Assembly (NCBI RefSeq): GCF_900176145.1 | Contig: NZ_FWWY01000001.1 | Coordinates: 3,329,011-3,393,010, forward strand | Source: Sulfobacillus thermosulfidooxidans DSM 9293 | GTDB taxonomy: Bacteria; Bacillota; Sulfobacillia; Sulfobacillales; Sulfobacillaceae | Reading direction: 5' to 3' | Length of the DNA: 64,000 bases | Shown: piece by piece, positions 1 through 64,000 of the stretch | Layout of the letters: each line of letters starts with the position of its first letter | How positions within the stretch are numbered: position 1 is the stretch's first letter | Notes under the pieces: generated by a model | What the model saw: only the letters and a program-made list of their open reading frames with translations | Told to the model about the DNA's origin: nothing | Databases searched by the model: none | Made by a program: the position numbers and the translations under genes

Positions 1-666
1 GTCCAAGTCATTACACCGAACGGAACCCTGTTTAGTGGAGGCAATATCCGGCGCCCTTTGTTTGCTGGGCCTTGGGGAATGCAGTTCAATTTTGGGGAGT
101 TTTACGGTCTTACGCCCGCATTCTTTTCAACAAACGTGCTCACGGGCACCATAGACAGAATGACGCATTTTCATCCACCCAATTTTAATGGAGATACCGT
201 AGTCCGGCAAATCGGGTCAGGATTTGCCCACACTGGCACCACCATCTCCACGGTCTTCGGTCCTCAAGGGCTCGTCTGGCTTCCCATAGGTGACGTCCTG
301 TACGTTGCAGACGGAGCCGATAGCCGTATTAGCGCCTTGTCTCCTGCTACAACGACCTCGTCTGATCTTAACAATGGGTTAACTGTTTATCATGGCGCCC
401 CGTTAAATAAGCCAGCGGGGCTGGCGTTAAATCCGGAAAATGGGCATCTAGTTGCAGTAAACCAGGGCAACAATGAAGCCATCGAACTTAATCCGCGGAC
501 AGGACGCGTCATGTCACGAAAAACTTTAGACCCCACACCAGTCAATCCGGTGACGGGTCAAGGCTCGGCTTTATTTGGCATCGCCATCGCTGTCGATGAC
601 AGTGGCGACTTACTCGTATATTACACCGATGATAATACCAATACGCTCAACTTACTCAAACGCTAA
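1..666 (+). CDS. NHL/beta-propeller-like protein, C-terminal part
   Basis: The reading frame is open from the first base of the window, so this is the C-terminal end of a longer protein whose start is outside. Visible features are repeated short beta-rich units with phrases such as GLALNPENGHLVAVNQGNN and FGIAIAVDDSGDLLVYY, typical of NHL or SMP-30-like propeller blades that read out as loops around a central axis. No catalytic residues can be named. Such proteins in acidophiles are usually exported, but the signal peptide would be outside the window. It ends just before a 14-bp hairpin and converges on fetB. The fold is fairly clear; the function is unknown. Confidence 0.7.
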   Translation, partial: VQVITPNGTLFSGGNIRRPLFAGPWGMQFNFGEFYGLTPAFFSTNVLTGTIDRMTHFHPPNFNGDTVVRQIGSGFAHTGTTISTVFGPQGLVWLPIGDVLYVADGADSRISALSPATTTSSDLNNGLTVYHGAPLNKPAGLALNPENGHLVAVNQGNNEAIELNPRTGRVMSRKTLDPTPVNPVTGQGSALFGIAIAVDDSGDLLVYYTDDNTNTLNLLKR

Positions 667-667
667 G

Positions 668-702
668 CGCATCCAGGAGCCTTTATTAGGCTCCTGGATG
701 CG
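668..702. terminator. 14-bp perfect hairpin between convergent genes
   Basis: Arms CGCATCCAGGAGCC (668-681) and GGCTCCTGGATGCG (689-702) are perfectly complementary around a 7-nt loop. The TAA of fetB lies in the loop, so the right arm is also its last codons. No T-tract follows on either strand, so this may act as a weak bidirectional terminator or an mRNA 3'-end stabiliser. Confidence 0.5.
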
Positions 703-1459
703 TGTTAATCAATTGTTGGGATGGCGTGAACGCCACACGGGACAAAATGAACCCTAACAATGTACTGGTAATCATGACCGCCGTAGCGAGCACTAGCATC
801 ACCATAATCTGTAATTCTACAGCGGAAATGGGATTATCTCCAGCCAAAATAGCTCCTGTCATCATTCCCGGTAATGTGACCAGTCCTACCGTTTTCATTG
901 AATCGAGGGTCGGAATCATTCCGCTTTTTATGGAAGGAGACAGGACCTGTTGAATAGCCGTTTCGGGCGTGGCCCCGAGGCTTAAATACGTCTCGACCCA
1001 GTCCCGCTTAATTTTAAGGTCTTCAAGAAATCGGCTCAAAACCAACCCACTGGCAATCATGGAGTTGCCAATAATCATTCCCCCCACAGGAATAACATAG
1101 CGAGGAGTCGATTGAATAATGGTCAGGACTAATAACAGGGCTAAAGTTAAAATCGTCCCGGAGGCGATCGCTAAAGTCGTCCACCAAAAAATTCTAGGAA
1201 TTCCTCGACCTCGTCGACTGGCATTTTGACTGGCAATCAATATCATGAGCAATAACATCAGGAAGGTCCAGTACCAATGGTTAGCTTGAAAGATGACATT
1301 AAGCACAAGTCCGACGAGAAACAGTTGCCCAAAGGTGCGTATAGTTCCTTCCAGAAGGTCCCGTTCCAAACCATATCGCCGCACGCGAGAAATTATCATA
1401 CCCATGGCAATGAGAACCAGCAACAAAATGAGTTTACCCGGTGCCAAAGCTAAATGCAT
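686..1459 (-). CDS. fetB: FetB-like ABC transporter permease (UPF0014)
   Basis: This is a 257-residue inner-membrane permease with about seven hydrophobic segments. The family signature is clear: GGMIIGNSM near residue 126, LSLGATPETAI near 160, and the block DSMKTVGLVTLPGMMTGAIL followed by AGDNPISA in the last third. FetB of E. coli (YbbM) works with FetA to export iron and gives resistance to oxidative stress; that role is carried over by family. Its ATG directly follows the TAA of fetA, with an AGGAG sequence inside the end of fetA, so the two are one translationally coupled unit. An iron-efflux role suits an organism that lives on ferrous iron, but the true substrate is inferred. Confidence 0.85.
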   Translation of the reverse strand: MHLALAPGKLILLLVLIAMGMIISRVRRYGLERDLLEGTIRTFGQLFLVGLVLNVIFQANHWYWTFLMLLLMILIASQNASRRGRGIPRIFWWTTLAIASGTILTLALLLVLTIIQSTPRYVIPVGGMIIGNSMIASGLVLSRFLEDLKIKRDWVETYLSLGATPETAIQQVLSPSIKSGMIPTLDSMKTVGLVTLPGMMTGAILAGDNPISAVELQIMVMLVLATAVMITSTLLGFILSRVAFTPSQQLINTHPGA

Positions 1460-2182
1460 TTAAGACAACACTCCTTGTTGAGAGTTCCCAAAAAACCGCT
1501 CAGTAATGTCCTGACCAATTTCATGCCATTGTCCATGTAGAGCAACTGTTCCGGATTCTAAATATAAAATGTCGTCCGCATATCGCTCGACTTCATCCAA
1601 AAAATGGCTCACCCAAATAACTGCTAATCGATCCTGCCATTGTCGAAACAAATTTTGAATCAAATCCCCAATTTCAATGCGACTGCGCGGATCTAATGCC
1701 GCAGTGGGTTCATCCAGTAAAATAACATCGGGACGGTTAGCTAAAACCCGGGCTAGGGCAACCCGGTGACGCTCGCCTCCGCTTAGTTCACGGGCGGAAC
1801 GCTGTAAATAACTCTTGGGGAGAGACACCATATCCAGATATTCTTCGGGATTTACTGTTTCTTTCCAAATCCGGGGCCCAGCCAGAATATTGTCCAATAC
1901 GCTCCCTTCTAGCATCACGGCACCTTGCAAGGCCAGACCCACGCGCTTACGTAAGAGCGGAATTGGCCATTGTTCATAGGGTTTATCCATAAACCATCTT
2001 TGTCCCTGGTTAGGATCGTCTAAACGGTTTAAGAGTCTCAGCAACGTACTTTTCCCTGATCCCGATGGACCAACAATCATCATCAGTTGGGAACGCTCGA
2101 GTTGAAAAGAAATATCACGAAGAATATCGCTCGGCGCATTGAAAGGCCGAAATACTAAATGTTCGCACGTAATAATACTCAT
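1460..2182 (-). CDS. fetA: FetA-like ABC transporter ATP-binding protein
   Basis: A 240-residue ATPase with Walker A GPSGSGKST (38-46), a Q-loop glutamine at 86, signature LSGGERHR (133-140) and Walker B VILLDEP (153-159). Together with the adjacent permease it makes a two-gene FetAB-type exporter (UPF0014/YbbL-YbbM family), which hydrolyses ATP to move a metal, probably iron, out of the cell. The start ATG has only a weak GAGA ribosome-binding sequence, and that sequence is partly buried in the palindrome at 2189-2211, which suggests control at this point. The gene is divergent from the DUF2250 winged-helix gene. Family call is firm; substrate is inferred. Confidence 0.85.
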   Translation of the reverse strand: MSIITCEHLVFRPFNAPSDILRDISFQLERSQLMMIVGPSGSGKSTLLRLLNRLDDPNQGQRWFMDKPYEQWPIPLLRKRVGLALQGAVMLEGSVLDNILAGPRIWKETVNPEEYLDMVSLPKSYLQRSARELSGGERHRVALARVLANRPDVILLDEPTAALDPRSRIEIGDLIQNLFRQWQDRLAVIWVSHFLDEVERYADDILYLESGTVALHGQWHEIGQDITERFFGNSQQGVLS

Positions 2183-2188
2183 GATGTT

Positions 2189-2211
2189 CTCGATTTATCG
2201 GATAAATCGAG
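2189..2211. promoter_or_regulatory. Perfect 23-bp palindrome before fetA
   Basis: Arms CTCGATTTATC and GATAAATCGAG flank a single central G, 6 nt upstream of the fetA ATG. The position overlaps the ribosome binding site, so it could be a repressor operator or an mRNA hairpin. I cannot assign the binding protein; the divergent winged-helix gene at 2357 is the nearest candidate. Confidence 0.6.
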
Positions 2212-2356
2212 TGCTTATCCCCCTTGCCTGCTCATGTCTCAATCTCATCCCATCTAAAACCGCCACGCACACAAAAACATACCGGTCATCGAAAGTCCAT
2301 GGGAACGCTGAAATTATTGACGCCATCGGATAATATAGACGCAAGAGGTGACCAAT

Positions 2357-2752
2357 ATGGCGGACGTTGATGAAAAAGAACTAGACTTATGGAAAAACTT
2401 TTTTAACCAGCATCCTATTGCTTATCAGTTAATGGTCCACACCAAATTATACGGACCTGATACTCCCATGATTGTTCACAAACGATTATTGGGACAACGA
2501 AGCGGTTTAAGCATTGAAGAAATTCGCGATAACTACCGACTATTATTAGAATTCGGCCTGATGGAAAAAACATCGGGCAAAGAATTAGACCGTAATCATT
2601 TGACTTCTTCTATAAAGAAAACGTTAAAGCGGCGCCAAAAATATCATACGCCCCGAAAAACGCATACCTATTATCAATTATCCCGTAAGGGAGAACTTGT
2701 CATCCGCAATCTTCTTCAACGCAATACGCTTGATTCTATGGACGAGCGGTAA
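2357..2752 (+). CDS. DUF2250-like winged-helix protein
   Basis: A 131-residue, charged, helix-rich protein. The part from SGLSIEEIRDNYRLLLEFGLMEK reads as a winged-helix DNA-binding unit, and the tail TYYQLSRKGELVIRNLL matches the wing and last helix of such domains. I place it in or near DUF2250. The ATG at 2357 is preferred over an in-frame GTG at 2348 because AAGAGGTG sits 6 nt upstream of the ATG. It is divergent from fetAB, so it may regulate that pair, but no evidence beyond position supports this. The last 17 nt overlap the 3' end of the convergent DUF3050 gene. Confidence 0.6.
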   Translation: MADVDEKELDLWKNFFNQHPIAYQLMVHTKLYGPDTPMIVHKRLLGQRSGLSIEEIRDNYRLLLEFGLMEKTSGKELDRNHLTSSIKKTLKRRQKYHTPRKTHTYYQLSRKGELVIRNLLQRNTLDSMDER

Positions 2753-3500
2753 TGCTGTCAACGATCGCATCAAATAGGGCAATACGCTGTGTTAATGCAA
2801 TCCGTGCAACCTCCCCGGCCCGTTGAATTTTTACGGCATCGTGATGGCACAAATGATCGACCAGTTTTTTCGCCAAGGGTCCATGACTATCGCTGTCCAC
2901 AGCGATATGCCTGACAAGATAATAGCGAAAACGTTCCAGTTCCTGGTCATTGCCTAATTGGTCCACGATTTTTAGAAACATTTGGGGAATGATATCTTCG
3001 CGGCCAAAAAAGAAAGCTGCCGCCACCTCGTAGAGTTCTCCTGCGGTTGCCAGAGATAAATCCCAGTGTACAAATGCCTTTACCCGTTCATCAATGTTCA
3101 TCGACTCTAACGCCAATTCCCAGGGTTTTTGATGTTCTAGGTGAGACATCCATGTCATAATCGGACGGATGTCCGCATGGACAGCTTTCATCGCTTCCAG
3201 ATACAGGCTGAAATGACTGCCATAACCGCCCAGTCCATCTTCGTCAGATTCTTCCCCTAAGACAATTTCATTGACGAACCGGGTATATAGTTCGTTACTC
3301 TGTGGGACCCACGGTATGGTTACCGTTGTCAATTCTTGCTGAAGCCTTTTCAAAAGACTCATAAAATCCCAAACGGCAAACACGTGATACTGCATATATC
3401 GGCGTAAATCTTCCACGTGCCGAATATGACTATAGACAGGATGTGTCAGTAAAGTCGCGCGTAGTTGTTGCAGGTCATCGTTGATGTAATTATTCACCAC
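2736..3500 (-). CDS. DUF3050 protein, heme-oxygenase-like fold
   Basis: A 254-residue soluble, all-helical protein. The stretches HVFAVWDFMSLLKRLQ (residues 39-54), IVLGEESDED (about 79-88) and SHFSLYLEAM (about 95-104) are the hallmark of DUF3050. The family is thought to share the heme-oxygenase-like helical fold, some members of which are diiron oxidases; conserved His and Glu residues in these stretches are possible metal ligands, which is inference. Starts with GTG behind an AAGGAG about 11 nt upstream. Located between a winged-helix gene and an Fe(II) oxygenase gene, so the neighbourhood has an iron theme. Function unknown. Confidence 0.7.
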   Translation of the reverse strand: MVNNYINDDLQQLRATLLTHPVYSHIRHVEDLRRYMQYHVFAVWDFMSLLKRLQQELTTVTIPWVPQSNELYTRFVNEIVLGEESDEDGLGGYGSHFSLYLEAMKAVHADIRPIMTWMSHLEHQKPWELALESMNIDERVKAFVHWDLSLATAGELYEVAAAFFFGREDIIPQMFLKIVDQLGNDQELERFRYYLVRHIAVDSDSHGPLAKKLVDHLCHHDAVKIQRAGEVARIALTQRIALFDAIVDSITARP

Positions 3501-3540
3501 TGATCTATCGTCTCCTTAGCCTTTACATCTTATCATAGTC

Positions 3541-3568
3541 TTGTGCCATCTCTTGAGCAGTGTATACT
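3541..3568 (+). promoter_or_regulatory. Sigma-A-like promoter for the oxygenase gene
   Basis: TTGTGC (3541-3546) and TATACT (3563-3568) are separated by 16 bp. Transcription from here would begin near 3575, which argues for the ATG at 3600 rather than any further-upstream start. Confidence 0.5.
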
Positions 3569-3599
3569 AATGATAAATGCTGTGCTAGTAGGTGAAACG

Positions 3600-4301
3600 A
3601 TGTTAGTGGCATCTCAAAGATTTGAGCGTGTCAATTGGTCCAGTGTGGAGTGGGATATTCGACAAAAAGGCTATTCAATTATACCCAAATGGTTAACAAA
3701 AGCTGAATGTTACACGTTAAGAGATTTATGGCAAACACCCGATTGTTTTTGTCCCCCTATAGAAATGGAACATCATCATTTTGGTTATGGACAATACCGG
3801 TATTTTCATTATCCCTTACCCGAGTTTCTGCGGCAACTTCGCGAAAAAATGTATCCCTACTTGCGCGATATGGCCCATCATTTGTGGGATACACCCAAGA
3901 GCTATCATTACCCAGAAACGCTAGATGAATTTTTAGATATCTGTCATAATGCAGGCCAGAACCAAGCCGGGGTCATGATGCTTCATTATCCCACTGGGGG
4001 ATACAACTTGTGGCATCAAGACCGTCATGGTTCCCTGCTTTTCCCTTTACAAATCATATTAGTTCTTAGTGAATCGGGGCATGATTTTGAAGGAGGAAAA
4101 CTCCTCGTGCAAGAAGAATATGCCCATAAGCCGCCAGAGCGCCATATTATTGGCGGCAACATAGGGGATGTTGTTGTCCTCTGTACAGCCAGCCGTCCAA
4201 AGCATGGCCACGGTCCAAAAAAATCAGAATTCTATCACGGGGTTTCCAAAGTTACAGCGGGAGAGCGTTATTCCTTGAGTTGTCTCTTTCATGATGAATG
4301 A
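3600..4301 (+). CDS. 2-oxoglutarate/Fe(II) oxygenase, Oxygenase-NA (DUF2086) family
   Basis: A 233-residue cytoplasmic enzyme of the double-stranded beta-helix class. The facial triad is visible: H-x-D in WHQDRHG, the distal histidine in FYHGVSKV, and the 2-oxoglutarate-binding arginine in GERYSLSCLFHD at the C-terminus. The surrounding pattern (FPLQIILVLSE, DFEGGKLLVQE, GDVVVL) matches Pfam Oxygenase-NA, formerly DUF2086, a family predicted to act on nucleic acids or on proteins linked with them; the substrate is not known. The ATG at 3600 has AGGTG 5 nt upstream and a promoter before it. Its stop overlaps the start of the TrmB regulator (ATGA), so the two are translationally coupled. Confidence 0.8.
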   Translation: MLVASQRFERVNWSSVEWDIRQKGYSIIPKWLTKAECYTLRDLWQTPDCFCPPIEMEHHHFGYGQYRYFHYPLPEFLRQLREKMYPYLRDMAHHLWDTPKSYHYPETLDEFLDICHNAGQNQAGVMMLHYPTGGYNLWHQDRHGSLLFPLQIILVLSESGHDFEGGKLLVQEEYAHKPPERHIIGGNIGDVVVLCTASRPKHGHGPKKSEFYHGVSKVTAGERYSLSCLFHDE

Positions 4302-5116
4302 CGAACCTTTTCCTTTTCTCTGAAAACAGTGGTAACTCACCCTATAGCATGCCAACACGAGAACAACGATGGGACAAGAATGCCGTGAGCAATGAGCAAA
4401 TTATTGAACAACTACAATCGTTTGGTTTTTCCCCAATTGAAGCACGGGTGTATTTGACGCTCGCAACTGAAAATGCCGCACTTACCGGATATCAGATTGC
4501 AAAAATGGCTAATCTTCCCCGTCCTAATGTCTATCCAGCCCTGAGGCGGCTAGTCCTTCGAGGGGCCTGTGTCGAACAACCGGAAGGCTCTTCTGTTCGT
4601 TATATGGCGGTTCCTTTTAGCGTCGTAGGCCAGAGTCATGTCAAGAACCTGCAAATGCAAGTCGAACAATTAGCGCAGATGATTCCCGAGCCTTCCGAAG
4701 AAAATATGGTGACGCGGGTCGAGGGAACTGAAGCCTTGCTCGTTCACGGACGCCGACTCATTGAACGTGCCACATTGAGCCTCGATGTAGGCTCTTCGGT
4801 GGGATTGATTACCCTTTTTGCCGATGACTTGGCTAAAGCCCGGGAACGCGGAGTCAACCAGCGCTATTTGTGTTTTGATAATTGCCCGGTACCTGGGTGC
4901 GGATTATGTGTGGCACCGCTTCCCATCACGTTAGAAAATTTTCGCCAGACTGGATGGCTATCCATGATTCGTGATAAACAAGAAGCCTTAATTGTTACGG
5001 GCTATCCCACGCGACCTCAGGTTCTCCTCACCACCATGGAGCCTGTGATTTTTAGTCTCAATATGCTCATTAACTTGCGGGAATCTTTGATTTCCGTGTC
5101 GAAATTGCCGCGTTAA
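4298..5116 (+). CDS. TrmB-family transcriptional regulator with Cys cluster
   Basis: A 272-residue protein with an N-terminal winged helix (FGFSPIEARVYLTLA, then YQIAKMANLPRPNVYPALRRL, about residues 44-90), the TrmB pattern, and a C-terminal effector domain. The effector domain holds CFDNCPVPGCGLC near residue 190, a Cys-x3-Cys-x4-Cys-x2-Cys arrangement that could bind a metal or iron-sulfur cluster. TrmB proteins usually sense sugars or other small ligands. The ATG overlaps the oxygenase stop (ATGA); in-frame starts at 4349 and 4386 are also possible. The coupling suggests that the regulator and oxygenase act in one process. The last 4 nt overlap the convergent peptidase gene. Confidence 0.8.
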   Translation: MTNLFLFSENSGNSPYSMPTREQRWDKNAVSNEQIIEQLQSFGFSPIEARVYLTLATENAALTGYQIAKMANLPRPNVYPALRRLVLRGACVEQPEGSSVRYMAVPFSVVGQSHVKNLQMQVEQLAQMIPEPSEENMVTRVEGTEALLVHGRRLIERATLSLDVGSSVGLITLFADDLAKARERGVNQRYLCFDNCPVPGCGLCVAPLPITLENFRQTGWLSMIRDKQEALIVTGYPTRPQVLLTTMEPVIFSLNMLINLRESLISVSKLPR

Positions 5117-6114
5117 AGATTGATATTTTGCCAAGGCGTCCAAGGAACTTGGATAATGAATGGTTGAATCGGTGATGACCAGGATCCGAAACTTCCCAGG
5201 TTTTGAAATCCTGGCCCATAACCCGACTCAGTTATCGAAAATCCGGGACCACTAATGCTAAAACTGGCACCTGGTCCTTGCCAAATGACCCCTGAACCTG
5301 GTTGCCACGGATGGACCAGATAGCGCTGACGCATGGGTCCCCGAACATCTTCAGTCGTAAACGCCCCTTGCTTCATTAACGTGGGTTCAACTCTAGCTTG
5401 GCCCTGAGGCCCCGTCATAATGAGCGCATTGGCACTCGTAATGGCTTGATCATTGGCTTCGACATGTGAAAAGGTTACGGGTTGTGTTCGGGCTAAATGA
5501 TACAGTGACCCTTGCGTATTCGCTGGATCCTCGAAGATCCATTCCGCAGAGGTTTCCATCCCTTGGGCATATTGTGATGAAACATTCATGGTGACCGTTT
5601 TGGTCCGGGTTTGCCCTTGATAATTGGCCGTGATACTCAAATTCCATTGATTAGGTCCAGCAGGGGCAATTGAAGCGGTGATGGTCGACCCAATAGGTAC
5701 TGTCATAATATTTTGAGCATGGTCGGGAAGTTTTTCGACAAACACGTCGGCTGTTGGGCCATTGGCGGTTTGTTGCTCAATTGTCCCGGTCTGCAACAAA
5801 CCGCGACTATTGACCCCGCCAAGCCCAATCCATTGGGCCGCAACACCCCGAGCACTCATCAGTTCCGGAACCTGCCAAGAAGCCGAAACGCTTTGGTAAG
5901 TTCCAGAATTCACCTCGTATCCCGCCCAATTTTGAGAACTTTGCACCGAGGCTAACTTGGTCACCGGCGCATAGCTCACGGTATTAGCCGTCGGGGAGAG
6001 AGATGACGGGACAACATTACGACTCAAGAGATGGCCATGTCCGTATAACAAGAACGCTTCGATTCCGACCAATATTCCACCGGCAACGATTTCCTTTACA
6101 ATACGTGTATTCAT
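5113..6114 (-). CDS. G1-family glutamic endopeptidase, secreted
   Basis: A 333-residue protein with an N-terminal hydrophobic segment (about residues 5-25), so exported or membrane-anchored. Peptidase G1 (eqolisin) motifs are clear: NWAGY (62-66), QWIGLGG near 95, the catalytic glutamine in QTGT (108-111) and the catalytic glutamate in SAEWIFEDP near 190. Eqolisins cut proteins at low pH and resist pepstatin, which suits an acidophile. The start at 6114 is chosen because GAGGAGG lies 7-8 nt upstream; an in-frame ATG further upstream lacks this. The C-terminal 60 residues are rich in Gly, Ser, Pro and Trp. Single gene, convergent with the TrmB gene. Confidence 0.88.
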   Translation of the reverse strand: MNTRIVKEIVAGGILVGIEAFLLYGHGHLLSRNVVPSSLSPTANTVSYAPVTKLASVQSSQNWAGYEVNSGTYQSVSASWQVPELMSARGVAAQWIGLGGVNSRGLLQTGTIEQQTANGPTADVFVEKLPDHAQNIMTVPIGSTITASIAPAGPNQWNLSITANYQGQTRTKTVTMNVSSQYAQGMETSAEWIFEDPANTQGSLYHLARTQPVTFSHVEANDQAITSANALIMTGPQGQARVEPTLMKQGAFTTEDVRGPMRQRYLVHPWQPGSGVIWQGPGASFSISGPGFSITESGYGPGFQNLGSFGSWSSPIQPFIIQVPWTPWQNINL

Positions 6115-6224
6115 CTGACCAACCTCCTCATTGCCAATCGCCTTCATTCGTTATATCTATCTAAACGCCTAATCTTTGCAAAACTGTTAACAAACGCGAC
6201 ATTTTGCTGAGGGTTGGCTGAATT

Positions 6225-7238
6225 TCATGTACGTCGTGTCCACAACGCGTTGGCAAGAAGGGGCAAGGAATGGTCAAAACGATGATTTGTGCGAAAATGA
6301 TTCCCATCATAAAGTTCATACTGATGGGGAATTTGATAGGTTAGTAACTTTTGATGCAGTCGCGTCGCACCATATTGCAATTGAAATTCATCAAAGCGTC
6401 CCGCATCAAAGTATAAAAGCTGGAGTGCGGATAAAATGTTCTGAACCCTAACTTGGTCCACGAGTTGAAGGGGATCCCACCGCATCCACTTCTGCCACAC
6501 GTCCCTGTCCATTTCCAATGTGTCAAATCGCAACGGAAAATCGGCGGGAAAATCTTGCTTGTTCAAATTGGGACTATACACCGCTGCTAAACAAATGATA
6601 TTCATCGCGCTAATCCAGGAAGAAGGTTTATCGTCGCGCCTCAAAAAAGCGTCGATAAATTGCCTGATTCCGCCTTGACTTTCTATCACTTGATAGGCCT
6701 TAGGAAAATCGGGTAGATACGACCATTCAAAGAGCATATCCCCAGAATGCGATGCCAGAGCTTGAAATAGCTCAGGACGCATAATGACAGAAACCAGAGC
6801 CCCAAATCCTCCCGACGATTTTCCGACCACAGCGCGGGCAGAAACGGCAAAGCTGGATTCAATTTGGGGACGCAGTTCATCCCATAAATAGGTCGCGTAA
6901 GGACCCGTCACAGGAGAATCTAAATACTGACTTCCCCCAAGTTTTGTAAAGCAATCCGGTAGGACCGCGCGGATCGGACGCATTCCTTGATGAGTCAAGC
7001 GGGTTAGACGATCCAAAAAATTTTCTTGCCAGGGATTGTGGTTTAAGTACGCGATTCCCCGGCCCGTGTATCCGGTCAACACCCATATCATGGGGAGTGG
7101 CTCATCAGGGGGAATATCCTGGGGTGACAGAACGACCGTTGTTCGTTGCGTGGGATCTCCTAACAAATTATCCTTTAAAGAGACACTATCTAACGTAACA
7201 AAATGTGCCTCATATCTATCACTTCTCATGATCCTCAT
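6225..7238 (-). CDS. Putative esterase, alpha/beta hydrolase fold
   Basis: A 337-residue enzyme related to the esterase D/S-formylglutathione hydrolase and enterochelin-esterase group. The nucleophile elbow GKSSGGFGAL places Ser141 in G-x-S-x-G, and GNHF near residue 315 is the likely catalytic histidine; the acid could be the Asp in LYFDAGRFDE. No signal peptide is seen. The ATG is preceded by GAAGGA and lies within the last 20 nt of the upstream TPR gene, so the two are co-translated. Substrate unknown: an ester of a small molecule is the best guess. Confidence 0.7.
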   Translation of the reverse strand: MRIMRSDRYEAHFVTLDSVSLKDNLLGDPTQRTTVVLSPQDIPPDEPLPMIWVLTGYTGRGIAYLNHNPWQENFLDRLTRLTHQGMRPIRAVLPDCFTKLGGSQYLDSPVTGPYATYLWDELRPQIESSFAVSARAVVGKSSGGFGALVSVIMRPELFQALASHSGDMLFEWSYLPDFPKAYQVIESQGGIRQFIDAFLRRDDKPSSWISAMNIICLAAVYSPNLNKQDFPADFPLRFDTLEMDRDVWQKWMRWDPLQLVDQVRVQNILSALQLLYFDAGRFDEFQLQYGATRLHQKLLTYQIPHQYELYDGNHFRTNHRFDHSLPLLANALWTRRT

Positions 7239-7674
7239 AAATTCCTTCTCGCTCTAACTGTTGATGTGCCCACGCAATAATGCCGTCGTCGCCCGGGTGA
7301 ATGGGCGGACTTTGCGTAATGCGTTGCCACGTGATAACCACTTGATCATGCTGCCCTAATTTTTCGTAGGCTTTGGCTAACGATTGCAGGACTTGAGGCA
7401 ATGAATACTTATCCTCATCCGGAACCAGAATGCGTTTCCATTTCCGTTTTTGGGAGGTAATCTCGGTTGCCTTTTGATACTGCTGAATAGCCTCTTCAAT
7501 CCGGCCCAGTCGCATCAATAAATCGCCCAAGCGTTTACGGGCTGGTATTAAGTCTTTTTTTATGCGATTCGCCATTCGATATTCGCGAATAGCATCTTCG
7601 ATCCGGCCTAAATCTTCATAATGAACGGCGCGTAGATAGTGCGGTTCCGCTTTATCAGAGAATTTTGTCGCCAC
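7219..7674 (-). CDS. TPR-repeat protein
   Basis: A 151-residue protein made of about three tetratricopeptide repeats: YLRAVHYEDLGRIEDAIREYRMA, the repeat RLGDLLMRLGRIEEAIQQYQKA and SLAKAYEKLGQHDQVVITWQRI. These pack as helical hairpins that bind partner proteins. The start is GTG with GGAGGGA upstream. Its 3' end overlaps the esterase gene by 20 nt, which points to joint expression. There is no signal peptide, so it is cytoplasmic. Its partner is unknown; the esterase is a possibility by linkage only. Confidence 0.75.
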   Translation of the reverse strand: MATKFSDKAEPHYLRAVHYEDLGRIEDAIREYRMANRIKKDLIPARKRLGDLLMRLGRIEEAIQQYQKATEITSQKRKWKRILVPDEDKYSLPQVLQSLAKAYEKLGQHDQVVITWQRITQSPPIHPGDDGIIAWAHQQLEREGIYEDHEK

Positions 7675-7706
7675 AATATCTCCCTCCTGCCGTTATTGTA
7701 GCACCG

Positions 7707-8087
7707 CTATGAGGATGACGCAGCAGGAGTGTTCGAGCTCCTCACCAAAGGTATCCAATGCCGTTCATGAGGGAGTTGATAATAGACACGTCCCATCCAA
7801 TCAGGCTGTTTCGGATTAACTACAATTCCTATAAGAGTGTTGCGGGGTAAAGATAATCCCATCAGGCTTACACGCCGCCGCATAATATAGACGGTCATCG
7901 GATGATGATGTGGAGATTGGCTTAATCCAATTAATAAGATATAGTCTTTAGGTTTTAGACGGTGGTCAATCCATGCCACAGCGCGTGGATATCCACTGGC
8001 TCCGATTCTTGGGGCCAATACCGCACCACACCCCGTCAAAACCAATAACGCACCCAACACCGTGATGAAAGAGACGATTCCTTTCAT
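7707..8087 (-). CDS. Small lipoprotein, function unknown
   Basis: A 126-residue protein with a lipoprotein signal: MKG, a hydrophobic core, then LTGC with the lipidated Cys at residue 20. The mature part is short, basic and beta-rich (for example YILLIGLSQSP and VYYQLPHERHWIPLV), and has no domain I recognise. It would sit on the outer face of the membrane. It precedes the TPR-esterase pair by 32 nt on the same strand, so may be the first gene of that unit. Confidence 0.6.
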   Translation of the reverse strand: MKGIVSFITVLGALLVLTGCGAVLAPRIGASGYPRAVAWIDHRLKPKDYILLIGLSQSPHHHPMTVYIMRRRVSLMGLSLPRNTLIGIVVNPKQPDWMGRVYYQLPHERHWIPLVRSSNTPAASSS

Positions 8088-8180
8088 ATCGTTCTCCCTC
8101 CCTTCTCAACTCTTCTCTTCTATTTTAAAAGTTTTATGAGCCGGCAAACATTTCTTTGCGCCAAGAAATTCGTGACCGCT

Positions 8181-8189
8181 TGCTATAAT
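8181..8189 (+). promoter_or_regulatory. Extended -10 promoter element upstream of ribokinase
   Basis: TGCTATAAT is a TGn-extended consensus -10 (TATAAT at 8184-8189). No good -35 is seen at 16-18 bp, as is usual for extended -10 promoters. The leader to the GTG at 8344 would be about 150 nt. Confidence 0.45.
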
Positions 8190-8343
8190 AGTTGAAAATC
8201 TATGAGTTTTTCAGGACAATAGGCAAAATAGAACGGTTGTTTGTGACGTGCGATGTCCTAGTAACTCATCACTTGATCTGATTGTTAGACAATTTAAATC
8301 ATTGAAGACGTTAAGAAACTTTAAAGAGGAAGGCATAATTATT

Positions 8344-9267
8344 GTGAGTTATGATATTGTAGTCGTCGGCAGTTTAGTCGTTGATCTTCCGGTTTATTTA
8401 AGTCACAGTCCCCATTTAGGGGAAACCATAGTGGCCAAAGACTCTCATGTTTTTCCTGGGGGAAAAGGACTCAATCAAGCCGTTCAAGCCTTCAAATTGG
8501 GAGCCCGGGTGTTCTTTGTGGGACCTATAGGCCCCGATCCGCTTGGAGCGTTTATGCAACATGCATTAGATGATATCGGCCTCAAGGATCGCATTTTGCT
8601 GATGACCGATACTATCACTAGCTATGCCGTTCCGGTTATTACCCCCGATTCCCATTACATCATTCATGTACCGGGAGCCAATCAGCGCATTACAGCGGAG
8701 GACCTTTTAACATTTCGAAATTCATGGCCACAAAGTCGCATCTTACTCCTTCAAGGCGAATTGACCGAAGCTGCTAATATGACCGCCATTGCCCTCATGC
8801 GTCATATGAATCCCCTTATTTTGTTAGATCCTTCGCCAGTTGAACACATTAGCGACGCATTAATCCAATCTAGCCACATCTTAACGCCTAATCAAGAAGA
8901 GTTATCCCAACTCGCGTTACGCTACGGGTGGACTTCTCAAAATCCTCTATGGATTGCCCAACAGTTGCTAGCCAGATTTTCTAATCTCCATGCGGTTGTG
9001 GCCACTCAAGGACGTGAGGGCATTATATTGGTGACGAGGGATCATACACATCACATTCCAGCACTTTCTATTGAAGAAAAAGATCCCACTGCAGCCGGAG
9101 ACGCTTTTAATGGCGCTTGTGCCTATGCCTTGAGTCAAGGCGATTCATTGTATAATGCTTGTGTGTTTGCTAATACTGTCGGAGCTTATGCGGCCTCTCA
9201 CTTGGGTGCCGTTACCTCTTTGCCGTCTTGGAATGACCTTAAAATTTTCTCCTCCCAGGGAAATTAA
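8344..9267 (+). CDS. rbsK: Ribokinase-like PfkB-family sugar kinase
   Basis: A 307-residue kinase that would phosphorylate ribose or a similar sugar with ATP. PfkB signature 1 is present as FPGGKGLNQAVQAFKLGA and signature 2 as PTAAGDAFNGA near residue 255, the Asp being the catalytic base; the N-terminal GSLVVDLPVYLSHSPHLGET matches ribokinases. The GTG at 8344 has GAGGAAGG about 10 nt upstream; an in-frame start at 8248 would add 32 unlike residues. No transporter or regulator lies beside it. With the nucleoside hydrolase at 24072 it could form a nucleoside-salvage pair, though the genes are far apart. Ends overlap dedA by 4 nt. Confidence 0.8.
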   Translation: MSYDIVVVGSLVVDLPVYLSHSPHLGETIVAKDSHVFPGGKGLNQAVQAFKLGARVFFVGPIGPDPLGAFMQHALDDIGLKDRILLMTDTITSYAVPVITPDSHYIIHVPGANQRITAEDLLTFRNSWPQSRILLLQGELTEAANMTAIALMRHMNPLILLDPSPVEHISDALIQSSHILTPNQEELSQLALRYGWTSQNPLWIAQQLLARFSNLHAVVATQGREGIILVTRDHTHHIPALSIEEKDPTAAGDAFNGACAYALSQGDSLYNACVFANTVGAYAASHLGAVTSLPSWNDLKIFSSQGN

Positions 9268-9920
9268 GAATTGTCTTTTAGCGTACTAGGTCGTGATCGT
9301 CCTCTGAAGTGCCGAAAATAATGTAAAGCGACCGGAGTAAGGATTCCTAACCCGCCCAGAATCACAAAAAACACATCCACCTGTTTAAATCGCTCCATCA
9401 CCGCCAGAATTTTTCCACTAAAAAAATATCCCGATAAGGCCCATGCACTCACCCACAGGACTGCACCCACCATGTTTAAAGGAATAAAGCGCGTCCAACT
9501 AATGCCATTGGCTCCAGCAATCCATCCATTTAACTGGCGAAGACCATCAATAAATCGCGCAATAACCACTAACCATACGCCCCGGTGTAGAATCCAATGA
9601 TTGAACCGTCTAAGCCACTCTTGGCGTAAACCGACATACCGGGCAAAACGGATAAGCAGGCGGTGACCGAATCGTAATCCCAAAAAATATCCCAGTGTAT
9701 CCCCAACAATGCCCCCCAAAGACGCGGTGATGATGACGTCCACAATATTGAAGACGCGCTGACCTGCTAAAATACTGGCCGTTAGAACAATCGTCTCGCC
9801 AGGTAGAGGTAAACCAAAGTCTTCTAACAAGACCCCAAAGAAAATGGCAAGATATCCATAGTGGTGCAAAAAAGGTTCCACAGCCCGTATGAATCCTGGC
9901 AGAGCGACAGTATGATGCAT
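9264..9920 (-). CDS. DedA-family membrane protein
   Basis: A 218-residue membrane protein of the DedA/SNARE-associated family. Signature parts are FFGVLLEDFGLPLPGETIVL near the N-terminus, GGIVGDTLGYFLGLRFG in the middle and RFIDGLRQLNGWIAGANGISWTRFIPLN in the second half. Members act in lipid flipping (undecaprenyl phosphate or phosphatidylethanolamine) and envelope stress; which lipid applies here cannot be told. The ATG at 9920 has GGAGGG right upstream and is preferred over a TTG at 9983. Convergent with the ribokinase gene. Confidence 0.85.
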   Translation of the reverse strand: MHHTVALPGFIRAVEPFLHHYGYLAIFFGVLLEDFGLPLPGETIVLTASILAGQRVFNIVDVIITASLGGIVGDTLGYFLGLRFGHRLLIRFARYVGLRQEWLRRFNHWILHRGVWLVVIARFIDGLRQLNGWIAGANGISWTRFIPLNMVGAVLWVSAWALSGYFFSGKILAVMERFKQVDVFFVILGGLGILTPVALHYFRHFRGRSRPSTLKDNS

Positions 9921-10027
9921 AATCCCTCCGGTCAACAACTTGACGTCCGATATGACTTCTCTTTCCCATAATGCCGGCATCAAGTGAGAACGAGATGAAA
10001 AATTCCAAGCATAAATTCTTTATGATA

Positions 10028-10056
10028 TTGCATAAAGATGCATATTGCCGTACACT
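10028..10056 (+). promoter_or_regulatory. Promoter for the ArgA-like acetyltransferase
   Basis: TTGCAT (10028-10033) and TACACT (10051-10056) are separated by exactly 17 bp, and an AAGGAG ribosome binding site with a GTG start follows at 10085. Confidence 0.5.
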
Positions 10057-10084
10057 GATAGAAAATTTTTAAGGAGCGATCTGT

Positions 10085-10588
10085 GTGCTCATTCGAGCAG
10101 CCCGTCCCGAAGATTTAGAAGATATTTACCAACTCGTCACGTATTACGCGAATCAAGGTGCGTTACTTCCTCGCACGCGCGAATCGTTGGTTGCTCATTT
10201 GCCTCATCTGGCCGTGGCCTATCAGAACAGTCGGTTGGCCGGGGTTGTCGCCCTTCATCGTTTAGAACCGACAGTCAGTGAAGTGCGCTCACTTGCTGTC
10301 GATCCGGCGTTTCACAAACAGGGCATTGGTCAACAACTTGTTCTTTATGCGGTCCATCAAGCTGAAGCTGAAGGTTATCATAAGGTTATCGCGTTTACCC
10401 GGCAAGTGACCTTTTTTGAACACTGTGGTTTTCATGCCGTGCCGCGTGAAAGCGTTCCTGGAAAATATTTTATTGATTGCGTCGGGTGCCCCATGTTAAC
10501 GCATTGTGACGAGATTGCCATGGAAAGAGTGTTATCCGTGGACTCGACTCGCACATCGCTCACGGCAGCGCCGGCGTCCTTGACCTAA
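10085..10588 (+). CDS. ArgA-like amino-acid N-acetyltransferase (GNAT)
   Basis: A 167-residue GNAT enzyme. The acetyl-CoA site is RSLAVDPAFHKQGIGQQLV near residues 68-86. The C-terminal pattern, IAFTRQVTFFEHCGF followed by DCVGCPMLTHCDEIAM, is that of short ArgA-type N-acetylglutamate synthases, in which Cys-rich CP and CDE elements recur. It probably makes N-acetylglutamate for arginine synthesis, but no other arg gene is in the window. GTG start with AAGGAG 8 nt upstream. The last 15 residues are a loose tail. Confidence 0.75.
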   Translation: MLIRAARPEDLEDIYQLVTYYANQGALLPRTRESLVAHLPHLAVAYQNSRLAGVVALHRLEPTVSEVRSLAVDPAFHKQGIGQQLVLYAVHQAEAEGYHKVIAFTRQVTFFEHCGFHAVPRESVPGKYFIDCVGCPMLTHCDEIAMERVLSVDSTRTSLTAAPASLT

Positions 10589-10698
10589 TCACTCAGATCC
10601 GCAATCTTTCTAATGCCGTGCGATGATCGCATAGACGCTCAACCACAATGGAAGCATTTTTCTTCATCCAGTTAAATGGAAAATTTTATGAATACTTA

Positions 10699-10728
10699 CG
10701 CGGCCGCGCCAATGCCTGGCGCGCCGCG
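10699..10728 (-). terminator. GC-rich hairpin after copZ
   Basis: CGCGGCCGCGCC (10699-10710) pairs with GGCGCGCCGCG (10718-10728), with one bulged base and a 7-nt loop. It lies between the convergent acetyltransferase and copZ genes. There is no clean T-tract, so it is a possible terminator rather than a certain one. Confidence 0.45.
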
Positions 10729-10737
10729 TCATAAGGT

Positions 10738-10944
10738 TTACTCCACTTGATACCCCGCTGCAATCACGGCTTGTTTGAGTTGCTCCAAAGACGTCTTGCT
10801 TTCATCATATGTAACTTTAGCTAATTCTTGGTCGAGACTTACGGACGCCGTTTTGACGCCGTCAACGCTTTTTAAAGCATTCGTAACGGTCATAACACAA
10901 TGGTTGCAGGTCATACCTTTAACTCCGAGGCTCACTCGTTCCAT
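10738..10944 (-). CDS. copZ: CopZ copper chaperone
   Basis: A 68-residue heavy-metal-associated domain with the Cu(I)-binding loop GMTCNHC (residues 10-16) and the ferredoxin-like fold pattern ending in QAVIAAGYQVE. It carries cytoplasmic Cu(I) to the exporter CopA. The ATG has GGAGAGG upstream. It lies 71 nt downstream of copA on the same strand, so both are likely one copper-resistance operon, as expected for a metal-leaching habitat. Confidence 0.92.
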   Translation of the reverse strand: MERVSLGVKGMTCNHCVMTVTNALKSVDGVKTASVSLDQELAKVTYDESKTSLEQLKQAVIAAGYQVE

Positions 10945-11015
10945 TAAGATCCTCTCCTTTTCTCGTCTCCCCGTTTATTGTCGAACCCGTGCCCACGATT
11001 TTTATACGGGCCATC

Positions 11016-13442
11016 TCACGCCTCATCAATAACCATATGACGGAGCGTTAAAGAATTCGTCACAACCAGGACCGAGCTAAAAGCCATGGCGGCTCCGGCC
11101 AGGGCTGGTGAAATATAGCCAAAGGCCGCTAAGGGAATACCAATAATATTATAACCTAACGCCCAAAACAGATTTTGACGAATTTTTCTCATGGTCCTCT
11201 GCCCGATCGCTAATGCTTTCCATACAGTCATGATATGGGGTTTAACCAAGGTCACGTCGGCCGTATGCACGACCACATCATTTCCAGTCGCCACAGCTAT
11301 CCCCACAAAAGCTTGGGCTAATGCAGGCGCATCATTAATCCCATCTCCGACCATGGCCACATGCGCACCAAATTTTTGCCACAGTTCGACTAGACGCGCT
11401 TTTTCTACTGGGGACAACTCCGCATGCACATCGCGAATACCTAGCGACCTGGCCACGGATTGTGCGGAGATTTTTCGGTCACCTGTTAACATACTGACGC
11501 GGTAACCATCTTTGACTAATCGTTGTAAAGTTCTTCGCGCATCATCCCGAATCGGATCAGCAATAGCAAGAGCGCCATACACCAGCCCACCAACCGCTAC
11601 AAAAACGATCGTAGCGCCGCGTTTCATTAACGATTCCATCGGCACCTGATCCCATTCGCCGGGCAGAGAGACACCGTAATCGGCTAGCAGGGTCATATTC
11701 CCCACCAGTACCGTTCCTTGACCGTCCGAGGACTCGGCAACCATCCCTTTGCCCGGCTCAGTAAAGATGTCGTCTACGCCGGGAACATGCTCTAAGGATC
11801 CTGCAACTTCTTTTGCCCGCTCTACTATCGCCCGACTCAACGGATGATTGGACTCTTTTTCGACGCTGGCTGCCCAATAAAGCACATCCTCTGCTTTCAC
11901 ACGACCTACCGGTAAGATCGCAATCACCTGGGGACGTCCAGCAGTCAGCGTACCCGTTTTATCCAGTGCCACATGATCAACCTGACTAAGTCGTTCCAAG
12001 GCTTCACCATTCCGGTACAAGATGCCATGCCGCGCACCGACTCCAGATCCCACCATAACTGCGGTGGGCGTGGCTAATCCTAAGGCACAGGGACAGGCAA
12101 CCACTAACACGGCAACCCCATGCAGTAAGGCGTCTGACCACTCCCGGGTTAAGACTCCTGTCATTAAAAACGTTATTACGGCCAATCCCATCACCGTGGG
12201 CACAAATACATTACTGATTCGGTCAGCAAATCGCTGAATCGGGGCCTTCCCTGCCTGAGCGTCTTCTACCGTACGCACAATTTGGGCCAAGACTGTATCT
12301 TGACCAATCTTTTGTGCCGTCATAACAAATGCTCGTTCACCTTGGTGGATAGTTCCTGCCATGACACATTGTCCCCGCTCACGGAGCTGCCATTCGGGTT
12401 CACCCGTTAATAACGACTCATCAATGAGCCCTTGACCCTCTCGAATGATGCCGTCGACCGGAATTTTATCCCCCGGTCGGATCTGAATCTCATCGCCAAT
12501 TTGAATTTGATCAATGTCTCGCCATTCAAATGCATTCTGTCCAGGAGATCTCACCGAAGCTTTTTCCGGACGTAAAGCCAATAAATCGGCAATGGCTTGG
12601 CTAGTTCTCCCTTTTGCGACGCTCTCCAAATACTTTCCTAATAGAATCAAGGTAATTAATGTGGCCGAAGAATCAAAAAACAACGGTCCATGTGTGATCC
12701 AATTTACTGTCGAGAATCCCCAGGCAGACAATGTTCCCATCGCCACTAACACATCCATATTGGCATTACCATGGCGCAGATTTTGATAAGCTCGGTGGAT
12801 AAACGTTAATCCCGGACCCCACTGAATAATCGTCGCCAAAACAAATTGCCACGTGGTATTCCCCAACCACTTAGGCCCTATGGGAACAATCATATGCAGC
12901 ATGATAAGCCATAGCGGCACGGTCAGACTAAAAGACAATAATAGGCGATAAAAGGCCCGGATCCTCTCTTGCTCCTTAGGATCTTTGCCTTGAGAATTCC
13001 TTAACGAGACACTAAATCCGTGATCTTGTAATGTCCTCACCACATCGTCTATAGATATAACTCCTTGCAATAACGATATGGTGGCTGTCGAATCGGCCAC
13101 ATTCACAATCACCTTATAGACGCCATAAATAGCCAGGCATGTCATTTCAAACTTCATTCGTAGGGGTGTCTCATCGACTCCCCACACAGTCAATTGGTAG
13201 TTTTCAAGGCGCACATGATAACCGATTGCGTTGACTGCATCGACAAATTGGCGGGGACTCACTTGATCTGGATTGAAAACAATATTGGCCTTTTCTAACG
13301 CTAAATTGACTTCTGCTCGCCCGACCCCCGGTAAGTGATTCAATTCCTTTTCTACCCGCAAGGAGCAACTGGCACAAGTCATCCCGCCAATGTCTAAGGT
13401 AATTTGATTCCGGGATTCGCCAGGGGAGACTTGTTGCGCCAT
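11016..13442 (-). CDS. copA: CopA Cu(+)-exporting P1B-type ATPase
   Basis: An 808-residue ATPase that pumps Cu(I) out. It has an N-terminal HMA domain with GMTCASC (20-26), then a second HMA-like domain (about 80-150) that lacks the CxxC metal site, then eight membrane segments. Catalytic parts are the membrane CPC motif in VVACPCALGLATPT (about 450), phosphorylation site DKTGTLT (about 491), SNHPLSRAIV (the HP motif) and GDGINDAPAL (about 695). The membrane residues YN in WALGYN near the C-terminus are typical of Cu pumps. ATG with GAGGTGG upstream. The dead second metal site suggests a structural or docking role. Confidence 0.93.
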   Translation of the reverse strand: MAQQVSPGESRNQITLDIGGMTCASCSLRVEKELNHLPGVGRAEVNLALEKANIVFNPDQVSPRQFVDAVNAIGYHVRLENYQLTVWGVDETPLRMKFEMTCLAIYGVYKVIVNVADSTATISLLQGVISIDDVVRTLQDHGFSVSLRNSQGKDPKEQERIRAFYRLLLSFSLTVPLWLIMLHMIVPIGPKWLGNTTWQFVLATIIQWGPGLTFIHRAYQNLRHGNANMDVLVAMGTLSAWGFSTVNWITHGPLFFDSSATLITLILLGKYLESVAKGRTSQAIADLLALRPEKASVRSPGQNAFEWRDIDQIQIGDEIQIRPGDKIPVDGIIREGQGLIDESLLTGEPEWQLRERGQCVMAGTIHQGERAFVMTAQKIGQDTVLAQIVRTVEDAQAGKAPIQRFADRISNVFVPTVMGLAVITFLMTGVLTREWSDALLHGVAVLVVACPCALGLATPTAVMVGSGVGARHGILYRNGEALERLSQVDHVALDKTGTLTAGRPQVIAILPVGRVKAEDVLYWAASVEKESNHPLSRAIVERAKEVAGSLEHVPGVDDIFTEPGKGMVAESSDGQGTVLVGNMTLLADYGVSLPGEWDQVPMESLMKRGATIVFVAVGGLVYGALAIADPIRDDARRTLQRLVKDGYRVSMLTGDRKISAQSVARSLGIRDVHAELSPVEKARLVELWQKFGAHVAMVGDGINDAPALAQAFVGIAVATGNDVVVHTADVTLVKPHIMTVWKALAIGQRTMRKIRQNLFWALGYNIIGIPLAAFGYISPALAGAAMAFSSVLVVTNSLTLRHMVIDEA

Positions 13443-13593
13443 CTATGCCACCTCTTTTTCAACGCGTTGGCGCGATAGTCAATGATCTATGGACACATAA
13501 TTGATTAATCACTGGCAGCGTTGTCCAATATTTTTATGTTGTATGGGTATGCCTTTTTGCCTGTATCATGTCTTAAAAAACTCATGATTTTTT

Positions 13594-13658
13594 GCTGAAG
13601 TCAAAAAACTTCTCGGTCAAGAAGACTTTTCTTCAGCGTTTCTAATTATCTGTATAAT
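13594..13658 (+). promoter_or_regulatory. Imperfect dyad and -10 box upstream of acyl-CoA synthetase
   Basis: GCTGAAG (13594-13600) and CTTCAGC (13631-13637) enclose a second inner repeat, CTTCT...AGAAG. A perfect TATAAT follows at 13653-13658, but the -35 region is poor (TCTTCA), which would suit an activated or repressed promoter. The dyad may be an operator for a fatty-acid regulator; this is a guess from position. Confidence 0.4.
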
Positions 13659-13716
13659 GGAATTGTTAAATCTTTTTTGGCTTTTATGATGTTAATTCTG
13701 AAAGGAGGCTGCGGTA

Positions 13717-15297
13717 ATGGAAGTGCCAATGTTGCCCATGCGCTTTTTACATCGTGCCCGGTCCCTCTATCCTCGCAAAACAGCAATCATTTGTCATCAA
13801 GTGGAAGAGACCTATGAAGACTTTTCCCAACGCGTGAATCAATTATCCCGGGCCCTTCACCGTGTTGGGGTAAAGCAAGGAGACCGCGTTGCCTATTTGG
13901 CACTTAATTGTCACCGGATGATTGAAGGATATTATGGCGTTCCTCAAATTGGCGCCATATTATTATGCCTTAATATTCGCTTGCATCCTGAAGAAATTGC
14001 ATTTATTATCAATGATGCTACGCCCAAAGTCCTTGTTGTCTCACCCCAATTACTCCCCTTATGGACCGCAATCCAAGACAAATGCCCGAGTGTTCAACAC
14101 GTCTGGCTCATGGAGCCCAGTCCATCTCCTAGTCCCTTCCCAACCTATGATGACATGCTTGCTTGTGAATCTCCTGATGCCCCCGAAGTGCCCGTCATTA
14201 ACGAAAATGACGTCGCTGAACTTTTTTACACATCAGGAACGACCGGATCCCCCAAAGGAGTGATGATGACCTATAGAAATTTATATGCTCATGCTCTCAG
14301 CACATTGGCCACAGTCAACTTTAATGATGAGGTCATCCAGATTGTCGGCACAGTTCCTCTTTTTCACGTCAACGGATGGGGTTCTCCTCATTATTTAGTA
14401 GCGGTCGGAGCGACCCAAGTTGTGGTCCCACGATTTGATCCTGAACTATTTGGTGAGGCTGTCCAACGAACTCGTGCCACACATGCGCTACTGGTCCCGA
14501 CAATGTTAAATAGCTTGTTAAATTCACCGGCTGTGGAACATTACGATTTCTCTTCGCTGCAGCAAATTCTTTTAGGGGGAGCAGCCACCGCCTATTCCCT
14601 TATCGAAGAAGCGCGTAACCGTCTAGAATGTGAATGCATTGTGGGTTATGGCCTAACCGAAACTTGCCCCATAGTTTCCATTGCCTATGTCAAGTCATCT
14701 CTAAAGACCTTGCCACGCTCAGAACAAAACCGGTTGCAATCATTAACCGGTTTACCAGCCGTAGGTATTGACGTCGAAATTTTTGATTCGTCTGGACAGC
14801 CCTTACCGCATGACGGTCAACATCCCGGGGAACTCGGCGTGCGAGCTGATAGCGTGATGAAAGGCTACTGGAATCGACCTGAGGACACTGCTAAAGCATT
14901 TCACAATGGATGGTTTTTGACAGGCGATGTGGCCGTTATTGATTCAGAAGGCTACATCAATATTGTCGACCGCAAAAAAGATATTGTGATTTCAGGCGGT
15001 GAAAATATCTCCAGTTTACATGTCGAAGACGTTTTATATGCGCATCCTGATATCTTGGAAGCTGCGGTAATTGGCATTCCCGATCCGAAATGGGGAGAAA
15101 TTCCCCATGCTATTGTCGTGCCCAAAGCAGGCCACAACATTTCCCTTGACCAATTGCAAGCATTTTGCCGGGAACGCCTAGGAGGATTTGAGGTGCCCAA
15201 ATCGTGGGAAATCGCAGAAAGTCTACCCAAAACGGGCACTGGAAAAATCATGAAGCATATCTTACGGGAGAAGTTTCGGTCCCCATCACGATCGTAA
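13717..15297 (+). CDS. AMP-forming acyl-CoA synthetase
   Basis: A 526-residue ANL-superfamily ligase that activates a carboxylic acid to acyl-AMP and then acyl-CoA. The P-loop YTSGTTGSPKG is at 171-181, followed by VGYGLTETCP, the hinge region TGDVAVIDSEGYINIVDRKK, and the C-terminal catalytic lysine in PKTGTGKIMKH. The closest well-known group is medium/long-chain fatty-acyl-CoA ligases. AAAGGAGG precedes the ATG. A strong terminator follows, so it is monocistronic. The chain-length preference cannot be told from sequence alone. Confidence 0.85.
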   Translation: MEVPMLPMRFLHRARSLYPRKTAIICHQVEETYEDFSQRVNQLSRALHRVGVKQGDRVAYLALNCHRMIEGYYGVPQIGAILLCLNIRLHPEEIAFIINDATPKVLVVSPQLLPLWTAIQDKCPSVQHVWLMEPSPSPSPFPTYDDMLACESPDAPEVPVINENDVAELFYTSGTTGSPKGVMMTYRNLYAHALSTLATVNFNDEVIQIVGTVPLFHVNGWGSPHYLVAVGATQVVVPRFDPELFGEAVQRTRATHALLVPTMLNSLLNSPAVEHYDFSSLQQILLGGAATAYSLIEEARNRLECECIVGYGLTETCPIVSIAYVKSSLKTLPRSEQNRLQSLTGLPAVGIDVEIFDSSGQPLPHDGQHPGELGVRADSVMKGYWNRPEDTAKAFHNGWFLTGDVAVIDSEGYINIVDRKKDIVISGGENISSLHVEDVLYAHPDILEAAVIGIPDPKWGEIPHAIVVPKAGHNISLDQLQAFCRERLGGFEVPKSWEIAESLPKTGTGKIMKHILREKFRSPSRS

Positions 15298-15304
15298 TGA
15301 CCAT

Positions 15305-15358
15305 AAACTGCCTTGTTCGTTAAGAGGTATCGGAACAAGGCAGTTTGCCTTTTCTTTT
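15305..15358. terminator. Rho-independent terminator after acyl-CoA synthetase
   Basis: Perfect 14-bp arms AAACTGCCTTGTTC (15305-15318) and GAACAAGGCAGTTT (15333-15346), then a pyrimidine-rich tail GCCTTTTCTTTT on the + strand. It sits between two convergent genes and may also help end murI on the other strand. Confidence 0.8.
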
Positions 15359-16175
15359 AATCCTTACGATACACTTCATAGCCTTTAGGACTCCAGATGA
15401 GCTTTTGTGCTTGGATATCCATGTGGGGCCATAGAACCGAGGAAATCCTGTTAAACTCGGTTGTGGAGCCGGTCGTATAAAACGTTAATGATCCCCCTGA
15501 AGAAACGCGTAGCGGCCCCAATACGTCTTGTAAATGCTTGGCCGTTTCATAACCCGGATCAACAATCACAGCCCGGTTTCCCACTTCCTCATAAAAAATC
15601 CGTTCCATATGCGGGAAATGAGTACAACCTAAGACCACGGTATCCACTTGATGCCTGAAAACTGTATTTAGACATTCTCGCACAGCCATGCGAGCCTGCT
15701 CAGTTTCGGTTTGTCCGGATTCCGCCATGGTCACCAATACCGGGCATGGCCACTGCACGACCTGTGCCTTATGGCTATAGTGTTCAATAGCCTTCCGGTA
15801 CACTTCCGATTTATAAGTCGCATACGTCGACAATATCCCAATGCGCCCAGAAGCACTTGTATGCACCGCTTTTTCTGCCCCAGGTTGCACAACACCAATG
15901 ACAGGGACAGGAGATTTGGCCCGGGCAATGTCTAATGCCGCTGCCGTCGCCGTGTTACATGCAATGACCACGGCCTTAACCTCTTGCTTAATAAAGAAAT
16001 CCAAAAATCGAAGAAATAAGTCACGCACCTCATCTAAAGAGCGTGACCCATAAGGAAAATGATCAGAATCCGCACCGTAAATAAAGTGTTCCCCCGGATA
16101 GAGCGCCCAAGCGCGCCGTAAAACGGTTAATCCGCCCTCTCCGGAATCGAAAACGGCAATGGGTCGATTGGCCAC
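15357..16175 (-). CDS. murI: Glutamate racemase MurI
   Basis: A 272-residue enzyme that turns L-glutamate into D-glutamate for peptidoglycan. The two catalytic cysteines are in ACNTA (about residue 75) and GCTHFP (about 185), and the N-terminal DSGEGGLTV is the family start motif, with Glu in place of the more common Val or Ile. The start is set at GTG 16175 because AGGAGG lies 6 nt before it; the ATG at 16181 abuts the same AGGAGG and so is unlikely. No other cell-wall gene is nearby. Confidence 0.9.
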   Translation of the reverse strand: MANRPIAVFDSGEGGLTVLRRAWALYPGEHFIYGADSDHFPYGSRSLDEVRDLFLRFLDFFIKQEVKAVVIACNTATAAALDIARAKSPVPVIGVVQPGAEKAVHTSASGRIGILSTYATYKSEVYRKAIEHYSHKAQVVQWPCPVLVTMAESGQTETEQARMAVRECLNTVFRHQVDTVVLGCTHFPHMERIFYEEVGNRAVIVDPGYETAKHLQDVLGPLRVSSGGSLTFYTTGSTTEFNRISSVLWPHMDIQAQKLIWSPKGYEVYRKD

Positions 16176-16251
16176 AGACATCCTCCTACGGTTCAAGACA
16201 CACTGGCCCTATTATACCCAAGGCCGATGAGGACGCAATCACTGCTTGCAA

Positions 16252-17508
16252 TTATTTCACGACAGGATGCGTGAGGTGCCGCGTCGGATGAGGTCCGTTT
16301 TGCTCCTCGGGAGGAACGATATGCCGAAAAGCGAAATAATATGCTAAAACATTCAGGGTCATAAAGAAAACTGCCCCATAGATGGGAAAGTCTAAAAATG
16401 ATTCCATTTCACTTCCGCCAATAACGGGAGACAACATAGAGGTCAACTGCGACGGCAAGTTACTAAATGCAGCGACACGGCTCCGGTAACGTTGATCCGC
16501 CACGCCCATTGCGTATGACTGCCTCGCAGGCATTCCCAACGAATTAAAGACCATCCGCAGAAGATAACTCAATCCCGCGAGCCAAAACGTTGGCATAAAA
16601 GGCATTAGCGCTAGCCAAATAATACTAATAGTCCGGGTATAAGTCACAGCGCGTACAGCACCCAAGTATTGGCTTATTTTGGAAGATAAGAGATAAGGCA
16701 TAGCAGTGGCCAAATTAATGATGGTGTAAAGGGTGCCTAGTTCCGCCGGTCCTGCACCATATCGCCGATAAAACCAATATGTAAGAAGCGGGCCTAAAAA
16801 GCCAAACCCCAGACCATTTAATGCATTGGTTAAACCTAGACGTCCCGTTAACTGTTTGACATTAATCGGCACAGACTCATCAGCCTCAGTTGCCCTCATT
16901 GCGTGAGGGGACCGAGACTCGCGGATGGGCCAGGCGACCATCACCATAAAAATCGACAATACGGCGCTAAATCCGAATAACAATTGATAGCTTGTTCCCC
17001 ATGAAATACCGTGCTCATGCAATAATTCGGGAACGGCCGCGACCAAGGAGCCCAAAGCTCCTGCTAGGACTCCCACAAACGAGATACGGCCAAATACTTT
17101 TGTCCGGTTTGCTGGGGTCACTGCTTCCGCCAATAAGGGTTGTTCAGCGGGAAATAACGGTCCCCACGACCCTCCACTGCCAGCCCCTCCGCCTTTGCCG
17201 ACGCCACCTAAACCCGATGCTAAGACGATAAGCCAAAAGTCTCGGGATGTGGTCATGACGAGACTTCCTAAAAATGATAACAGACTCAAAATAATGATAG
17301 CGCGTTTTCTTCCGACTTTATCCCCAAAAATGCCAACTCCCGCCAGCAATAAGACACTGATAATTCCTGACAAAGTCAATACCATCCCAATACGCGCTGC
17401 AGAATATCCCGAAACAGCTAAATAAAGCGGAAAAATTACGGTCAAAAATGCCGTAGCAAAACTTCGTAAAGCACGATTAGCATATAACCACTTAAGATTT
17501 TGAGACAC
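16252..17508 (-). CDS. MFS transporter
   Basis: A 418-residue protein with 12 predicted membrane segments. The MFS loop between segments 2 and 3 is visible as GDKVGRKRAIII, and the first segments carry YLAVSGYSAARIGMVLTLSG. A Gly-rich stretch, GLGGVGKGGGAGSGGSWGP, lies between segments 4 and 5 and is unusual. The GTG at 17508 has GGAGG 8 nt upstream. The substrate is not evident; it stands alone, 76 nt from murI on the same strand. Confidence 0.78.
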   Translation of the reverse strand: MSQNLKWLYANRALRSFATAFLTVIFPLYLAVSGYSAARIGMVLTLSGIISVLLLAGVGIFGDKVGRKRAIIILSLLSFLGSLVMTTSRDFWLIVLASGLGGVGKGGGAGSGGSWGPLFPAEQPLLAEAVTPANRTKVFGRISFVGVLAGALGSLVAAVPELLHEHGISWGTSYQLLFGFSAVLSIFMVMVAWPIRESRSPHAMRATEADESVPINVKQLTGRLGLTNALNGLGFGFLGPLLTYWFYRRYGAGPAELGTLYTIINLATAMPYLLSSKISQYLGAVRAVTYTRTISIIWLALMPFMPTFWLAGLSYLLRMVFNSLGMPARQSYAMGVADQRYRSRVAAFSNLPSQLTSMLSPVIGGSEMESFLDFPIYGAVFFMTLNVLAYYFAFRHIVPPEEQNGPHPTRHLTHPVVK

Positions 17509-17794
17509 TGGCATTTCCTCCGCACCCTGCAATTTTCATGGTTAAATATAGCACTCTTTTTTAAACCGTGACATTTTCTCATGTGTTTTGGGAATATCCT
17601 TGTTTATCCAATGTATCCATTCTTTCCCATTCGCCGTGATGACAACATCACGCGACGACTCATTCTGCTATGCAAAAAAGACGCCACAGGGCTTGTTGTT
17701 TTATCCTTATGCGTAACAAGCCACCCTGCGGCATCCCATAACACTAACGCGATTCTACAGTTCAATCTGCCATAATTCTATGACCAATGTCGAA

Positions 17795-19330
17795 TTATCC
17801 ATGATAAAAGGGATTAACGCGCGACACAGGAGTGGCAAGGACCCAGTCCCACGAATTCCCCAGATAAATCGTTCCCCCCACAATGACCGGGTTAACAATG
17901 CCGAAACGTCCGCCTAAGGTTTCATGGCCTAGCACCTGTCCCGTTCGGGGATTTAGCGCGTAAATAGTGGGACCTGTCGAAACATAGAGGGTCCCCTGAT
18001 AATACGTGGGAGCTCCCCGCCCAGCTCCAGCAGGTCCAGCATGGGGAACATGCCAGGTCCACAGTAGCCGCCCGTTCGTTAAATTGTACGCTTGATATAC
18101 ACTATTGACCGGGCTGCCCACATAAATGACATGATCATGAATCATGGGAACGCCCCCCTTAAACGCTGGGGGTAATGGGCCCCGTCCCATCTTTGCAGTC
18201 CACAAAACATGACCATTTTGGGCGTTAACAGCAAAAAGTACTGTATTTACGGTTTTTTGTCCCGCAATAACTTTGGGATCAGCGACGGCATCCATCACGA
18301 CTATATGATCGGCCACTGCCGGTGACACGTCACCCATACCGGTATTGACAACACCGGGCTGAGTCACTTTCCAGATCACTTGACCAGTTTTGGCATCAAG
18401 GCAATACAGCCATCCCGGCACCGAAAGTGATACATAAACCTTACCGTTCACCACACTTAAACTTGACATATTGTCGATACCACCAACAAAGGTATCCCAG
18501 ATGGATTGGCCCGTGGACGCATTAATGCAATGAATATGACCACTGCCCGTCGCAAAATAAATGTCGCCATCTTTGACAACAGGTGTGGCCATGGCTTCAC
18601 CGACCGTTCCATAACGCCACAACAACTTACCAGTTTGCGCATTGAGTGCATAAACGCCATTAAAACTAACATGTTCTCCCCGAACGGCTGGTTGATGAGC
18701 CGCATACTTTTGTACCGCGGAAAAATTGAAACCTACACTGCCAGCGGAAATATAAACGATATTGCCAGACACCACAGGATCGCCCATTAAATGATTTCCA
18801 ACAGGACTGCTACGCCATATGAGATGACCCGTCTTGGCATTGATGGCGTACGCAAAATCATCATCACTTTCCGCGTACACCACTCCTTTAACCACCGTCA
18901 CACCCGTAGCATTGCCATAAAATTGGGTAATGGTGGGTAAGGCACTTCGCGCCCCATACACACTGGTGTCATAAGCATTAGGGTTAGACAAGGGCCACGC
19001 TCTCGCTTCAGAAAAGGACCACGATACACCATGTTTCATCCATGCCGGGGCTGATGAAGACACCGCGAAGGCAGCATTGTGTTGCGCGTTAGCATAAGCA
19101 TGCGTCCAGGTGACCGGAAAGTACTTTGCTATCCGGGACGAAGGCATATTCTGGGGTAACACGACGCGAGCAAAAGGATTAGCTAATAGACGATTCAGAG
19201 TCGTGAAAAGTTGCTTGTCACAGGGTTTGGCTGAGTTTGCCGCACTAACACTTTGCTGTCCACATCCACTTGCCGTTATAAGCATAGTGCCTAATACAAA
19301 AGCTGTGAATGCTTGCCGTTTTGTTATCAT
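17795..19330 (-). CDS. PQQ-type beta-propeller lipoprotein
   Basis: A 511-residue exported protein with a lipoprotein signal (ITASGC, Cys at 23). From about residue 120 onward it carries repeated propeller blades of the PQQ-enzyme type: YAINAKTGHLIWRSSPVGNH, YALNAQTGKLLWRY, INASTGQSIWDTF, LDAKTGQVIWKV, VNAQNGHVLWTAKM and YNLTNGRLLWTW. The A-x-TG-x-x-LW signature repeats about seven times. It lacks the disulfide and metal residues of true quinoprotein dehydrogenases as far as I can see, so it may be a BamB-like scaffold or binding protein. It is paralogous to the C-terminal half of the glycosyltransferase fusion at 42573. Confidence 0.78.
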   Translation of the reverse strand: MITKRQAFTAFVLGTMLITASGCGQQSVSAANSAKPCDKQLFTTLNRLLANPFARVVLPQNMPSSRIAKYFPVTWTHAYANAQHNAAFAVSSSAPAWMKHGVSWSFSEARAWPLSNPNAYDTSVYGARSALPTITQFYGNATGVTVVKGVVYAESDDDFAYAINAKTGHLIWRSSPVGNHLMGDPVVSGNIVYISAGSVGFNFSAVQKYAAHQPAVRGEHVSFNGVYALNAQTGKLLWRYGTVGEAMATPVVKDGDIYFATGSGHIHCINASTGQSIWDTFVGGIDNMSSLSVVNGKVYVSLSVPGWLYCLDAKTGQVIWKVTQPGVVNTGMGDVSPAVADHIVVMDAVADPKVIAGQKTVNTVLFAVNAQNGHVLWTAKMGRGPLPPAFKGGVPMIHDHVIYVGSPVNSVYQAYNLTNGRLLWTWHVPHAGPAGAGRGAPTYYQGTLYVSTGPTIYALNPRTGQVLGHETLGGRFGIVNPVIVGGTIYLGNSWDWVLATPVSRVNPFYHG

Positions 19331-19615
19331 CCGATTATCATCCTTCCTTCACAAAACACGCCGAATAGCGAAATATCGCCAACACACTGAGGGATGCTCA
19401 TGACGTGAGTTGTCGAGTAGCCTAAGGCGCGTTCATTCTATGACGAAAGATTTCTGAAAAACTATCGGATCCGCTGCTGATTTAATTTCAACTTGTCTTA
19501 GGTTATCTAAGAAGGCTAATTCTGTATCTGCCATGTAAAAAAATATCTTCCTTGTGGCGCTGTTTTGTTTATACTAATAACTAGTACAATTTGCCTATCG
19601 CAAAGGAAGGGTCTA

Positions 19616-20590
19616 GTGGTGAAGATCCCTGCTCAGATTGCTCCTGTATTCTTTGTACGAGCCGTCATTCCAGTAATTTGTTTAACCAGTTTCTTATGTG
19701 TTCCCTCACACCCCCTGGTATTTAGCATCATTGCAGTCATTGCGCTTATCGATATCTTGATGCAATTTGTTTCTCATTCGCATCGTCAGGAAGTTAGGGA
19801 CTCTTATTCCCTAAATGCCTTAAAAGGATCGTGGATTCGGGATTTGACTTATACCTTAACCATATATGGCATCTATTTTCGCTATCCGCAGGTTCCCGCA
19901 TTGTCACTCAGTCCTGTTGCTGTGGCTGAAGGCATGATTTTTGCGGCCTCACCCCAACTCATCGCAATGTTGTCGCTATTCGGAGGACTCATTGTCATCC
20001 GCCGAATCATCTTTGCCTCGATAGGTTTGCCGATGATCCATATCAGCTGGCTCTTTTTCTTGATTACCACATTAATCATGGCGTCTGTCCTAGGATGGTT
20101 ATTGACCCAGCAACAAGAAACGCAACAACGCCTAGAATTCACTCACCAACAGAGTCGCAAGATTCTTGCCGCCATAATTGACAGAATATTGATAACTAAC
20201 AAAATCATTTTAGAGGAAACAGAACGTACGCGTTTAGATCACCTTATCAAAGCTGTATGTGATGGAGATGATAATGCCCAAGATTGTGACAGGCTGGGTC
20301 AAACGATTTCTCAAACATTACAGCAGCGTCAGCACGCACTAAACCTTTTGACGGAGCGTGAGCGAGAAATCTTGACCTTCATGGCACAAAAAAATCTTTC
20401 GTACCGGGCTATTGCCCAAAAACTGCACGTCAGCGAAGGCACTATTCGTGCCCATGCCAGCAATATTATGCAAAAAGCCCATGTACATAGCCGCCAAGAC
20501 GCGGTGATTTGGGCGCAATCATGGCATCTATTGCCAATTAATGGACCTCTTCGCGAGAAGATCTCTCAACATCATTACGAGACCGAGTAA
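19616..20590 (+). CDS. Membrane-anchored LuxR-type regulator
   Basis: About 325 residues. The N-terminal half has four or five hydrophobic segments (about 9-28, 33-50, 104-130, 139-165); a soluble helical linker follows; and the C-terminal third is a LuxR helix-turn-helix (LLTEREREILTFMAQ, then SYRAIAQKLHVSEGTIRAHASNIMQKAHVHSR). There is no receiver domain, so the signal probably comes through the membrane part. Two adjacent GTG codons (19616, 19619) follow AAGGAAGG and either could be the start. A TATACT box lies at 19570-19575. It is 63 nt upstream of the RCK channel-like gene on the same strand. Confidence 0.72.
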   Translation: MVKIPAQIAPVFFVRAVIPVICLTSFLCVPSHPLVFSIIAVIALIDILMQFVSHSHRQEVRDSYSLNALKGSWIRDLTYTLTIYGIYFRYPQVPALSLSPVAVAEGMIFAASPQLIAMLSLFGGLIVIRRIIFASIGLPMIHISWLFFLITTLIMASVLGWLLTQQQETQQRLEFTHQQSRKILAAIIDRILITNKIILEETERTRLDHLIKAVCDGDDNAQDCDRLGQTISQTLQQRQHALNLLTEREREILTFMAQKNLSYRAIAQKLHVSEGTIRAHASNIMQKAHVHSRQDAVIWAQSWHLLPINGPLREKISQHHYETE

Positions 20591-20653
20591 GCCTGTGCAT
20601 AGACATCCATTCTAAGCTACAATAATGAAAATGTTGTAGCGGAAGAGAAGAGG

Positions 20654-21613
20654 ATGCAAACGTTTTCGACGCGAGTAAAGTGGGCTTTAGGATTAATTGC
20701 TGCCGTATTAACCCTTGGCACGGTGGGATTTCACCAAATTTATCATGTGAATTGGCTTTTGGCTTTTTATTTCATTATCGCCATCATGTCGACCGTTAGT
20801 GACTCCCGAATTACGCCCCATGGAACACTCCAGTTGGTCTTCAATGCCATCATTATCATTATCGGGACAGGTGTATGGATTTTTGGCCTATCCCTGATTG
20901 TTTCATATTTTTTGGAATCTGATTTGGGTCATTTTAAGGAGCGACGCACAATGCGTGAAATTGAACGCATGATCAATCACTTTGTTGTTATCGGTGCCGG
21001 ACGTGTGGGAGAAAGTATTGCGCGCGAATTGGTTGATCTGGGAGAGACCGTCGTAATTCTGGATCCCGATCCCACGCGCATCGAACGAATTCGCAATAGT
21101 GGACTGCCTGCTTTAACCATTAACGGCTTTAATGCCGATGCATTAAACTTGGCGCATTTAGTAAAAGCGCGAGGTATTGCTCTCGCGTTACCGGATGACG
21201 CTCAAAATTTGTATGCTTACTTAACGGCGCGCGATATTAATCCGCATCTTCAAGTGGTGGCGCGTGCTCAAACTCAGGAATCCGCTCATTATTTAAAAAA
21301 TTTGGGCGTTGACCGGATTATTCTTCCCGACCTCATTACGGGCAGGCGTCTAGCGAGAATGCTTGCCAAACCGGTGGCGCAGGATTTGTTGATGGCCCTT
21401 CTCAATGAAGAAGGTGTCCATGTTCAAGAAATTTACGTCAATGATCATGACCCCATTGCGAATCAACCCGTACAAAATATTCGTGATATCTATGGTGAAG
21501 CCGTCACATTAATCGGTTACTGGCATGAAGGAAAATTGCACATGGCACCGCGTGCCCAGGACATTATCGTACCCGGTGATACTGTCATCCTCGTCCAAGT
21601 AGATGAAACATGA
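20654..21613 (+). CDS. K+-channel-like RCK protein lacking the GYG filter
   Basis: A 319-residue protein: two membrane helices (about 11-45 and 58-90) with a pore-loop position between, then a RCK_N Rossmann domain (HFVVIGAGRVGESIARELVDLG, G-x-G-x-x-G at about 116-121) and a RCK_C domain (about 240-318). Overall it resembles MthK-type calcium- or ligand-gated K+ channels. At the place where such channels have TVGYGD it has TVSDSRITPHG, so the carbonyl cage for K+ is absent. It may be a non-selective pore, a sensor or a partner subunit. ATG follows AAGAGAAGAGG. It may be co-transcribed with the LuxR gene. Confidence 0.75.
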   Translation: MQTFSTRVKWALGLIAAVLTLGTVGFHQIYHVNWLLAFYFIIAIMSTVSDSRITPHGTLQLVFNAIIIIIGTGVWIFGLSLIVSYFLESDLGHFKERRTMREIERMINHFVVIGAGRVGESIARELVDLGETVVILDPDPTRIERIRNSGLPALTINGFNADALNLAHLVKARGIALALPDDAQNLYAYLTARDINPHLQVVARAQTQESAHYLKNLGVDRIILPDLITGRRLARMLAKPVAQDLLMALLNEEGVHVQEIYVNDHDPIANQPVQNIRDIYGEAVTLIGYWHEGKLHMAPRAQDIIVPGDTVILVQVDET

Positions 21614-21630
21614 CCCTTCCACAACAATCT

Positions 21631-22944
21631 TTATAGAGACGGTTCTGCAGATTTTATTTGTTGCTTCCAACGGGGATGCTGTTCCATCAAACGAAAATCA
21701 CGCTGAAAAATCAAGGCAGCACAAAATATGGTGACAATCATTCCGCCGACAAACATTAACTGGGCTGGCTGCAAAAGATGTGCGTTCAATACTAAGGCCG
21801 ACAGGGCATAACTCAGTGGCGTTAACCCCACTGACATCAAGCTCAGCAAGGACATCACTCGACCCAACATGGCCTGATCGACAATGGTTTGAACATATGT
21901 AATGATGGGGATATCTGTCACACTAATCGCTATGCCAGACACCCCCATAAATACAATGCCCAGGAACCACTGATGAACGAGGGATGTGGCACAAAGACCC
22001 ATGCCAATACCGGACGCGGCGAGAGCCAACCACCGAAAATGACCCCGAAGGCCATTAAACAAGCCCACAAAAATTCCTCCAAGGACAGCCCCTAGTCCCA
22101 AAGCAGACTCAAAATCACCATAAATCGTTCCGGACCATCCATGATCTTGAACGAAACTGGGTAAGCCAATATTGGCCGGTCCCATAAAAAACAGATTAAT
22201 CAGCATGGACGCTAACATAAGAAATAAGAGCACACGTATTCGAAATACATAACGAATGCCCTCGACAAGATTGACCCACAGTCCTTTCATTCCCTCATCT
22301 TTTTTAGGTTCAAAAGATCGGGAAGAGATCAAACGCACCATAGCAATAACCGCGAAACTCATGATATACAGACTAGCAATAACCATAAAGATCACGGAAA
22401 AATGTGGCATTCGTAACAATAGTCCTGCAGACAGCGGTCCGACAACCACACTAAATTGTTGACTGGTTTGAATCATGGCATTAGCACGTCCTAGCTCCAC
22501 GGGTTCTACAACAAAGGGAACCATCGCATTTTGCGTCGGCCAATAAAATGCATCGATGACACCAAACAAAAAGGCGACAATGTATAGGAGGATCATTGTA
22601 AAGGAACCCATGCCAGCAAGCTGACTCACCCCCAAAAGAATCCCTGCCCGTAAGAGTAACGAAACGAGGAGAATAATTTTAGGATTGAAACGGTCGATTA
22701 TCACTCCTCCCATCGCCATGAAAACCAATCGAGGCAGAGAAGCCAATAATAACGTGGTTCCCAAATCCGCAGCCGAATGTGACAATCTTAGAACAAACCA
22801 CGCCAAAACCACATAATACGCGCTGTCTGCTAACGATGCGAAAAACGATCCTATCCATAGGAAAAGAAAAGAACGAAAGGTATGAAAGGCACGGAAAGCA
22901 CGAACAAACCGTAAGAACAAACGGCACCACAACGATCCATTCAT
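21631..22944 (-). CDS. MFS transporter, MFS_3/efflux type
   Basis: A 437-residue protein with 12 membrane segments, of the class that includes multidrug and macrolide efflux proteins (FLFLWIGSFFASLADSAYYVVLAWFVL at the start, GGVIIDRFNPKIILL after segment 2). Its ATG overlaps the stop of the ArsR-type gene (ATGA), with GGAGG 8 nt upstream, so the regulator and transporter are translated together. The usual reading of such a pair is a transporter controlled by its own repressor. The substrate is unknown. It ends 17 nt from the convergent channel-like gene. Confidence 0.8.
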   Translation of the reverse strand: MNGSLWCRLFLRFVRAFRAFHTFRSFLFLWIGSFFASLADSAYYVVLAWFVLRLSHSAADLGTTLLLASLPRLVFMAMGGVIIDRFNPKIILLVSLLLRAGILLGVSQLAGMGSFTMILLYIVAFLFGVIDAFYWPTQNAMVPFVVEPVELGRANAMIQTSQQFSVVVGPLSAGLLLRMPHFSVIFMVIASLYIMSFAVIAMVRLISSRSFEPKKDEGMKGLWVNLVEGIRYVFRIRVLLFLMLASMLINLFFMGPANIGLPSFVQDHGWSGTIYGDFESALGLGAVLGGIFVGLFNGLRGHFRWLALAASGIGMGLCATSLVHQWFLGIVFMGVSGIAISVTDIPIITYVQTIVDQAMLGRVMSLLSLMSVGLTPLSYALSALVLNAHLLQPAQLMFVGGMIVTIFCAALIFQRDFRLMEQHPRWKQQIKSAEPSL

Positions 22945-23633
22945 GAACTGATCCTCCGTACCAACCCTCTACCCGCCCATTGATAGCCTGGGGGCAGCTC
23001 GTGGTCCTCACTGACAAAATATTGAGTGGGAGTGACAAACCCAACGTTTTGAAGAAAGAAAATCTCTCCCGGATCTTTCCTTTGATCTCTGTCAATAGCT
23101 TCACGAAAAGACTGGTCCAACTCTTCTAATTCCTTTAATAAAGAGCGATATTTGACCAGCCATTGCTGCAAATCCTTGCGATCCACTTTAAATTCATACG
23201 CATCTCCCATGAACGGCGGCTCTAGTGAAGCCCCTTCAACATGTTCCGCAATATTAGGAAATGAGCCCGCAGGGGTTTCTCGAATGCGCCCAATGACCAT
23301 ATGTAATTGGGTGATTAAGACGTCTTGCAGTAATGTTGGCTGCGAGTGAATGATGGGCAGCAATTCTTCATCTATGACATAATCGAAAGCTACTGCACGA
23401 TAAAATTTTTGGACAATGCCATTTTTTTCTTGGGTACGCACCACCGTCACTAACCCTTTGTCTTCAAGTTCCTTCAAATGGTAATGAATTTTAGATGGGG
23501 CCATTGTCATCAAGTCAGCGATTTGCTTTCCTGTATATTCATGAGCAATTAAATATCCGAGAATTTGCATCCGCAGCGGATCACTTAAGATTCTCAGTGT
23601 ATCGTAATCTTGTATAACAAAATAATGTTTCAA
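22941..23633 (-). CDS. ArsR-type winged-helix regulator
   Basis: A 230-residue protein with an N-terminal HTH: LRILSDPLRMQILGYLIAHE, then TGKQIADLMTMAPSKIHYHLKELEDKGLV, the ArsR/HTH_20 pattern. The C-terminal two thirds is helical and charged, and carries no Cys pair for metal sensing, so it is likely a ligand- rather than metal-responsive member. The TTG at 23633 has AAGGGG 6 nt upstream and is preferred over ATG codons further up. An 18-bp tandem repeat stands just before the start, a good operator candidate. It is translationally coupled to the MFS gene. Confidence 0.8.
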   Translation of the reverse strand: MKHYFVIQDYDTLRILSDPLRMQILGYLIAHEYTGKQIADLMTMAPSKIHYHLKELEDKGLVTVVRTQEKNGIVQKFYRAVAFDYVIDEELLPIIHSQPTLLQDVLITQLHMVIGRIRETPAGSFPNIAEHVEGASLEPPFMGDAYEFKVDRKDLQQWLVKYRSLLKELEELDQSFREAIDRDQRKDPGEIFFLQNVGFVTPTQYFVSEDHELPPGYQWAGRGLVRRISS

Positions 23634-23648
23634 TATGTTCCCCTTCTC

Positions 23649-23684
23649 TTTAACGTTCAACATTATTTTAACGTTATACATTAA
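23649..23684. promoter_or_regulatory. Two 18-bp tandem repeats before the ArsR-type gene
   Basis: Units 23649-23666 and 23667-23684 both begin TTTAACGTT and agree at 15 of 18 positions; each contains the palindrome AACGTT. They lie 16 nt upstream of the TTG start, where an autoregulatory operator would be expected. Confidence 0.55.
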
Positions 23685-24071
23685 TAAACTAATGGCACGT
23701 GACAGTGATGTCAAGAGCCCCCTAGCACATCGCATCACACTATAATATCTCGGCTGCCCGTCACGCCTTGTCCAAGCCCGAACTTATCCACTATGCCGCA
23801 TACATCGAACGGTTGGTAGCGCCCGGAACAGACGCAGTGAGCAGGATACAAAAATTTTTAGTGGGGTGGATGAACACGTTGAAAGAAACGCGTTATCGCC
23901 TCTGACAGATTCATGGTCCGTCAGAAAAATTGTCTTAGCGATATTCAGACTGGTAGATCGCGAGCGGTTAAAGACATAAAGACAGCTCTGCTCTTTTGTC
24001 GCTGAAATTGGTAAACGAGCTTTGCCGACCCAATGAGGGTCAGCGTGGTGTCTTGCTAACTCATGTCAGAA
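23685..24071. other. Non-coding gap with a possible gene remnant
   Basis: No intact gene is seen. On the + strand, about 23763-23899 reads as a protein-like fragment (LSKPELIHYAAYIERLVAP, then RIQKFLVGWMNTLKETRY) ended by TGA; it may be the relic of a lost gene but I do not recognise it. GACCC...GGGTC at about 24029-24043 is a short hairpin downstream of the nucleoside hydrolase gene. Confidence 0.3.
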
Positions 24072-25001
24072 TCATCGAGAATAAGGATCCAACATTTCCC
24101 ACATCCACGAAAAAAATCGGTCGACATCGATATCAATCGCGACCTCGACCCCACGATCATCTACGCCGGAACCCGGGACAACAATCACTTGTCCTCGGTG
24201 AACGTCATGACATCGTTCAACCCGAATATTCATGGGTTGCCAGCTAAAAAATTCAGGATGGGCAACAGCAGCCACAGCTAAGACATCGTGGACGGGAGCA
24301 CCACCGGGACCCGCATCGGGTTCATGGTCAAAATAAAAGGTGAAAATATCGTGTAACATGGTTCCGACTTCTGAACCCCATGTCAGAAACCGCTCAAGAG
24401 CTTCGGGCGACAATAACGCCTTATGCGTCACGTCTAATCCGACCAGACGAATGGGAATACCTGATGCCAACACCCAGTCGGCCGCATCGGGATCGACATA
24501 AAAGTTGAATTCAGCATAAGGGGTAATGTTTCCCTTATTCAAGGAACCTCCCATGATGGCCAATCGTTCAATATGGGGAATGAAGTGGGTGTTGCCCATT
24601 AGAAACGCTGCAACATTGGTTAACGGTCCTGTGGCAATCCACGTGATGGGATCAGGCTCGTGTAAGAATTCTGATGCTAACCACATTTGGGCGTCATCGA
24701 GAATCTCGTCTTCCCGGGTTCGGGGATGAAAACGATATCCATCGAGCCCGCTGGATCCATGCACATGACTGGCCGTCACTAATGGTCTGAACAGAGGATG
24801 GGCATAGCCCTGATGCACAGAAATGGCCTCATAATGCGCTAAGTCGAGGACTCGGCGCGCATTACGGTATGTTTTATCCACTGTCTGATTTCCAGCCACC
24901 GTCGTTACACCCTTGACGTGAAATGCGGTTAATGCGACCAATAGTGCGAGTACATCATCATGACCCGGATCCATATCCAGATAAACAGATTTCATCATCA
25001 T
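24072..25001 (-). CDS. Inosine/uridine-preferring nucleoside hydrolase
   Basis: A 309-residue enzyme of the IunH family that splits nucleosides into base and ribose. The calcium-binding N-terminal motif is MDPGHDD (residues 9-15, family D-x-DPG-x-DD), with ATGPLTNVAAFL near 120, the substrate loop EFNFYVDPDAADWVL near 165, and the late calcium Asp in APVHDVLAVAAV near 240. The ribose released could feed the ribokinase at 8344. The start codon has only a weak ribosome binding site. The gene stands alone, with long gaps on both sides. Confidence 0.85.
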   Translation of the reverse strand: MMMKSVYLDMDPGHDDVLALLVALTAFHVKGVTTVAGNQTVDKTYRNARRVLDLAHYEAISVHQGYAHPLFRPLVTASHVHGSSGLDGYRFHPRTREDEILDDAQMWLASEFLHEPDPITWIATGPLTNVAAFLMGNTHFIPHIERLAIMGGSLNKGNITPYAEFNFYVDPDAADWVLASGIPIRLVGLDVTHKALLSPEALERFLTWGSEVGTMLHDIFTFYFDHEPDAGPGGAPVHDVLAVAAVAHPEFFSWQPMNIRVERCHDVHRGQVIVVPGSGVDDRGVEVAIDIDVDRFFSWMWEMLDPYSR

Positions 25002-25315
25002 TAGGCGCTAACACCTTTGCCCTATGGCTCAGGATAAACGCCTTCTCCCCTCTCTTTCTCCCACGCTCTAAACAAAATCGCGGTGAGTTTTTCCCTTCTT
25101 TCAATAACCTTGGCGACAAGTAGAGGACTAACTCCCCATGCCATCCTTATGTTAGCATCCTAGCGAAGAACACCTCAGTCATCTAATCCCATCATGAGTT
25201 TTTTCCTTAGCCTATCTTGAAAAACCGCAACAAGTTGTTTGAACCCTACCGTTGCCATGACGGCTTTCCTCATTGTCGTCTTTACCCTATCAAAAACCCA
25301 TGTCGACGATTTGAC
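25002..25315. other. Gap without recognisable gene
   Basis: I see no supported reading frame, hairpin or strong promoter here. It separates two genes on the minus strand, so it should contain the nucleoside hydrolase promoter, but none stands out. Confidence 0.4.
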
Positions 25316-26425
25316 TTACTCATCCCAAAAGCGCAATTGTGGCGAAGGTAATTCCAGTAACGATACCGTAATACCTATTAACCGTACGGGACGATTTTCT
25401 GCAACATGTAACCACAATTGCCTCGCGAGACGGTAAATGCTATCAGTGCTTTGCAGCGGCAAAGAAGATGACAGCTGTTTACTGTGTAACCTGAAATCCG
25501 TTGTTCGCCATTTAATACCCATTCGGTAACCCACCAATCCCAGCTGTAATAACCGGGCGCTGATCTCTTGGGAACATTGTTGGAACAACGCAAGAATGTC
25601 GGCAATTCCCGATAAATCCTGCGCTGTCGTGTGCTCGGCACTGACCGACCGTCGGTCAGTGCAACGGGGATTTATCACCGGCGTGTAATCATCGCCCTTG
25701 GCTCTCAGATACAGTGCGAGACCGTGTTGCCCAAATTGATGGAGGATCGCCGATAACGGTTGTTGCGCAAGATCGCCTATGGTCTGAATGCCTAATCGCT
25801 CCATTTTTTGCGCTGTAACCGGTCCACACCCAAATAACTCCGTAACAGGACGGGGCCATAATCGCTCGGGCAACTCGTCTTTTCTCAGTACCGTAATGCC
25901 CTCCGGTTTATTCCAATCACTAACTTGTTTGGCTAACATCTTATTCACAGAAATCCCTATACTAATGGTGATACCTAAACGTTCTCGAACCTGTGCCTGC
26001 AAAGATGCTGCCACCAGTGCCGGATTCTCGGCAAAACTCATCTGATTACTCATGTCCAGCCATGCTTCATCCAAGGCAAGAGGTTCAATAATCCCCGTGT
26101 ATTGTTGAAAGATGTGATGCAGATGTTCTGAATACCGGCGATATAGGGATTTATCAGGCGTAATCGCCACGATGTCCGGACATAATTGCCAAGCTTGGCC
26201 AAGATTCATACCTGTTTCTATGCCAAATTGGCGGGCGCGATAATTGGCCGTGACAATAATTCCATGACGGGTTCTAACATCTCCGGCCACGACAACAGGC
26301 TGTTCACGCAGTTCAGGTCGCTGTGCCATGTGACAGGATGCATAAAACGCATCGGCATCGCAGTGCAATATCCAACCGGATGCTGGCTCTCGAAACGGAT
26401 CAAAATGTCGCGACACATTGTTCAC
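25316..26425 (-). CDS. dinB: DNA polymerase IV (Y-family)
   Basis: A 369-residue translesion polymerase. The palm carries DADAFYAS near residue 23 (metal Asp, steric-gate Tyr) and LDEAWLDMS near 118, the equivalent of SIDEAYLD with Trp for Tyr. The thumb has two helix-hairpin-helix turns (LFGCGPVTAQKMERLGIQ and IGDLAQQPL), and the linker RRSVSAEHTTAQDL leads to the little finger. There is no obvious C-terminal beta-clamp motif; the tail LPSPQLRFW could hold a weak one. No LexA box was found upstream. A 25-bp palindrome lies within the coding sequence at the linker. Confidence 0.88.
   Translation of the reverse strand: MNNVSRHFDPFREPASGWILHCDADAFYASCHMAQRPELREQPVVVAGDVRTRHGIIVTANYRARQFGIETGMNLGQAWQLCPDIVAITPDKSLYRRYSEHLHHIFQQYTGIIEPLALDEAWLDMSNQMSFAENPALVAASLQAQVRERLGITISIGISVNKMLAKQVSDWNKPEGITVLRKDELPERLWPRPVTELFGCGPVTAQKMERLGIQTIGDLAQQPLSAILHQFGQHGLALYLRAKGDDYTPVINPRCTDRRSVSAEHTTAQDLSGIADILALFQQCSQEISARLLQLGLVGYRMGIKWRTTDFRLHSKQLSSSLPLQSTDSIYRLARQLWLHVAENRPVRLIGITVSLLELPSPQLRFWDE
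25638..25662. repeat. 25-bp palindrome inside dinB
   Basis: Arms GCACTGACCGAC and GTCGGTCAGTGC flank one central C. It encodes the conserved linker before the little-finger domain, so it may be coincidence forced by the codons, or an operator-like or hairpin element. Confidence 0.6.
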
Positions 26426-26625
26426 TTCCGCTCTCAGGGACCTTCATCATTAGACCAGGTTAAGATTTTTCCTGTACACCCATGTCTATTATAGCGTGAT
26501 AGGCTCTAATACCGCATAGCGAGCCCAGCCGAATTTTATGCTGATTTCGATCACCCTTTAGTTAGGACATAACCGGAAAAATTTGTTAACATATATGACG
26601 AGTTTGACATAAGGAGGATCCTCAA

Positions 26626-27078
26626 ATGGCCTTTCTAGGTGGTAATAACAATCAATTAACGGGAATGGGTGAAATTGAAGAAGAATTAAAGCAACTGCAA
26701 AGCCATCCCGGTGCCGCGACGAGTAATTTAAGTGCTATGGATTTCTGGTTGCTCGTTGATGCAGGTTATCAACCCTTAGGTTTTGTTTTAGGCAATTCGG
26801 TCATGAGTATGGGCGTGTCTGGCGGCATTGCCACAGCGTTTAAGGGACTTCAACGCGGCGAACTGAAGCAATTGACCCAGCTCATGTATGCTGCCCGCGA
26901 ACTATCCTTGCAACGTATGAAAGCCGAAGCCGATGCATTAGGGGCTGACAGCATCATTAATGTCCAGGTAGAAATTATTCATCGGTCAGAAGAAATCATG
27001 GAAGTTGTTGCAACGGGAACCGCTGTCAAAAAGGTTAGTGAGCCCTCAGGCCGTCAAATCACCTTGCAAGTGAAATAG
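26626..27078 (+). CDS. YbjQ/UPF0145-like heavy-metal-binding domain protein
   Basis: A 150-residue cytoplasmic protein. The central part, LGFVLGNSVMSMGV...GELKQLTQLMYAARELSLQRM and EADALGADSIINVQVEI, follows the YbjQ-like pattern of an oligomeric beta/alpha fold in which YAAR...A..RM..EA...GAD recurs. The family name refers to heavy-metal binding but few members have been tested; no Cys or His cluster is seen here. AAGGAGG precedes the ATG. Single gene, convergent with the kinase gene downstream. Confidence 0.65.
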   Translation: MAFLGGNNNQLTGMGEIEEELKQLQSHPGAATSNLSAMDFWLLVDAGYQPLGFVLGNSVMSMGVSGGIATAFKGLQRGELKQLTQLMYAARELSLQRMKAEADALGADSIINVQVEIIHRSEEIMEVVATGTAVKKVSEPSGRQITLQVK

Positions 27079-27151
27079 GCTCAAATGTTTATGGGGCTAT
27101 AGGAAAAAATCAACCATCTGTAGCCCTTCTCTATCCCTTCTTGGGTACGGC

Positions 27152-28864
27152 TTAATGTCGCCGTCTTCGGGAATGATAACGTTTCATTTTGAATATTTTA
27201 ATCAGGCCCAGGATGGTGAGCAATCCACTGGCAACATAAAAGATCCCTGAGAACCCCAATAAATAGTGACCGTGCCATAATGCGGCTAAAACGGCCATCA
27301 GTCCGGCTGACCCTAATATGATTGCCACAGTGAGTTGCTGTGACAAGTAATCCAGTCGTCGTAGAATGGCCGTTACGTCGGGGCGCGTTTCGATAGCGCC
27401 ATAGGCTATGCGCGATAGACTTTTGTCCAGTGTTTCGGGTAAACGCAGACCGATTTGACCCCATTGCACAACTTTTTGGGCACCACGATCCCATAAAAGT
27501 TTTCCTGTTGGTCCAAACAATCGTTCCACTTGTTCCCGTAACAATTGATAATAGCGATTATTCCATAACACACGCCGTTCGTTAATCATCGGCAATGCCT
27601 TATCTTTTAACAGTGCCATCCAATCCAAATCGGGATCTAACGTAGAAACCAGTCCAAATAACATGCCGATGGCCCGCCCTAAAAACATGTAGTGCGCAGG
27701 GAATTGTAACGGTTCTTCATAGAGAAAATCTTGAAAATCATGCACTAAAGCTGTTAACGCAGGACCTTCTTGCAACGGAACACCTGCCATACGGGCTAAC
27801 ATCACAGAAACAGCTCGGGTCAAGACTTCCAAATTGGCCGATGGACGCACAAACCCCAGATCGATCATACAATCGACAACTCCATGGGCATTTTGTGCCA
27901 ATGCATATTCCACCAAACGTCCAAACACATCGATGTGTTCAGGCACAATGTCACTCATCATGCCAAAATCTAGGAATATGAGACGTCCATCAAATCCTGC
28001 CAGAAAGTTTCCAGGATGCGGATCAATCTGCACAAATCCATCCACAACAATTTGCTTTAAATACGCTTCAATGAGGATTGCAGCTAATTGATGCGGATTT
28101 AATTCGTGTTGACGTAATTGCTCGATATCGGTGAGTTTGATACCCTCAACGTATTCCATCACGAGCACAGTGGAATGGACATAATCAGGATAAACATCAG
28201 GCACTTTAATCATTGGCCAGTCTGAAAAATTCTTCTTAAATCGCAATAAATGTTCTTGTTCTTGAATATAATCGAGTTCTCGGTACACGGATTGCCGAAA
28301 TTCTTCAAAGAGTTTAACCGTATCAATGCGTCGGCCCACCTTGGTCCATCGCCGCAAGAATGCCATGACGCGTGCCAAGGCTTTGAGATCTGTCTTGGCT
28401 AAGTCCCGTATATTGGGACGCTGGACTTTTACCGCAATGAGATCATGCGTTGTGGCAAGACGAGCCTTATGAACTTGTCCCAATGAAGCGGCAGCAATCG
28501 GTGCTGGTTCGAAATCCGTAAAAATTTCTTGCAAGGGTTTGTGAAAGGTGCTTTCAATCAATTCGCGAATATCGTCAAAAGGTGCGGCAGGCACTTGATC
28601 CTGCAACTGTTGTAATTCCTTGGTGAAGGCTAATGGCAACACATCCGTGCGGGCACTTAAAAATTGTCCGACTTTGATAATGAGGCCTTGTAAACGCAAG
28701 GCCTCCTGGCGAAATCGAATTCCACCTTGTCGGTAAATATCTTGAATGACTTGTTCGGCATCCGGCAGCTGTTGTCGTTCGATGCGTTCAATATTCCGGT
28801 AATCCCGCCAATAGGACAAGGCCAAACGAAAAATGGCCAACGTGCGTTTCAGTTGTGAGGGCAA
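27152..28864 (-). CDS. UbiB/AarF-type ABC1 atypical kinase
   Basis: A 570-residue protein with the atypical kinase domain of the ABC1 family: KVGQFLSARTDVLP (the KxGQ motif), AAASLGQVHKA (the Ala-rich loop that replaces the Gly-rich loop), the ATP lysine in IAVKVQRP, VMEYVEGIK, and the catalytic DPHPGN and DFGMM motifs. Two membrane helices lie at the C-terminus (about 510-560), so the kinase is tethered. Members support ubiquinone or other isoprenoid lipid metabolism; in a menaquinone user the role is uncertain. TTG start. The small basic gene 54 nt upstream is probably co-transcribed. Confidence 0.85.
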   Translation of the reverse strand: MPSQLKRTLAIFRLALSYWRDYRNIERIERQQLPDAEQVIQDIYRQGGIRFRQEALRLQGLIIKVGQFLSARTDVLPLAFTKELQQLQDQVPAAPFDDIRELIESTFHKPLQEIFTDFEPAPIAAASLGQVHKARLATTHDLIAVKVQRPNIRDLAKTDLKALARVMAFLRRWTKVGRRIDTVKLFEEFRQSVYRELDYIQEQEHLLRFKKNFSDWPMIKVPDVYPDYVHSTVLVMEYVEGIKLTDIEQLRQHELNPHQLAAILIEAYLKQIVVDGFVQIDPHPGNFLAGFDGRLIFLDFGMMSDIVPEHIDVFGRLVEYALAQNAHGVVDCMIDLGFVRPSANLEVLTRAVSVMLARMAGVPLQEGPALTALVHDFQDFLYEEPLQFPAHYMFLGRAIGMLFGLVSTLDPDLDWMALLKDKALPMINERRVLWNNRYYQLLREQVERLFGPTGKLLWDRGAQKVVQWGQIGLRLPETLDKSLSRIAYGAIETRPDVTAILRRLDYLSQQLTVAIILGSAGLMAVLAALWHGHYLLGFSGIFYVASGLLTILGLIKIFKMKRYHSRRRRH

Positions 28865-28918
28865 AGTTACAGTCCATCCTTTTATGCAACTTGTGCATCA
28901 TTCTTCGTTTTTGTCACC

Positions 28919-29128
28919 TTACGATTCCGGATTGATATCCTCAGGTTCATCCCAAACAGCATAGGCTTCATCTAATTTACGTAAAAACTCATGACGTTTG
29001 CGCCGGTAGCTTTCGCGTCGCTCATCGGACATATTACTCCATAAGCCACGTCGGAACCAACTCTTAAGACCGAATAAGGCCAACAACCAAACCAACAGCG
29101 GCACACGAGGACGTCGTCGAAACCACAT
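28919..29128 (-). CDS. Small basic membrane protein
   Basis: Sixty-nine residues: an Arg-rich start (WFRRRPRVP), one hydrophobic segment LLVWLLALFGL, then a charged helical tail with many Arg and Glu residues. The ATG has AGGAGG 7 nt upstream, so it is very likely translated. It lies just upstream of the UbiB-type kinase on the same strand. A TATAAT box is at 29193-29198 on the minus strand, though without a good -35. I do not recognise the family; a membrane-bound helper of the kinase is only a guess. Confidence 0.6.
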   Translation of the reverse strand: MWFRRRPRVPLLVWLLALFGLKSWFRRGLWSNMSDERRESYRRKRHEFLRKLDEAYAVWDEPEDINPES

Positions 29129-29247
29129 AATTATTTCCTCCTTTAGTCGTGTTATGCTTCAAGTCAAAAATTCGTACTGCTTACTAATTTCTATTATACT
29201 GCTTTATGTTTTGAATGGTGGAGATTTTGAGTTGTCCTCCGTCAGGC

Positions 29248-31296
29248 CTAGTCATGGCTTACTGACTCATAGAGGGTTTGATAGTGTCTAGGCATATGTC
29301 CTAAGCCAAACATCATAACTTCTTCGCGCGCCCGAGAAATGGCCGTATACAATTGATAGGCACCACCTAATACCAGTTCAAAGGCGGTTGCACTCTCGGC
29401 AACCAATATGGCCGCATCAAATTCCAAGCCTTTGGCGTATTTTACTGTGCTAATAATGACCTGATATCCTTCCGGATCTGCAGGTTCTACAGCCATTTTA
29501 AGTTGTTCGGGTTGCAAGGCGAATAGCTCTTCCCGCAATTGATGAGGAATCTTATTGGCAAAAATCAAGGCGACTTGGCCTGAATATCGGCTCACTAGAC
29601 GCTCAACTTCGTGAATCAGTTTTTCTGCTGCGTGATGTCCCAAAGAATAGGGAGGATGAATAATCCCACCAGGTCGCCGCGGACGCTGTTCGATTCCCGC
29701 TGGATGGGCTGCATTAGCTAGCTGGACGACTTTAGCACGAGAACGATAATTATCTTTGAGTACGATATACCGAGCCTGTAATTGCTGAGCCAAAGTTTCC
29801 CACGACAACGGCTGAGAAAAATCTGTTAAATGCTGATACGGGTCTCCGACCACAGTAAGGGACCCGTTAGCTGTTAACAGCTGACGCACCAGCGCAAATC
29901 CTATCGCCGGTAAATCTTGAGCCTCATCGAGAACAATAAGAGCATAGCGCTGCTTAGGAGAAAAAATCTTGGTAGACAAATATAATAGCCCTAGCGCATC
30001 GCCTATTCCCCATGTCCCTTGCAATGAAAAGGGTGATGATAACCCAAATTGTTTCCGGACTGTGCTATAAAGCGGGGCGACATCATTGATGTCTCGAGGA
30101 AGATGACTCGTAGCCAGCCACGCGGCAAATCGTTGCCGGGCTTGACTCATCGCTGTTTGAAACTCGTGAGATTCTGAACCGACAAGTACTGTTTCCACGA
30201 CCGATGTCCACCGCTCGCGAAGCAATTGCACACCGTGTGACAACGATTTGGCGGAAGCAAGTAACCGAGCCACATCTTCACACAAGAGACTGGCGACCCG
30301 AGTTTGTTTACCGCTCATACGGTCCACGTTAAATTCCATCTCTAAAGGACCTAATTTCAAGGCGACTTCTTCAAGATATTCCTTAAACCATCGGTCCACA
30401 AACTCCACAAATCCAAGATCATACAATTTGCTCTCCTCTTGATACAGAATCTGAGGGCGCACAGGCAGCCCAGCATAAGCTGATACCCACGCCCCTAAAT
30501 CATGTAAAACAATATCGGTGGCATCCAGCGAAGGCAAAATATCAGAAACATAGCGCAAAAATGGCGCGGATGGACCCAAATACAAAATTTGCTTAGCCGT
30601 CAGAGATTGGGAATGCAATAAATGGACAACACGGTGCAGAGCAATCTCGGTCTTGCCACTACCAGGTCCCCCATTTATCACCAGGCTTTGCCGCATGGGC
30701 TGAACAATTAAATCATATTGCTCTTCTTGCAATGTCGCCACAATATCGGCGAGTTTGCCTCCAGAGCTTTTCTCAAACATCTTGGACTCAATAAATTCTC
30801 CTAAATCTCCCAAGTCGGGAAGATTGGCATCACGGTAGAGATCTGTCACTTCATCAAGGGTTGCCGCCTGAATGACAAGACGGGTAACCCGTTTCAAATC
30901 CCAGATATTGGGCACAGACCGGTGCGTAATATACATTTTAGCTACAGGTGCATTCCATGGTATCACATTGATGACGCGATCTTTGCCATCACGAAACGAC
31001 AAAGAACGCTGCGATTTACTGACATAAACCACTTCCATAACATCGTTCTCATCGTGATCAATATATTCCAATCGTCCATAATAGGGGCTTGAGCGATGCC
31101 GATCCCACTCTTCAAACCATTTTTGTTCGCCCCGCGCGACCGCCTCATAAACAGCAATGTCATTGGCCCCGGAAACGGGTTGTCGGTCTCGGGTTAATAG
31201 CCGGTTCAATCCTTCGTCGATGGTTCTTAAAACGTGGGATAACGTGGTCTGCTCAGCTAAAAACGTTCTTGACGATTTTTCAAAACGATACTCCAT
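29248..31296 (-). CDS. helD: HelD-like superfamily 1 helicase / RNA polymerase recycling factor
   Basis: A 682-residue ATPase of the UvrD-like SF1 group. Walker A NGGPGSGKTEIALHR is near 205-219, and Walker B LIVLDEAQD near 449-457; later motifs include VVGDPYQHL, LKDNYRSRAKVV and the C-terminal STVKYAKGLEFDAAILV and YTAISRARE. The N-terminal 180 residues, rich in Glu, Arg and Tyr, match HelD proteins, which enter RNA polymerase to release it from stalled complexes. It is shorter than the B. subtilis protein. The ATG at 31296 has GAGGTG 9 nt upstream. A DNA-repair helicase remains an alternative. Confidence 0.75.
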   Translation of the reverse strand: MEYRFEKSSRTFLAEQTTLSHVLRTIDEGLNRLLTRDRQPVSGANDIAVYEAVARGEQKWFEEWDRHRSSPYYGRLEYIDHDENDVMEVVYVSKSQRSLSFRDGKDRVINVIPWNAPVAKMYITHRSVPNIWDLKRVTRLVIQAATLDEVTDLYRDANLPDLGDLGEFIESKMFEKSSGGKLADIVATLQEEQYDLIVQPMRQSLVINGGPGSGKTEIALHRVVHLLHSQSLTAKQILYLGPSAPFLRYVSDILPSLDATDIVLHDLGAWVSAYAGLPVRPQILYQEESKLYDLGFVEFVDRWFKEYLEEVALKLGPLEMEFNVDRMSGKQTRVASLLCEDVARLLASAKSLSHGVQLLRERWTSVVETVLVGSESHEFQTAMSQARQRFAAWLATSHLPRDINDVAPLYSTVRKQFGLSSPFSLQGTWGIGDALGLLYLSTKIFSPKQRYALIVLDEAQDLPAIGFALVRQLLTANGSLTVVGDPYQHLTDFSQPLSWETLAQQLQARYIVLKDNYRSRAKVVQLANAAHPAGIEQRPRRPGGIIHPPYSLGHHAAEKLIHEVERLVSRYSGQVALIFANKIPHQLREELFALQPEQLKMAVEPADPEGYQVIISTVKYAKGLEFDAAILVAESATAFELVLGGAYQLYTAISRAREEVMMFGLGHMPRHYQTLYESVSHD

Positions 31297-31418
31297 GTCA
31301 TTTACCACCTCAAGACAAAGACGCCCAAGAACCCGACTCAATGCAGACTATCTTAACAGAGTGACGAAAAAAATTCTAATCATTTGCCTTTAAGAGGAGT
31401 GCATTGCAAGAAAGCGCC

Positions 31419-31444
31419 AAAAAAATCCGCCATTATCATGGCGG
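31419..31444 (-). terminator. Rho-independent terminator upstream of helD
   Basis: On the minus strand, CCGCCAT and ATGGCGG pair around a 4-nt loop and are followed by one A and seven Ts (31419-31425 are A on the + strand). It ends the small L7/L12-CTD-like gene and isolates helD. Confidence 0.85.
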
Positions 31445-31469
31445 GAAGATACCTGTGAAACGTATAGAG

Positions 31470-31772
31470 CTATATGCGTTTGCGATAATCGGCCAATGAG
31501 GTCGTTTTGTCCAACGGCACCATGGTATCGATCATTTCTTTCGCCTCTAACAAACTGCATTGTCGCCTTTCTCGCAGTAGCCGGATCGCTTCGACGCGTC
31601 GATTTTGAGCTAAAATCATCCGTATATCAAAATCGAAATCCCCTAATTCCGGATCCATACCAAACATGCCTAATAATTGGTGTTGTTGCCATTCCAATTG
31701 TTTCAATCGGTAATGTAACCAGATAATCATGAAAAACAATGCTAATCCCGTAATTATCATGACTCCGACCAT
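31470..31772 (-). CDS. Membrane-tethered L7/L12-CTD-like protein
   Basis: About 100 residues. The N-terminus is one membrane helix (MIITGLALFFMIIWLHY); a short basic linker follows; and the C-terminal part, MILAQNRRVEAIRLLRERR followed by SLLEAKEMIDTM, closely follows the pattern of the ribosomal protein L7/L12 C-terminal domain (KI..IK..RE...LGLKEAKD.V), which on ribosomes recruits translation factors. The ATG at 31772 is used; a GTG at 31784 is possible, and GGGAG lies just upstream of both. A strong terminator follows. It may bind a helper protein at the membrane; its partner is unknown. Confidence 0.65.
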   Translation of the reverse strand: MVGVMIITGLALFFMIIWLHYRLKQLEWQQHQLLGMFGMDPELGDFDFDIRMILAQNRRVEAIRLLRERRQCSLLEAKEMIDTMVPLDKTTSLADYRKRI

Positions 31773-31913
31773 ACCAGTGCACACTCCCGTGAAGGTTATC
31801 TGATTAATAGTGTAGAGAGTTGCCGAACAAAAAGCATGTTTTAACGGGGATTAATGAAATTCATCAGGATTCATCTTAATCTGCGCCACGGAATGCCTTG
31901 TTACCAAACATCA

Positions 31914-33509
31914 CTACATTTCCACTTGCTGCCTAGCGGAACTCGATGATTGAAAAGGTCTTTGTGCTGAATCTTGGACAGCATGATAACTCTTCAACAT
32001 GATTGCAAAGATCAAGCCCGTTAAAGTAATCCATGACGCTAAAACAAAGACATCATCCATGGCCATGACAAAAGCCTGTTGTAGGATATTTTCATGCAGC
32101 AGAGTTAAGGCCAGCGGGTCTACTTCAGTCAATGGTATGCCCAAAGACGCAAAGTATTGGGCTAAAGTGTGTAATAAGTTTTCGGCAACGGGCGAAATCG
32201 GCGTATATGCTGAAGACAAATAGACTTCATGCACCGCTTCTTGATGGGTAAGAACGGCTGTCAACACCGCTAATCCAAAAGAACCGGCAACTCGTTGCAC
32301 AATGTTATTGATGGCGGAACCCGTTCCGACCAATGCTGTGGGAACCCGGGACATCCCCGCGGTAATCGCTGGCATCATTGTTAAGCCAATGCCAAGCCCA
32401 CGCAAACTCAGCCATAACACCACATCACTGACAGGCGTATTCACGCTGAGGTTATGTAGCAGATAAGTGGTATACGCTAAAATTAGCAACCCCGGAATAA
32501 CTAACGGTTTGGCGCCAATTTTGTCATAAAGACGCCCGGATAAGCCCATAGTTAAAGCGGTAGCCAGCGCACTGGGCATTAACATCAGGCCCGTTTCTAA
32601 AGCTCCATACCCCACTACCGTTTGTAAGAACAACGGCACATAAAAAATTCCGGCAAACATTCCCATGGTCACAATGACGGTGATAATATTGGCCACGGCA
32701 AACGAACCATGGGCAAATACACGCAAATCCAGAAGAGGATGCTCCGTGGTCAGTTCCCACAACACAAACAATATCAATAACAAACTAGACGCGCCTAAGA
32801 TGAGGACAATCGGTTCCGAGGTCCATCCCCAAGTTTCTCCTTCAGATAATCCGAGTAGAAGTCCAAAAAGTCCGCCAGCCGCCAAAACAAATCCCACAGT
32901 ATCCAAAGGAATTTTCGAGGTCGGCGCAAATGGGGGAACAAAGGCCAAGCTCAGAAACAGGCCAATAATCCCTATCGGCACGTTAATATAAAAAATCAGG
33001 CGCCAATTTACATATTCCACCAGATATCCTCCGAGTGTCGGACCAATAGCCGGCGCGACAATCGCCGTTAATCCCCATATCCCCATGGCCGTACCGATAC
33101 GATAGCGGGGCACCATGCGGTAGAGCATAGCCATGGTAATGGGCATAATCAATCCCCCACCCGTTGCTTGGAGGACACGAAAGACCATGAGAGTACCTAA
33201 ACTCCATGACAATCCAGAAAGCGCTGAGCCTATCGTGAAAACGGCTAGGGATGTCATATAGATTCGGCGATATCCAAATCGTTCTCCTAACCACCCCGCA
33301 AGCGGAACCACCGCACCCAGTGTCAATAAGTAAATTGTCACAACCCATTGCACTTGTTGCGTGTTGACCGAGAAAACGCTTTCCAATTTGGGAATGGCAA
33401 TATTGACTATCGATGTATCCAAAATCGCCATAAAACCGCCGATGACTAAAACAAAGAGAGCCGGTCCCCAATTAGCAGTATATTCAGTTTCATTGGAGCG
33501 ACTTGCCAT
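31914..33509 (-). CDS. DHA2-type MFS drug transporter (EmrB/QacA)
   Basis: A 531-residue protein with 14 predicted membrane segments, the DHA2 layout. Signatures are LDTSIVNIAIPKL in segment 1 (motif D1), GERFGYRRIYMTSLAVFTIGSALSG (motif A) and the motif C-like GPTLGGYLVEYVNWRLIFYINVPIG. Such proteins export drugs or toxic organic compounds by proton antiport. GGAGGAGG lies about 10 nt before the ATG. The 12-bp tandem repeat upstream is a likely operator, but no regulator gene is adjacent, so control would be in trans. Confidence 0.85.
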   Translation of the reverse strand: MASRSNETEYTANWGPALFVLVIGGFMAILDTSIVNIAIPKLESVFSVNTQQVQWVVTIYLLTLGAVVPLAGWLGERFGYRRIYMTSLAVFTIGSALSGLSWSLGTLMVFRVLQATGGGLIMPITMAMLYRMVPRYRIGTAMGIWGLTAIVAPAIGPTLGGYLVEYVNWRLIFYINVPIGIIGLFLSLAFVPPFAPTSKIPLDTVGFVLAAGGLFGLLLGLSEGETWGWTSEPIVLILGASSLLLILFVLWELTTEHPLLDLRVFAHGSFAVANIITVIVTMGMFAGIFYVPLFLQTVVGYGALETGLMLMPSALATALTMGLSGRLYDKIGAKPLVIPGLLILAYTTYLLHNLSVNTPVSDVVLWLSLRGLGIGLTMMPAITAGMSRVPTALVGTGSAINNIVQRVAGSFGLAVLTAVLTHQEAVHEVYLSSAYTPISPVAENLLHTLAQYFASLGIPLTEVDPLALTLLHENILQQAFVMAMDDVFVLASWITLTGLIFAIMLKSYHAVQDSAQRPFQSSSSARQQVEM

Positions 33510-33832
33510 GAAAGCGCAACCTCCTCCCTACCCGGTATGAAGGACAACTCATTGTTGTCTACACTGGAATCTATTACTTTAACTCATTCATTAACTCATT
33601 CATTGATGTTGTTTTTTCCCTATTCATTATAATCTATGGTAAGGTTCTAAACTTTTTAAGGCGGACTTAAAGAACTCAGAATACAAAAACAATATTATCA
33701 CGATCCGGCTTATTGTCTTCAGACTCTCAGTGTTCCTCTCCCACCTGAGCGGCCATTTCGCATAACCGGTAATCAAAGTGTGCTACACTACAATGACAAA
33801 AAACTGCTAGCACATCTCTCAAGGAGGACATC
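33510..33832. promoter_or_regulatory. Regulatory gap with 12-bp tandem repeat before DHA2 gene
   Basis: AACTCATTCATT occurs twice in perfect tandem at 33581-33592 and 33593-33604, and a partial copy, AACTCATTGTTG, begins at 33546. A TATAAT box readable on the minus strand lies at 33626-33631, so the repeats would fall just downstream of the transcription start, a common operator site. The rest of this 323-nt stretch, between divergent genes, holds no coding frame. Confidence 0.5.
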
Positions 33833-34024
33833 ATGACGGCGCCTTTACTGCCCATTCAACAAAGAAATTTAACGCGTCAAGAAACCGCTGATCTCTTGCG
33901 TGGATTGTCCGATTTCGTAGAAACCTATCCCGATAACGACTTTATCGTCTCCATCGATATCTTGCCGCAATCAAATCAACCATCGCGAGCCAAAACCAAG
34001 CGCAATACGCGTAAATCAGTATAA
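33833..34024 (+). CDS. Small amphi-Trp-domain-like protein
   Basis: Sixty-three residues, with AAGGAGG 5 nt before the ATG, so very likely expressed. The core LTRQETADLLRGLSDFVETYPDNDFIVSIDIL resembles the amphi-Trp domain (helix LTREEAA..LR.LAD.L followed by beta strands), although the name-giving Trp is missing. The C-terminal tail is basic (RAKTKRNTRK) and could bind nucleic acid. Its neighbours give no hint of function. The assignment is tentative. Confidence 0.5.
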   Translation: MTAPLLPIQQRNLTRQETADLLRGLSDFVETYPDNDFIVSIDILPQSNQPSRAKTKRNTRKSV

Positions 34025-34231
34025 CGATGGAAACACGTGCCGTTTTAGGAAACATATCACCGAGGTTTCAGCGTAAAATAGAACATTTTTCGAATTCGGG
34101 ATAACAGGTATAACCACATTGTTGTTCCCTATCTGTCGTAAAAGCTTGTCCCTGTCTCGCTGTGAAAACCCATGGTGAATGCTTTGGGTCTTTCCGACCA
34201 TGGCAATGTTAGTGAGAAATAGGTGCGTCAC
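34016..34231 (-). pseudogene. Possible IS5-like transposase fragment
   Basis: On the minus strand the frame reads SQRDRDKLLRQIGNNNVVIP, then NSKNVLFYAE and LKRHVF. This resembles the C-terminal part of IS5-group transposases (D-x-LR..I....VIP...N.K....Y...RHV-E) but lacks the rest of the gene, has no start signal, and ends soon after. I cannot exclude a chance open frame. Confidence 0.3.
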
Positions 34232-34321
34232 GACGATAGCATACTGAAAAACGACATCTTAAATCGCAAACATTCTGGTTACGGCTTTGTCCCTATCGCG
34301 ACAAGGTGGCTAATACATTAC

Positions 34322-34867
34322 CTAATCCTCATCCCAAGGAATCATTGTCTTTAAAATAGGAAGGGCCATGTCAAAATCGTTGGCATATCCGCCGAAGGAT
34401 CCCGAAGCAACTATTCTAAATCCTGCGCTTAAATACAAGCGTATAGCCCTATGGGTCCATGTTTGTGTATGCAACCATACCTCACAATCCCCTTCTAATT
34501 GCTTTATCAAAGACAAGCAGTGGGCCACTAACGCCCACCCTAAACCCATTCGCTGATAGGCGGGACAAACCGCCAACCAATGAAGGGATGCATTGCGGCG
34601 ATTTCCCGTGTCATTCCACCACGCCGTGACGGTTCCCGCAAACGCGCCTTTGGGACTTTGTACAAATAGTACACGTTTACGGACTTCATTTGGAAAGACA
34701 AGATAATGGTCATGAAAATAACTTCGTGCGGTCGCTATATTATCAAATTCACCCACACTTCGTTCAATCTCAGCCCATTGTTGGTCGTTACCACTCTCAT
34801 ATGAACAAAGGCGCCATCCCTCGGGAAGATCACCTGTTGGCATTGGAAGACTCGCAGGTCTTTTCAT
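34322..34867 (-). CDS. GNAT-family N-acetyltransferase
   Basis: A 181-residue acetyl-CoA-dependent acetyltransferase. The GNAT motif A is HWLAVCPAYQRMGLGWALVAHCLSL near residues 95-115 (Q/R-x-x-G-x-G/A), and motif B is TWTHRAIRLYLSAGFRIV near 136-153. An upstream sheet is visible as FVQSPKGAFAGTVTAWW. The substrate could be a small amine, antibiotic or protein N-terminus; nothing nearby tells which. It has no operon partner. Confidence 0.75.
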   Translation of the reverse strand: MKRPASLPMPTGDLPEGWRLCSYESGNDQQWAEIERSVGEFDNIATARSYFHDHYLVFPNEVRKRVLFVQSPKGAFAGTVTAWWNDTGNRRNASLHWLAVCPAYQRMGLGWALVAHCLSLIKQLEGDCEVWLHTQTWTHRAIRLYLSAGFRIVASGSFGGYANDFDMALPILKTMIPWDED

Positions 34868-35046
34868 TATGACATTATATTAGGGAAGTGATTTGTCTAA
34901 CATAATACCCGCTTTCTTATCATGGATAGCCAACCTCGAGTTCCTGAACAGATGAGACACTTTACGCATGCTTATCCTTTTCAAAACAACATGTTACTAG
35001 CGTTGACAGTAAATGGCGTGCAGGTCGTGGTGCAAGCTGAGTTATC

Positions 35047-36297
35047 CTACTTCGATATGGTAAAAGAATAAGAAGCATCCGCTGATCGCAGCATCCGCCA
35101 TATGACAATGCCTCCCAATCCCAACAAAACGAGACTCACATAGGAAGCCACAGCGATGGTAGGAATAATGTGGAGCCAGGTTGCGACAACCACAGGCAAC
35201 GCTCCCATGGCCAGAATGGTGCGGTAGCTGCTAGATGTTCTGCCGTAAAACTCGTGTGGGACCGTCTTTTGCAGATAAGTGCTCACGACCACATCATGGA
35301 AATCGGCATTCATTCCGGTCACCAAGACGGCCATAATAATGCCAAGCGGTGTCGGAGTCAACACGAATAGAGCAAACGGGATCATATTGACCAGTTGAGA
35401 CAACAAAATCCACCGAATGGGGTAATCGCGTTGATAACGAGAAAGTATCCATCCCATACCAATCGAGCCCACAGCACTCATACTGTAGGCAGGTCCTGTA
35501 AGACCTGTTCCGAACACTGTCGCATGAGACAAGGCCGGCACTAAAATTTCAATCATGCGCCATCCTCCCGAAGCCGTAGCAGCCAACACAAAGATGGCCA
35601 CGAGGTCTTTTCGCGTCCCCGCATAGTGCCAGCCATCTTTGAGCACTGCATACAGCGTTGGGTGCTGGGTGGACACGCGGGGACCCACCACTCGACTCCG
35701 CAGGGAACCCCACCCTAAGAAAATCTGTGCTAGTGCAAACAAGGCGATTAACGGAACGATGCTGCCCGTCTTAGCAAGCAATTCCGCCCCGAGCGCAGGA
35801 CCGACAATGGCAGCACTGCGGGATATCGCAAGACGGCGTCCATTAAATCGATTGAGCGCCTGCTTAGGAAGCGCAATTTGAATGAGTTTTTGCAGTCCGG
35901 GTGAACTGACCGATTCGAATACCTGAAAACCCGTCACGACCACGAGTAGGGTCAGAACTGACGCGCCCTTCCAATTGATCCACAGGGCGCACAGGATCCC
36001 AAACCATCCCGAGAAGAGATAGGCCATCCATACCGCGCGGGAACGCTCGGATCGGTCGATGATGCTACCGGCAAGTGGCTGCAGAAACAGGCGGACCATG
36101 ATGCGAATAATCCAAATAACACTGAGGAGAGCCAGCGACTGTGACAATTCATACATTTCAATACTCAGACCCGCTATCCATGCCCCGCTAGTCAAAGTGG
36201 AAAAGCCCAACCCATAAAGAACCCATCGTAACCTGCGCAATGTGTCTGAGACCTCCGGTAATTGGCTGAGGCGATAATGCACTCTGTGGTCCGACAA
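35047..36297 (-). CDS. MFS transporter
   Basis: A 416-residue protein with 12 membrane segments. The cytoplasmic loop after segment 2 is GSIIDRSERSRAVWMAYLFSG, the MFS motif A in a form common among macrolide-type exporters. The middle part (KDGWHYAGTRKDLVAIFVLAAT) is like the family of the MFS gene at 21631, but the two are not close copies. No partner regulator is seen, and the substrate is unknown. The long gap upstream separates it from the decayed toxin-antitoxin patch. Confidence 0.75.
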   Translation of the reverse strand: MSDHRVHYRLSQLPEVSDTLRRLRWVLYGLGFSTLTSGAWIAGLSIEMYELSQSLALLSVIWIIRIMVRLFLQPLAGSIIDRSERSRAVWMAYLFSGWFGILCALWINWKGASVLTLLVVVTGFQVFESVSSPGLQKLIQIALPKQALNRFNGRRLAISRSAAIVGPALGAELLAKTGSIVPLIALFALAQIFLGWGSLRSRVVGPRVSTQHPTLYAVLKDGWHYAGTRKDLVAIFVLAATASGGWRMIEILVPALSHATVFGTGLTGPAYSMSAVGSIGMGWILSRYQRDYPIRWILLSQLVNMIPFALFVLTPTPLGIIMAVLVTGMNADFHDVVVSTYLQKTVPHEFYGRTSSSYRTILAMGALPVVVATWLHIIPTIAVASYVSLVLLGLGGIVIWRMLRSADASYSFTISK

Positions 36298-36676
36298 AGG
36301 AACTGAGGATCCCTCTCATTCAGAATGTGAAGTTCAGTGATTATCTTTATCTCATCTTCAGTTCCCTAAATTTTAGAAAAGCCGCGGTGAACAGGCCAAA
36401 GTGATGTTCTTGAACCTTAGTGCCATGCGTTTTTCACTGGTAACGATGTCAACAACGTTTTGTCTCTGTTAAGACATTGAGAATAATCCCTAGCCATAAG
36501 CAGAAAATCACCGACATAATCATCTTATCTGGTAATCAATTACATTTCTAGATGTCATAAAAAACAACATCCTATCATCGATATAATGTGAAATATCCTG
36601 CAAACAGGACTATAGTCTAGATATTGAGAGTTAAACCGCATCTGGGAGCGAGCGACCACGAGTGTTCGTCAACCTG
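36298..36676. other. AT-rich gap upstream of the MFS gene
   Basis: No gene is supported in this 379-nt stretch. It is richer in A and T than its surroundings and marks the edge of the accessory patch that follows. It should hold the promoter of the MFS gene, though no strong box is apparent. Confidence 0.4.
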
Positions 36677-36952
36677 CTACCATTCACATTCATAAAACTC
36701 CTCAAGCCAGTGGCCAATGTCTTCGAGGGTCACAGTGTCATCGCGAAAAGGATGGATCTTGATAAGACTGTCAATAACGGTTGCCACTTTTAAGGCGGAA
36801 GTTGGGAACGGCTCGTAGTCGAGTATCACAGCAAGAGGCCGCACAAGCGCGGGACTCAGTTTTCCGTGATCGAGAACGCCGAAAAGACCTCCGGTGTCGC
36901 TAACCATCCGTTCTTGGAATAGGATGACTTCCGCGAACGACACCCAACGCAT
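36677..36952 (-). pseudogene. Truncated Doc-type (Fic-family) toxin
   Basis: Ninety-one residues. The N-terminal part matches death-on-curing toxins: VSFAEVILFQERMVSDTGG, then LDHGKLSPALVRPLAVI and DSLIKIHPFRDD. Doc proteins continue HPF-x-DGNKR, whose residues bind nucleotide for modification of EF-Tu. Here HPFRDD is followed at once by TVTLEDIGHWLEEFY, which fits the usual C-terminal end, so about 35-40 residues with the GNKR loop seem to be deleted in frame. The toxin should be inactive. The ATG overlaps the stop of the antitoxin frame (TAATG), the classic layout of such a pair. Confidence 0.65.
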
Positions 36953-37101
36953 TAACGATCCGCTAATTGCTTAAACGCTTCAAGATGGCGCTACTGAATG
37001 CGATCATCAACGGCAATAAAACGCTCATTGACTTCCAATGCAGAGGAGATCGTGATTCGATGCACATTAACCGGTTTGAGAATCTTCACGTTTTTCGCCA
37101 T
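36952..37101 (-). pseudogene. Antitoxin frame broken by an amber stop
   Basis: A 49-codon frame starts at ATG 37101 (GGGGAG and GGAGA upstream) with MAKNVKILKPVNVHRITISS, meets TAG after VDDRIQ (36991-36993), then stays open as RHLEAFKQLADR to a TAA that overlaps the toxin ATG by one base. The stop-start overlap shows that the two parts were once one gene. Its family is not certain; a short DNA-binding antitoxin of the Phd/AbrB kind is expected with Doc. Confidence 0.6.
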
Positions 37102-37189
37102 TCTCCACACTCCCCTTTTTTGTGCCTTCATCCTGAGCCATCCTTGGTTGAATAGAAAGGGTTGAATCCATCTTGAGGAGGAATCGCTA

Positions 37190-37408
37190 GTGACTACCAG
37201 TATAAAGAAAAAATCTTTCCCCGAACAGCCGGTAACGGTCCTATGGGTGGACATCCCCCAGGATGAGGAAGACGGGTGATTGGCTTTGTCGATACGGATC
37301 GGATTGCACGTCTTGCAACAGATGGTGGCGTTGGACGTGGAGCAGTTGGCGGGTCCCCAAGGACGTCATGATCCGCGGCGCCAAGCGGTCTCTTTTAAGC
37401 CCATTTAA
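37190..37408 (+). pseudogene. IS256-like transposase N-terminal remnant
   Basis: From GTG 37190 (GAGGAGG upstream) the frame reads SIKKKSFPEQPVTVLWVDIP, meets TGA after DEEDG, and goes on as ALSIRIGLHVLQQMVALDVE followed by LAGPQGRHDPRRQAV. The part GL.V...M...VE.L.GP.G.HDP.RQAVRHG is the N-terminus of IS256-group transposases. After QAV the match ends abruptly at about 37391, so the rest is lost by deletion or insertion. No terminal inverted repeats were seen. Confidence 0.65.
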
Positions 37409-37474
37409 AAGACGAGACAATCGCGATCTCTCCTGGTAGGATTATCACGAGCAAGAGGAGAGAGTGTGCTTGAT

Positions 37475-37725
37475 ATGAGGCACCCCGATTCACCGGAATT
37501 CAAGCAACAGATTATCCAAGAAGGTCAAGATACGCAAAATACTCCATGGGTCGTCATCCATTCAACCCGTCACTGGTACGTCGTACAGTGTGAGAGGCTG
37601 TGAAAGCTGCACCCCAACCCCACGACTTCGTGACCTTGATGGATGAAAATGAACGCTTAAAGACATGATTAGATCTGCCAATGGCCGCGCTTCAAGATCT
37701 GCTGCAAAAAAGGATCCGTCCGTAA
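37475..37725 (+). pseudogene. IS3-like orfA remnant, frameshifted
   Basis: The frame from ATG 37475 gives HPDSPEFKQQIIQEGQDTQN, the helix-turn-helix start of an IS3-type OrfA. It then breaks, and the next frame carries KAAPQPHDFVTLMDENERLK, a stop, and MAALQDLLQKK, the coiled-coil end of the same protein. So at least one frameshift and several stops have killed it. The HTH middle is scrambled. Confidence 0.55.
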
Positions 37726-37771
37726 TAGCATGACGTGAACACGTCATAGACTGACATCAACGGATCCTTGA

Positions 37772-37978
37772 AGTCCCATTCGTCGGTGGTATGCCACGCT
37801 CCACTTGTCTCGGGCCACCTTTTATGGCTTGCGTCATCGCGAGTACCATCCAACAACGCATTTTAGACTTACATACATGATTTTACCCCACCACAGTCTT
37901 GAAACATCTGTTTGTGGGCATCACAACCAACTAAAAGGGATCCCAAACTACCGTGTAATATTGGGATCCCTTGATTAG
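37772..37978 (+). pseudogene. IS3-like orfB N-terminal remnant
   Basis: This frame opens with SPIRRWYATLHLSRATFYGL and RHREYHP, which looks like the N-terminal HTH-type region before the DDE core of IS3 transposases (..LGVSRSTYYRWR..). After about 37870 the sequence no longer looks like a transposase and no DDE domain follows. It is the natural partner of the orfA remnant just upstream. Confidence 0.45.
37935..37972 (-). terminator. Terminator hairpin after nrdJ
   Basis: Arms AAGGGATCCCAA (37935-37946) and TTGGGATCCCTT (37961-37972) pair perfectly over 12 bp around a 14-nt loop. On the minus strand the stem is followed by TTTTAG, a short T-tract. It lies 48 nt beyond the stop of nrdJ and probably ends the nrdR-nrdJ transcript. 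Confidence 0.6.
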
Positions 37979-38019
37979 TCAACTAGGGATTACCTCTAGA
38001 AAAACTAGTTAGTAGTCCC

Positions 38020-40542
38020 CTAACATTTGGAATAACCGCACGACTGGCAATGCTGACATCCTTCTTCGTAAACCAGGGTTGGTGCATCGCATTGAGGGCA
38101 CAGGTCCAAGTGAAGTGAGGTATGACGGTTATCACGTTCCTCGGTCTTTCTCGTGTTCGGGCTAGGAGAGGTAATTGCTGCGGCCTCTTCTCCCGGACGT
38201 TGGCGCAGGTGGGACTCTAGAAGTTGGCCAATGGCGTCAACAACGCTGAGCACGCGTCCTGGACCAAAGCCCATTTGGTTCGCACCACCGATACCTTTTA
38301 ATTGTTCCGCGACCAGTTCAAGTCGACGTCTTGGCGTGAGATTGCCGTTTGACCGGAGATAAAGACTGATAACGCGTCCTAAGGATTCCATAAAGGATTG
38401 AACCTCCGATCCCGCTCGTCCTAACAACATGAAGACTTCAAAAGGATTGCCATCTACTTCGTTAATCACAACCCGCGCGGTCCCCGCTGGCGTTTCCTTT
38501 CGGTAAGTCCGCCCATTAATCAATTGGGGAACCGGATAGACTTCAACATCATCAGCCATTGGCGGCATGTTTTCCGGAGTCGTAGCGTTAACAGCATCAT
38601 TTTTCGGCGAAGACTCTTCACTCAAATGAAGAACCTGCTCGGTACGACTCTGATCCCGGTAAATTGTCACGCCCTTACATCCCAGGTCATAGGCTAATTC
38701 ATATAACCTGGCTGTATCTTCAACCGTATACGTGCTCGGTGCGTTAGCCGTCTTGGAAATACTCGAATCCGTCCAACGTTGAATAGCCGCTTGCACATAG
38801 ACGTGTTCTTCAGGAGTGAGATCCATAGCGCCAACAAAATATGAAGGCAGTTCCATACCCGGATGGGCTTCTTTCCATTCAGCGGCCACCGGTACATATT
38901 GTTCGTCATAGCCTAGACGCGACTGGCGGAAATAGGTTAAAGCATAATACGGTTCAATTCCGGTGCTTGTTCCGACCATAGTCCCTACCGTTCCGGTTGG
39001 AGCTTGTGTCAAAATGGTGACATTGCGAACCCCATGTTCTCTGATGGCTTGCCTCACGGATTCCGGCAATCGTTTAATAAAGCCGCTTTGCAGATATAAT
39101 TCCGCGTTAAACGCAGGAAATGGGCCTTTTTCCTTCGCCAGTTCAACATCATATAAATAACTTTCTACCGCAATAAACTTATATAGCTTATCGATAAAAT
39201 CTAATGATTCGGGACTTCCATAACGCAATCCTAGCCGAATGAGTAACTCCCCAAGCCCCATAGTTCCTAGACCAATACGGCGTTCTTTCTGTTGGTTGTC
39301 ATAATTTTGTTGAAAGAAGTATGGGGTGGCGTCCACAATATCATCAAGAAATCGAACACCCATCCGGATCGTTGTCCGTAACCCATCCCAATTCACATCA
39401 TTGGTTTCTCGATCATAAAAGGCGGAGAGGTTTATATGACCTAAAGTACAAACTCCCCACGCGGGCAAAGGTTGTTCGGCACAAGGATTGGTACTGATTA
39501 AGGGATTAAAATACCAACTATTGGAATCCTTTTCGTGCCGTTCATCAAAGACGATACCAGGCTCCGCAGCCTGCCATGCTCCTTTAATGATTTCGTTCCA
39601 GATTTTTCTTGCCTTAACCGTTTCGTAAACAATAATGGGCTTGTCCGCTTTTTTCCAATTCTCGAGGTTTCCATCCCATAGCGTATCGTAATCGGGATCT
39701 GTCGTATCGGGAAAGACCAAATCCCAATCGTCATCATTTTTCACGGCTTGCATGAAACTATCAGAAATTCGAACACTAATATTAGCATTTTCAACCATTC
39801 CGGGCGTTTTCTTGACATCAATAAATCGCCAAATATCAGGGTGCCAATCTTCAATTTGTAACATTAATGCCCCCCGCCGTGAGCCGCCCTGCTCAACCAG
39901 TCCTGTAGCCCGGGAATACAAATCCATCCACGATACAGCCCCAGAGGATCGTCCATTTACTCCACGAACAGCCGCACGGGCTGGCCGTAGGGAGGAAATA
40001 TTGATTCCAACGCCACCTCCCCGGCTCATAATTTCGATCATCTGTCCAAGCGTTTCGACAATCCCCTCTCGACTATCCCGGGGACTGGGGATGACGTAGC
40101 AATTGAAATAGGTTAATTTTTGGTCGGTTCCGGCACCGGCCCAGATTCGGCCTCCCGGCACAAAATGCAGTGCCGCAATTTCCTTGGCAAAACTATCTTC
40201 CACGTCTTGCCGCACCTTAGGCTTTTCAACTTTAGCCACCCCGCGCGCAATCCGGCGGGCAACTTCGTCAATCGTCTTTTCGATGGGCCGATCACAATCC
40301 ACCACACGGCGCTCGATGAGATCCCCTTTTTGAGGGCCGGTTAGAAGCTCAATGGACAAATGTCCATCGGGAAGAATTTCCCGGACGATGCCCACATCTT
40401 TTTTAGGCCATTTGGGATGCGGCTCGACCAACGCGATGGCCAGATCCCCAACTTGAAAATTCCGATTGGGATCTTTCAATGTGTAGCGATCAAGAAATAT
40501 CTTCCAACTCAGTTCTGATGAAAATCCTGTAGATAATTCCAA
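38020..40542 (-). CDS. nrdJ: Class II (adenosylcobalamin-dependent) ribonucleotide reductase
   Basis: An 840-residue enzyme that makes deoxyribonucleotides using a B12 radical. The active site is NPCAEQPLP (about 351-359, radical Cys and Glu), with FVPGGRIWAGAG near 131, GGGVGINISSLRPA near 176, and TQAPTGTVG near 533. The C-terminus ends in a zinc ribbon, CPQC...CQHCQSCGYSKC, which shuttles reducing power. Residues about 28-80 (GDLAIALVEPHPKWPKKDVG...) are an extra beta-rich insert not usual in this class. TTG start with AGGAGGG 8 nt upstream, 3 nt after the nrdR stop, so the two are an operon. Confidence 0.92.
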   Translation of the reverse strand: MELSTGFSSELSWKIFLDRYTLKDPNRNFQVGDLAIALVEPHPKWPKKDVGIVREILPDGHLSIELLTGPQKGDLIERRVVDCDRPIEKTIDEVARRIARGVAKVEKPKVRQDVEDSFAKEIAALHFVPGGRIWAGAGTDQKLTYFNCYVIPSPRDSREGIVETLGQMIEIMSRGGGVGINISSLRPARAAVRGVNGRSSGAVSWMDLYSRATGLVEQGGSRRGALMLQIEDWHPDIWRFIDVKKTPGMVENANISVRISDSFMQAVKNDDDWDLVFPDTTDPDYDTLWDGNLENWKKADKPIIVYETVKARKIWNEIIKGAWQAAEPGIVFDERHEKDSNSWYFNPLISTNPCAEQPLPAWGVCTLGHINLSAFYDRETNDVNWDGLRTTIRMGVRFLDDIVDATPYFFQQNYDNQQKERRIGLGTMGLGELLIRLGLRYGSPESLDFIDKLYKFIAVESYLYDVELAKEKGPFPAFNAELYLQSGFIKRLPESVRQAIREHGVRNVTILTQAPTGTVGTMVGTSTGIEPYYALTYFRQSRLGYDEQYVPVAAEWKEAHPGMELPSYFVGAMDLTPEEHVYVQAAIQRWTDSSISKTANAPSTYTVEDTARLYELAYDLGCKGVTIYRDQSRTEQVLHLSEESSPKNDAVNATTPENMPPMADDVEVYPVPQLINGRTYRKETPAGTARVVINEVDGNPFEVFMLLGRAGSEVQSFMESLGRVISLYLRSNGNLTPRRRLELVAEQLKGIGGANQMGFGPGRVLSVVDAIGQLLESHLRQRPGEEAAAITSPSPNTRKTEERDNRHTSLHLDLCPQCDAPTLVYEEGCQHCQSCGYSKC

Positions 40543-40545
40543 TCC

Positions 40546-41019
40546 TTAGCCCTCCTGATGAACTTGCGGATGAAGTAATTTTTCTAGCTCTTGGCGAAAT
40601 CCTTCGATATCTGTAAATTGACGATACACGGATGCAAAGCGAACGTACGCCACTTGATCGACATCTTTAAGCTGATTCATAACCAGTTCGCCGATCCACC
40701 GCGAGGAGACTTCGCCAAAATGATGATCGCGAATCTCGCGCTCCACGGCATCAGCGATCATTTCGAGCTCGCTTAACCCAACAGGGCGCTTTTCGCAAGC
40801 AGTAAGAAGACCACGAAGAATCTTGGTCCGATCAAAGGATTCTCGCCGACCATCTTTTTTAATAACCCAGATGGGTATTTCTTCTACACGTTCATACGAT
40901 GTAAATCGTTGATGGCATTGTAAACATTCCCGGCGGCGCCGTATTTCACGACCCTCACGGGCCGGTCGGGAGTCCAAGACTTTGCTGTCATGGTAATTGC
41001 AAATCGGACACCGCATCAT
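40546..41019 (-). CDS. nrdR: NrdR transcriptional repressor
   Basis: A 157-residue repressor of ribonucleotide reductase genes that senses ATP/dATP. The zinc ribbon is CPIC (4-7) and CLQC (33-36), with the DNA-binding arginine run REIRRRRE, followed by an ATP-cone domain ([29 protein letters not shown]). It is the first gene of the nrdR-nrdJ operon and should repress its own promoter, which carries a NrdR-box-like dyad at 41059-41070. The first ATG (41019) is used; the second (41016) is equally possible. Confidence 0.95.
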
Positions 41020-41047
41020 CCATACCCCTTTATGTAGTACATCATTA

Positions 41048-41076
41048 ATTATAGAACCTCAATATATTGATGTCGA
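41048..41076 (-). promoter_or_regulatory. nrdR-nrdJ promoter with embedded NrdR-like box
   Basis: On the minus strand, TCGACA (41071-41076) and TATAAT (41048-41053) are 17 bp apart, close to the consensus. The palindrome TCAATATATTGA (41059-41070) fills the spacer from the -35 onward and has the CAATATATTG core typical of NrdR boxes. Binding there would block RNA polymerase. A second box, usual for NrdR, is not clear; ATGTAGTACAT at 41032-41042 is a weak candidate. Confidence 0.75.
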
Positions 41077-41281
41077 GCGAATAGAGGGACATTGAACAAA
41101 TTTTGGTTAGCAAGCCAAAATGTGTGCCTTCCCAATTTATCGCCAGATCTCGCACTCCGCAAGATCTTGACGAGTGCGAAAATCCATGTGTCCATCCTAA
41201 AACAGCAATTTACACCGAGTCGGAATGTGTCGAAATGGCTAAAAGGAGCGACCTTTCATGCGCAACCCGTTGAATCGATAT

Positions 41282-42223
41282 TTAGCTTAAGGAGGGCTGT
41301 CGTAAAGCAAGGATGACCACCGCGCTGACAATTGCTAAAGCACCCACAGCCTGTATATTGTCAAGATGTACCCCGAGCCACATCATAGATGCTGCGGTCG
41401 CGACGAGGGGTTCAGCACTCGTTATGACACTAGCTGGTCCCGGTTCAATATAATTCAAGCTCGCTAAATACAGCCAAAACGCTAGAAGCGTTCCAACCAG
41501 CACAACAAATGCGACAAAAACCCACGCGGTCCACGGCCACCAGCTCCGGGGTCCTTGCCAAATCGGAAAAATAAATTGCGATGTACATGACCCAATTACC
41601 ATACCCCAACCCACAATCACACTCGATCCCCAACGCTGAAGTAACCGCCCGGGGTAGAGGGTATAAAACGCCAGGGTCACTGCCGATAATAATCCCCAAA
41701 TCAATCCGCCCAAGGGAATATGTAAACTATTAAACCGACCATTCGAAACTAAAAGCCAGGTGCCAAACAAAGAAAGTCCCACGGCAGTGAACTGACGATA
41801 ACTGGGACGGGCCCGTTTGCGAATTATCAGGTAAAGCGTGATGAGTGCTGGACCGGTATATTGTAGTAATGTCGCCGATGCCGCATTTCCATCCTGTATG
41901 GCCGCCAAGTAGGAATATTGAACCGCGAACAATCCAACGATTCCGAAAATTATAAGTTGAAGACGCCATTGGCGGGATCGCCAAGGTTGCCATACAACGC
42001 CAATCCCTTGGCGCCATGCGGTCACCAGTAATATTAAAAAGCCGGAAATCCCCATACGAACGGTAACAAGCCATCCCGCTGAAGCATGATAAGTCATAAA
42101 AAGACGTTGAGCAGACACTCCAGACAATCCCCAGAATATTGCTGCTAACAGTGCCATCGTAAAACCTTGCCACTGCATGCGCCGATGGGACAGACCAACC
42201 AGCCGCGTTGATGGCGTTACCAT
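41282..42223 (-). CDS. EamA-family (DMT) transporter
   Basis: A 313-residue protein with ten membrane segments in two EamA repeats. The first repeat starts ALLAAIFWGLSGVSAQRLF and the second GLIWGLLSAVTLAFYTLYPG; the conserved ends QYSYLAAIQDGNAASATLLQ and YLASLNYIEPGPASVITSAE, each followed by P-like residues, are as in YdcZ/RhaT-like exporters. Such proteins move amino acids, sugars or metabolites. The ATG at 42223 has AAGGATG upstream. The gap between this gene and nrdR holds no gene. Confidence 0.8.
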   Translation of the reverse strand: MVTPSTRLVGLSHRRMQWQGFTMALLAAIFWGLSGVSAQRLFMTYHASAGWLVTVRMGISGFLILLVTAWRQGIGVVWQPWRSRQWRLQLIIFGIVGLFAVQYSYLAAIQDGNAASATLLQYTGPALITLYLIIRKRARPSYRQFTAVGLSLFGTWLLVSNGRFNSLHIPLGGLIWGLLSAVTLAFYTLYPGRLLQRWGSSVIVGWGMVIGSCTSQFIFPIWQGPRSWWPWTAWVFVAFVVLVGTLLAFWLYLASLNYIEPGPASVITSAEPLVATAASMMWLGVHLDNIQAVGALAIVSAVVILALRQPSLS

Positions 42224-42319
42224 ATTTTGATATCATCCTTGTCGATCAGTGTATTCCTTCAACATTTTCACAACAGCCAATGCTGGCGACGGGTGGTTCA
42301 ACGGACCATCGTACCCGCA

Positions 42320-42511
42320 TTAATCATGAGGTTTTGACAAAATACTATAGCCATAAATCCCAAAACCGATAATGAGAAGGATTCCAAGCCAAAAAGTGCC
42401 CATACCCACAAGTCCCCCAGCAGTGAAAAATGCCCCAGCAAACTCGCCCCATTTAACCCATTTTAATTGGGGACGTTGCCGTTCTAGTGTTGCCCACCGT
42501 TTTGTTAGCAT
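42320..42511 (-). CDS. Small membrane protein
   Basis: Sixty-three residues with a basic N-terminal half (KRWATLERQRPQLKW) and two closely spaced hydrophobic stretches (AGAFFTAGGLVGMGTFWLGI and LLIIGFGIYGYSIL). GGAGGG lies 7 nt before the ATG, so it is most likely expressed. It lies 61 nt downstream of the large glycosyltransferase fusion on the same strand, so it may be a small partner of that membrane protein. I do not recognise the family. Confidence 0.55.
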   Translation of the reverse strand: MLTKRWATLERQRPQLKWVKWGEFAGAFFTAGGLVGMGTFWLGILLIIGFGIYGYSILSKPHD

Positions 42512-42572
42512 CTTGATACCCTCCTCAACAAAAATGGATAACCTTTAACGTTTACGAATCCTTCTTAAGCAT

Positions 42573-45206
42573 TTAACGAACGGGAATCATGGCCACATTA
42601 CCCGTTTTGCTAGCTGCCAGCAATGCATGTGGAAAAAGAATTAACGCCGCAGGGCCAAATCCTCCTAGACCTTCTTGTGTTATCACACGAATATGTCCAT
42701 CACTCGCTTGGATTTGCACAATCATTCCATTATCAAGTCCAATCCACAACACGGAATTTTGTAAGATCGGATTGGCAACCGCTGATGCGGGTAATAATGT
42801 CCTCCATATCAGCCTACCACTTTTTGCATCAAATGCACTTAAGTTTCTATTAGCCGGATTTGCAATAAACACAATGTGATGAGCCACAAAGGGAATCCCT
42901 TCTTCTTCTTCATCGAGTGGAAGAAGACCTCCTCCCGTCTTGTGGTGCCATAATATATGACCATTTTGCGTAGAAATCGCAAACAGTTCATTATTTAACC
43001 AGGTTTGCCCCGTCTTTAAATTCACTATACGAGGCACCCCAGCAATATACAATATATTGTCCGCAATCGCAGGACTATTATCAGATAATCCACTAGCCAC
43101 TGGCAAGTTAATGTGCCACACAATTTGATGCGTAAGAAGATTAATATCCCAAACAGTTGATGATGAAGCGGGATAGGCTTTCATATAGACATTGGTGGCG
43201 ACAAATAGTTGGTTCCCATCAATAATAGGTGAAGACATGCTATCGAATCCTGCTAAAGGCAGTGACCATAATACATGGCCGTTGGTAGCCGCCACGGCCA
43301 AGAATTGTCCTGTGCCTGTTACCTCATAAATCACTCCATGCTGGAGTGCTGGCGTCGGCATGTCTTCGCCTATTGTGGGAGTAAACCATAATTCTTTTCC
43401 CGTTATGCGATTAAAGGCCATAAGACCATTCGTCCCCGTGCCTCTAAGCCACCCTTGTGTCTGCGAATAGCTTCGAAATGCCTTATTCCCTAAGCCGACA
43501 ATTACCTCATTCTTCCACACTAGAGGTGTCGTCATAACCATATTCGGCAATGTGTCCGTCCAAAGGCGTCGTCCTGATAATAAGTTCCATGCTATCAATT
43601 GATTATTATTGCTCCCAACAAAGCCATCATGACCGACCACAGCTGGTTGATCGGCCACCGGACCGGTGTGCAGAATATAACCTGTCTGAAGGGGTATTGG
43701 GTTATCCCAATTAAATACCGTATTATGCTGAAGGCCCGTTTCAAATCCGCTCCATTCTTGGGGAACGGATGCACCGGCATCAAAAGAAGCTGCTGCTTTG
43801 GTGGTAATAGGCATCACGTGTGCACTCACGGACTGTGTACTTGGTGGTGTCGTTTTAGGTTTCGCATTCCACGTCGGGGACCAAAAAACGCTATGATAGA
43901 AACCATTTGGCATAGGCAATCCAACCCAGAGAGGAAAAAGATAGAGTGTCGTAATGCCGACGCCCAATCCTTCCGTCAACCCTAGCCACCGCCACCGACC
44001 CTGCGCGATATGAAACAGTTGAACCATGCCATAAGCCGTACTCATAATTAACATTGGCATCATGGACAAAAAATAATAATTAAATTTCGATCGTGGGGTT
44101 AACAGCCATGTGCCGTAAAATACTAAAAACCACACCACAAAAAATAGTGTCGGAGGGCGTAATCTATGCGCTGTCTTGATATCTCTCCCCACCATGATTA
44201 ATAAACTGAATAGGCCCAACCAAATCACAAGAGGGTTAGAAAAAGCTAATAAACGAATCGTGTCATGCGCCCCAGTAATCCATAAATACGCTGTTGGTCG
44301 CGGTAATCCTAACCAGGTCCAGGCGTTGGCCGTCCAGGGATGATAAAATTGCAGCGTCCACATATTTTTCAAGATCAGCCATTGCAGTTTAGCCCATGCC
44401 AAAAACACATTCTGAGGAAGCCATGACTGATGAAAACCTCCGGGAAATGCATAGGCATAGGTCAAAAAATAAACGACAAGTGGAATCACAGTCACGGATG
44501 CAATATACATTACGCGGCGTGGCGATTGCCAAATTCGACGCCATGACAGCGCAAAAATAATCCATGCCATGAGGATACTTTGAGCACCAATCCATTTAGC
44601 CGAAAATCCTAATCCTAACGTGATACCAAACATCCATAACGTCTTGCGTGTGATCCACCGATCATTGTGGAGATCGTCATACAAACGCCATAGGATGAAA
44701 AGATTCCAAATAACAAAGGGAAATGCAATAGAATCCAGTAAAGCTAATCGACTAGTACTCACCATTAATCCGTCGACCGCTGATAAGCCAGCGGCGATAC
44801 CCGCCACTTGCCGATTATGAAATATTGATTGGGCTAAAGCGTATACGACAATGGGCACGAATGCCCCTAATAATGCACCTGGTAAGCGCCATGCCCATGG
44901 ATGATTGCCGAAGGTCATAATAGCAGCGGCAATGACCTCTTTGGCAAATGGGGGTGCGGACAACAGATTCGGATCAATGCCGTAAACTAAATGCTTAACC
45001 AGAACAGGCGGTTTATGATGAATGAGCACATCAGCAGCTGTAACATAGTAATATTCATCATAAATCAGGCCATGGTAACGCCCCAAACCAATAAAACGCA
45101 CCAAAAATGCCACCATTTCAATGGGAATCAAAACCCACCATTGGGGTAGTAAACGAGGATAAAGACGAAGATGACGGTGAGTTTGTTCTTTAGATAATGA
45201 AATCAT
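42573..45206 (-). CDS. PMT-type glycosyltransferase fused to a PQQ-type beta-propeller
   Basis: An 877-residue, two-part protein. Residues to about 430 form a multi-spanning GT-C glycosyltransferase like dolichyl-phosphate-mannose-protein mannosyltransferase (FIGLGRYHGLIYDEYYYVTAADVL with the Asp-Glu pair, then FAKEVIAAAIMTFGNHPWAWRLPG, and PFVIWNLFILW). Residues about 490-877 form a propeller with repeats LIAWNLLSGRRLWTDT, MAFNRITGKELWFTP, AVAATNGHVLWSLP, FAISTQNGHILWHHK and FDAKSGRLIWRT. The propeller would lie outside the membrane. It is clearly similar to the lipoprotein at 17795. The start at 45206 has GGGGGAG 6 nt upstream. It may glycosylate exported proteins, the propeller binding the acceptor. 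Confidence 0.8.
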   Translation of the reverse strand: MISLSKEQTHRHLRLYPRLLPQWWVLIPIEMVAFLVRFIGLGRYHGLIYDEYYYVTAADVLIHHKPPVLVKHLVYGIDPNLLSAPPFAKEVIAAAIMTFGNHPWAWRLPGALLGAFVPIVVYALAQSIFHNRQVAGIAAGLSAVDGLMVSTSRLALLDSIAFPFVIWNLFILWRLYDDLHNDRWITRKTLWMFGITLGLGFSAKWIGAQSILMAWIIFALSWRRIWQSPRRVMYIASVTVIPLVVYFLTYAYAFPGGFHQSWLPQNVFLAWAKLQWLILKNMWTLQFYHPWTANAWTWLGLPRPTAYLWITGAHDTIRLLAFSNPLVIWLGLFSLLIMVGRDIKTAHRLRPPTLFFVVWFLVFYGTWLLTPRSKFNYYFLSMMPMLIMSTAYGMVQLFHIAQGRWRWLGLTEGLGVGITTLYLFPLWVGLPMPNGFYHSVFWSPTWNAKPKTTPPSTQSVSAHVMPITTKAAASFDAGASVPQEWSGFETGLQHNTVFNWDNPIPLQTGYILHTGPVADQPAVVGHDGFVGSNNNQLIAWNLLSGRRLWTDTLPNMVMTTPLVWKNEVIVGLGNKAFRSYSQTQGWLRGTGTNGLMAFNRITGKELWFTPTIGEDMPTPALQHGVIYEVTGTGQFLAVAATNGHVLWSLPLAGFDSMSSPIIDGNQLFVATNVYMKAYPASSSTVWDINLLTHQIVWHINLPVASGLSDNSPAIADNILYIAGVPRIVNLKTGQTWLNNELFAISTQNGHILWHHKTGGGLLPLDEEEEGIPFVAHHIVFIANPANRNLSAFDAKSGRLIWRTLLPASAVANPILQNSVLWIGLDNGMIVQIQASDGHIRVITQEGLGGFGPAALILFPHALLAASKTGNVAMIPVR

Positions 45207-45343
45207 CGGCATCTCCCCCTTAATCCACAATTCAACCCGACAATGTTAGACATATTATAACGTGGAATCACACTCAACCTGCTGGTGAAAATTTCCTGAG
45301 GAGTATTCGGCCGAGGTCTTCAGGGCCTTTTGAGTCTATAACC

Positions 45344-46003
45344 TTATTGCCATAAATCCATAACGGGTTCCAAGAGAGCGAAAACATTAGATTCCGTAAT
45401 GTTGTCCTGGACAATTCCCCAGGATAATGAAACCCAGTACCATGGCCATTCTCGCAGGGATTGCAACCGTGTCACGAGATCATCAATAAGGGTGACTTGC
45501 TTAAGCTCTCCCACTTCACTCACATCAAACACCGGATCTGCTAGCGTCAATTGGCCTTGTTCGTTGAGAATCCAGTGAAACTGGTGGTGAAAAGGACTAC
45601 TTAAAGGATTAAAGCCGGGCACAACGCCATTGGTTACTTGTAACCATAAATGAAGAGGGACCTTTTGTGCGGCATGGGTAATATCCTTAAGACGGGCTGA
45701 ATCACCCGTTACCCGCATATAAGGCCATACATCATACATAATGAACGAATGCGGAACATTGTAGGATCGTGCTTGGCGACCCAATCCTTTATCCAGACGA
45801 ATCCGTACAGAACGGGTGTCGGCTTGTTCCAGAATATCCACTTTTATACAACGCCAACACTTTTTTACGGGTTGGGGTGCGAACATCCATTGCATCGAAT
45901 GAGCATCCGACAAGGATTCAATAAAAACCGGAGATACTTGATTTCGTTCGAGCAAATTATTGACCAGTAATACCGTGGGATGCGCTTCAACTAATGCCAT
46001 CAT
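45344..46003 (-). CDS. Hypothetical protein
   Basis: A 219-residue soluble protein I do not recognise. It has a Cys pair, KKCWRCIKVDI near residue 50, many aromatic residues and a mixed alpha/beta feel, with no signal peptide or membrane segment. The ATG lacks a good ribosome binding site, and a hairpin stands just before it. A perfect AAGGAGGT near 46097-46104 on the minus strand is followed by an open frame in phase with this gene but with no ATG, GTG or TTG, so a non-standard start or a small deletion is possible. It lies between the fusion gene and a CoA-binding protein gene. Confidence 0.5.
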   Translation of the reverse strand: MMALVEAHPTVLLVNNLLERNQVSPVFIESLSDAHSMQWMFAPQPVKKCWRCIKVDILEQADTRSVRIRLDKGLGRQARSYNVPHSFIMYDVWPYMRVTGDSARLKDITHAAQKVPLHLWLQVTNGVVPGFNPLSSPFHHQFHWILNEQGQLTLADPVFDVSEVGELKQVTLIDDLVTRLQSLREWPWYWVSLSWGIVQDNITESNVFALLEPVMDLWQ

Positions 46004-46015
46004 GTTAATCGTCTG

Positions 46016-46036
46016 CCATTTCGCCTCGCGAAATGG
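46016..46036 (-). other. Hairpin before the 45344 gene
   Basis: CCATTTCGC (46016-46024) and GCGAAATGG (46028-46036) are perfectly complementary with a 3-nt loop, 13 nt upstream of the start codon on the minus strand. It covers the only GAGG-like ribosome-binding sequence there, so it could lower translation. Confidence 0.5.
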
Positions 46037-46124
46037 GAAGTGGAAAACAGGCGCTCTTGGTGATGGTGTTGCCTGCTTTCCGCTTCTTCGACGACCTCCT
46101 TCCTATTAATGCCAAGATACGGAC

Positions 46125-46526
46125 TTAGCCCAAAAGACGACGATATTCGATCTTCATGCATCGATCTTCAATAACTTGCAAACCGCCTGTTTCAGCAATG
46201 GACCGAGCGATTTCGTTTTGAATACCCAGTTGTAACCACAACACTTTAGCCCCAATGCGTACAGCACTCTCGGCTACGGCAGGCGTATCTTCCGGGCGTC
46301 GGAACACATCCACAATATCAATAGCAAAGGGAATATCTTCAAGGCGTGGATAAACCTTCTCGCCCAATATGGTCTGAGCTTGAGGATGAACGGGTACAAT
46401 GTGATATCCATGGTCTTTCAAGAATTGCGCCACTTGAAAGCTTGGGCGATCTTCTTTTGGTGATAAACCGACAATGGCCACATACCGATATTGCTGTAAG
46501 ATCTGGCGAATTTGTTCATCGTCCAC
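46125..46526 (-). CDS. CoA-binding domain protein (YccU-like)
   Basis: A 133-residue single-domain Rossmann protein. The pattern YVAIVGLSPKEDRPSFQVAQ (binding the diphosphate), then LKDHGYHIVPVHPQ, then VDVFRRPEDTPAVAESAVRI and LWLQLGIQNEIA with the final CMKIEYRRL, matches the YccU/CoA_binding_2 family. It binds CoA, but the physiological job of these small proteins is not settled. GTG 46526 is preferred because GGAGG lies 11 nt upstream; ATG 46550 lacks a binding site. It is just downstream of ilvE and is probably co-transcribed. Confidence 0.7.
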   Translation of the reverse strand: MDDEQIRQILQQYRYVAIVGLSPKEDRPSFQVAQFLKDHGYHIVPVHPQAQTILGEKVYPRLEDIPFAIDIVDVFRRPEDTPAVAESAVRIGAKVLWLQLGIQNEIARSIAETGGLQVIEDRCMKIEYRRLLG

Positions 46527-46561
46527 CTGATCAAATCCCTCCTGTGCCATATTAAAAACGT

Positions 46562-47467
46562 TTATTCGACGGGAGTTAACCAATGACGATATTCTGGGAT
46601 CTGACCACGAACAGCCCGATTATAATGGGTTTGAATGCGCTCGGTAATGGACCCAATTCGACCAGTGCCGACCATGCGGTGATCAATTTGGGTAATGGGT
46701 GAGATTTGTGCACCTGTTCCGACTAAAAAGAGTTCATCGGCTATATAGAGCTCTGTACGATCAATGGCCCGCGTAATCACAGGATATCCTAAATCGTTGG
46801 CAAGATGCATAATTGTCTGCCGCGTAATGCCTTCCAAAATGTTTTCACTAACGTCAGGGGTAATTAATGTTCCTTCTCTCACCATAAATAAATTTGCGGC
46901 ACTTCCCTCGGCAACATGTCCCTGTTCGGTTAAAAAGATGGCATCATCAAAACCGGAAAGGTGAGCATCTGTAACAGCTAGAGCCGTATTGACATAGGAT
47001 CCAGTGACCTTTGCCCGGGAGGGAATGGCATTATCCTCGAGCCGTCGCCACGCCGATACCATAACGTGAATGCCTGTTGTCGGTATATAATCTCCCATGG
47101 GCACCGCGAAAATAGCAAATTCATCCCGAATACCGTCTAAGGTCACTTTAATGACGGGCTCGGCCTTAAACGCCAATGGACGAATATAAACGTCTTGACG
47201 AAATTCTTGCCGTCTCAATAGTTCCACTGTACGTTCCATCATTTCTTCAACACTATGACCGGGATTGATCCGCATAATCGTGCACGAACGCCAAAACCGT
47301 TCAAAATGCTCGCGAAGCTTTAAAATAAAGAGTCTATCCTCTTCCGCGTTATAATAAGCCCGTATACCTTCAAAACATCCTGTGCCATAATTCAAAGCAT
47401 GGGTGGCGACTGACACGGTAGCCTGTTCCAAGGGTAAAAATTCGTGTTTGAAATACGCTAAAGGCAC
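46562..47467 (-). CDS. ilvE: Branched-chain-amino-acid aminotransferase
   Basis: A 301-residue fold-type IV PLP enzyme that makes Val, Leu and Ile from their keto acids with glutamate. The PLP lysine is in SRAKVTGSYVN (about residue 153), and the family signatures YGTGCFEGIRAY, FLTEQGHVAEGSAANLF and ITRQTI are clear. The start is GTG with AGGAGG upstream. It heads a small operon with the CoA-binding protein gene. No other ilv or leu gene is in the window. Confidence 0.92.
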   Translation of the reverse strand: MPLAYFKHEFLPLEQATVSVATHALNYGTGCFEGIRAYYNAEEDRLFILKLREHFERFWRSCTIMRINPGHSVEEMMERTVELLRRQEFRQDVYIRPLAFKAEPVIKVTLDGIRDEFAIFAVPMGDYIPTTGIHVMVSAWRRLEDNAIPSRAKVTGSYVNTALAVTDAHLSGFDDAIFLTEQGHVAEGSAANLFMVREGTLITPDVSENILEGITRQTIMHLANDLGYPVITRAIDRTELYIADELFLVGTGAQISPITQIDHRMVGTGRIGSITERIQTHYNRAVRGQIPEYRHWLTPVE

Positions 47468-47685
47468 AGATATTCCTCCTATTCATCAGTCCATATTTTA
47501 AAACCCATAATAACAGGAACTCCTTGCCATGAAAACTCAAAGTCTATGAATATTCTCGTTTGCCGGACAGTAACCTCCTAGACTACCCGAATACAATTAG
47601 GATTTCTTAAGGGATTTTGATATCATGAACGTATAAAATTCTTAACATGGCCTTATCGGAGTCCAAGCAATAAAAGGAGCGCAAC

Positions 47686-48291
47686 ATGTCCAAAAAGCCG
47701 ATTTCATTTAAAAGTCATAGTCGACGTCGACGGTTAGAAAAACAGTATCGTCCCCGTAAAACGGTCCATGAATGGGATGATCTCGTAGACTATTGGCGTC
47801 TGTTTATTCCGAATCCGGCGCAACTGTCAGACCGGGGACCGTGGACAGAACGGATGTTGTGGAGCAATGCCATTCTGGCTGGTTTAATTTCGGCTCTTCG
47901 GATTTGGCTTTTTGCGGGCTTTCATCTCCTCGTTATGTTAAGCGTCGCGATTAATACGTTATTTGACATGTTCCTGTTTTACTATGCCCTAACCTGGATT
48001 GTGGTGTGGATTCTAAACCGTACAGAAACAGGCCACAAACGTTACGAGGTCGATACATTACGCAAGCAAGCTATTGTCTATTCTGGCTGGCTCGTAATCC
48101 TCGTTGTAGCCGCTTGGATCCCCGTTCCTTTTCTGTCCATCGTCATTGGTCTTATTGTCGCGGTATTAGGAATTCGCGCCGTCCATTTCTTATACGGTGT
48201 CAATTGGCTACGTTCTGCTGCTAGTGTGCTAAGTGGCTCAGCAACCATCTGGATGTTGATCATGGTTTTGAACCGCATTGCTGGTCTCTAA
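47686..48291 (+). CDS. Multi-spanning membrane protein, possibly Yip1-like
   Basis: A 201-residue protein with a highly basic N-terminus (SFKSHSRRRRLEKQYRPRK) and about five membrane helices. The layout, with a soluble start ending at a conserved Pro-rich turn (LFIPNPAQLS) followed by tight helices, recalls Yip1-domain proteins, but identity is low and uncertain. AAAGGAG lies 7 nt before the ATG. A TATAAA box is at 47632-47637. It precedes the GT4 gene by 70 nt on the same strand and may share its transcript. Confidence 0.5.
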   Translation: MSKKPISFKSHSRRRRLEKQYRPRKTVHEWDDLVDYWRLFIPNPAQLSDRGPWTERMLWSNAILAGLISALRIWLFAGFHLLVMLSVAINTLFDMFLFYYALTWIVVWILNRTETGHKRYEVDTLRKQAIVYSGWLVILVVAAWIPVPFLSIVIGLIVAVLGIRAVHFLYGVNWLRSAASVLSGSATIWMLIMVLNRIAGL

Positions 48292-48361
48292 ATTGTTCTT
48301 ACACGCTCATCTAACCATAAATGATGGCTCGCTCGCATCTATTGAACAGGGAGGATGAATT

Positions 48362-49432
48362 TTGGTAAACTTGGCCATTGTTAGCCGCAGATTGTCCGGG
48401 CGCGGTGGCATGGAGACCGTCATCAAAACGGTCGCACAAACGGCTCAAGCTGATCGTCTTCCCCTATCACTGTGGTCCATGGGTCGTCTTCTTGATACAC
48501 AATGGCTCCACAATATTTCTTATCGCGATGTCAATATCGACCAAGGTACTGGACGCCGACTGCAGTTACGCGCCAAATTACCCCTGTACATCATGGCCCT
48601 AACACGCCTGCTTAAAGACAGTGACGTCGACACCTTATTGGTAACAGATCCAACTTTTGTGGAAGCGGCTCACTGGGCACGCCGAATCGTGCGCCGCCCC
48701 CTGCGTATTTTTTCATGGGTTCACTTTTCTCTAGATAAATTGGCAAATATATCAAGCCTGCGACTGGCTGATGGACATTTGGCTATTTCCCAGGGAATTA
48801 AACGGCAATTAGCCGATATTCCAGTGTCTGCCCCCATTTTTGTGGTCCACAACCCGTTACCCTACGATTTCCATCCAATCCCCCCGGGATCCATGGCTCC
48901 TGGCCAATTATTGTATGTGGGGCGGTTAAATAATCATCAAAAGCGTTTGGACTTGTTATTTGAAGCCTTGGCCCAAATTGCGGGTCCGTGGCAGTTGAAC
49001 ATTATGGGGGATGGTCCTGATTCCACCTGGCTAAAAGAGTTGACCCATCAATTAGGCATTGATAACCGAGTCCATTTTAACGGATGGCAGCCCAACCCCT
49101 GGCGTCTCGCCAATCCGCGTGCCCTTGTTTTGACATCTGATTTTGAAGGCTTTCCGATGGTACTTGTCGAAGGCCTCGCCCACGGAATACCTGTCATCGC
49201 AACAAACTGCCCCACCGGTCCTGAAGACATTGTCGAAAACCATAAGAATGGATTATTGGTGCCGACCGGATCAATCCCAGCCATTCGCGATGCCATTCGC
49301 ATAGCATTAGATCGCGAATGGCCATGGCTATTATCTCCTCAAGAAATTCAACAAGATATTATATCGCGCTTTAATGCATCTCACGTCTTTAGAACTATGC
49401 TCAACGCTATTAATAGCGTTCCTCTGCGGTAA
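48362..49432 (+). CDS. GT4-family glycosyltransferase
   Basis: A 356-residue, GT-B-fold enzyme that adds a sugar from an NDP-sugar donor. The donor-binding part is visible as LLYVGRLNNHQKRLDLLFEAL, GDGPDSTWLKELTHQLG, the WQPNPW segment, and the E-x7-E motif EGFPMVLVEGLAHGIPVIAT. The N-terminal GRGGMETVI marks the acceptor-side loop. The nearest characterised kind is lipopolysaccharide or teichoic-type glucosyltransferases. Start TTG at 48362 with GGGAGG upstream. The adjacent galE could supply UDP-galactose, and the acceptor may be a surface polymer. Confidence 0.82.
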   Translation: MVNLAIVSRRLSGRGGMETVIKTVAQTAQADRLPLSLWSMGRLLDTQWLHNISYRDVNIDQGTGRRLQLRAKLPLYIMALTRLLKDSDVDTLLVTDPTFVEAAHWARRIVRRPLRIFSWVHFSLDKLANISSLRLADGHLAISQGIKRQLADIPVSAPIFVVHNPLPYDFHPIPPGSMAPGQLLYVGRLNNHQKRLDLLFEALAQIAGPWQLNIMGDGPDSTWLKELTHQLGIDNRVHFNGWQPNPWRLANPRALVLTSDFEGFPMVLVEGLAHGIPVIATNCPTGPEDIVENHKNGLLVPTGSIPAIRDAIRIALDREWPWLLSPQEIQQDIISRFNASHVFRTMLNAINSVPLR

Positions 49433-50387
49433 ATAATGACCAAATATCCCGAATCATGTGATCAATATCATGGGAAAATTGGGGTTCGAACGACAGTTCC
49501 GCTCGCGCTTTATTAATATCTGCAACGAGTACCGGCGGATCTCCAGCTCTTCGTGGCAAGCGCTTAGGATCCACAGGCAATCCGGTGACTCGCGCAAAAC
49601 CGTCCATTACTTCCTGGACTGAATGGCCATGCCCCGATCCGACATTAAATGCCGTAGATGGTCCCCCATCCTTCAAATATTGCGCAGCCTGAAGATGGGC
49701 TTCGACTAAGTCATGCATATGAATATAGTCACGGACCGCAGTACCATCAGGTGTTGGATAGTCTGTGCCATAAATTTCTGGTTGTTCGCCTTGAATGAGG
49801 GCATTAGCAATGCGAGGCAACAAGTGCGTTTCTGGAACATGGGATTCAACCACATTATTCACGCTTCCCGCCACATTAAAATAACGGAGAGCGACCCATG
49901 GTTGCACATACGCTTGGTCATAGGCCTGTAATATTTCTTCAAATTGCCATTTGCTGACGCCATAAGGGCTAATAGGAACTTTAGGCGCATCCTCCGGAAT
50001 AGGGACCATTTCTGGGGTTCCATAAACCGCCGCCGAGGACGAAAAAATCACGGGAACAGGTCCCATATCGTGAAGATAGTTTAACATCGCCAAAGGAGCC
50101 ACAAGATTTTCTTGAAAATACCGTGCCGGTTCTTGGACGGATTCCGATACGACAATGAGCCCGGCGCAATGGTACACAACATCGATGTGATACTGGTCAT
50201 AAATCTGTTTCCAGATTTCTTTATCTCCAATGGATCCATAAAAAACCGGCACTCCTGGCACTTGGCTAGGAATATCCCGGTAATCGACAACAATGGGAAT
50301 TTGGCCACGCTCTTTGAGGACAGCTGCTAACGATTGTCCTACGTAGCCTAGTCCACCCGTCACCACGACGGCATCAGGTTTGGACAT
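49410..50387 (-). CDS. galE: UDP-glucose 4-epimerase
   Basis: A 325-residue extended short-chain dehydrogenase that interconverts UDP-glucose and UDP-galactose with bound NAD. The NAD motif is TGGLGYVGQ (11-19), the active pair is Y-x3-K in YGVSKW, and SSSAAVYGTPE supplies the Ser. RDYIHMHDL and FNVGSGHGHSV complete the family pattern. GGAGG lies 11 nt before the ATG. The 3' end overlaps the GT4 gene by 23 nt (convergent), and the pair may serve one surface-sugar route. Confidence 0.92.
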   Translation of the reverse strand: MSKPDAVVVTGGLGYVGQSLAAVLKERGQIPIVVDYRDIPSQVPGVPVFYGSIGDKEIWKQIYDQYHIDVVYHCAGLIVVSESVQEPARYFQENLVAPLAMLNYLHDMGPVPVIFSSSAAVYGTPEMVPIPEDAPKVPISPYGVSKWQFEEILQAYDQAYVQPWVALRYFNVAGSVNNVVESHVPETHLLPRIANALIQGEQPEIYGTDYPTPDGTAVRDYIHMHDLVEAHLQAAQYLKDGGPSTAFNVGSGHGHSVQEVMDGFARVTGLPVDPKRLPRRAGDPPVLVADINKARAELSFEPQFSHDIDHMIRDIWSLFTAEERY

Positions 50388-50449
50388 GAATGTAAAGGCC
50401 TCCCTATTTCGGTTAATACCGTAATGGTATCACGCTTTTAGGTAGGAAG

Positions 50450-51202
50450 CTATGCACCTAATAACCCCAATGCCCACCCTATTCCGGCCCCTACGGCTGC
50501 AGACAGTGAAGCTAATATTCCAAATTGCAAACTGCTCAAGACCAAAGAACTGCCCGTTAAGCGTCCTTTTATAGCCCCCACCGTCAAGGCCGCCAAGAGT
50601 GACAACGCCCACGCTAAATCTCTCGCGGTCAAGGTCGGTAGTGGCAAAAGAAAAGGCAAAATAGGAGGACTTGAACCGACCATGACCGCGACAGCCATTG
50701 TCACCGCATTGGCCAATGGCGTTTCTTGATGGTTTGGATGCACCCCTAAAGCCTCCCGAACCATAAATTTTAGCCATCGTGGACGACTTGAAATAATATC
50801 CTTGCGAATTTGTGCGATAGAACGGTCAGGAATCCCGATGTCTTCCAACAATTCGGTGACCTCCTGAGCCTCCTGATGCGGGTGATTTTGAATATCCGCT
50901 TGTTGCTCTTTGATTTGTTGGTGAACCCAGTCATTTTGGGACACCGTGGCTAGATACGAACCGACACTCATCGATACCATGGCAGCGCCCACCGATGAGA
51001 GACCCGCAATCACAATCGAACCATGCGATTGATGCGACAAGGCTTCACCCGACACCAAGCCTATTGTCGCAACCAGCCCATCATTTACGCCAAAAATCGC
51101 TTCCCGTAATAAGACTTGCAAATTCCAATGATATTTCGGTGTTTCGCCATTGGACTCTGATTGCGGCGATTTAATTCGATTGCCCTGTGATGTTGTTGAC
51201 AT
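50450..51202 (-). CDS. VIT1/CCC1-family Fe/Mn transporter
   Basis: A 250-residue membrane protein. The signature REAIFGVNDGLVATIGLVSG near residue 35 and SMSVGSYLATVSQND near 75 are those of VIT/CCC1 proteins, which move Fe(II) or Mn(II), here outward, to relieve metal excess. An acidic/helical cytoplasmic insert (IKEQQADIQNHPHQEAQEVTELLEDIG) is the metal-binding domain, and the last three helices close the protein. No clear ribosome binding site precedes the ATG, which directly follows another open frame. An upstream leader may control it. Confidence 0.85.
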   Translation of the reverse strand: MSTTSQGNRIKSPQSESNGETPKYHWNLQVLLREAIFGVNDGLVATIGLVSGEALSHQSHGSIVIAGLSSVGAAMVSMSVGSYLATVSQNDWVHQQIKEQQADIQNHPHQEAQEVTELLEDIGIPDRSIAQIRKDIISSRPRWLKFMVREALGVHPNHQETPLANAVTMAVAVMVGSSPPILPFLLPLPTLTARDLAWALSLLAALTVGAIKGRLTGSSLVLSSLQFGILASLSAAVGAGIGWALGLLGA

Positions 51203-51472
51203 CTAGACGCTGCTACTAAGAACATAGACGTATTGACCTCTGCTAGAGTTTGCCTGCTTCAACGTGTCCCGCCTTCCAAAAAGAGCACCACTACGGTCGA
51301 CGCGGCACTCCCCAGGCGTAAGTTCTAAGCTAAGCACCCGTAGACTACCTAGTGAGGTGAGGACGAGATATTCCGTCGCTCGTTCAAGCGTAATGGCTTT
51401 ATTGAAATCATGGTCAATCACCACCCCATAGGATTCACAGGCCATGATCCTTTCCGCCACTGAGATTTTCAC
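51203..51472 (-). CDS. Doubtful small open frame before the VIT gene
   Basis: An 89-codon frame with GTG start and no ribosome binding site, ending one base before the VIT ATG. The sequence (ISVAERIMACESYGVVIDHD and SLRVLSLELTPGECRVDRSG) is not one I recognise and could be coding or just an RNA leader. CTACGG (51339-51344 on the minus strand) and CCGTAG (51291-51296) could pair, so a structured leader is an alternative. Kept only because the gap would otherwise be unexplained. Confidence 0.25.
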   Translation of the reverse strand: MKISVAERIMACESYGVVIDHDFNKAITLERATEYLVLTSLGSLRVLSLELTPGECRVDRSGALFGRRDTLKQANSSRGQYVYVLSSSV

Positions 51473-52453
51473 GTTCGTATGCCGACAGCGAGAACACTAT
51501 TTACTGGCAGGATAGAACCTAGAGACTTGCCACAACTTAAGGCCGAGTTTTGCCCTGGTGATTTAATAGAATCCTTGCTTCGCTCTCGACCTATTCCAAT
51601 GGCGGTAAGTGATCAGAGCCGTAATATATCGGTTTTTGGTAGTGATAAACGCTGTCAGGGTTTTCGACACTTCACTCACCACAAAGGCGTGATACGCTTC
51701 TCTCATATTGACTAAACGACCGTAGAGTTTTTATACTCTTAGCACATTTTTGTCAATGTTCCTTCCGGTTTAGTAGCAGGATGTTCACCTCTTTTCTTTT
51801 GATCTGTGAGCCTTCTCGTCAAAACATCGTTCTTCTCTATTTAGCGAACAGCGGAAGCTTTATTCACTAAATACCTCACCGCAACTCCTAATGACAAAAT
51901 TTTAGAGCCCCAAGTCTCCCCCTATTCCCCGACATTTCGGTGGTAAAGGAAAAAGATTCTAGCACCTGTCCTGTTATACTAAGATAGTTTTGATCTGCTT
52001 TTTGTGATATAGTGCCCTCCGTCACTATTGCACCAACGGGAATATAACCAATTTCGTTTAATTTCATCCACTTAAGGGGCCGAACTTTAATACGCTGGCG
52101 TTCGATAGTCTGTTGTTCTTCGGAAAATGCTTTCACGTCACGATTATCCTTTTTTGAAGCTTGGGAATCCCGATTGGCCCTCAGGCACATCCTCAAGATT
52201 TTTTCACCAGGCTAATGGATGGTGGCCCGCTTAACGACCCACTTTCTTAATCCACAACACTATGGATGGCTTGAGATAAACTCTCTTTGTTAGCTCATTT
52301 CGAGAACTTCATTGCACCGACAAACCGTTTCTCGTGTTGCTTGGTCTGACAAATCGGCCAGTGACCATGGCTTTCTTAATTTTGTTCCGGTGTTCATGAG
52401 TTGGCACTATTTCTGTGTTGAAAACTGGGAACATTTCAACATCCTGGACAAGC
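51473..52453. other. Poorly coding stretch with unsupported small frames
   Basis: About 980 nt without a convincing gene. Two open frames lie here: 51479-51715 (+, 78 codons) and 51888-52196 (-, 102 codons, containing PLKWMKLNEIGYIPVGAIVT). Neither has a ribosome binding site or a recognisable domain. The base composition is more AT-rich than its surroundings, and this could be decayed genes or a recent insertion or deletion scar. Confidence 0.4.
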
Positions 52454-52963
52454 TTAATTCGTCACCGGTTTACCAGGATTTTGTCCTTGAAGATAGTGTT
52501 GGATAATACTGATGTCATCTGCATTCATTTGACCCAAAGGAATCTGATTAAGAGGCCACCATTTCAAATCTAATAGCTCATGGTTCTCGGGTTTTAACTC
52601 CTGAGACGACGAAGACGTATTCTCCACTTGATAGTAAAAACGCAACGAATGAAACGGGTAACGAAAAAATGCAATAAAGCTTTCCCGCAAGCCAAGAAAT
52701 TGTTGAACATTCACCACAAGACCCGTTTCTTCAAAGAACTCGCGTGTGAGTCCGGCTTCTAGCGTTTCCCAGGGTTCAATGCCCCCACCCGGCAAATCCC
52801 ATTTTCCACTGAACCGGGATAGGGACAACAAAATCTGCTGGTTCTGGACAAGAAGGCCATATGCCGCAGGACGAAAGTGAATTTCTTGGGGAGAAAATTC
52901 GTGGAAGTGCCCATGCAAATCAGAAATTTTAACGGGTCGTGAGGGCGGTTTGGGTCTAGGCAT
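52454..52963 (-). CDS. NUDIX hydrolase
   Basis: A 169-residue pyrophosphohydrolase. The Nudix box is GGGIEPWETLEAGLTREFFEETGL (G-x5-E-x7-REFFEETGL) near residue 70-95, giving the metal-binding glutamates. Residues before it, HFRPAAYGLLVQNQQILLSLS and KWDLPGGG, are the standard lead-in. The substrate (a nucleotide or its derivative) is not apparent. The ATG at 52963 has AAGGAG 9 nt upstream and overlaps the glcF stop by 8 nt, so it is co-translated with the glycolate oxidase genes. Confidence 0.82.
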   Translation of the reverse strand: MPRPKPPSRPVKISDLHGHFHEFSPQEIHFRPAAYGLLVQNQQILLSLSRFSGKWDLPGGGIEPWETLEAGLTREFFEETGLVVNVQQFLGLRESFIAFFRYPFHSLRFYYQVENTSSSSQELKPENHELLDLKWWPLNQIPLGQMNADDISIIQHYLQGQNPGKPVTN

Positions 52964-54233
52964 CCACACATTCTCCTTGATCCAACATGCGTTCAGCACG
53001 CTGTGCAGCACGTTCCAAATAGACGGCCAGATGCTGAACCCTATCGGCATCCCAATCATAGCGCTGCACTCCCCAGCGCATCTGAAAATGACATCCGGGA
53101 TTGTTGACAATAATAAGGTCAGGTTGCATATCTGCAAGAATTATCATTTTTTGTTCGAGAATACTCATGGCCCATTCTCTTTGCTCAATATTGTACGTCC
53201 CAGCCGATCCACAACAGCTATCTTGACCACTGTACGGCACAAAGAGATCTCCTGTGACACCCTTCAGGAGGTCCACCGTATCCTGTCCCGCATGTTCAAC
53301 GTTTACTAAATGACAGGAATTCTGAAGGGTCACCCGCTTCCCGCTTCCTCTTAAGGGCACCTTGTGTTGCACCCGGTTAAAGACCGTCGCCCAATCCCGA
53401 ACGCGTGCGCTAAACTGGCGTGCTTTGTCAGCGTACTTCGGATCATCGGCGAGCAATTCACCGTACTGCATAAGCATCGCCCCACAGCCCCCCGCCGTAT
53501 TTACAATAAGTTTTTCACTATGCAAAAAAACATCGATATTCTGACGAGCCATCGCTTTGGCTTCTTCGGCGTATCCACTGTGTAGATGAAGCGCTCCACA
53601 ACAACCTTGCTGGGCAGGGCTATCACTTTGTATGCCACCACGCGCCAACAAATTTTTCGCCGCCTGATTGGCATCGGCAAATTGTGCCGACATAATACAG
53701 CCTTCAAAAAATTCGACCGCGAATGTTGCCGTGGATGACGAGAGCGTAACCTTTGCTATCTGTTGTTCGGTGTATCCTAAAAAAGGCTTCAACGACTCTA
53801 ATGGTTTAGGAAGCGAAATCTTTTTAAACCGGTTTCCCACACGCACCACACCGCGCAACCATTGTGGCTTTTTCACAAGTTTTAGGATTTGTCTCGTGGC
53901 AAAGGACAGCTGCGATCTTTGTTTACTGTGAGATGCTGATCGCAACATATCCCGACCTGTCTCCAAAATTCTGTGATAGCGAACTCCCGACGGGCAAGCT
54001 GTTTCACACGCCCGGCAATCTAAACAATGACTTAAAGAGTCATCCAAACCCTCACCAATGGCAATTTCACCCTGAATCGCCGCTTCAATCATGGCAATCC
54101 TTCCGCGGGGCGATTGCAGTTCGTTACTCGTTAATTGATAGGTCGGACAAACTGGCAAACAAAACCCGCACTTATTACAATGCTCTATATCCTCAGTCGC
54201 AATCATCCACGATGGCTGGGCGTCGATTGTCAT
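52956..54233 (-). CDS. glcF: Glycolate oxidase iron-sulfur subunit GlcF
   Basis: A 425-residue protein with two 4Fe-4S sites, CNKCGFCLPVCP (18-29) and CLDCRACETACP (about 68-79), and two CCG domains in the C-terminal half (GCCGALHLHSG, SCCGSAGTYN) that bind a further cluster. It carries electrons from the FAD subunit to quinone in glycolate oxidation. GlcF lies 6 nt downstream of the fused GlcD-GlcE gene and overlaps the NUDIX gene; its ribosome binding sequence (GGGGGA) is tight against the ATG. A lactate-utilisation LutA-like role is less likely given the partner. Confidence 0.88.
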   Translation of the reverse strand: MTIDAQPSWMIATEDIEHCNKCGFCLPVCPTYQLTSNELQSPRGRIAMIEAAIQGEIAIGEGLDDSLSHCLDCRACETACPSGVRYHRILETGRDMLRSASHSKQRSQLSFATRQILKLVKKPQWLRGVVRVGNRFKKISLPKPLESLKPFLGYTEQQIAKVTLSSSTATFAVEFFEGCIMSAQFADANQAAKNLLARGGIQSDSPAQQGCCGALHLHSGYAEEAKAMARQNIDVFLHSEKLIVNTAGGCGAMLMQYGELLADDPKYADKARQFSARVRDWATVFNRVQHKVPLRGSGKRVTLQNSCHLVNVEHAGQDTVDLLKGVTGDLFVPYSGQDSCCGSAGTYNIEQREWAMSILEQKMIILADMQPDLIIVNNPGCHFQMRWGVQRYDWDADRVQHLAVYLERAAQRAERMLDQGECVDA

Positions 54234-54239
54234 TTCCCC

Positions 54240-56828
54240 CTATTCATGAATTTTCGAAAACACTTCGTATGGATCAAATACCTGCTCTAGTCTCTTACGA
54301 ATCGCTTGCCACGCTGCTTCTACAGGTTTTTCCCAGTAACGACCCGATCCTACAACCCGCTGTAAGCCGAGAACATCCGACCGGAACGAAGATTTGCCGT
54401 AGATTTCAAAAGCTCCACTTCCGGGATAGACAATCCACGACAAAACATCGTGGTTTCCCTCTAGTCCCTGCACAAGAGATTCAAGCCGAGACACTTTCAG
54501 GCCCCCTTCACCATAAATACCATGGTTTAAGGCCCAATGGATTAACTCTTGTCGCTTCTGCTCCCATTGTTTCCATAGCTCTTCGTCAACCCATGTAACG
54601 TGAACACCTAATTTTTTACATAAGCTTTCCACCAAACTTTCCGTGGCGTGAAATCCCGAAGCCTGATGAGAAAGCCATAAACAGGGGTCTTCATCCCGCC
54701 AATGGGTGAGAACCATCCCTTCCGGCCGATTATAATGACCACTTAAGTCGAGACTCATCTTCAGTAGCGTTTGAGCATCGCTGTGCGACACATATCCGAA
54801 GAGCCGGTGTTTTGGATAGGGGCGCAATCGTAAGATGACTTTGGAGATGGCTCCTAAGGTTCCCCATGATCCAATAGCTAACTTGGTAACATCGTACCCT
54901 GCAACATTTTTCATGGTTTTCCGTCCAAACCGTAGCACGTCACCGCGCCCGTCCACCCATTCCACCCCAAGGACAACATCGCGCCACCCGAACAGAAAAC
55001 TATTCCGCCAATTCCGTGCATTGGAGGCGATTAACCCACCTACCGTGTCTTCTCCGGTATAGGGCAACAAAGGAACGTCTAAACCCTGTTGATGCAATAA
55101 CGCCAAGAGCTTGGCCGCGGCAAATCCCGCTTCGACCTCGAGGGTCAAATTATCCCGGTCGAAATCCACAAGTTGATTCAATGCGGTCATTTCGATGTGA
55201 GTATCCGGAGCTCCCCCGACCACCGGCCACCTTTGAAAACCTCCTCCTATAGAGACCCGGAAATGCTTACCAATGGCGGTTCTAATCGCATCTTGGAGAT
55301 CCTCGGCGCTCCCTGGTGTCCATATGCTCGATCTTGGTATCGCTTCTGTTAACTCTGGCCTATCCCCGGTAACGGTTTTTGGTGCCAAGACCACTTTCAA
55401 AGGGTTCAGCAATTCCTTAGGATCGAAGGCTCTTTTAATCTGAGCCATAATCTGCCGCTCTTTTGGACCATACATCAGGTCCATATTTTCCAGCTTATCA
55501 ATACCTACCCCATGTTCCCCCGTAATGGCTCCACCCCGAGCAACACAGGCTTGAAGTATCGCCCGGTCGGTCTCTTTTAAACGCTGTAATTCTTCCGGGT
55601 TAGCCGGATTATAAGTAATGATCGGGTGCAGATTACCGTCTCCCGCGTGAGCGGAGCAAAAGATATCAAAGCCATAACGATGGCCAATTTCCAGCACGTC
55701 TTGCATCATGGCCGCCAACAGGGGTCTTGGTACCGTAACATCCTGTATCCACAAATGCGGCGCCAAACGGGCTGCCGCGCCGTAGTGAGAACGTCGACCT
55801 CGCCACAAAGCATCCGCTTCTAAATCGGTGGTAGCGATGCGAAAATCTGTTGCCCCCTGTTGCTGAACAATCTCCTGAATGCTCGCCACTTTTTCCAATA
55901 CATCATTTGACGGTCCGTCCACCTCGATGAGCAACACGGCTCCGGCTTCAACAGGGTAGCCCGCATGCACAAACGACTCCACGAGCTGCAAAGATTTTTT
56001 ATCTAATAATTCCAAGGTAGCCGGAACGATTTGCTGAGCAATTAAGGCAGATACCGTATCAAGGGCTTGTTCCACCGATGAAAAAACACCTAACATTGTC
56101 TTAATGGTTTCCGGTTGGGGCCAAATGGCGGCGACAATCTCCGTGAAGATCGCCATAGTACCTTCTGATCCGACCAAAATACCGGTAAAATCTAAATCAG
56201 TACGGTAATCCCGGGCCGTAGGTGTCCACAGTTTGGTCCCATCGGCTAAAACGACTTGCAGTTGAACCACGTGATTGGTCGTTACACCATATTTGACGCA
56301 ATGAGGTCCTCCAGAATTTTCAGCGACATTGCCACCCAATGTGGCAATTTTATGACTTGCTGGATCCGGGGGATAGAAAAATCCTAGGGGCTTTAGGACC
56401 TGCTGCAAGTCCCAATTGACAACACCCGGTTTCATTCTGACCTCACGGCTCACCGTATCAATTTCTAAGATGTCCCGTTGAGCTGTTAAAGTGAGAACTA
56501 CTCCCCCTAATATGGGAGTAGTGCCTCCACTTAAGTTGGATGAAGAGCCCCGGGGGATAACATAAATATGATGTTTGTCACATGCTCGCATCACCTGTTC
56601 GACGTCGTTGTCCGTCTTGGCAAAGACCACTAAGTCTGGCACATAACGTTCACCCGTCGCATCATAACTGAATGCTATGCGTTGGTCATAATCCACAATT
56701 ATTTGCTGCGGTTCTAAAAATCGCTCGAGGTCGTGGATTAATTCTTGTAATGCATGCTCCTCTAGGGCAGGATAGCCCTCCGTTAGATGATGCCGATCCA
56801 ATTGTCCCGCTAATGACTTGATGCCCAT
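54240..56828 (-). CDS. Fused glycolate oxidase GlcD-GlcE subunit
   Basis: An 862-residue protein joining two FAD enzymes. The first (to about residue 470) is GlcD: FAD domain with VIPRGSSSNLSGGTTPILGG, NVAENSGGPHCVKYG and VGSEGTMAIFTEI, then the FAD-linked oxidase C-terminal domain ending GEHGVGIDKL and FDPKELLNPLKV. The second (about 490-862) is GlcE-like: GGGFQRWPVVGGAPDTHIEM, TVGGLIASNARNWRN, MKNVAGYDVTKLAIGSWGTLG. In most bacteria these are separate genes. AGGAG lies 8 nt before the ATG. It oxidises glycolate to glyoxylate, with GlcF as partner. Confidence 0.85.
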   Translation of the reverse strand: MGIKSLAGQLDRHHLTEGYPALEEHALQELIHDLERFLEPQQIIVDYDQRIAFSYDATGERYVPDLVVFAKTDNDVEQVMRACDKHHIYVIPRGSSSNLSGGTTPILGGVVLTLTAQRDILEIDTVSREVRMKPGVVNWDLQQVLKPLGFFYPPDPASHKIATLGGNVAENSGGPHCVKYGVTTNHVVQLQVVLADGTKLWTPTARDYRTDLDFTGILVGSEGTMAIFTEIVAAIWPQPETIKTMLGVFSSVEQALDTVSALIAQQIVPATLELLDKKSLQLVESFVHAGYPVEAGAVLLIEVDGPSNDVLEKVASIQEIVQQQGATDFRIATTDLEADALWRGRRSHYGAAARLAPHLWIQDVTVPRPLLAAMMQDVLEIGHRYGFDIFCSAHAGDGNLHPIITYNPANPEELQRLKETDRAILQACVARGGAITGEHGVGIDKLENMDLMYGPKERQIMAQIKRAFDPKELLNPLKVVLAPKTVTGDRPELTEAIPRSSIWTPGSAEDLQDAIRTAIGKHFRVSIGGGFQRWPVVGGAPDTHIEMTALNQLVDFDRDNLTLEVEAGFAAAKLLALLHQQGLDVPLLPYTGEDTVGGLIASNARNWRNSFLFGWRDVVLGVEWVDGRGDVLRFGRKTMKNVAGYDVTKLAIGSWGTLGAISKVILRLRPYPKHRLFGYVSHSDAQTLLKMSLDLSGHYNRPEGMVLTHWRDEDPCLWLSHQASGFHATESLVESLCKKLGVHVTWVDEELWKQWEQKRQELIHWALNHGIYGEGGLKVSRLESLVQGLEGNHDVLSWIVYPGSGAFEIYGKSSFRSDVLGLQRVVGSGRYWEKPVEAAWQAIRKRLEQVFDPYEVFSKIHE

Positions 56829-57105
56829 ACCGAATTCTCCTACACATGAGACCTCATGACCATGATATGCAGCACACGGAAATCTCCAAACCTCTTCCGC
56901 TCATATTGCCCCTGCGTTATCCTGACTTTTTTGAAATTTCTCTCCCCACAACCACCTAGCAGTGAGGACATAAGAGAGACCTTTTCGTATGGTCAATCCT
57001 GGTCCTGGCACGGTAACGGACCATTAGTGTGGTAAGTCGCTACCATGGCATTGTGCGGTGAAAATCTGTCCATAGGATGAGAGGAGCCAACGAAAAATTT
57101 CAAAC

Positions 57106-57699
57106 TTACCAAATCAACGCATGACCTGGCAAGGGCCGCCGACGACTTTCAATGAAATGCCGCAAATCGTCAGTGAGAGGTTTCTTTTCATATTGTGGTT
57201 GACCATCTTTGCCCCGTTCGCTGAGCTCTTCCAAGGTATAGAGATCATCCAAGGAATCAATCCGATCGATAAACAAGACGCCCTCTAAATGATCGACTTC
57301 ATGTTGGATAATGCGAGCATCAAATCCCTCAAATCCCCGGCGCCATGGCTGCCCATTAATATCCGTCCCGGAAAGTTCAATGTATTCTGCTCTCCGCGTC
57401 GGACCATAAATCCCTGGTACACTAAGACATCCATCATAATCTTTCAGTTCGCCTCGTGCTCGAATGATTTTGGGATTGATTATAATCTCCGGATCTTGCA
57501 TTGTGATGCCCTTCCATATAAAAACGCGTCTGGGAGAACCAATTTGTGGTGCGGCAATACCATAGGCAGCGACCGTCGGCCAGGTATCAAACAAATCGGT
57601 AAATAATTGCCTGACCTCATCAGTAAATGATTTGACCCGTGTTGTCCTCATTCGTAAAAAGTCATTTTGCGTACTAATCGTCCAAATTGCTTGTTCCAA
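57106..57699 (-). CDS. def: Peptide deformylase
   Basis: About 197 residues. This metalloenzyme removes the formyl group from new proteins. The three motifs are GIAAPQIG (motif 1), DGCLSVPG (motif 2, Asp in place of the usual Glu, metal Cys retained) and QHEVDHLEG (motif 3, two metal His and catalytic Glu). The TTG at 57699 has GGGAG 6-7 nt upstream; ATG 57714 is the alternative. The C-terminal tail, about 50 residues after HEVDH, is longer than usual. It lies between the glycolate genes and a Toprim gene on the same strand. Confidence 0.85.
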   Translation of the reverse strand: MEQAIWTISTQNDFLRMRTTRVKSFTDEVRQLFTDLFDTWPTVAAYGIAAPQIGSPRRVFIWKGITMQDPEIIINPKIIRARGELKDYDGCLSVPGIYGPTRRAEYIELSGTDINGQPWRRGFEGFDARIIQHEVDHLEGVLFIDRIDSLDDLYTLEELSERGKDGQPQYEKKPLTDDLRHFIESRRRPLPGHALIW

Positions 57700-57730
57700 T
57701 AGACTCTCCCTCATCCGGTTGCACGTAATT

Positions 57731-58063
57731 TTAATCCCATTCGAGTATACCCAATCGCTTAAAACGCTCCATAATGTAATCGACCGGAGTATGTTCCACT
57801 CCATTATAACCAGGTTTTGTGTAAACGTTCAGGGCATCTGGAAAAGCCTCACGCAATATCCGGCGAATGCGCCGGCCAGCCGCATCCGCATCCGTAAAGA
57901 TCACAACTGTATGGTGTTTAACCGCTTTGCGAATCCGCTCCAAACGATCCTGATTCGGAATTCCAAATGTCGGGATAATGGGAATTTCAGGGGGAAGAAC
58001 AGCTTGCAGCCGTGAACGATCATTTTTTCCTTCAACAATAATCGCAAACGTTTCATCAGCCAT
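57731..58063 (-). CDS. Toprim-domain protein (RNase M5-like)
   Basis: A 110-residue protein consisting of one Toprim domain: FAIIVEGKNDRSRLQ with the catalytic Glu, then TVVIFTDADAAGRRIRRILRE with the D-x-D pair, as in RNase M5 and small primases. Alone it is a nuclease-like unit; the nearest named kin are RNase M5, which trims 5S rRNA, but the C-terminal half of that enzyme is lacking. The ATG at 58063 has AGGAGG about 10 nt upstream. It sits between the deformylase and glycerate kinase genes in one direction and may share their transcript. Confidence 0.7.
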   Translation of the reverse strand: MADETFAIIVEGKNDRSRLQAVLPPEIPIIPTFGIPNQDRLERIRKAVKHHTVVIFTDADAAGRRIRRILREAFPDALNVYTKPGYNGVEHTPVDYIMERFKRLGILEWD

Positions 58064-58107
58064 GAGCAAATGACCTCCTTGGGAACAGTCACGGGTTTTG
58101 CATAAAA

Positions 58108-59217
58108 TCACGGATGGCACTGTTCCAAAGTAAATCCAACGTGTATCGCAGCGTCTCGCATATAGCATCGAGCATTGGTCATCGCCTCGTCTAGCGACAG
58201 AGGTCCCGGAACTATAGGATAGATCAATCGGACGCCTTTTTTGTACAAATCCTCAACTCGTCCTGCTCGACTTCCGACAATGGCCACCACGGGTTTATTT
58301 TGCAAATGACTACGTTCGGTCACTATATTGACTAATTTCCCTTGCAACGTTTGTGAATCGAGTTTACCCTCACCGGTTATAATCCAGTCGGCCCAATTTA
58401 TCCACTCATCAAGCGAAACCCAATTGGCCACCACTTCAGCCCCGGACTGAAGAATTCCTCCCAAGGCCAATATAGCAAATCCCATGCCTCCAGCACTGCC
58501 TGCCCCCGGAATGTCATCCCAATGATGATTGGGTCCCTGGACAATTTGCGCGAAGTGAGCCATATCTTGGTCTAATGAATTGAGGCGCTGAGAGGGAACC
58601 CCTTTTTGGGGTCCAAACATCATGACGGCCCCATTCGTTCCGGTAAGAGGAACATTAACATCCGTCAATCCAATTAGCGGTTTTGTGATGGGCTGGATTC
58701 TAGCCTCCATTACGCGGCCGAGATAACGACCTAGCGGTTTTACGGGATTATGATCTTGATCAAAAAAATCGCAGTCTAGAGCAGCCATGAGTCCCATGCC
58801 GCCATCGGTACTGCCACTTCCCCCCAAGGCCACGATCACCCGGCTTACGTCAGGATGACTGAGAGCCTGGCGGATTAGTTGTCCCGTTCCATAACTGGTC
58901 GTCGCATCACCATCTCGTAGTCGCTTATCCGGAGTTACAAATCCTGAAGCAACAGCAACCTCGATAATCGCCGTATCGTTCCATAAAACCCAATATCCGG
59001 CGTGTAATCGACCATAAATATCCTGACATTCTGCCGGGATAATTTTCCCACCCAAGAACTGAGCCACGGCAGCAGTCCCTTCTCCTCCATCGGCGACAGG
59101 AAGAACACGAATATCCCAAGACGGAAAGACTTCTAGGAGCCCACTGGCAATGGCACGACCAGCGTCCAGAGAAGACAGCGATCCTTTAAATGAATCGACA
59201 GCAACTAAGATTTTCAC
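58108..59217 (-). CDS. glxK: Glycerate kinase
   Basis: A 369-residue glycerate 2-kinase of the GlxK/GarK type. The N-terminus KILVAVDSFKGSLSS and PVADGGEGTAAVA, GGSGSTDGGMGL near 130, GAGSAGGMGFAILALGG near 235 and ITGEGKLDSQTLQGK near 285 are typical. It converts glycerate to 2-phosphoglycerate and so returns carbon from glycolate to central metabolism. It fits as the last step of the route started by the nearby glycolate oxidase; the intermediate glyoxylate steps are not in the window. GTG start with AGGAGGGG upstream. Confidence 0.9.
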   Translation of the reverse strand: MKILVAVDSFKGSLSSLDAGRAIASGLLEVFPSWDIRVLPVADGGEGTAAVAQFLGGKIIPAECQDIYGRLHAGYWVLWNDTAIIEVAVASGFVTPDKRLRDGDATTSYGTGQLIRQALSHPDVSRVIVALGGSGSTDGGMGLMAALDCDFFDQDHNPVKPLGRYLGRVMEARIQPITKPLIGLTDVNVPLTGTNGAVMMFGPQKGVPSQRLNSLDQDMAHFAQIVQGPNHHWDDIPGAGSAGGMGFAILALGGILQSGAEVVANWVSLDEWINWADWIITGEGKLDSQTLQGKLVNIVTERSHLQNKPVVAIVGSRAGRVEDLYKKGVRLIYPIVPGPLSLDEAMTNARCYMRDAAIHVGFTLEQCHP

Positions 59218-59422
59218 CTACAAGCCCCTCCTGGTAGCTATTTTACCATTGACAGAGAAGCTTTCCATCTTTCGTAGGAACTTATGGGTCGGTTTTGGCA
59301 CGCAGAACGAGAATATTCGGAAGCCTTTGCTATACTGTAAACAAGCTTCTATGCATTATGCGTTTTTTATTCCCGAATCGTAGGAAAGAAGCAAGACAAA
59401 GAAATAATAAATGGAGGGAATT

Positions 59423-60274
59423 ATGCAAGTCGTGAGTTTTGGCACCAATGTCACTTATCCAGCCTTGGGACAAGGCACATGGCGCATGGGTGTTGACCCG
59501 AATTTGTTTACGCATGAGGTCAAAATGCTCCAAGAAGGAATCCAGCAGAACTTGCGCGTCATCGATACAGCCGCCATGTACGCTGATGGTGGCGCAGAAC
59601 GAGTGGTTGGCCAGGCTATACAACCGTACCGGCATGACGTATTTGTCGTCACGAAAGTATGGCCCACGCACGCAGATTATGAGGGCGTTATTACCTCGCT
59701 TAAAAATTCATTGGACCGCTTAAATACCTCTTATGTGGATTTATTCCTCCTGCACTGGCCCAGCAAACAATATCCACTCCAAGAAACAATGCGCGCCATG
59801 GCTACGGTTTATGAAAAAGGTTGGACAAAATCCCTAGGCGTAAGTAATTTCAATGTTGATTTATTAAAACAAGCCCAACAATTCTTGGGGGACATTCCCC
59901 TCGTCGCCAATCAGGTCGAATATTCACTAACAGCCCGGGCGGCAGAACTCACTGTTATACCGTATTGTCAAGACCACAATATTACAGTCATGGCTTATTC
60001 CCCTATAAAACATTTAAATGCATTAGATCCTAATGGTCCTCAACGTCGTCTTCTACACGCACTGGCCAGAGACTATCACACGACTGAACACGTCATCGCG
60101 TTAGCATGGGTGATCCGCCAAAGGGAAGTCATCGCAATTCCCAAAACGTCTCAACATGACCATTTACTAGCCAATCTTTCTGCCTTAACCCTGAACTTAT
60201 CACCTGATGATGAAAAGCGCCTCGATGCCTTGTTCCCTCCATCTTCGCATGACTTAACCATACAATTGTTATGA
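59423..60274 (+). CDS. Aldo/keto reductase
   Basis: A 283-residue NADPH-dependent reductase with the (beta/alpha)8 barrel. The tetrad is the Asp and Tyr of VIDTAAMYADGG (about 47-58), the Lys of VVTKVWP (about 76) and the His of LLHWP (about 107); VSNFNVDLL, QVEYSL and the coenzyme loop IAIPKTSQHDHLLANL complete the pattern. It reduces a carbonyl compound or methylglyoxal. ATG 59423 has GGAGGG 5 nt upstream. It is divergent from the glycerate kinase gene, and a hairpin follows. Confidence 0.88.
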   Translation: MQVVSFGTNVTYPALGQGTWRMGVDPNLFTHEVKMLQEGIQQNLRVIDTAAMYADGGAERVVGQAIQPYRHDVFVVTKVWPTHADYEGVITSLKNSLDRLNTSYVDLFLLHWPSKQYPLQETMRAMATVYEKGWTKSLGVSNFNVDLLKQAQQFLGDIPLVANQVEYSLTARAAELTVIPYCQDHNITVMAYSPIKHLNALDPNGPQRRLLHALARDYHTTEHVIALAWVIRQREVIAIPKTSQHDHLLANLSALTLNLSPDDEKRLDALFPPSSHDLTIQLL

Positions 60275-60283
60275 AAACAAATC

Positions 60284-60322
60284 ACATGCCCCTTCTTGAA
60301 TGATGACCAAGAAGGGGCATGT
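60284..60322 (+). terminator. Hairpin after aldo/keto reductase
   Basis: Arms ACATGCCCCTTCTT (60284-60297) and AAGAAGGGGCATGT (60309-60322) pair perfectly over 14 bp around an 11-nt loop. No T-tract follows. It sits between convergent genes and may end transcription both ways. Confidence 0.55.
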
Positions 60323-60401
60323 ATCGCCCTTCGAAAGGATCAAGGAACGCTCACAGGAAGACCAACCGGAGCATTGGTTTAGAATTTCGGTGCGCAGCCC
60401 A

Positions 60402-60791
60402 TTATTCTTCAGATTTATTGGCTTCTTCCCACCACGTTAAAAACAAATCCATTGAATTTCGACGCACACGTAGTTCGGCAGCCCATTGTTTTAGCCGTTC
60501 AATTCCTTCATCAGTAATCCGGTAAAACCGTTTGGGGGCTCCCTGATCCTCTGTAATCCATGATGACGATACCGCCCCTTGATTTTCTAAATCACGCAAT
60601 AGTCGGTAAACTCCACCACTATCGATAATCCATACAGGGGGCAATTCATCTTGTAGCCGTTTTAAAATGGCCCCCCCGTGCATGGGTTGTTGATATATAA
60701 ACAGTAATATAAATGCTTCTAGATGTTTGCCAGTTTGATATCGTCTCCCTGGCTCCATTGCATTTGGCATCAAAAGTCCCTCTTTTTTCAT
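60402..60791 (-). CDS. PadR-family transcriptional regulator
   Basis: A 129-residue repressor-type protein. The winged helix runs from HLEAFILLFIYQQPMHGGAI through LKRLQDEL to SGGVYRLLRDLENQGAV, then SSSWITEDQGAPKRFYRITDEGIERL, all typical of PadR. The C-terminal helix (about 100-125) would give the dimer. It lies 74 nt downstream of the acyl-CoA dehydrogenase gene on the same strand, so it could control the catabolic cluster in response to an aromatic or acyl compound. AAGGAG lies 8 nt before the ATG. Confidence 0.85.
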   Translation of the reverse strand: MKKEGLLMPNAMEPGRRYQTGKHLEAFILLFIYQQPMHGGAILKRLQDELPPVWIIDSGGVYRLLRDLENQGAVSSSWITEDQGAPKRFYRITDEGIERLKQWAAELRVRRNSMDLFLTWWEEANKSEE

Positions 60792-60865
60792 GGAATTCTC
60801 TCCTTACCTTAACAAAAAGCGGGACCTGATGCCATTATTCTGAGGAGCCAATACGAGGAATTTCC

Positions 60866-62056
60866 CTAAAACGCCTCTTCACCAAGAAGATTTCGGCCAA
60901 CAATCAACGTGTGAATCTCATAGGTTCCCTCATACGTATCCACGGTTTCCAAGTTCGCCATGTGACGAATTGAGGCATAATCTGTACTAATACCATTTCC
61001 GCCTAGTAATTCCCGAGACATTCGGGCAATTTCCAAGGCGGCCCGGGCATTGTGTCGCTTCGCCAACGAGACATGGGCATAATCAAGTTGGCCGTTTTGG
61101 TACAGCCAACCCAGTTGGCGTGCCATTAACTGCATACTCACTAACCTGGTTTGCATGTCTACAATGCGTTCTTGCACCAGTTGTGTCGCGGCAATAGGGC
61201 GACCAAAAGCCACACGAGTTTTGGCATAAGTCGCAGCCTCTACTAGGCAATCCATGGCTGCCCCTATAGCTCCCCAGGCAATGCCGTAGCGAGCTTGCGT
61301 TAAACAACTAAGGGGTGCCCCTAAACCCTTAGCATGTGGGAGTTGTAGACTTTGATCGACGTGTACACCATCTAAATAGAGTTCGGAGGTCGCAGACATT
61401 CGCATAGAAGCTTTGGTGTGGATCGGCCGAGCAGAAAATCCTGGAGCATCGGTCGGCACGATAAAACCACGAATCGTTCCAGTATCATCCTTCGCCCACA
61501 CAATCGCAATATCTGCTAAATGACCGTTAGTAATCCAGCGTTTAGTTCCTGAAAGCACATAGTCATCGCCCACTTGATGGGCCTTCGTGAGCATTGAGGC
61601 GGGATCAGAACCCGCGTCCGGTTCGGTCAAGCCGAAACATCCAATCACTTGGCCCGAAGCCATAGCCGGGAGATACTGACGGCGTTGTTCTTCTGAACCA
61701 TAACGATAAATTGCGTACATCGCCAAAGCTCCTTGGACGGAAGCAAAGGACCTGAGTCCCGAATCCCCGCGTTCCAATTCTTGCATGATTAGTCCATAAG
61801 CAAGCGGGGATAAGGCACTCCCCCCATATTCTTCGGGTAAATTGGATCCCAATACCCCTAGGCGTCCTAATTCTGGGATCAGTGAAACGGGGAATTCGCC
61901 TGCTTGCCACCATTGCCCGGCAAAGGGTTTAATCTGTTCATCAACGAAATGGCGGACTGCATGCTGAACATCTCTTTCTTCTTCTGTCCATAGTCCCGAT
62001 ATTCGGTAGAAATCTTCAACTTTTGCCACGATATCGTCAACATCTATTATCTCCAT
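60866..62056 (-). CDS. gcdH: Glutaryl-CoA-dehydrogenase-like acyl-CoA dehydrogenase
   Basis: A 396-residue flavoenzyme. The pattern follows glutaryl-CoA dehydrogenases: SGLRSFASVQGALAMYAI, YGSEEQRRQYLPAMASGQ, CFGLTEPDAGSDPASM, WITNGHLADIAIVWAK, and RHMANLETVDTYEGTYEIHT with the catalytic Glu in TYEGT. It oxidises glutaryl-CoA, probably to crotonyl-CoA. Upstream in the same direction lie a GabT-type aminotransferase and a semialdehyde dehydrogenase, which fits the 5-aminovalerate route from lysine. The start has a rather distant AAAGGA. Confidence 0.82.
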   Translation of the reverse strand: MEIIDVDDIVAKVEDFYRISGLWTEEERDVQHAVRHFVDEQIKPFAGQWWQAGEFPVSLIPELGRLGVLGSNLPEEYGGSALSPLAYGLIMQELERGDSGLRSFASVQGALAMYAIYRYGSEEQRRQYLPAMASGQVIGCFGLTEPDAGSDPASMLTKAHQVGDDYVLSGTKRWITNGHLADIAIVWAKDDTGTIRGFIVPTDAPGFSARPIHTKASMRMSATSELYLDGVHVDQSLQLPHAKGLGAPLSCLTQARYGIAWGAIGAAMDCLVEAATYAKTRVAFGRPIAATQLVQERIVDMQTRLVSMQLMARQLGWLYQNGQLDYAHVSLAKRHNARAALEIARMSRELLGGNGISTDYASIRHMANLETVDTYEGTYEIHTLIVGRNLLGEEAF

Positions 62057-62150
62057 TGGTTCGCGACTATCCTTTCCTGACCAATTTCGCTGCTACTTCT
62101 AAAAAAGAGTCGTTGGCATGTCTCGTTCCCATGAAGGGAAGAAGAGGGCC

Positions 62151-63506
62151 TTAGTGCTGGCCCTCTTCTTCAAATGCTTTTTCCAAAATATTTAACGCCT
62201 CTTCTAGCATATCTAAAGGCGTATTTAAGGGGGCTAGGAACCGAATCACGTTGCCATAAATACCAGCCTTGAGCATAATGACACCGTGATGTAAGGCATA
62301 GTTTAATATACGCGCCGTCAAATCGCTGTAAGGCTCCTTGGTTTGGGGATCTTTCACCAATTCAATAGCAACCATTGCTCCTAATCCGCGAACGTCCCCA
62401 ATCACTGGATACTTCTTTTGCATCGCGCTAAGACGCGTCATTAAATACTCTCCTTGCTTCTCAGCTTGCGACAGAAGATCCTCTTCCTCGAAAATATCCA
62501 AAACCGCATTTCCAGCAGCTGTAGCTAATGGATTACCCACATAGGTTCCGCCAATCTGAGAGTCTCCGGGTCCGTCCATGACTTCCGCACGGCCCATGAC
62601 CCCAGACAAGGGCACACCATCGGCAATAGATTTCGCCATCGTTAACAAATCTGGGCGGATATTCGCATATTCGGTGGCAAAAAACTTTCCTGTACGGCCA
62701 AAACCGGTCTGAACTTCATCCACGATTAAGAGAATTCCATGACGTTCGGTAAATGCTCGCAACCAGGGTAAAAAGCTCTTGGGAGGAACCACAAAACCGC
62801 CTTCTCCTTGAACGGGTTCCACAATCACCGCAGCAACATCTTCTGGGGCAACTTGAAGCATCAACGCTTGTTCGATGGCCTGGTAACAGGTTTCGTCACA
62901 TTCATGTTGCAAAGAACCCTGGGCATAGGGACAGCGGTAGGGATACGGAAAAGGCACACGATATACTTCTGGCGCAAAAGGCCCCATACCTGCCTTATAC
63001 GGGTGAACCTTACTCGTTAGTGTCATAGCCATCAACGTGCGGCCATGAAATGCCCGCTCAAATGCAATAATCCCTTTACGCTTCGTGTAAGCGCGGGCAA
63101 TTTTAATGGCATTTTCCACAGCTTCAGCACCCGAGTTAAAAAAGACCGTTGTAGCAGGACCACCACCAGGAAACTTCGCATTGAGCCTTTCCGCCAACCG
63201 AACGTAACTTTCATAAGGCACGACCGTAAAATCCGTATGTAAGAACCGGTCAACTTGCTCATGCAAGGCTTGTCGCACTTTATCATGCGTATGTCCGACA
63301 TTTAATACCCCAACGCCACCTGTTAAATCAATAAAGGTGTTGCCGTCGATATCTGTGAGCAAACTGCCATGGGCTTTATCAATAACAAGCGGCGCATATA
63401 CCGATGTTGCCCTTGGCGTCGCCTTATCGATGCGGGCTAGTACAGATTGCGAGCGAGGTCCTGGAATTTCTGTCTTAAGTTCAATATATTTAGTAGCGGT
63501 TGCCAT
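62151..63506 (-). CDS. gabT: 4-aminobutyrate / 5-aminovalerate aminotransferase
   Basis: A 451-residue fold-type I PLP enzyme. It has FFNSGAEAVENAIKIARAYT, AFHGRTLMAMTLTSK, EPVQGEGGFVVPP, VDEVQTGFGRTGKFF and the PLP lysine in LTMAKSIADGVPLSGV near 285. It transfers the terminal amino group of GABA or 5-aminovalerate to 2-oxoglutarate. The neighbours, a glutaryl-CoA dehydrogenase and an aldehyde dehydrogenase, point to 5-aminovalerate (DavT) at least as well as GABA. GGAGG lies 5 nt before the ATG. Confidence 0.88.
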   Translation of the reverse strand: MATATKYIELKTEIPGPRSQSVLARIDKATPRATSVYAPLVIDKAHGSLLTDIDGNTFIDLTGGVGVLNVGHTHDKVRQALHEQVDRFLHTDFTVVPYESYVRLAERLNAKFPGGGPATTVFFNSGAEAVENAIKIARAYTKRKGIIAFERAFHGRTLMAMTLTSKVHPYKAGMGPFAPEVYRVPFPYPYRCPYAQGSLQHECDETCYQAIEQALMLQVAPEDVAAVIVEPVQGEGGFVVPPKSFLPWLRAFTERHGILLIVDEVQTGFGRTGKFFATEYANIRPDLLTMAKSIADGVPLSGVMGRAEVMDGPGDSQIGGTYVGNPLATAAGNAVLDIFEEEDLLSQAEKQGEYLMTRLSAMQKKYPVIGDVRGLGAMVAIELVKDPQTKEPYSDLTARILNYALHHGVIMLKAGIYGNVIRFLAPLNTPLDMLEEALNILEKAFEEEGQH

Positions 63507-63581
63507 AAAAATCCTCCTTAGCGTATCAAGAAAGTATCAAGGTACTGCCGATAAATTGTCTATGCCATAAAAGAGAGTTTT

Positions 63582-64000
63582 TTAGTCGTCTATCTGAGCT
63601 CGTTGAAGTTTGCCACTGTAGTCCACATATACCGCTTTCCATTCCGAGAAGAAATCTAAAGCGGCCGTTCCGGCTTCGCGGTGACCATTCCCAGTACCCC
63701 GAGTTCCGCCAAAAGGAAGATGGATTTCAGCGCCAATGGTGCCAGCGTTAATGTACACAATCCCCGTAGCTAAATCGCGTATGGCTTGGAATGCGGCATT
63801 CACATTGCGCGTAAAGATAGACGAACTGAGCCCATATGTGACTTTGTTATTGACCTGGATAGCTTCTTCAAGCGTCTTGACTTTGATCATAGATAGCACC
63901 GGACCAAAAATTTCTTCTTGTGCTATGCGCATTTCGATGGTGACATCAGTGAATAGGGTGGGAAGATAGAAATTTCCAGCCGATAAGCCACTATCATGAG
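63582..64000 (-). CDS. Aldehyde dehydrogenase, C-terminal part
   Basis: The frame is open to the right edge, so only the last 139 residues are in the window. They contain [60 protein letters not shown] and the end [21 protein letters not shown]. This is the NAD(P)+-dependent ALDH family; the tail resembles alpha-aminoadipate or ketoglutarate semialdehyde dehydrogenases. The active-site Cys is outside. With gabT it would oxidise succinate- or glutarate-semialdehyde. Confidence 0.85.

Follow-up and report, generated by a model that had tools for sequence, protein, structure and literature searches.

A 64,000-nucleotide stretch of the Sulfobacillus thermosulfidooxidans DSM 9293 genome (the window; contig NZ_FWWY01000001.1, positions 3,329,011–3,393,010) raises the question of whether one gene really joins a PMT-type glycosyltransferase to a beta-propeller, and what such a protein would do. 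The features discussed are listed in Table 1.

An open frame without interruption (42573–45230, minus strand) spans both halves, and a purine-rich ribosome-binding site lies at 45215–45220, ahead of the start codon. Pfam searches place PMT (PF02366) at aa 49–254 (E 2.1e-18) with 67.2 bits, above the family gathering score of 22.7. PQQ_2 (PF13360) matches the C-terminal third, with its best stretch at aa 596–840 (E 1.4e-25). The single ORF, the two Pfam matches and the recovery of the peptides it quoted bear out the original prediction of a PMT-type glycosyltransferase fused to a propeller, which it had placed outside the membrane.

Table 1. Coordinates of the fusion gene, its domains and motifs, and other genes discussed, in window numbering.
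Feature	Position	Strand	Basis or remark
PMT-propeller fusion gene	42573..45206	-	encodes 877 aa from the ATG at 45206
GT-C (PMT-type) membrane domain, aa 20-446	43869..45149	-	Pfam PF02366/PF13231 and model matching Pmt4, Pmt1-Pmt2
S/T/P-rich linker, fast-evolving, aa 447-492	43731..43868	-	composition, dN/dS
Eight-bladed TetH-like beta-propeller, aa 500-877	42576..43709	-	Pfam PQQ_2 and model matching TetH 6L8A/7CQY
D50-E51, DE motif, first external loop	45054..45059	-	aligns with DE of yeast Pmt1, Pmt4
R153-x4-D158, second catalytic Asp motif	44733..44750	-	Rx4-6D motif
R372-x2-F375, donor-phosphate-binding Rx2F/Y motif	44082..44093	-	aligns with Rx2F of yeast PMTs
Beta hairpin, aa 305-321, external loop before C-terminal TM helices	44244..44294	-	both models, low confidence there
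Insertion, aa 672-682, invariant N672, Y674, P679	43161..43193	-	only in fused-type propellers
D709, equivalent of essential Asp325 of A. ferrooxidans TetH	43080..43082	-	alignment
E768, position of TetH Lys381	42903..42905	-	alignment
Upstream 219-aa protein, no Pfam family	45344..46003	-	neighbour conserved in same genus and several other genera
NrdR-like gene, conserved downstream neighbour	40546..41019	-	synteny
Tetrathionate hydrolase, predicted lipoprotein, outside the fusion system	17795..19330	-	phmmer to PDB 6L8A

The fusion was sought in 61 genomes (the window's own and 60 relatives) and found in 27, of which 25 belong to the window's family f1 (seven genera) and two to a second family of the order, f2. 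These 27 include a copy that ends at a contig end (G007) and a copy in a MAG (G020) whose reading frame is broken by one in-frame stop close to where the domains meet. Outside the order, 154 genomes of the class and a sample of 398 from the phylum yielded no fusion, and plasmid records contain PMT and propeller halves only as separate proteins. The original prediction had allowed for an assembly error that a check in relatives would expose. An assembly or gene-calling artefact might be argued from the stop in G020 and from two genomes in which the PMT stands without a propeller, but G000, G003, G004 and G011, which are complete or nearly so, and the complete chromosome of S. thermotolerans (CP019454.1) all carry the fusion intact. 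The chance of an artefact is negligible, and assembly error was ruled out since relatives carry the same fused architecture. The two halves are truly joined, in a fusion that is both old and conserved. The stop in G020 (L034), near the PMT/propeller boundary, may reflect an error in sequencing, a decaying gene or halves that are naturally split.

Both halves are maintained. Nei–Gojobori dN/dS over five pairs is 0.05–0.09 for the PMT half and 0.07–0.10 for the propeller, compared with 0.27–0.39 for the linker, and by these estimates both halves, though not the linker, are under purifying selection. The linker is also distinct in composition, with 25–46% Ser, Thr and Pro across 25 orthologues versus 15–23% in both domains.

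The membrane half was modelled with AlphaFold2 (pLDDT 75, pTM 0.82). The best matches of the model are Pmt4 (Z 31.8 over 410 residues) and then the Pmt1-Pmt2 complex (Z 30.4); PMT matches as a group have Z 29–32 over 410–417 residues, and the non-PMT matches are oligosaccharyltransferases (Z 25.9), ArnT (23.1) and AftD (18). Nearest-fold comparison thus assigns the predicted model to the GT-C fold of PMT type, and the domain profile matches the Pmt1 and Pmt4 chains. Alignment of 25 orthologues to yeast PMTs recovers all three motifs (DE, Rx4-6D, Rx2F/Y). D50-E51 is invariant in the 25 fused proteins and in two PMT-only proteins. D158 is invariant in all of them, and R153 is invariant in fused proteins and replaced by His in both PMT-only proteins. 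R372 and F375 are invariant in fused and PMT-only proteins, and the Phe is also found in yeast Pmt1. The residues essential in MtPMT are D74 (DE), D176 (Rx4-6D), R441 and Y444 (PMC12331936); their counterparts here are D50, D158, R372 and F375. The predicted hairpin at aa 305–321 would correspond to the acceptor-binding EL4 hairpin of MtPMT (PMC12331936).

The match to known PMTs is incomplete. PF16192, the C-terminal PMT_4TMC module, has no match in the fusion up to E 1; the region where it is expected aligns with the C-terminal helices of yeast PMTs in fold and weakly in sequence. The NCBIfam PMT equivalog NF058602 scores 53.5 bits against a cut-off of 800. Because PF16192 is unmatched and the NF058602 score falls so far below the cut-off, the sugar and acceptor may differ from those of a true PMT. 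The N-terminal half is a PMT-type glycosyltransferase and not the curated equivalog. Synthase-like GT2 proteins for polyprenyl-phosphate sugars occur throughout the order, and they are not diagnostic because they are also present in genomes without the fusion.

The full-length model (pLDDT 82.7, pTM 0.59, with relative domain orientation uncertain) gives the C-terminal domain eight blades. The closest structure to the modelled propeller is tetrathionate hydrolase (TetH), with Z 49.2 and rmsd 2.1 over 373 residues; YxaL follows about 12 Z units lower (36.8). Foldseek also returned TetH as best match, and the domain is predicted to be a TetH-type eight-bladed propeller. TetH (6L8A) is likewise its best PDB sequence match. 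An alignment of 48 propellers identified N555, R588, E614, D655 and D709 as invariant in fused proteins and common to TetH. Asp occupies the D709 position in all 25 fused proteins, 3/3 TetHs and 18 of 20 other paralogs, so this residue is no proof of TetH chemistry. At the E768 position, Glu is found in 25/25 fused proteins and 13/20 other paralogs, and Lys in all of the only three TetHs compared. In trees, the fused propellers and one stand-alone propeller form their own group and the TetHs another; these trees are unrooted and give no order of branching among TetH-type, fused-type and other propellers. Identification of the fused propeller as a TetH was rejected on its separate tree group and the change from Lys381 to Glu768; it also differs from TetH in the attached GT-C domain and its own insertion. 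The fused propeller falls below the cut-offs for PQQ-dependent dehydrogenases (TIGR03075, 29.2 against 480 bits; TIGR03074, 26.9 against 833). BamB and YxaL, also PQQ-like, share the eight-bladed W-motif plan, but their structural similarity is lower (Z 32–37 versus 49).

The window holds a second propeller gene, for a lipoprotein that was originally taken as a stand-alone paralog of the fused domain and, tentatively, as its free version or target. Its similarity to the fused propeller is far beyond chance (BLASTP, 32% identity over 285 aa, E 5e-40), but it is not the closest relative, as three other propellers of the genome score higher (32–33% over aa 482–876). The lipoprotein matches PDB 6L8A, TetH of Acidithiobacillus ferrooxidans, with E 2.5e-166 over aa 51–505 (phmmer), and a plausible lipobox, TASGC, can be read in its sequence. 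Published 6L8A numbering equals chain index plus 29 (the sole Cys, index 272, is Cys301), and Asp325 is therefore index 296. D334 of the lipoprotein aligns with Asp325, which is essential in TetH (D325N is inactive; PMC10859504). Going by this homology the lipoprotein is a tetrathionate hydrolase, and its annotation is corrected accordingly.

A role for this lipoprotein as free form or glycosylation target of the fused propeller is hardly credible. Its similarity to the fused propeller is detectable and both proteins are predicted to lie outside the membrane, but it is a TetH, groups apart from the fused propellers and contains no long S/T/P-rich segment that could serve as acceptor. The two genes also differ in distribution: TetH-like matches (E<=1e-60) occur in 13/61 genomes against 27/61 for the fusion, most fusion genomes are without TetH, and G035 has TetH and no PMT match. 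On co-distribution and tree, a free propeller as partner was rejected, and that part of the original prediction is not supported. Apart from the fusion, the window's genome has at least ten propeller loci. Fusion genomes G036 and G037 have no further propeller match at E 0.001, which together with the TetH distribution argues for a TetH-independent role of the fusion.

We lean towards a PMT-type transferase that moves sugar to an acceptor outside the membrane, with the propeller as accessory domain. The glycosyltransferase half would take the sugar from a polyprenyl-phosphate carrier and transfer it on the outer face of the membrane, most likely to Ser/Thr of exported proteins; the GT2 proteins found throughout the order fit such a donor. 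The S/T/P-rich tether after the last transmembrane helix would hold the propeller in the compartment of the active site, where it would bind or position the acceptor, or an envelope ligand. The propeller would have its origin among the TetH-like propellers of these acidophiles. By analogy with MtPMT, whose C-terminus was tested and lies outside and which tolerates C-terminal fusions (PMC12331936), the propeller at the C-terminus is expected outside. An acceptor-holding role is plausible since a PMT-type glycosyltransferase with a propeller in this predicted position is conserved and its catalytic residues are kept; it also fits the persistence of the PMT alone in two g9 genomes. MtPMT prefers Pro-rich acceptors (PMC12331936), and since Ser, Thr and Pro abound in the linker, glycosylation of the tether by the fusion itself is conceivable.

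MtPMT (GT39) shares with the fusion the GT-C fold, the DE, R-x4-D and Rx2F/Y motifs, the EL4 beta hairpin and a C-terminus expected outside; it lacks a large soluble domain, whereas the fusion has an additional eight-bladed propeller, about 380 aa long, and leaves PF16192 unmatched. Bacterial PMTs are described as being without MIR, the bulky soluble domain that helps eukaryotic PMTs to handle acceptors (PMC12331936). Eukaryotic PMTs (Pmt1/2, Pmt4, POMT) resemble the fusion in having a PMT core and, facing the acceptor, a large soluble domain, but theirs is a MIR beta-trefoil inserted in loop EL4, and that of the fusion is a beta-propeller at the C-terminus. No MIR domain was matched by Pfam in the fusion, and its loop at aa 285–324 is short. 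The propeller is best read as an acquired accessory domain with a role comparable, by analogy, to that of MIR. A bacterial lineage appears to have added a different soluble domain, a propeller of a sulfur-enzyme family, to a PMT and to have kept it under strong selection. No description of a glycosyltransferase- or PMT-propeller fusion was found in the open-access papers searched, in agreement with the original statement that no described system of this kind was known.

The acceptor could instead be an envelope lipid or glycan, in ArnT-like or cell-wall work, with the propeller docking the enzyme to envelope material. We regard this as possible and clearly the lesser option. GT-C folds are common to lipid- and glycan-modifying enzymes, as the ArnT and AftD matches illustrate, and only the general PMT/PMT_2 models match the fusion, PF16192 being absent; PMTs are, however, nearest in fold by a clear margin, and the Rx2F and R-x4-D motifs agree with them.

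That residues in the propeller pocket are invariant could point to catalysis rather than binding. The protein would then be two enzymes in one, with TetH-like acid catalysis through D709 in the propeller and the glycosyltransferase half as second enzyme or anchor. The closeness of the TetH fold and the invariance of D709, N555, R588, E614 and D655, all common to TetH, favor such an arrangement, which we nonetheless consider unlikely: the Asp is a family trait, shared by most other paralogs, the TetH Lys is replaced by an invariant Glu, and the glycosyltransferase half is not degenerate. A version with two coupled active sites, in which the propeller center formed by these five residues acts on or senses surface sulfur compounds and couples them to PMT glycosylation, seems decidedly improbable. 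An accessory propeller that binds acceptor or envelope ligand remains our preferred reading.

The locus itself is syntenic in f1: a CoA-binding protein, the 219-aa protein and/or a YajQ-like protein, the fusion, an NrdR-like gene and ribonucleotide reductase, the last at 38020–40542 in the window. Names of locus genes other than those with Pfam matches (e.g. NrdR-like, ribonucleotide reductase) are presumed from sequence recognition. None of the conserved neighbours points to glycosylation. Two genera checked that are without PMT (L086, L087) still keep several of them, and the neighbours therefore look like stable synteny and not operon partners. As several persist where the PMT is absent, the 219-aa, CoA-binding, YajQ-like, NrdR and EamA proteins were rejected as functional partners.

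In the two g9 genomes, the same locus encodes a PMT of about 460–520 aa and the propeller is absent. Ten of 68 otherwise invariant PMT positions are changed in these proteins, and the changed positions may include a propeller contact. The g9 PMT-only proteins may branch in more than one place (p-AU 0.39), and loss of the propeller would be the simplest reading because the outgroup family f2 is fused. G008 has, beside its full fusion, a stand-alone fused-type propeller (L076, 4363–5793) that has an N-terminal hydrophobic segment of its own. This propeller carries the fused-type insertion, and it may have arisen either within the fused group or next to it (p-AU 0.44). The PMT-only relatives and the G008 propeller are natural comparisons for the role of such domains.

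Propellers also occur in other settings. A membrane protein ending in a LuxR-type HTH (window 19565–20590, plus strand) is divergent from the adjoining tetH lipoprotein gene, and a 29%-identical homologue (L102, 9991–10857, plus strand) is divergent from a second TetH-like gene (L102, 7888–9795). These LuxR-type membrane proteins are likely a dedicated regulator pair for tetH-type genes. At about 2.09 Mb of the window's genome (L098, 8697–13653), a propeller protein ends in a SoxA/TsdA-like cytochrome c domain. Its gene is followed by those for a small cytochrome c, for a membrane protein of putative glycopolymer type and for a GT2 resembling polyprenyl-phosphate-sugar synthases; gene order is similar in S. 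thermotolerans (L089) and G023 (L078). In region L103 (6881–9905 and 1944–4379), a two-propeller gene is split into two overlapping ORFs; G003 and G035 have it as a single ORF of about 1044 aa. Near it in L103 are a weak PMT_2 GT-C match (27.7 bits) and a GtrA-like protein. In G057, a propeller lipoprotein (L040, 86–2610) is encoded immediately downstream of a membrane protein with DUF2079, a further case within the class of a propeller adjoining a polytopic membrane protein.
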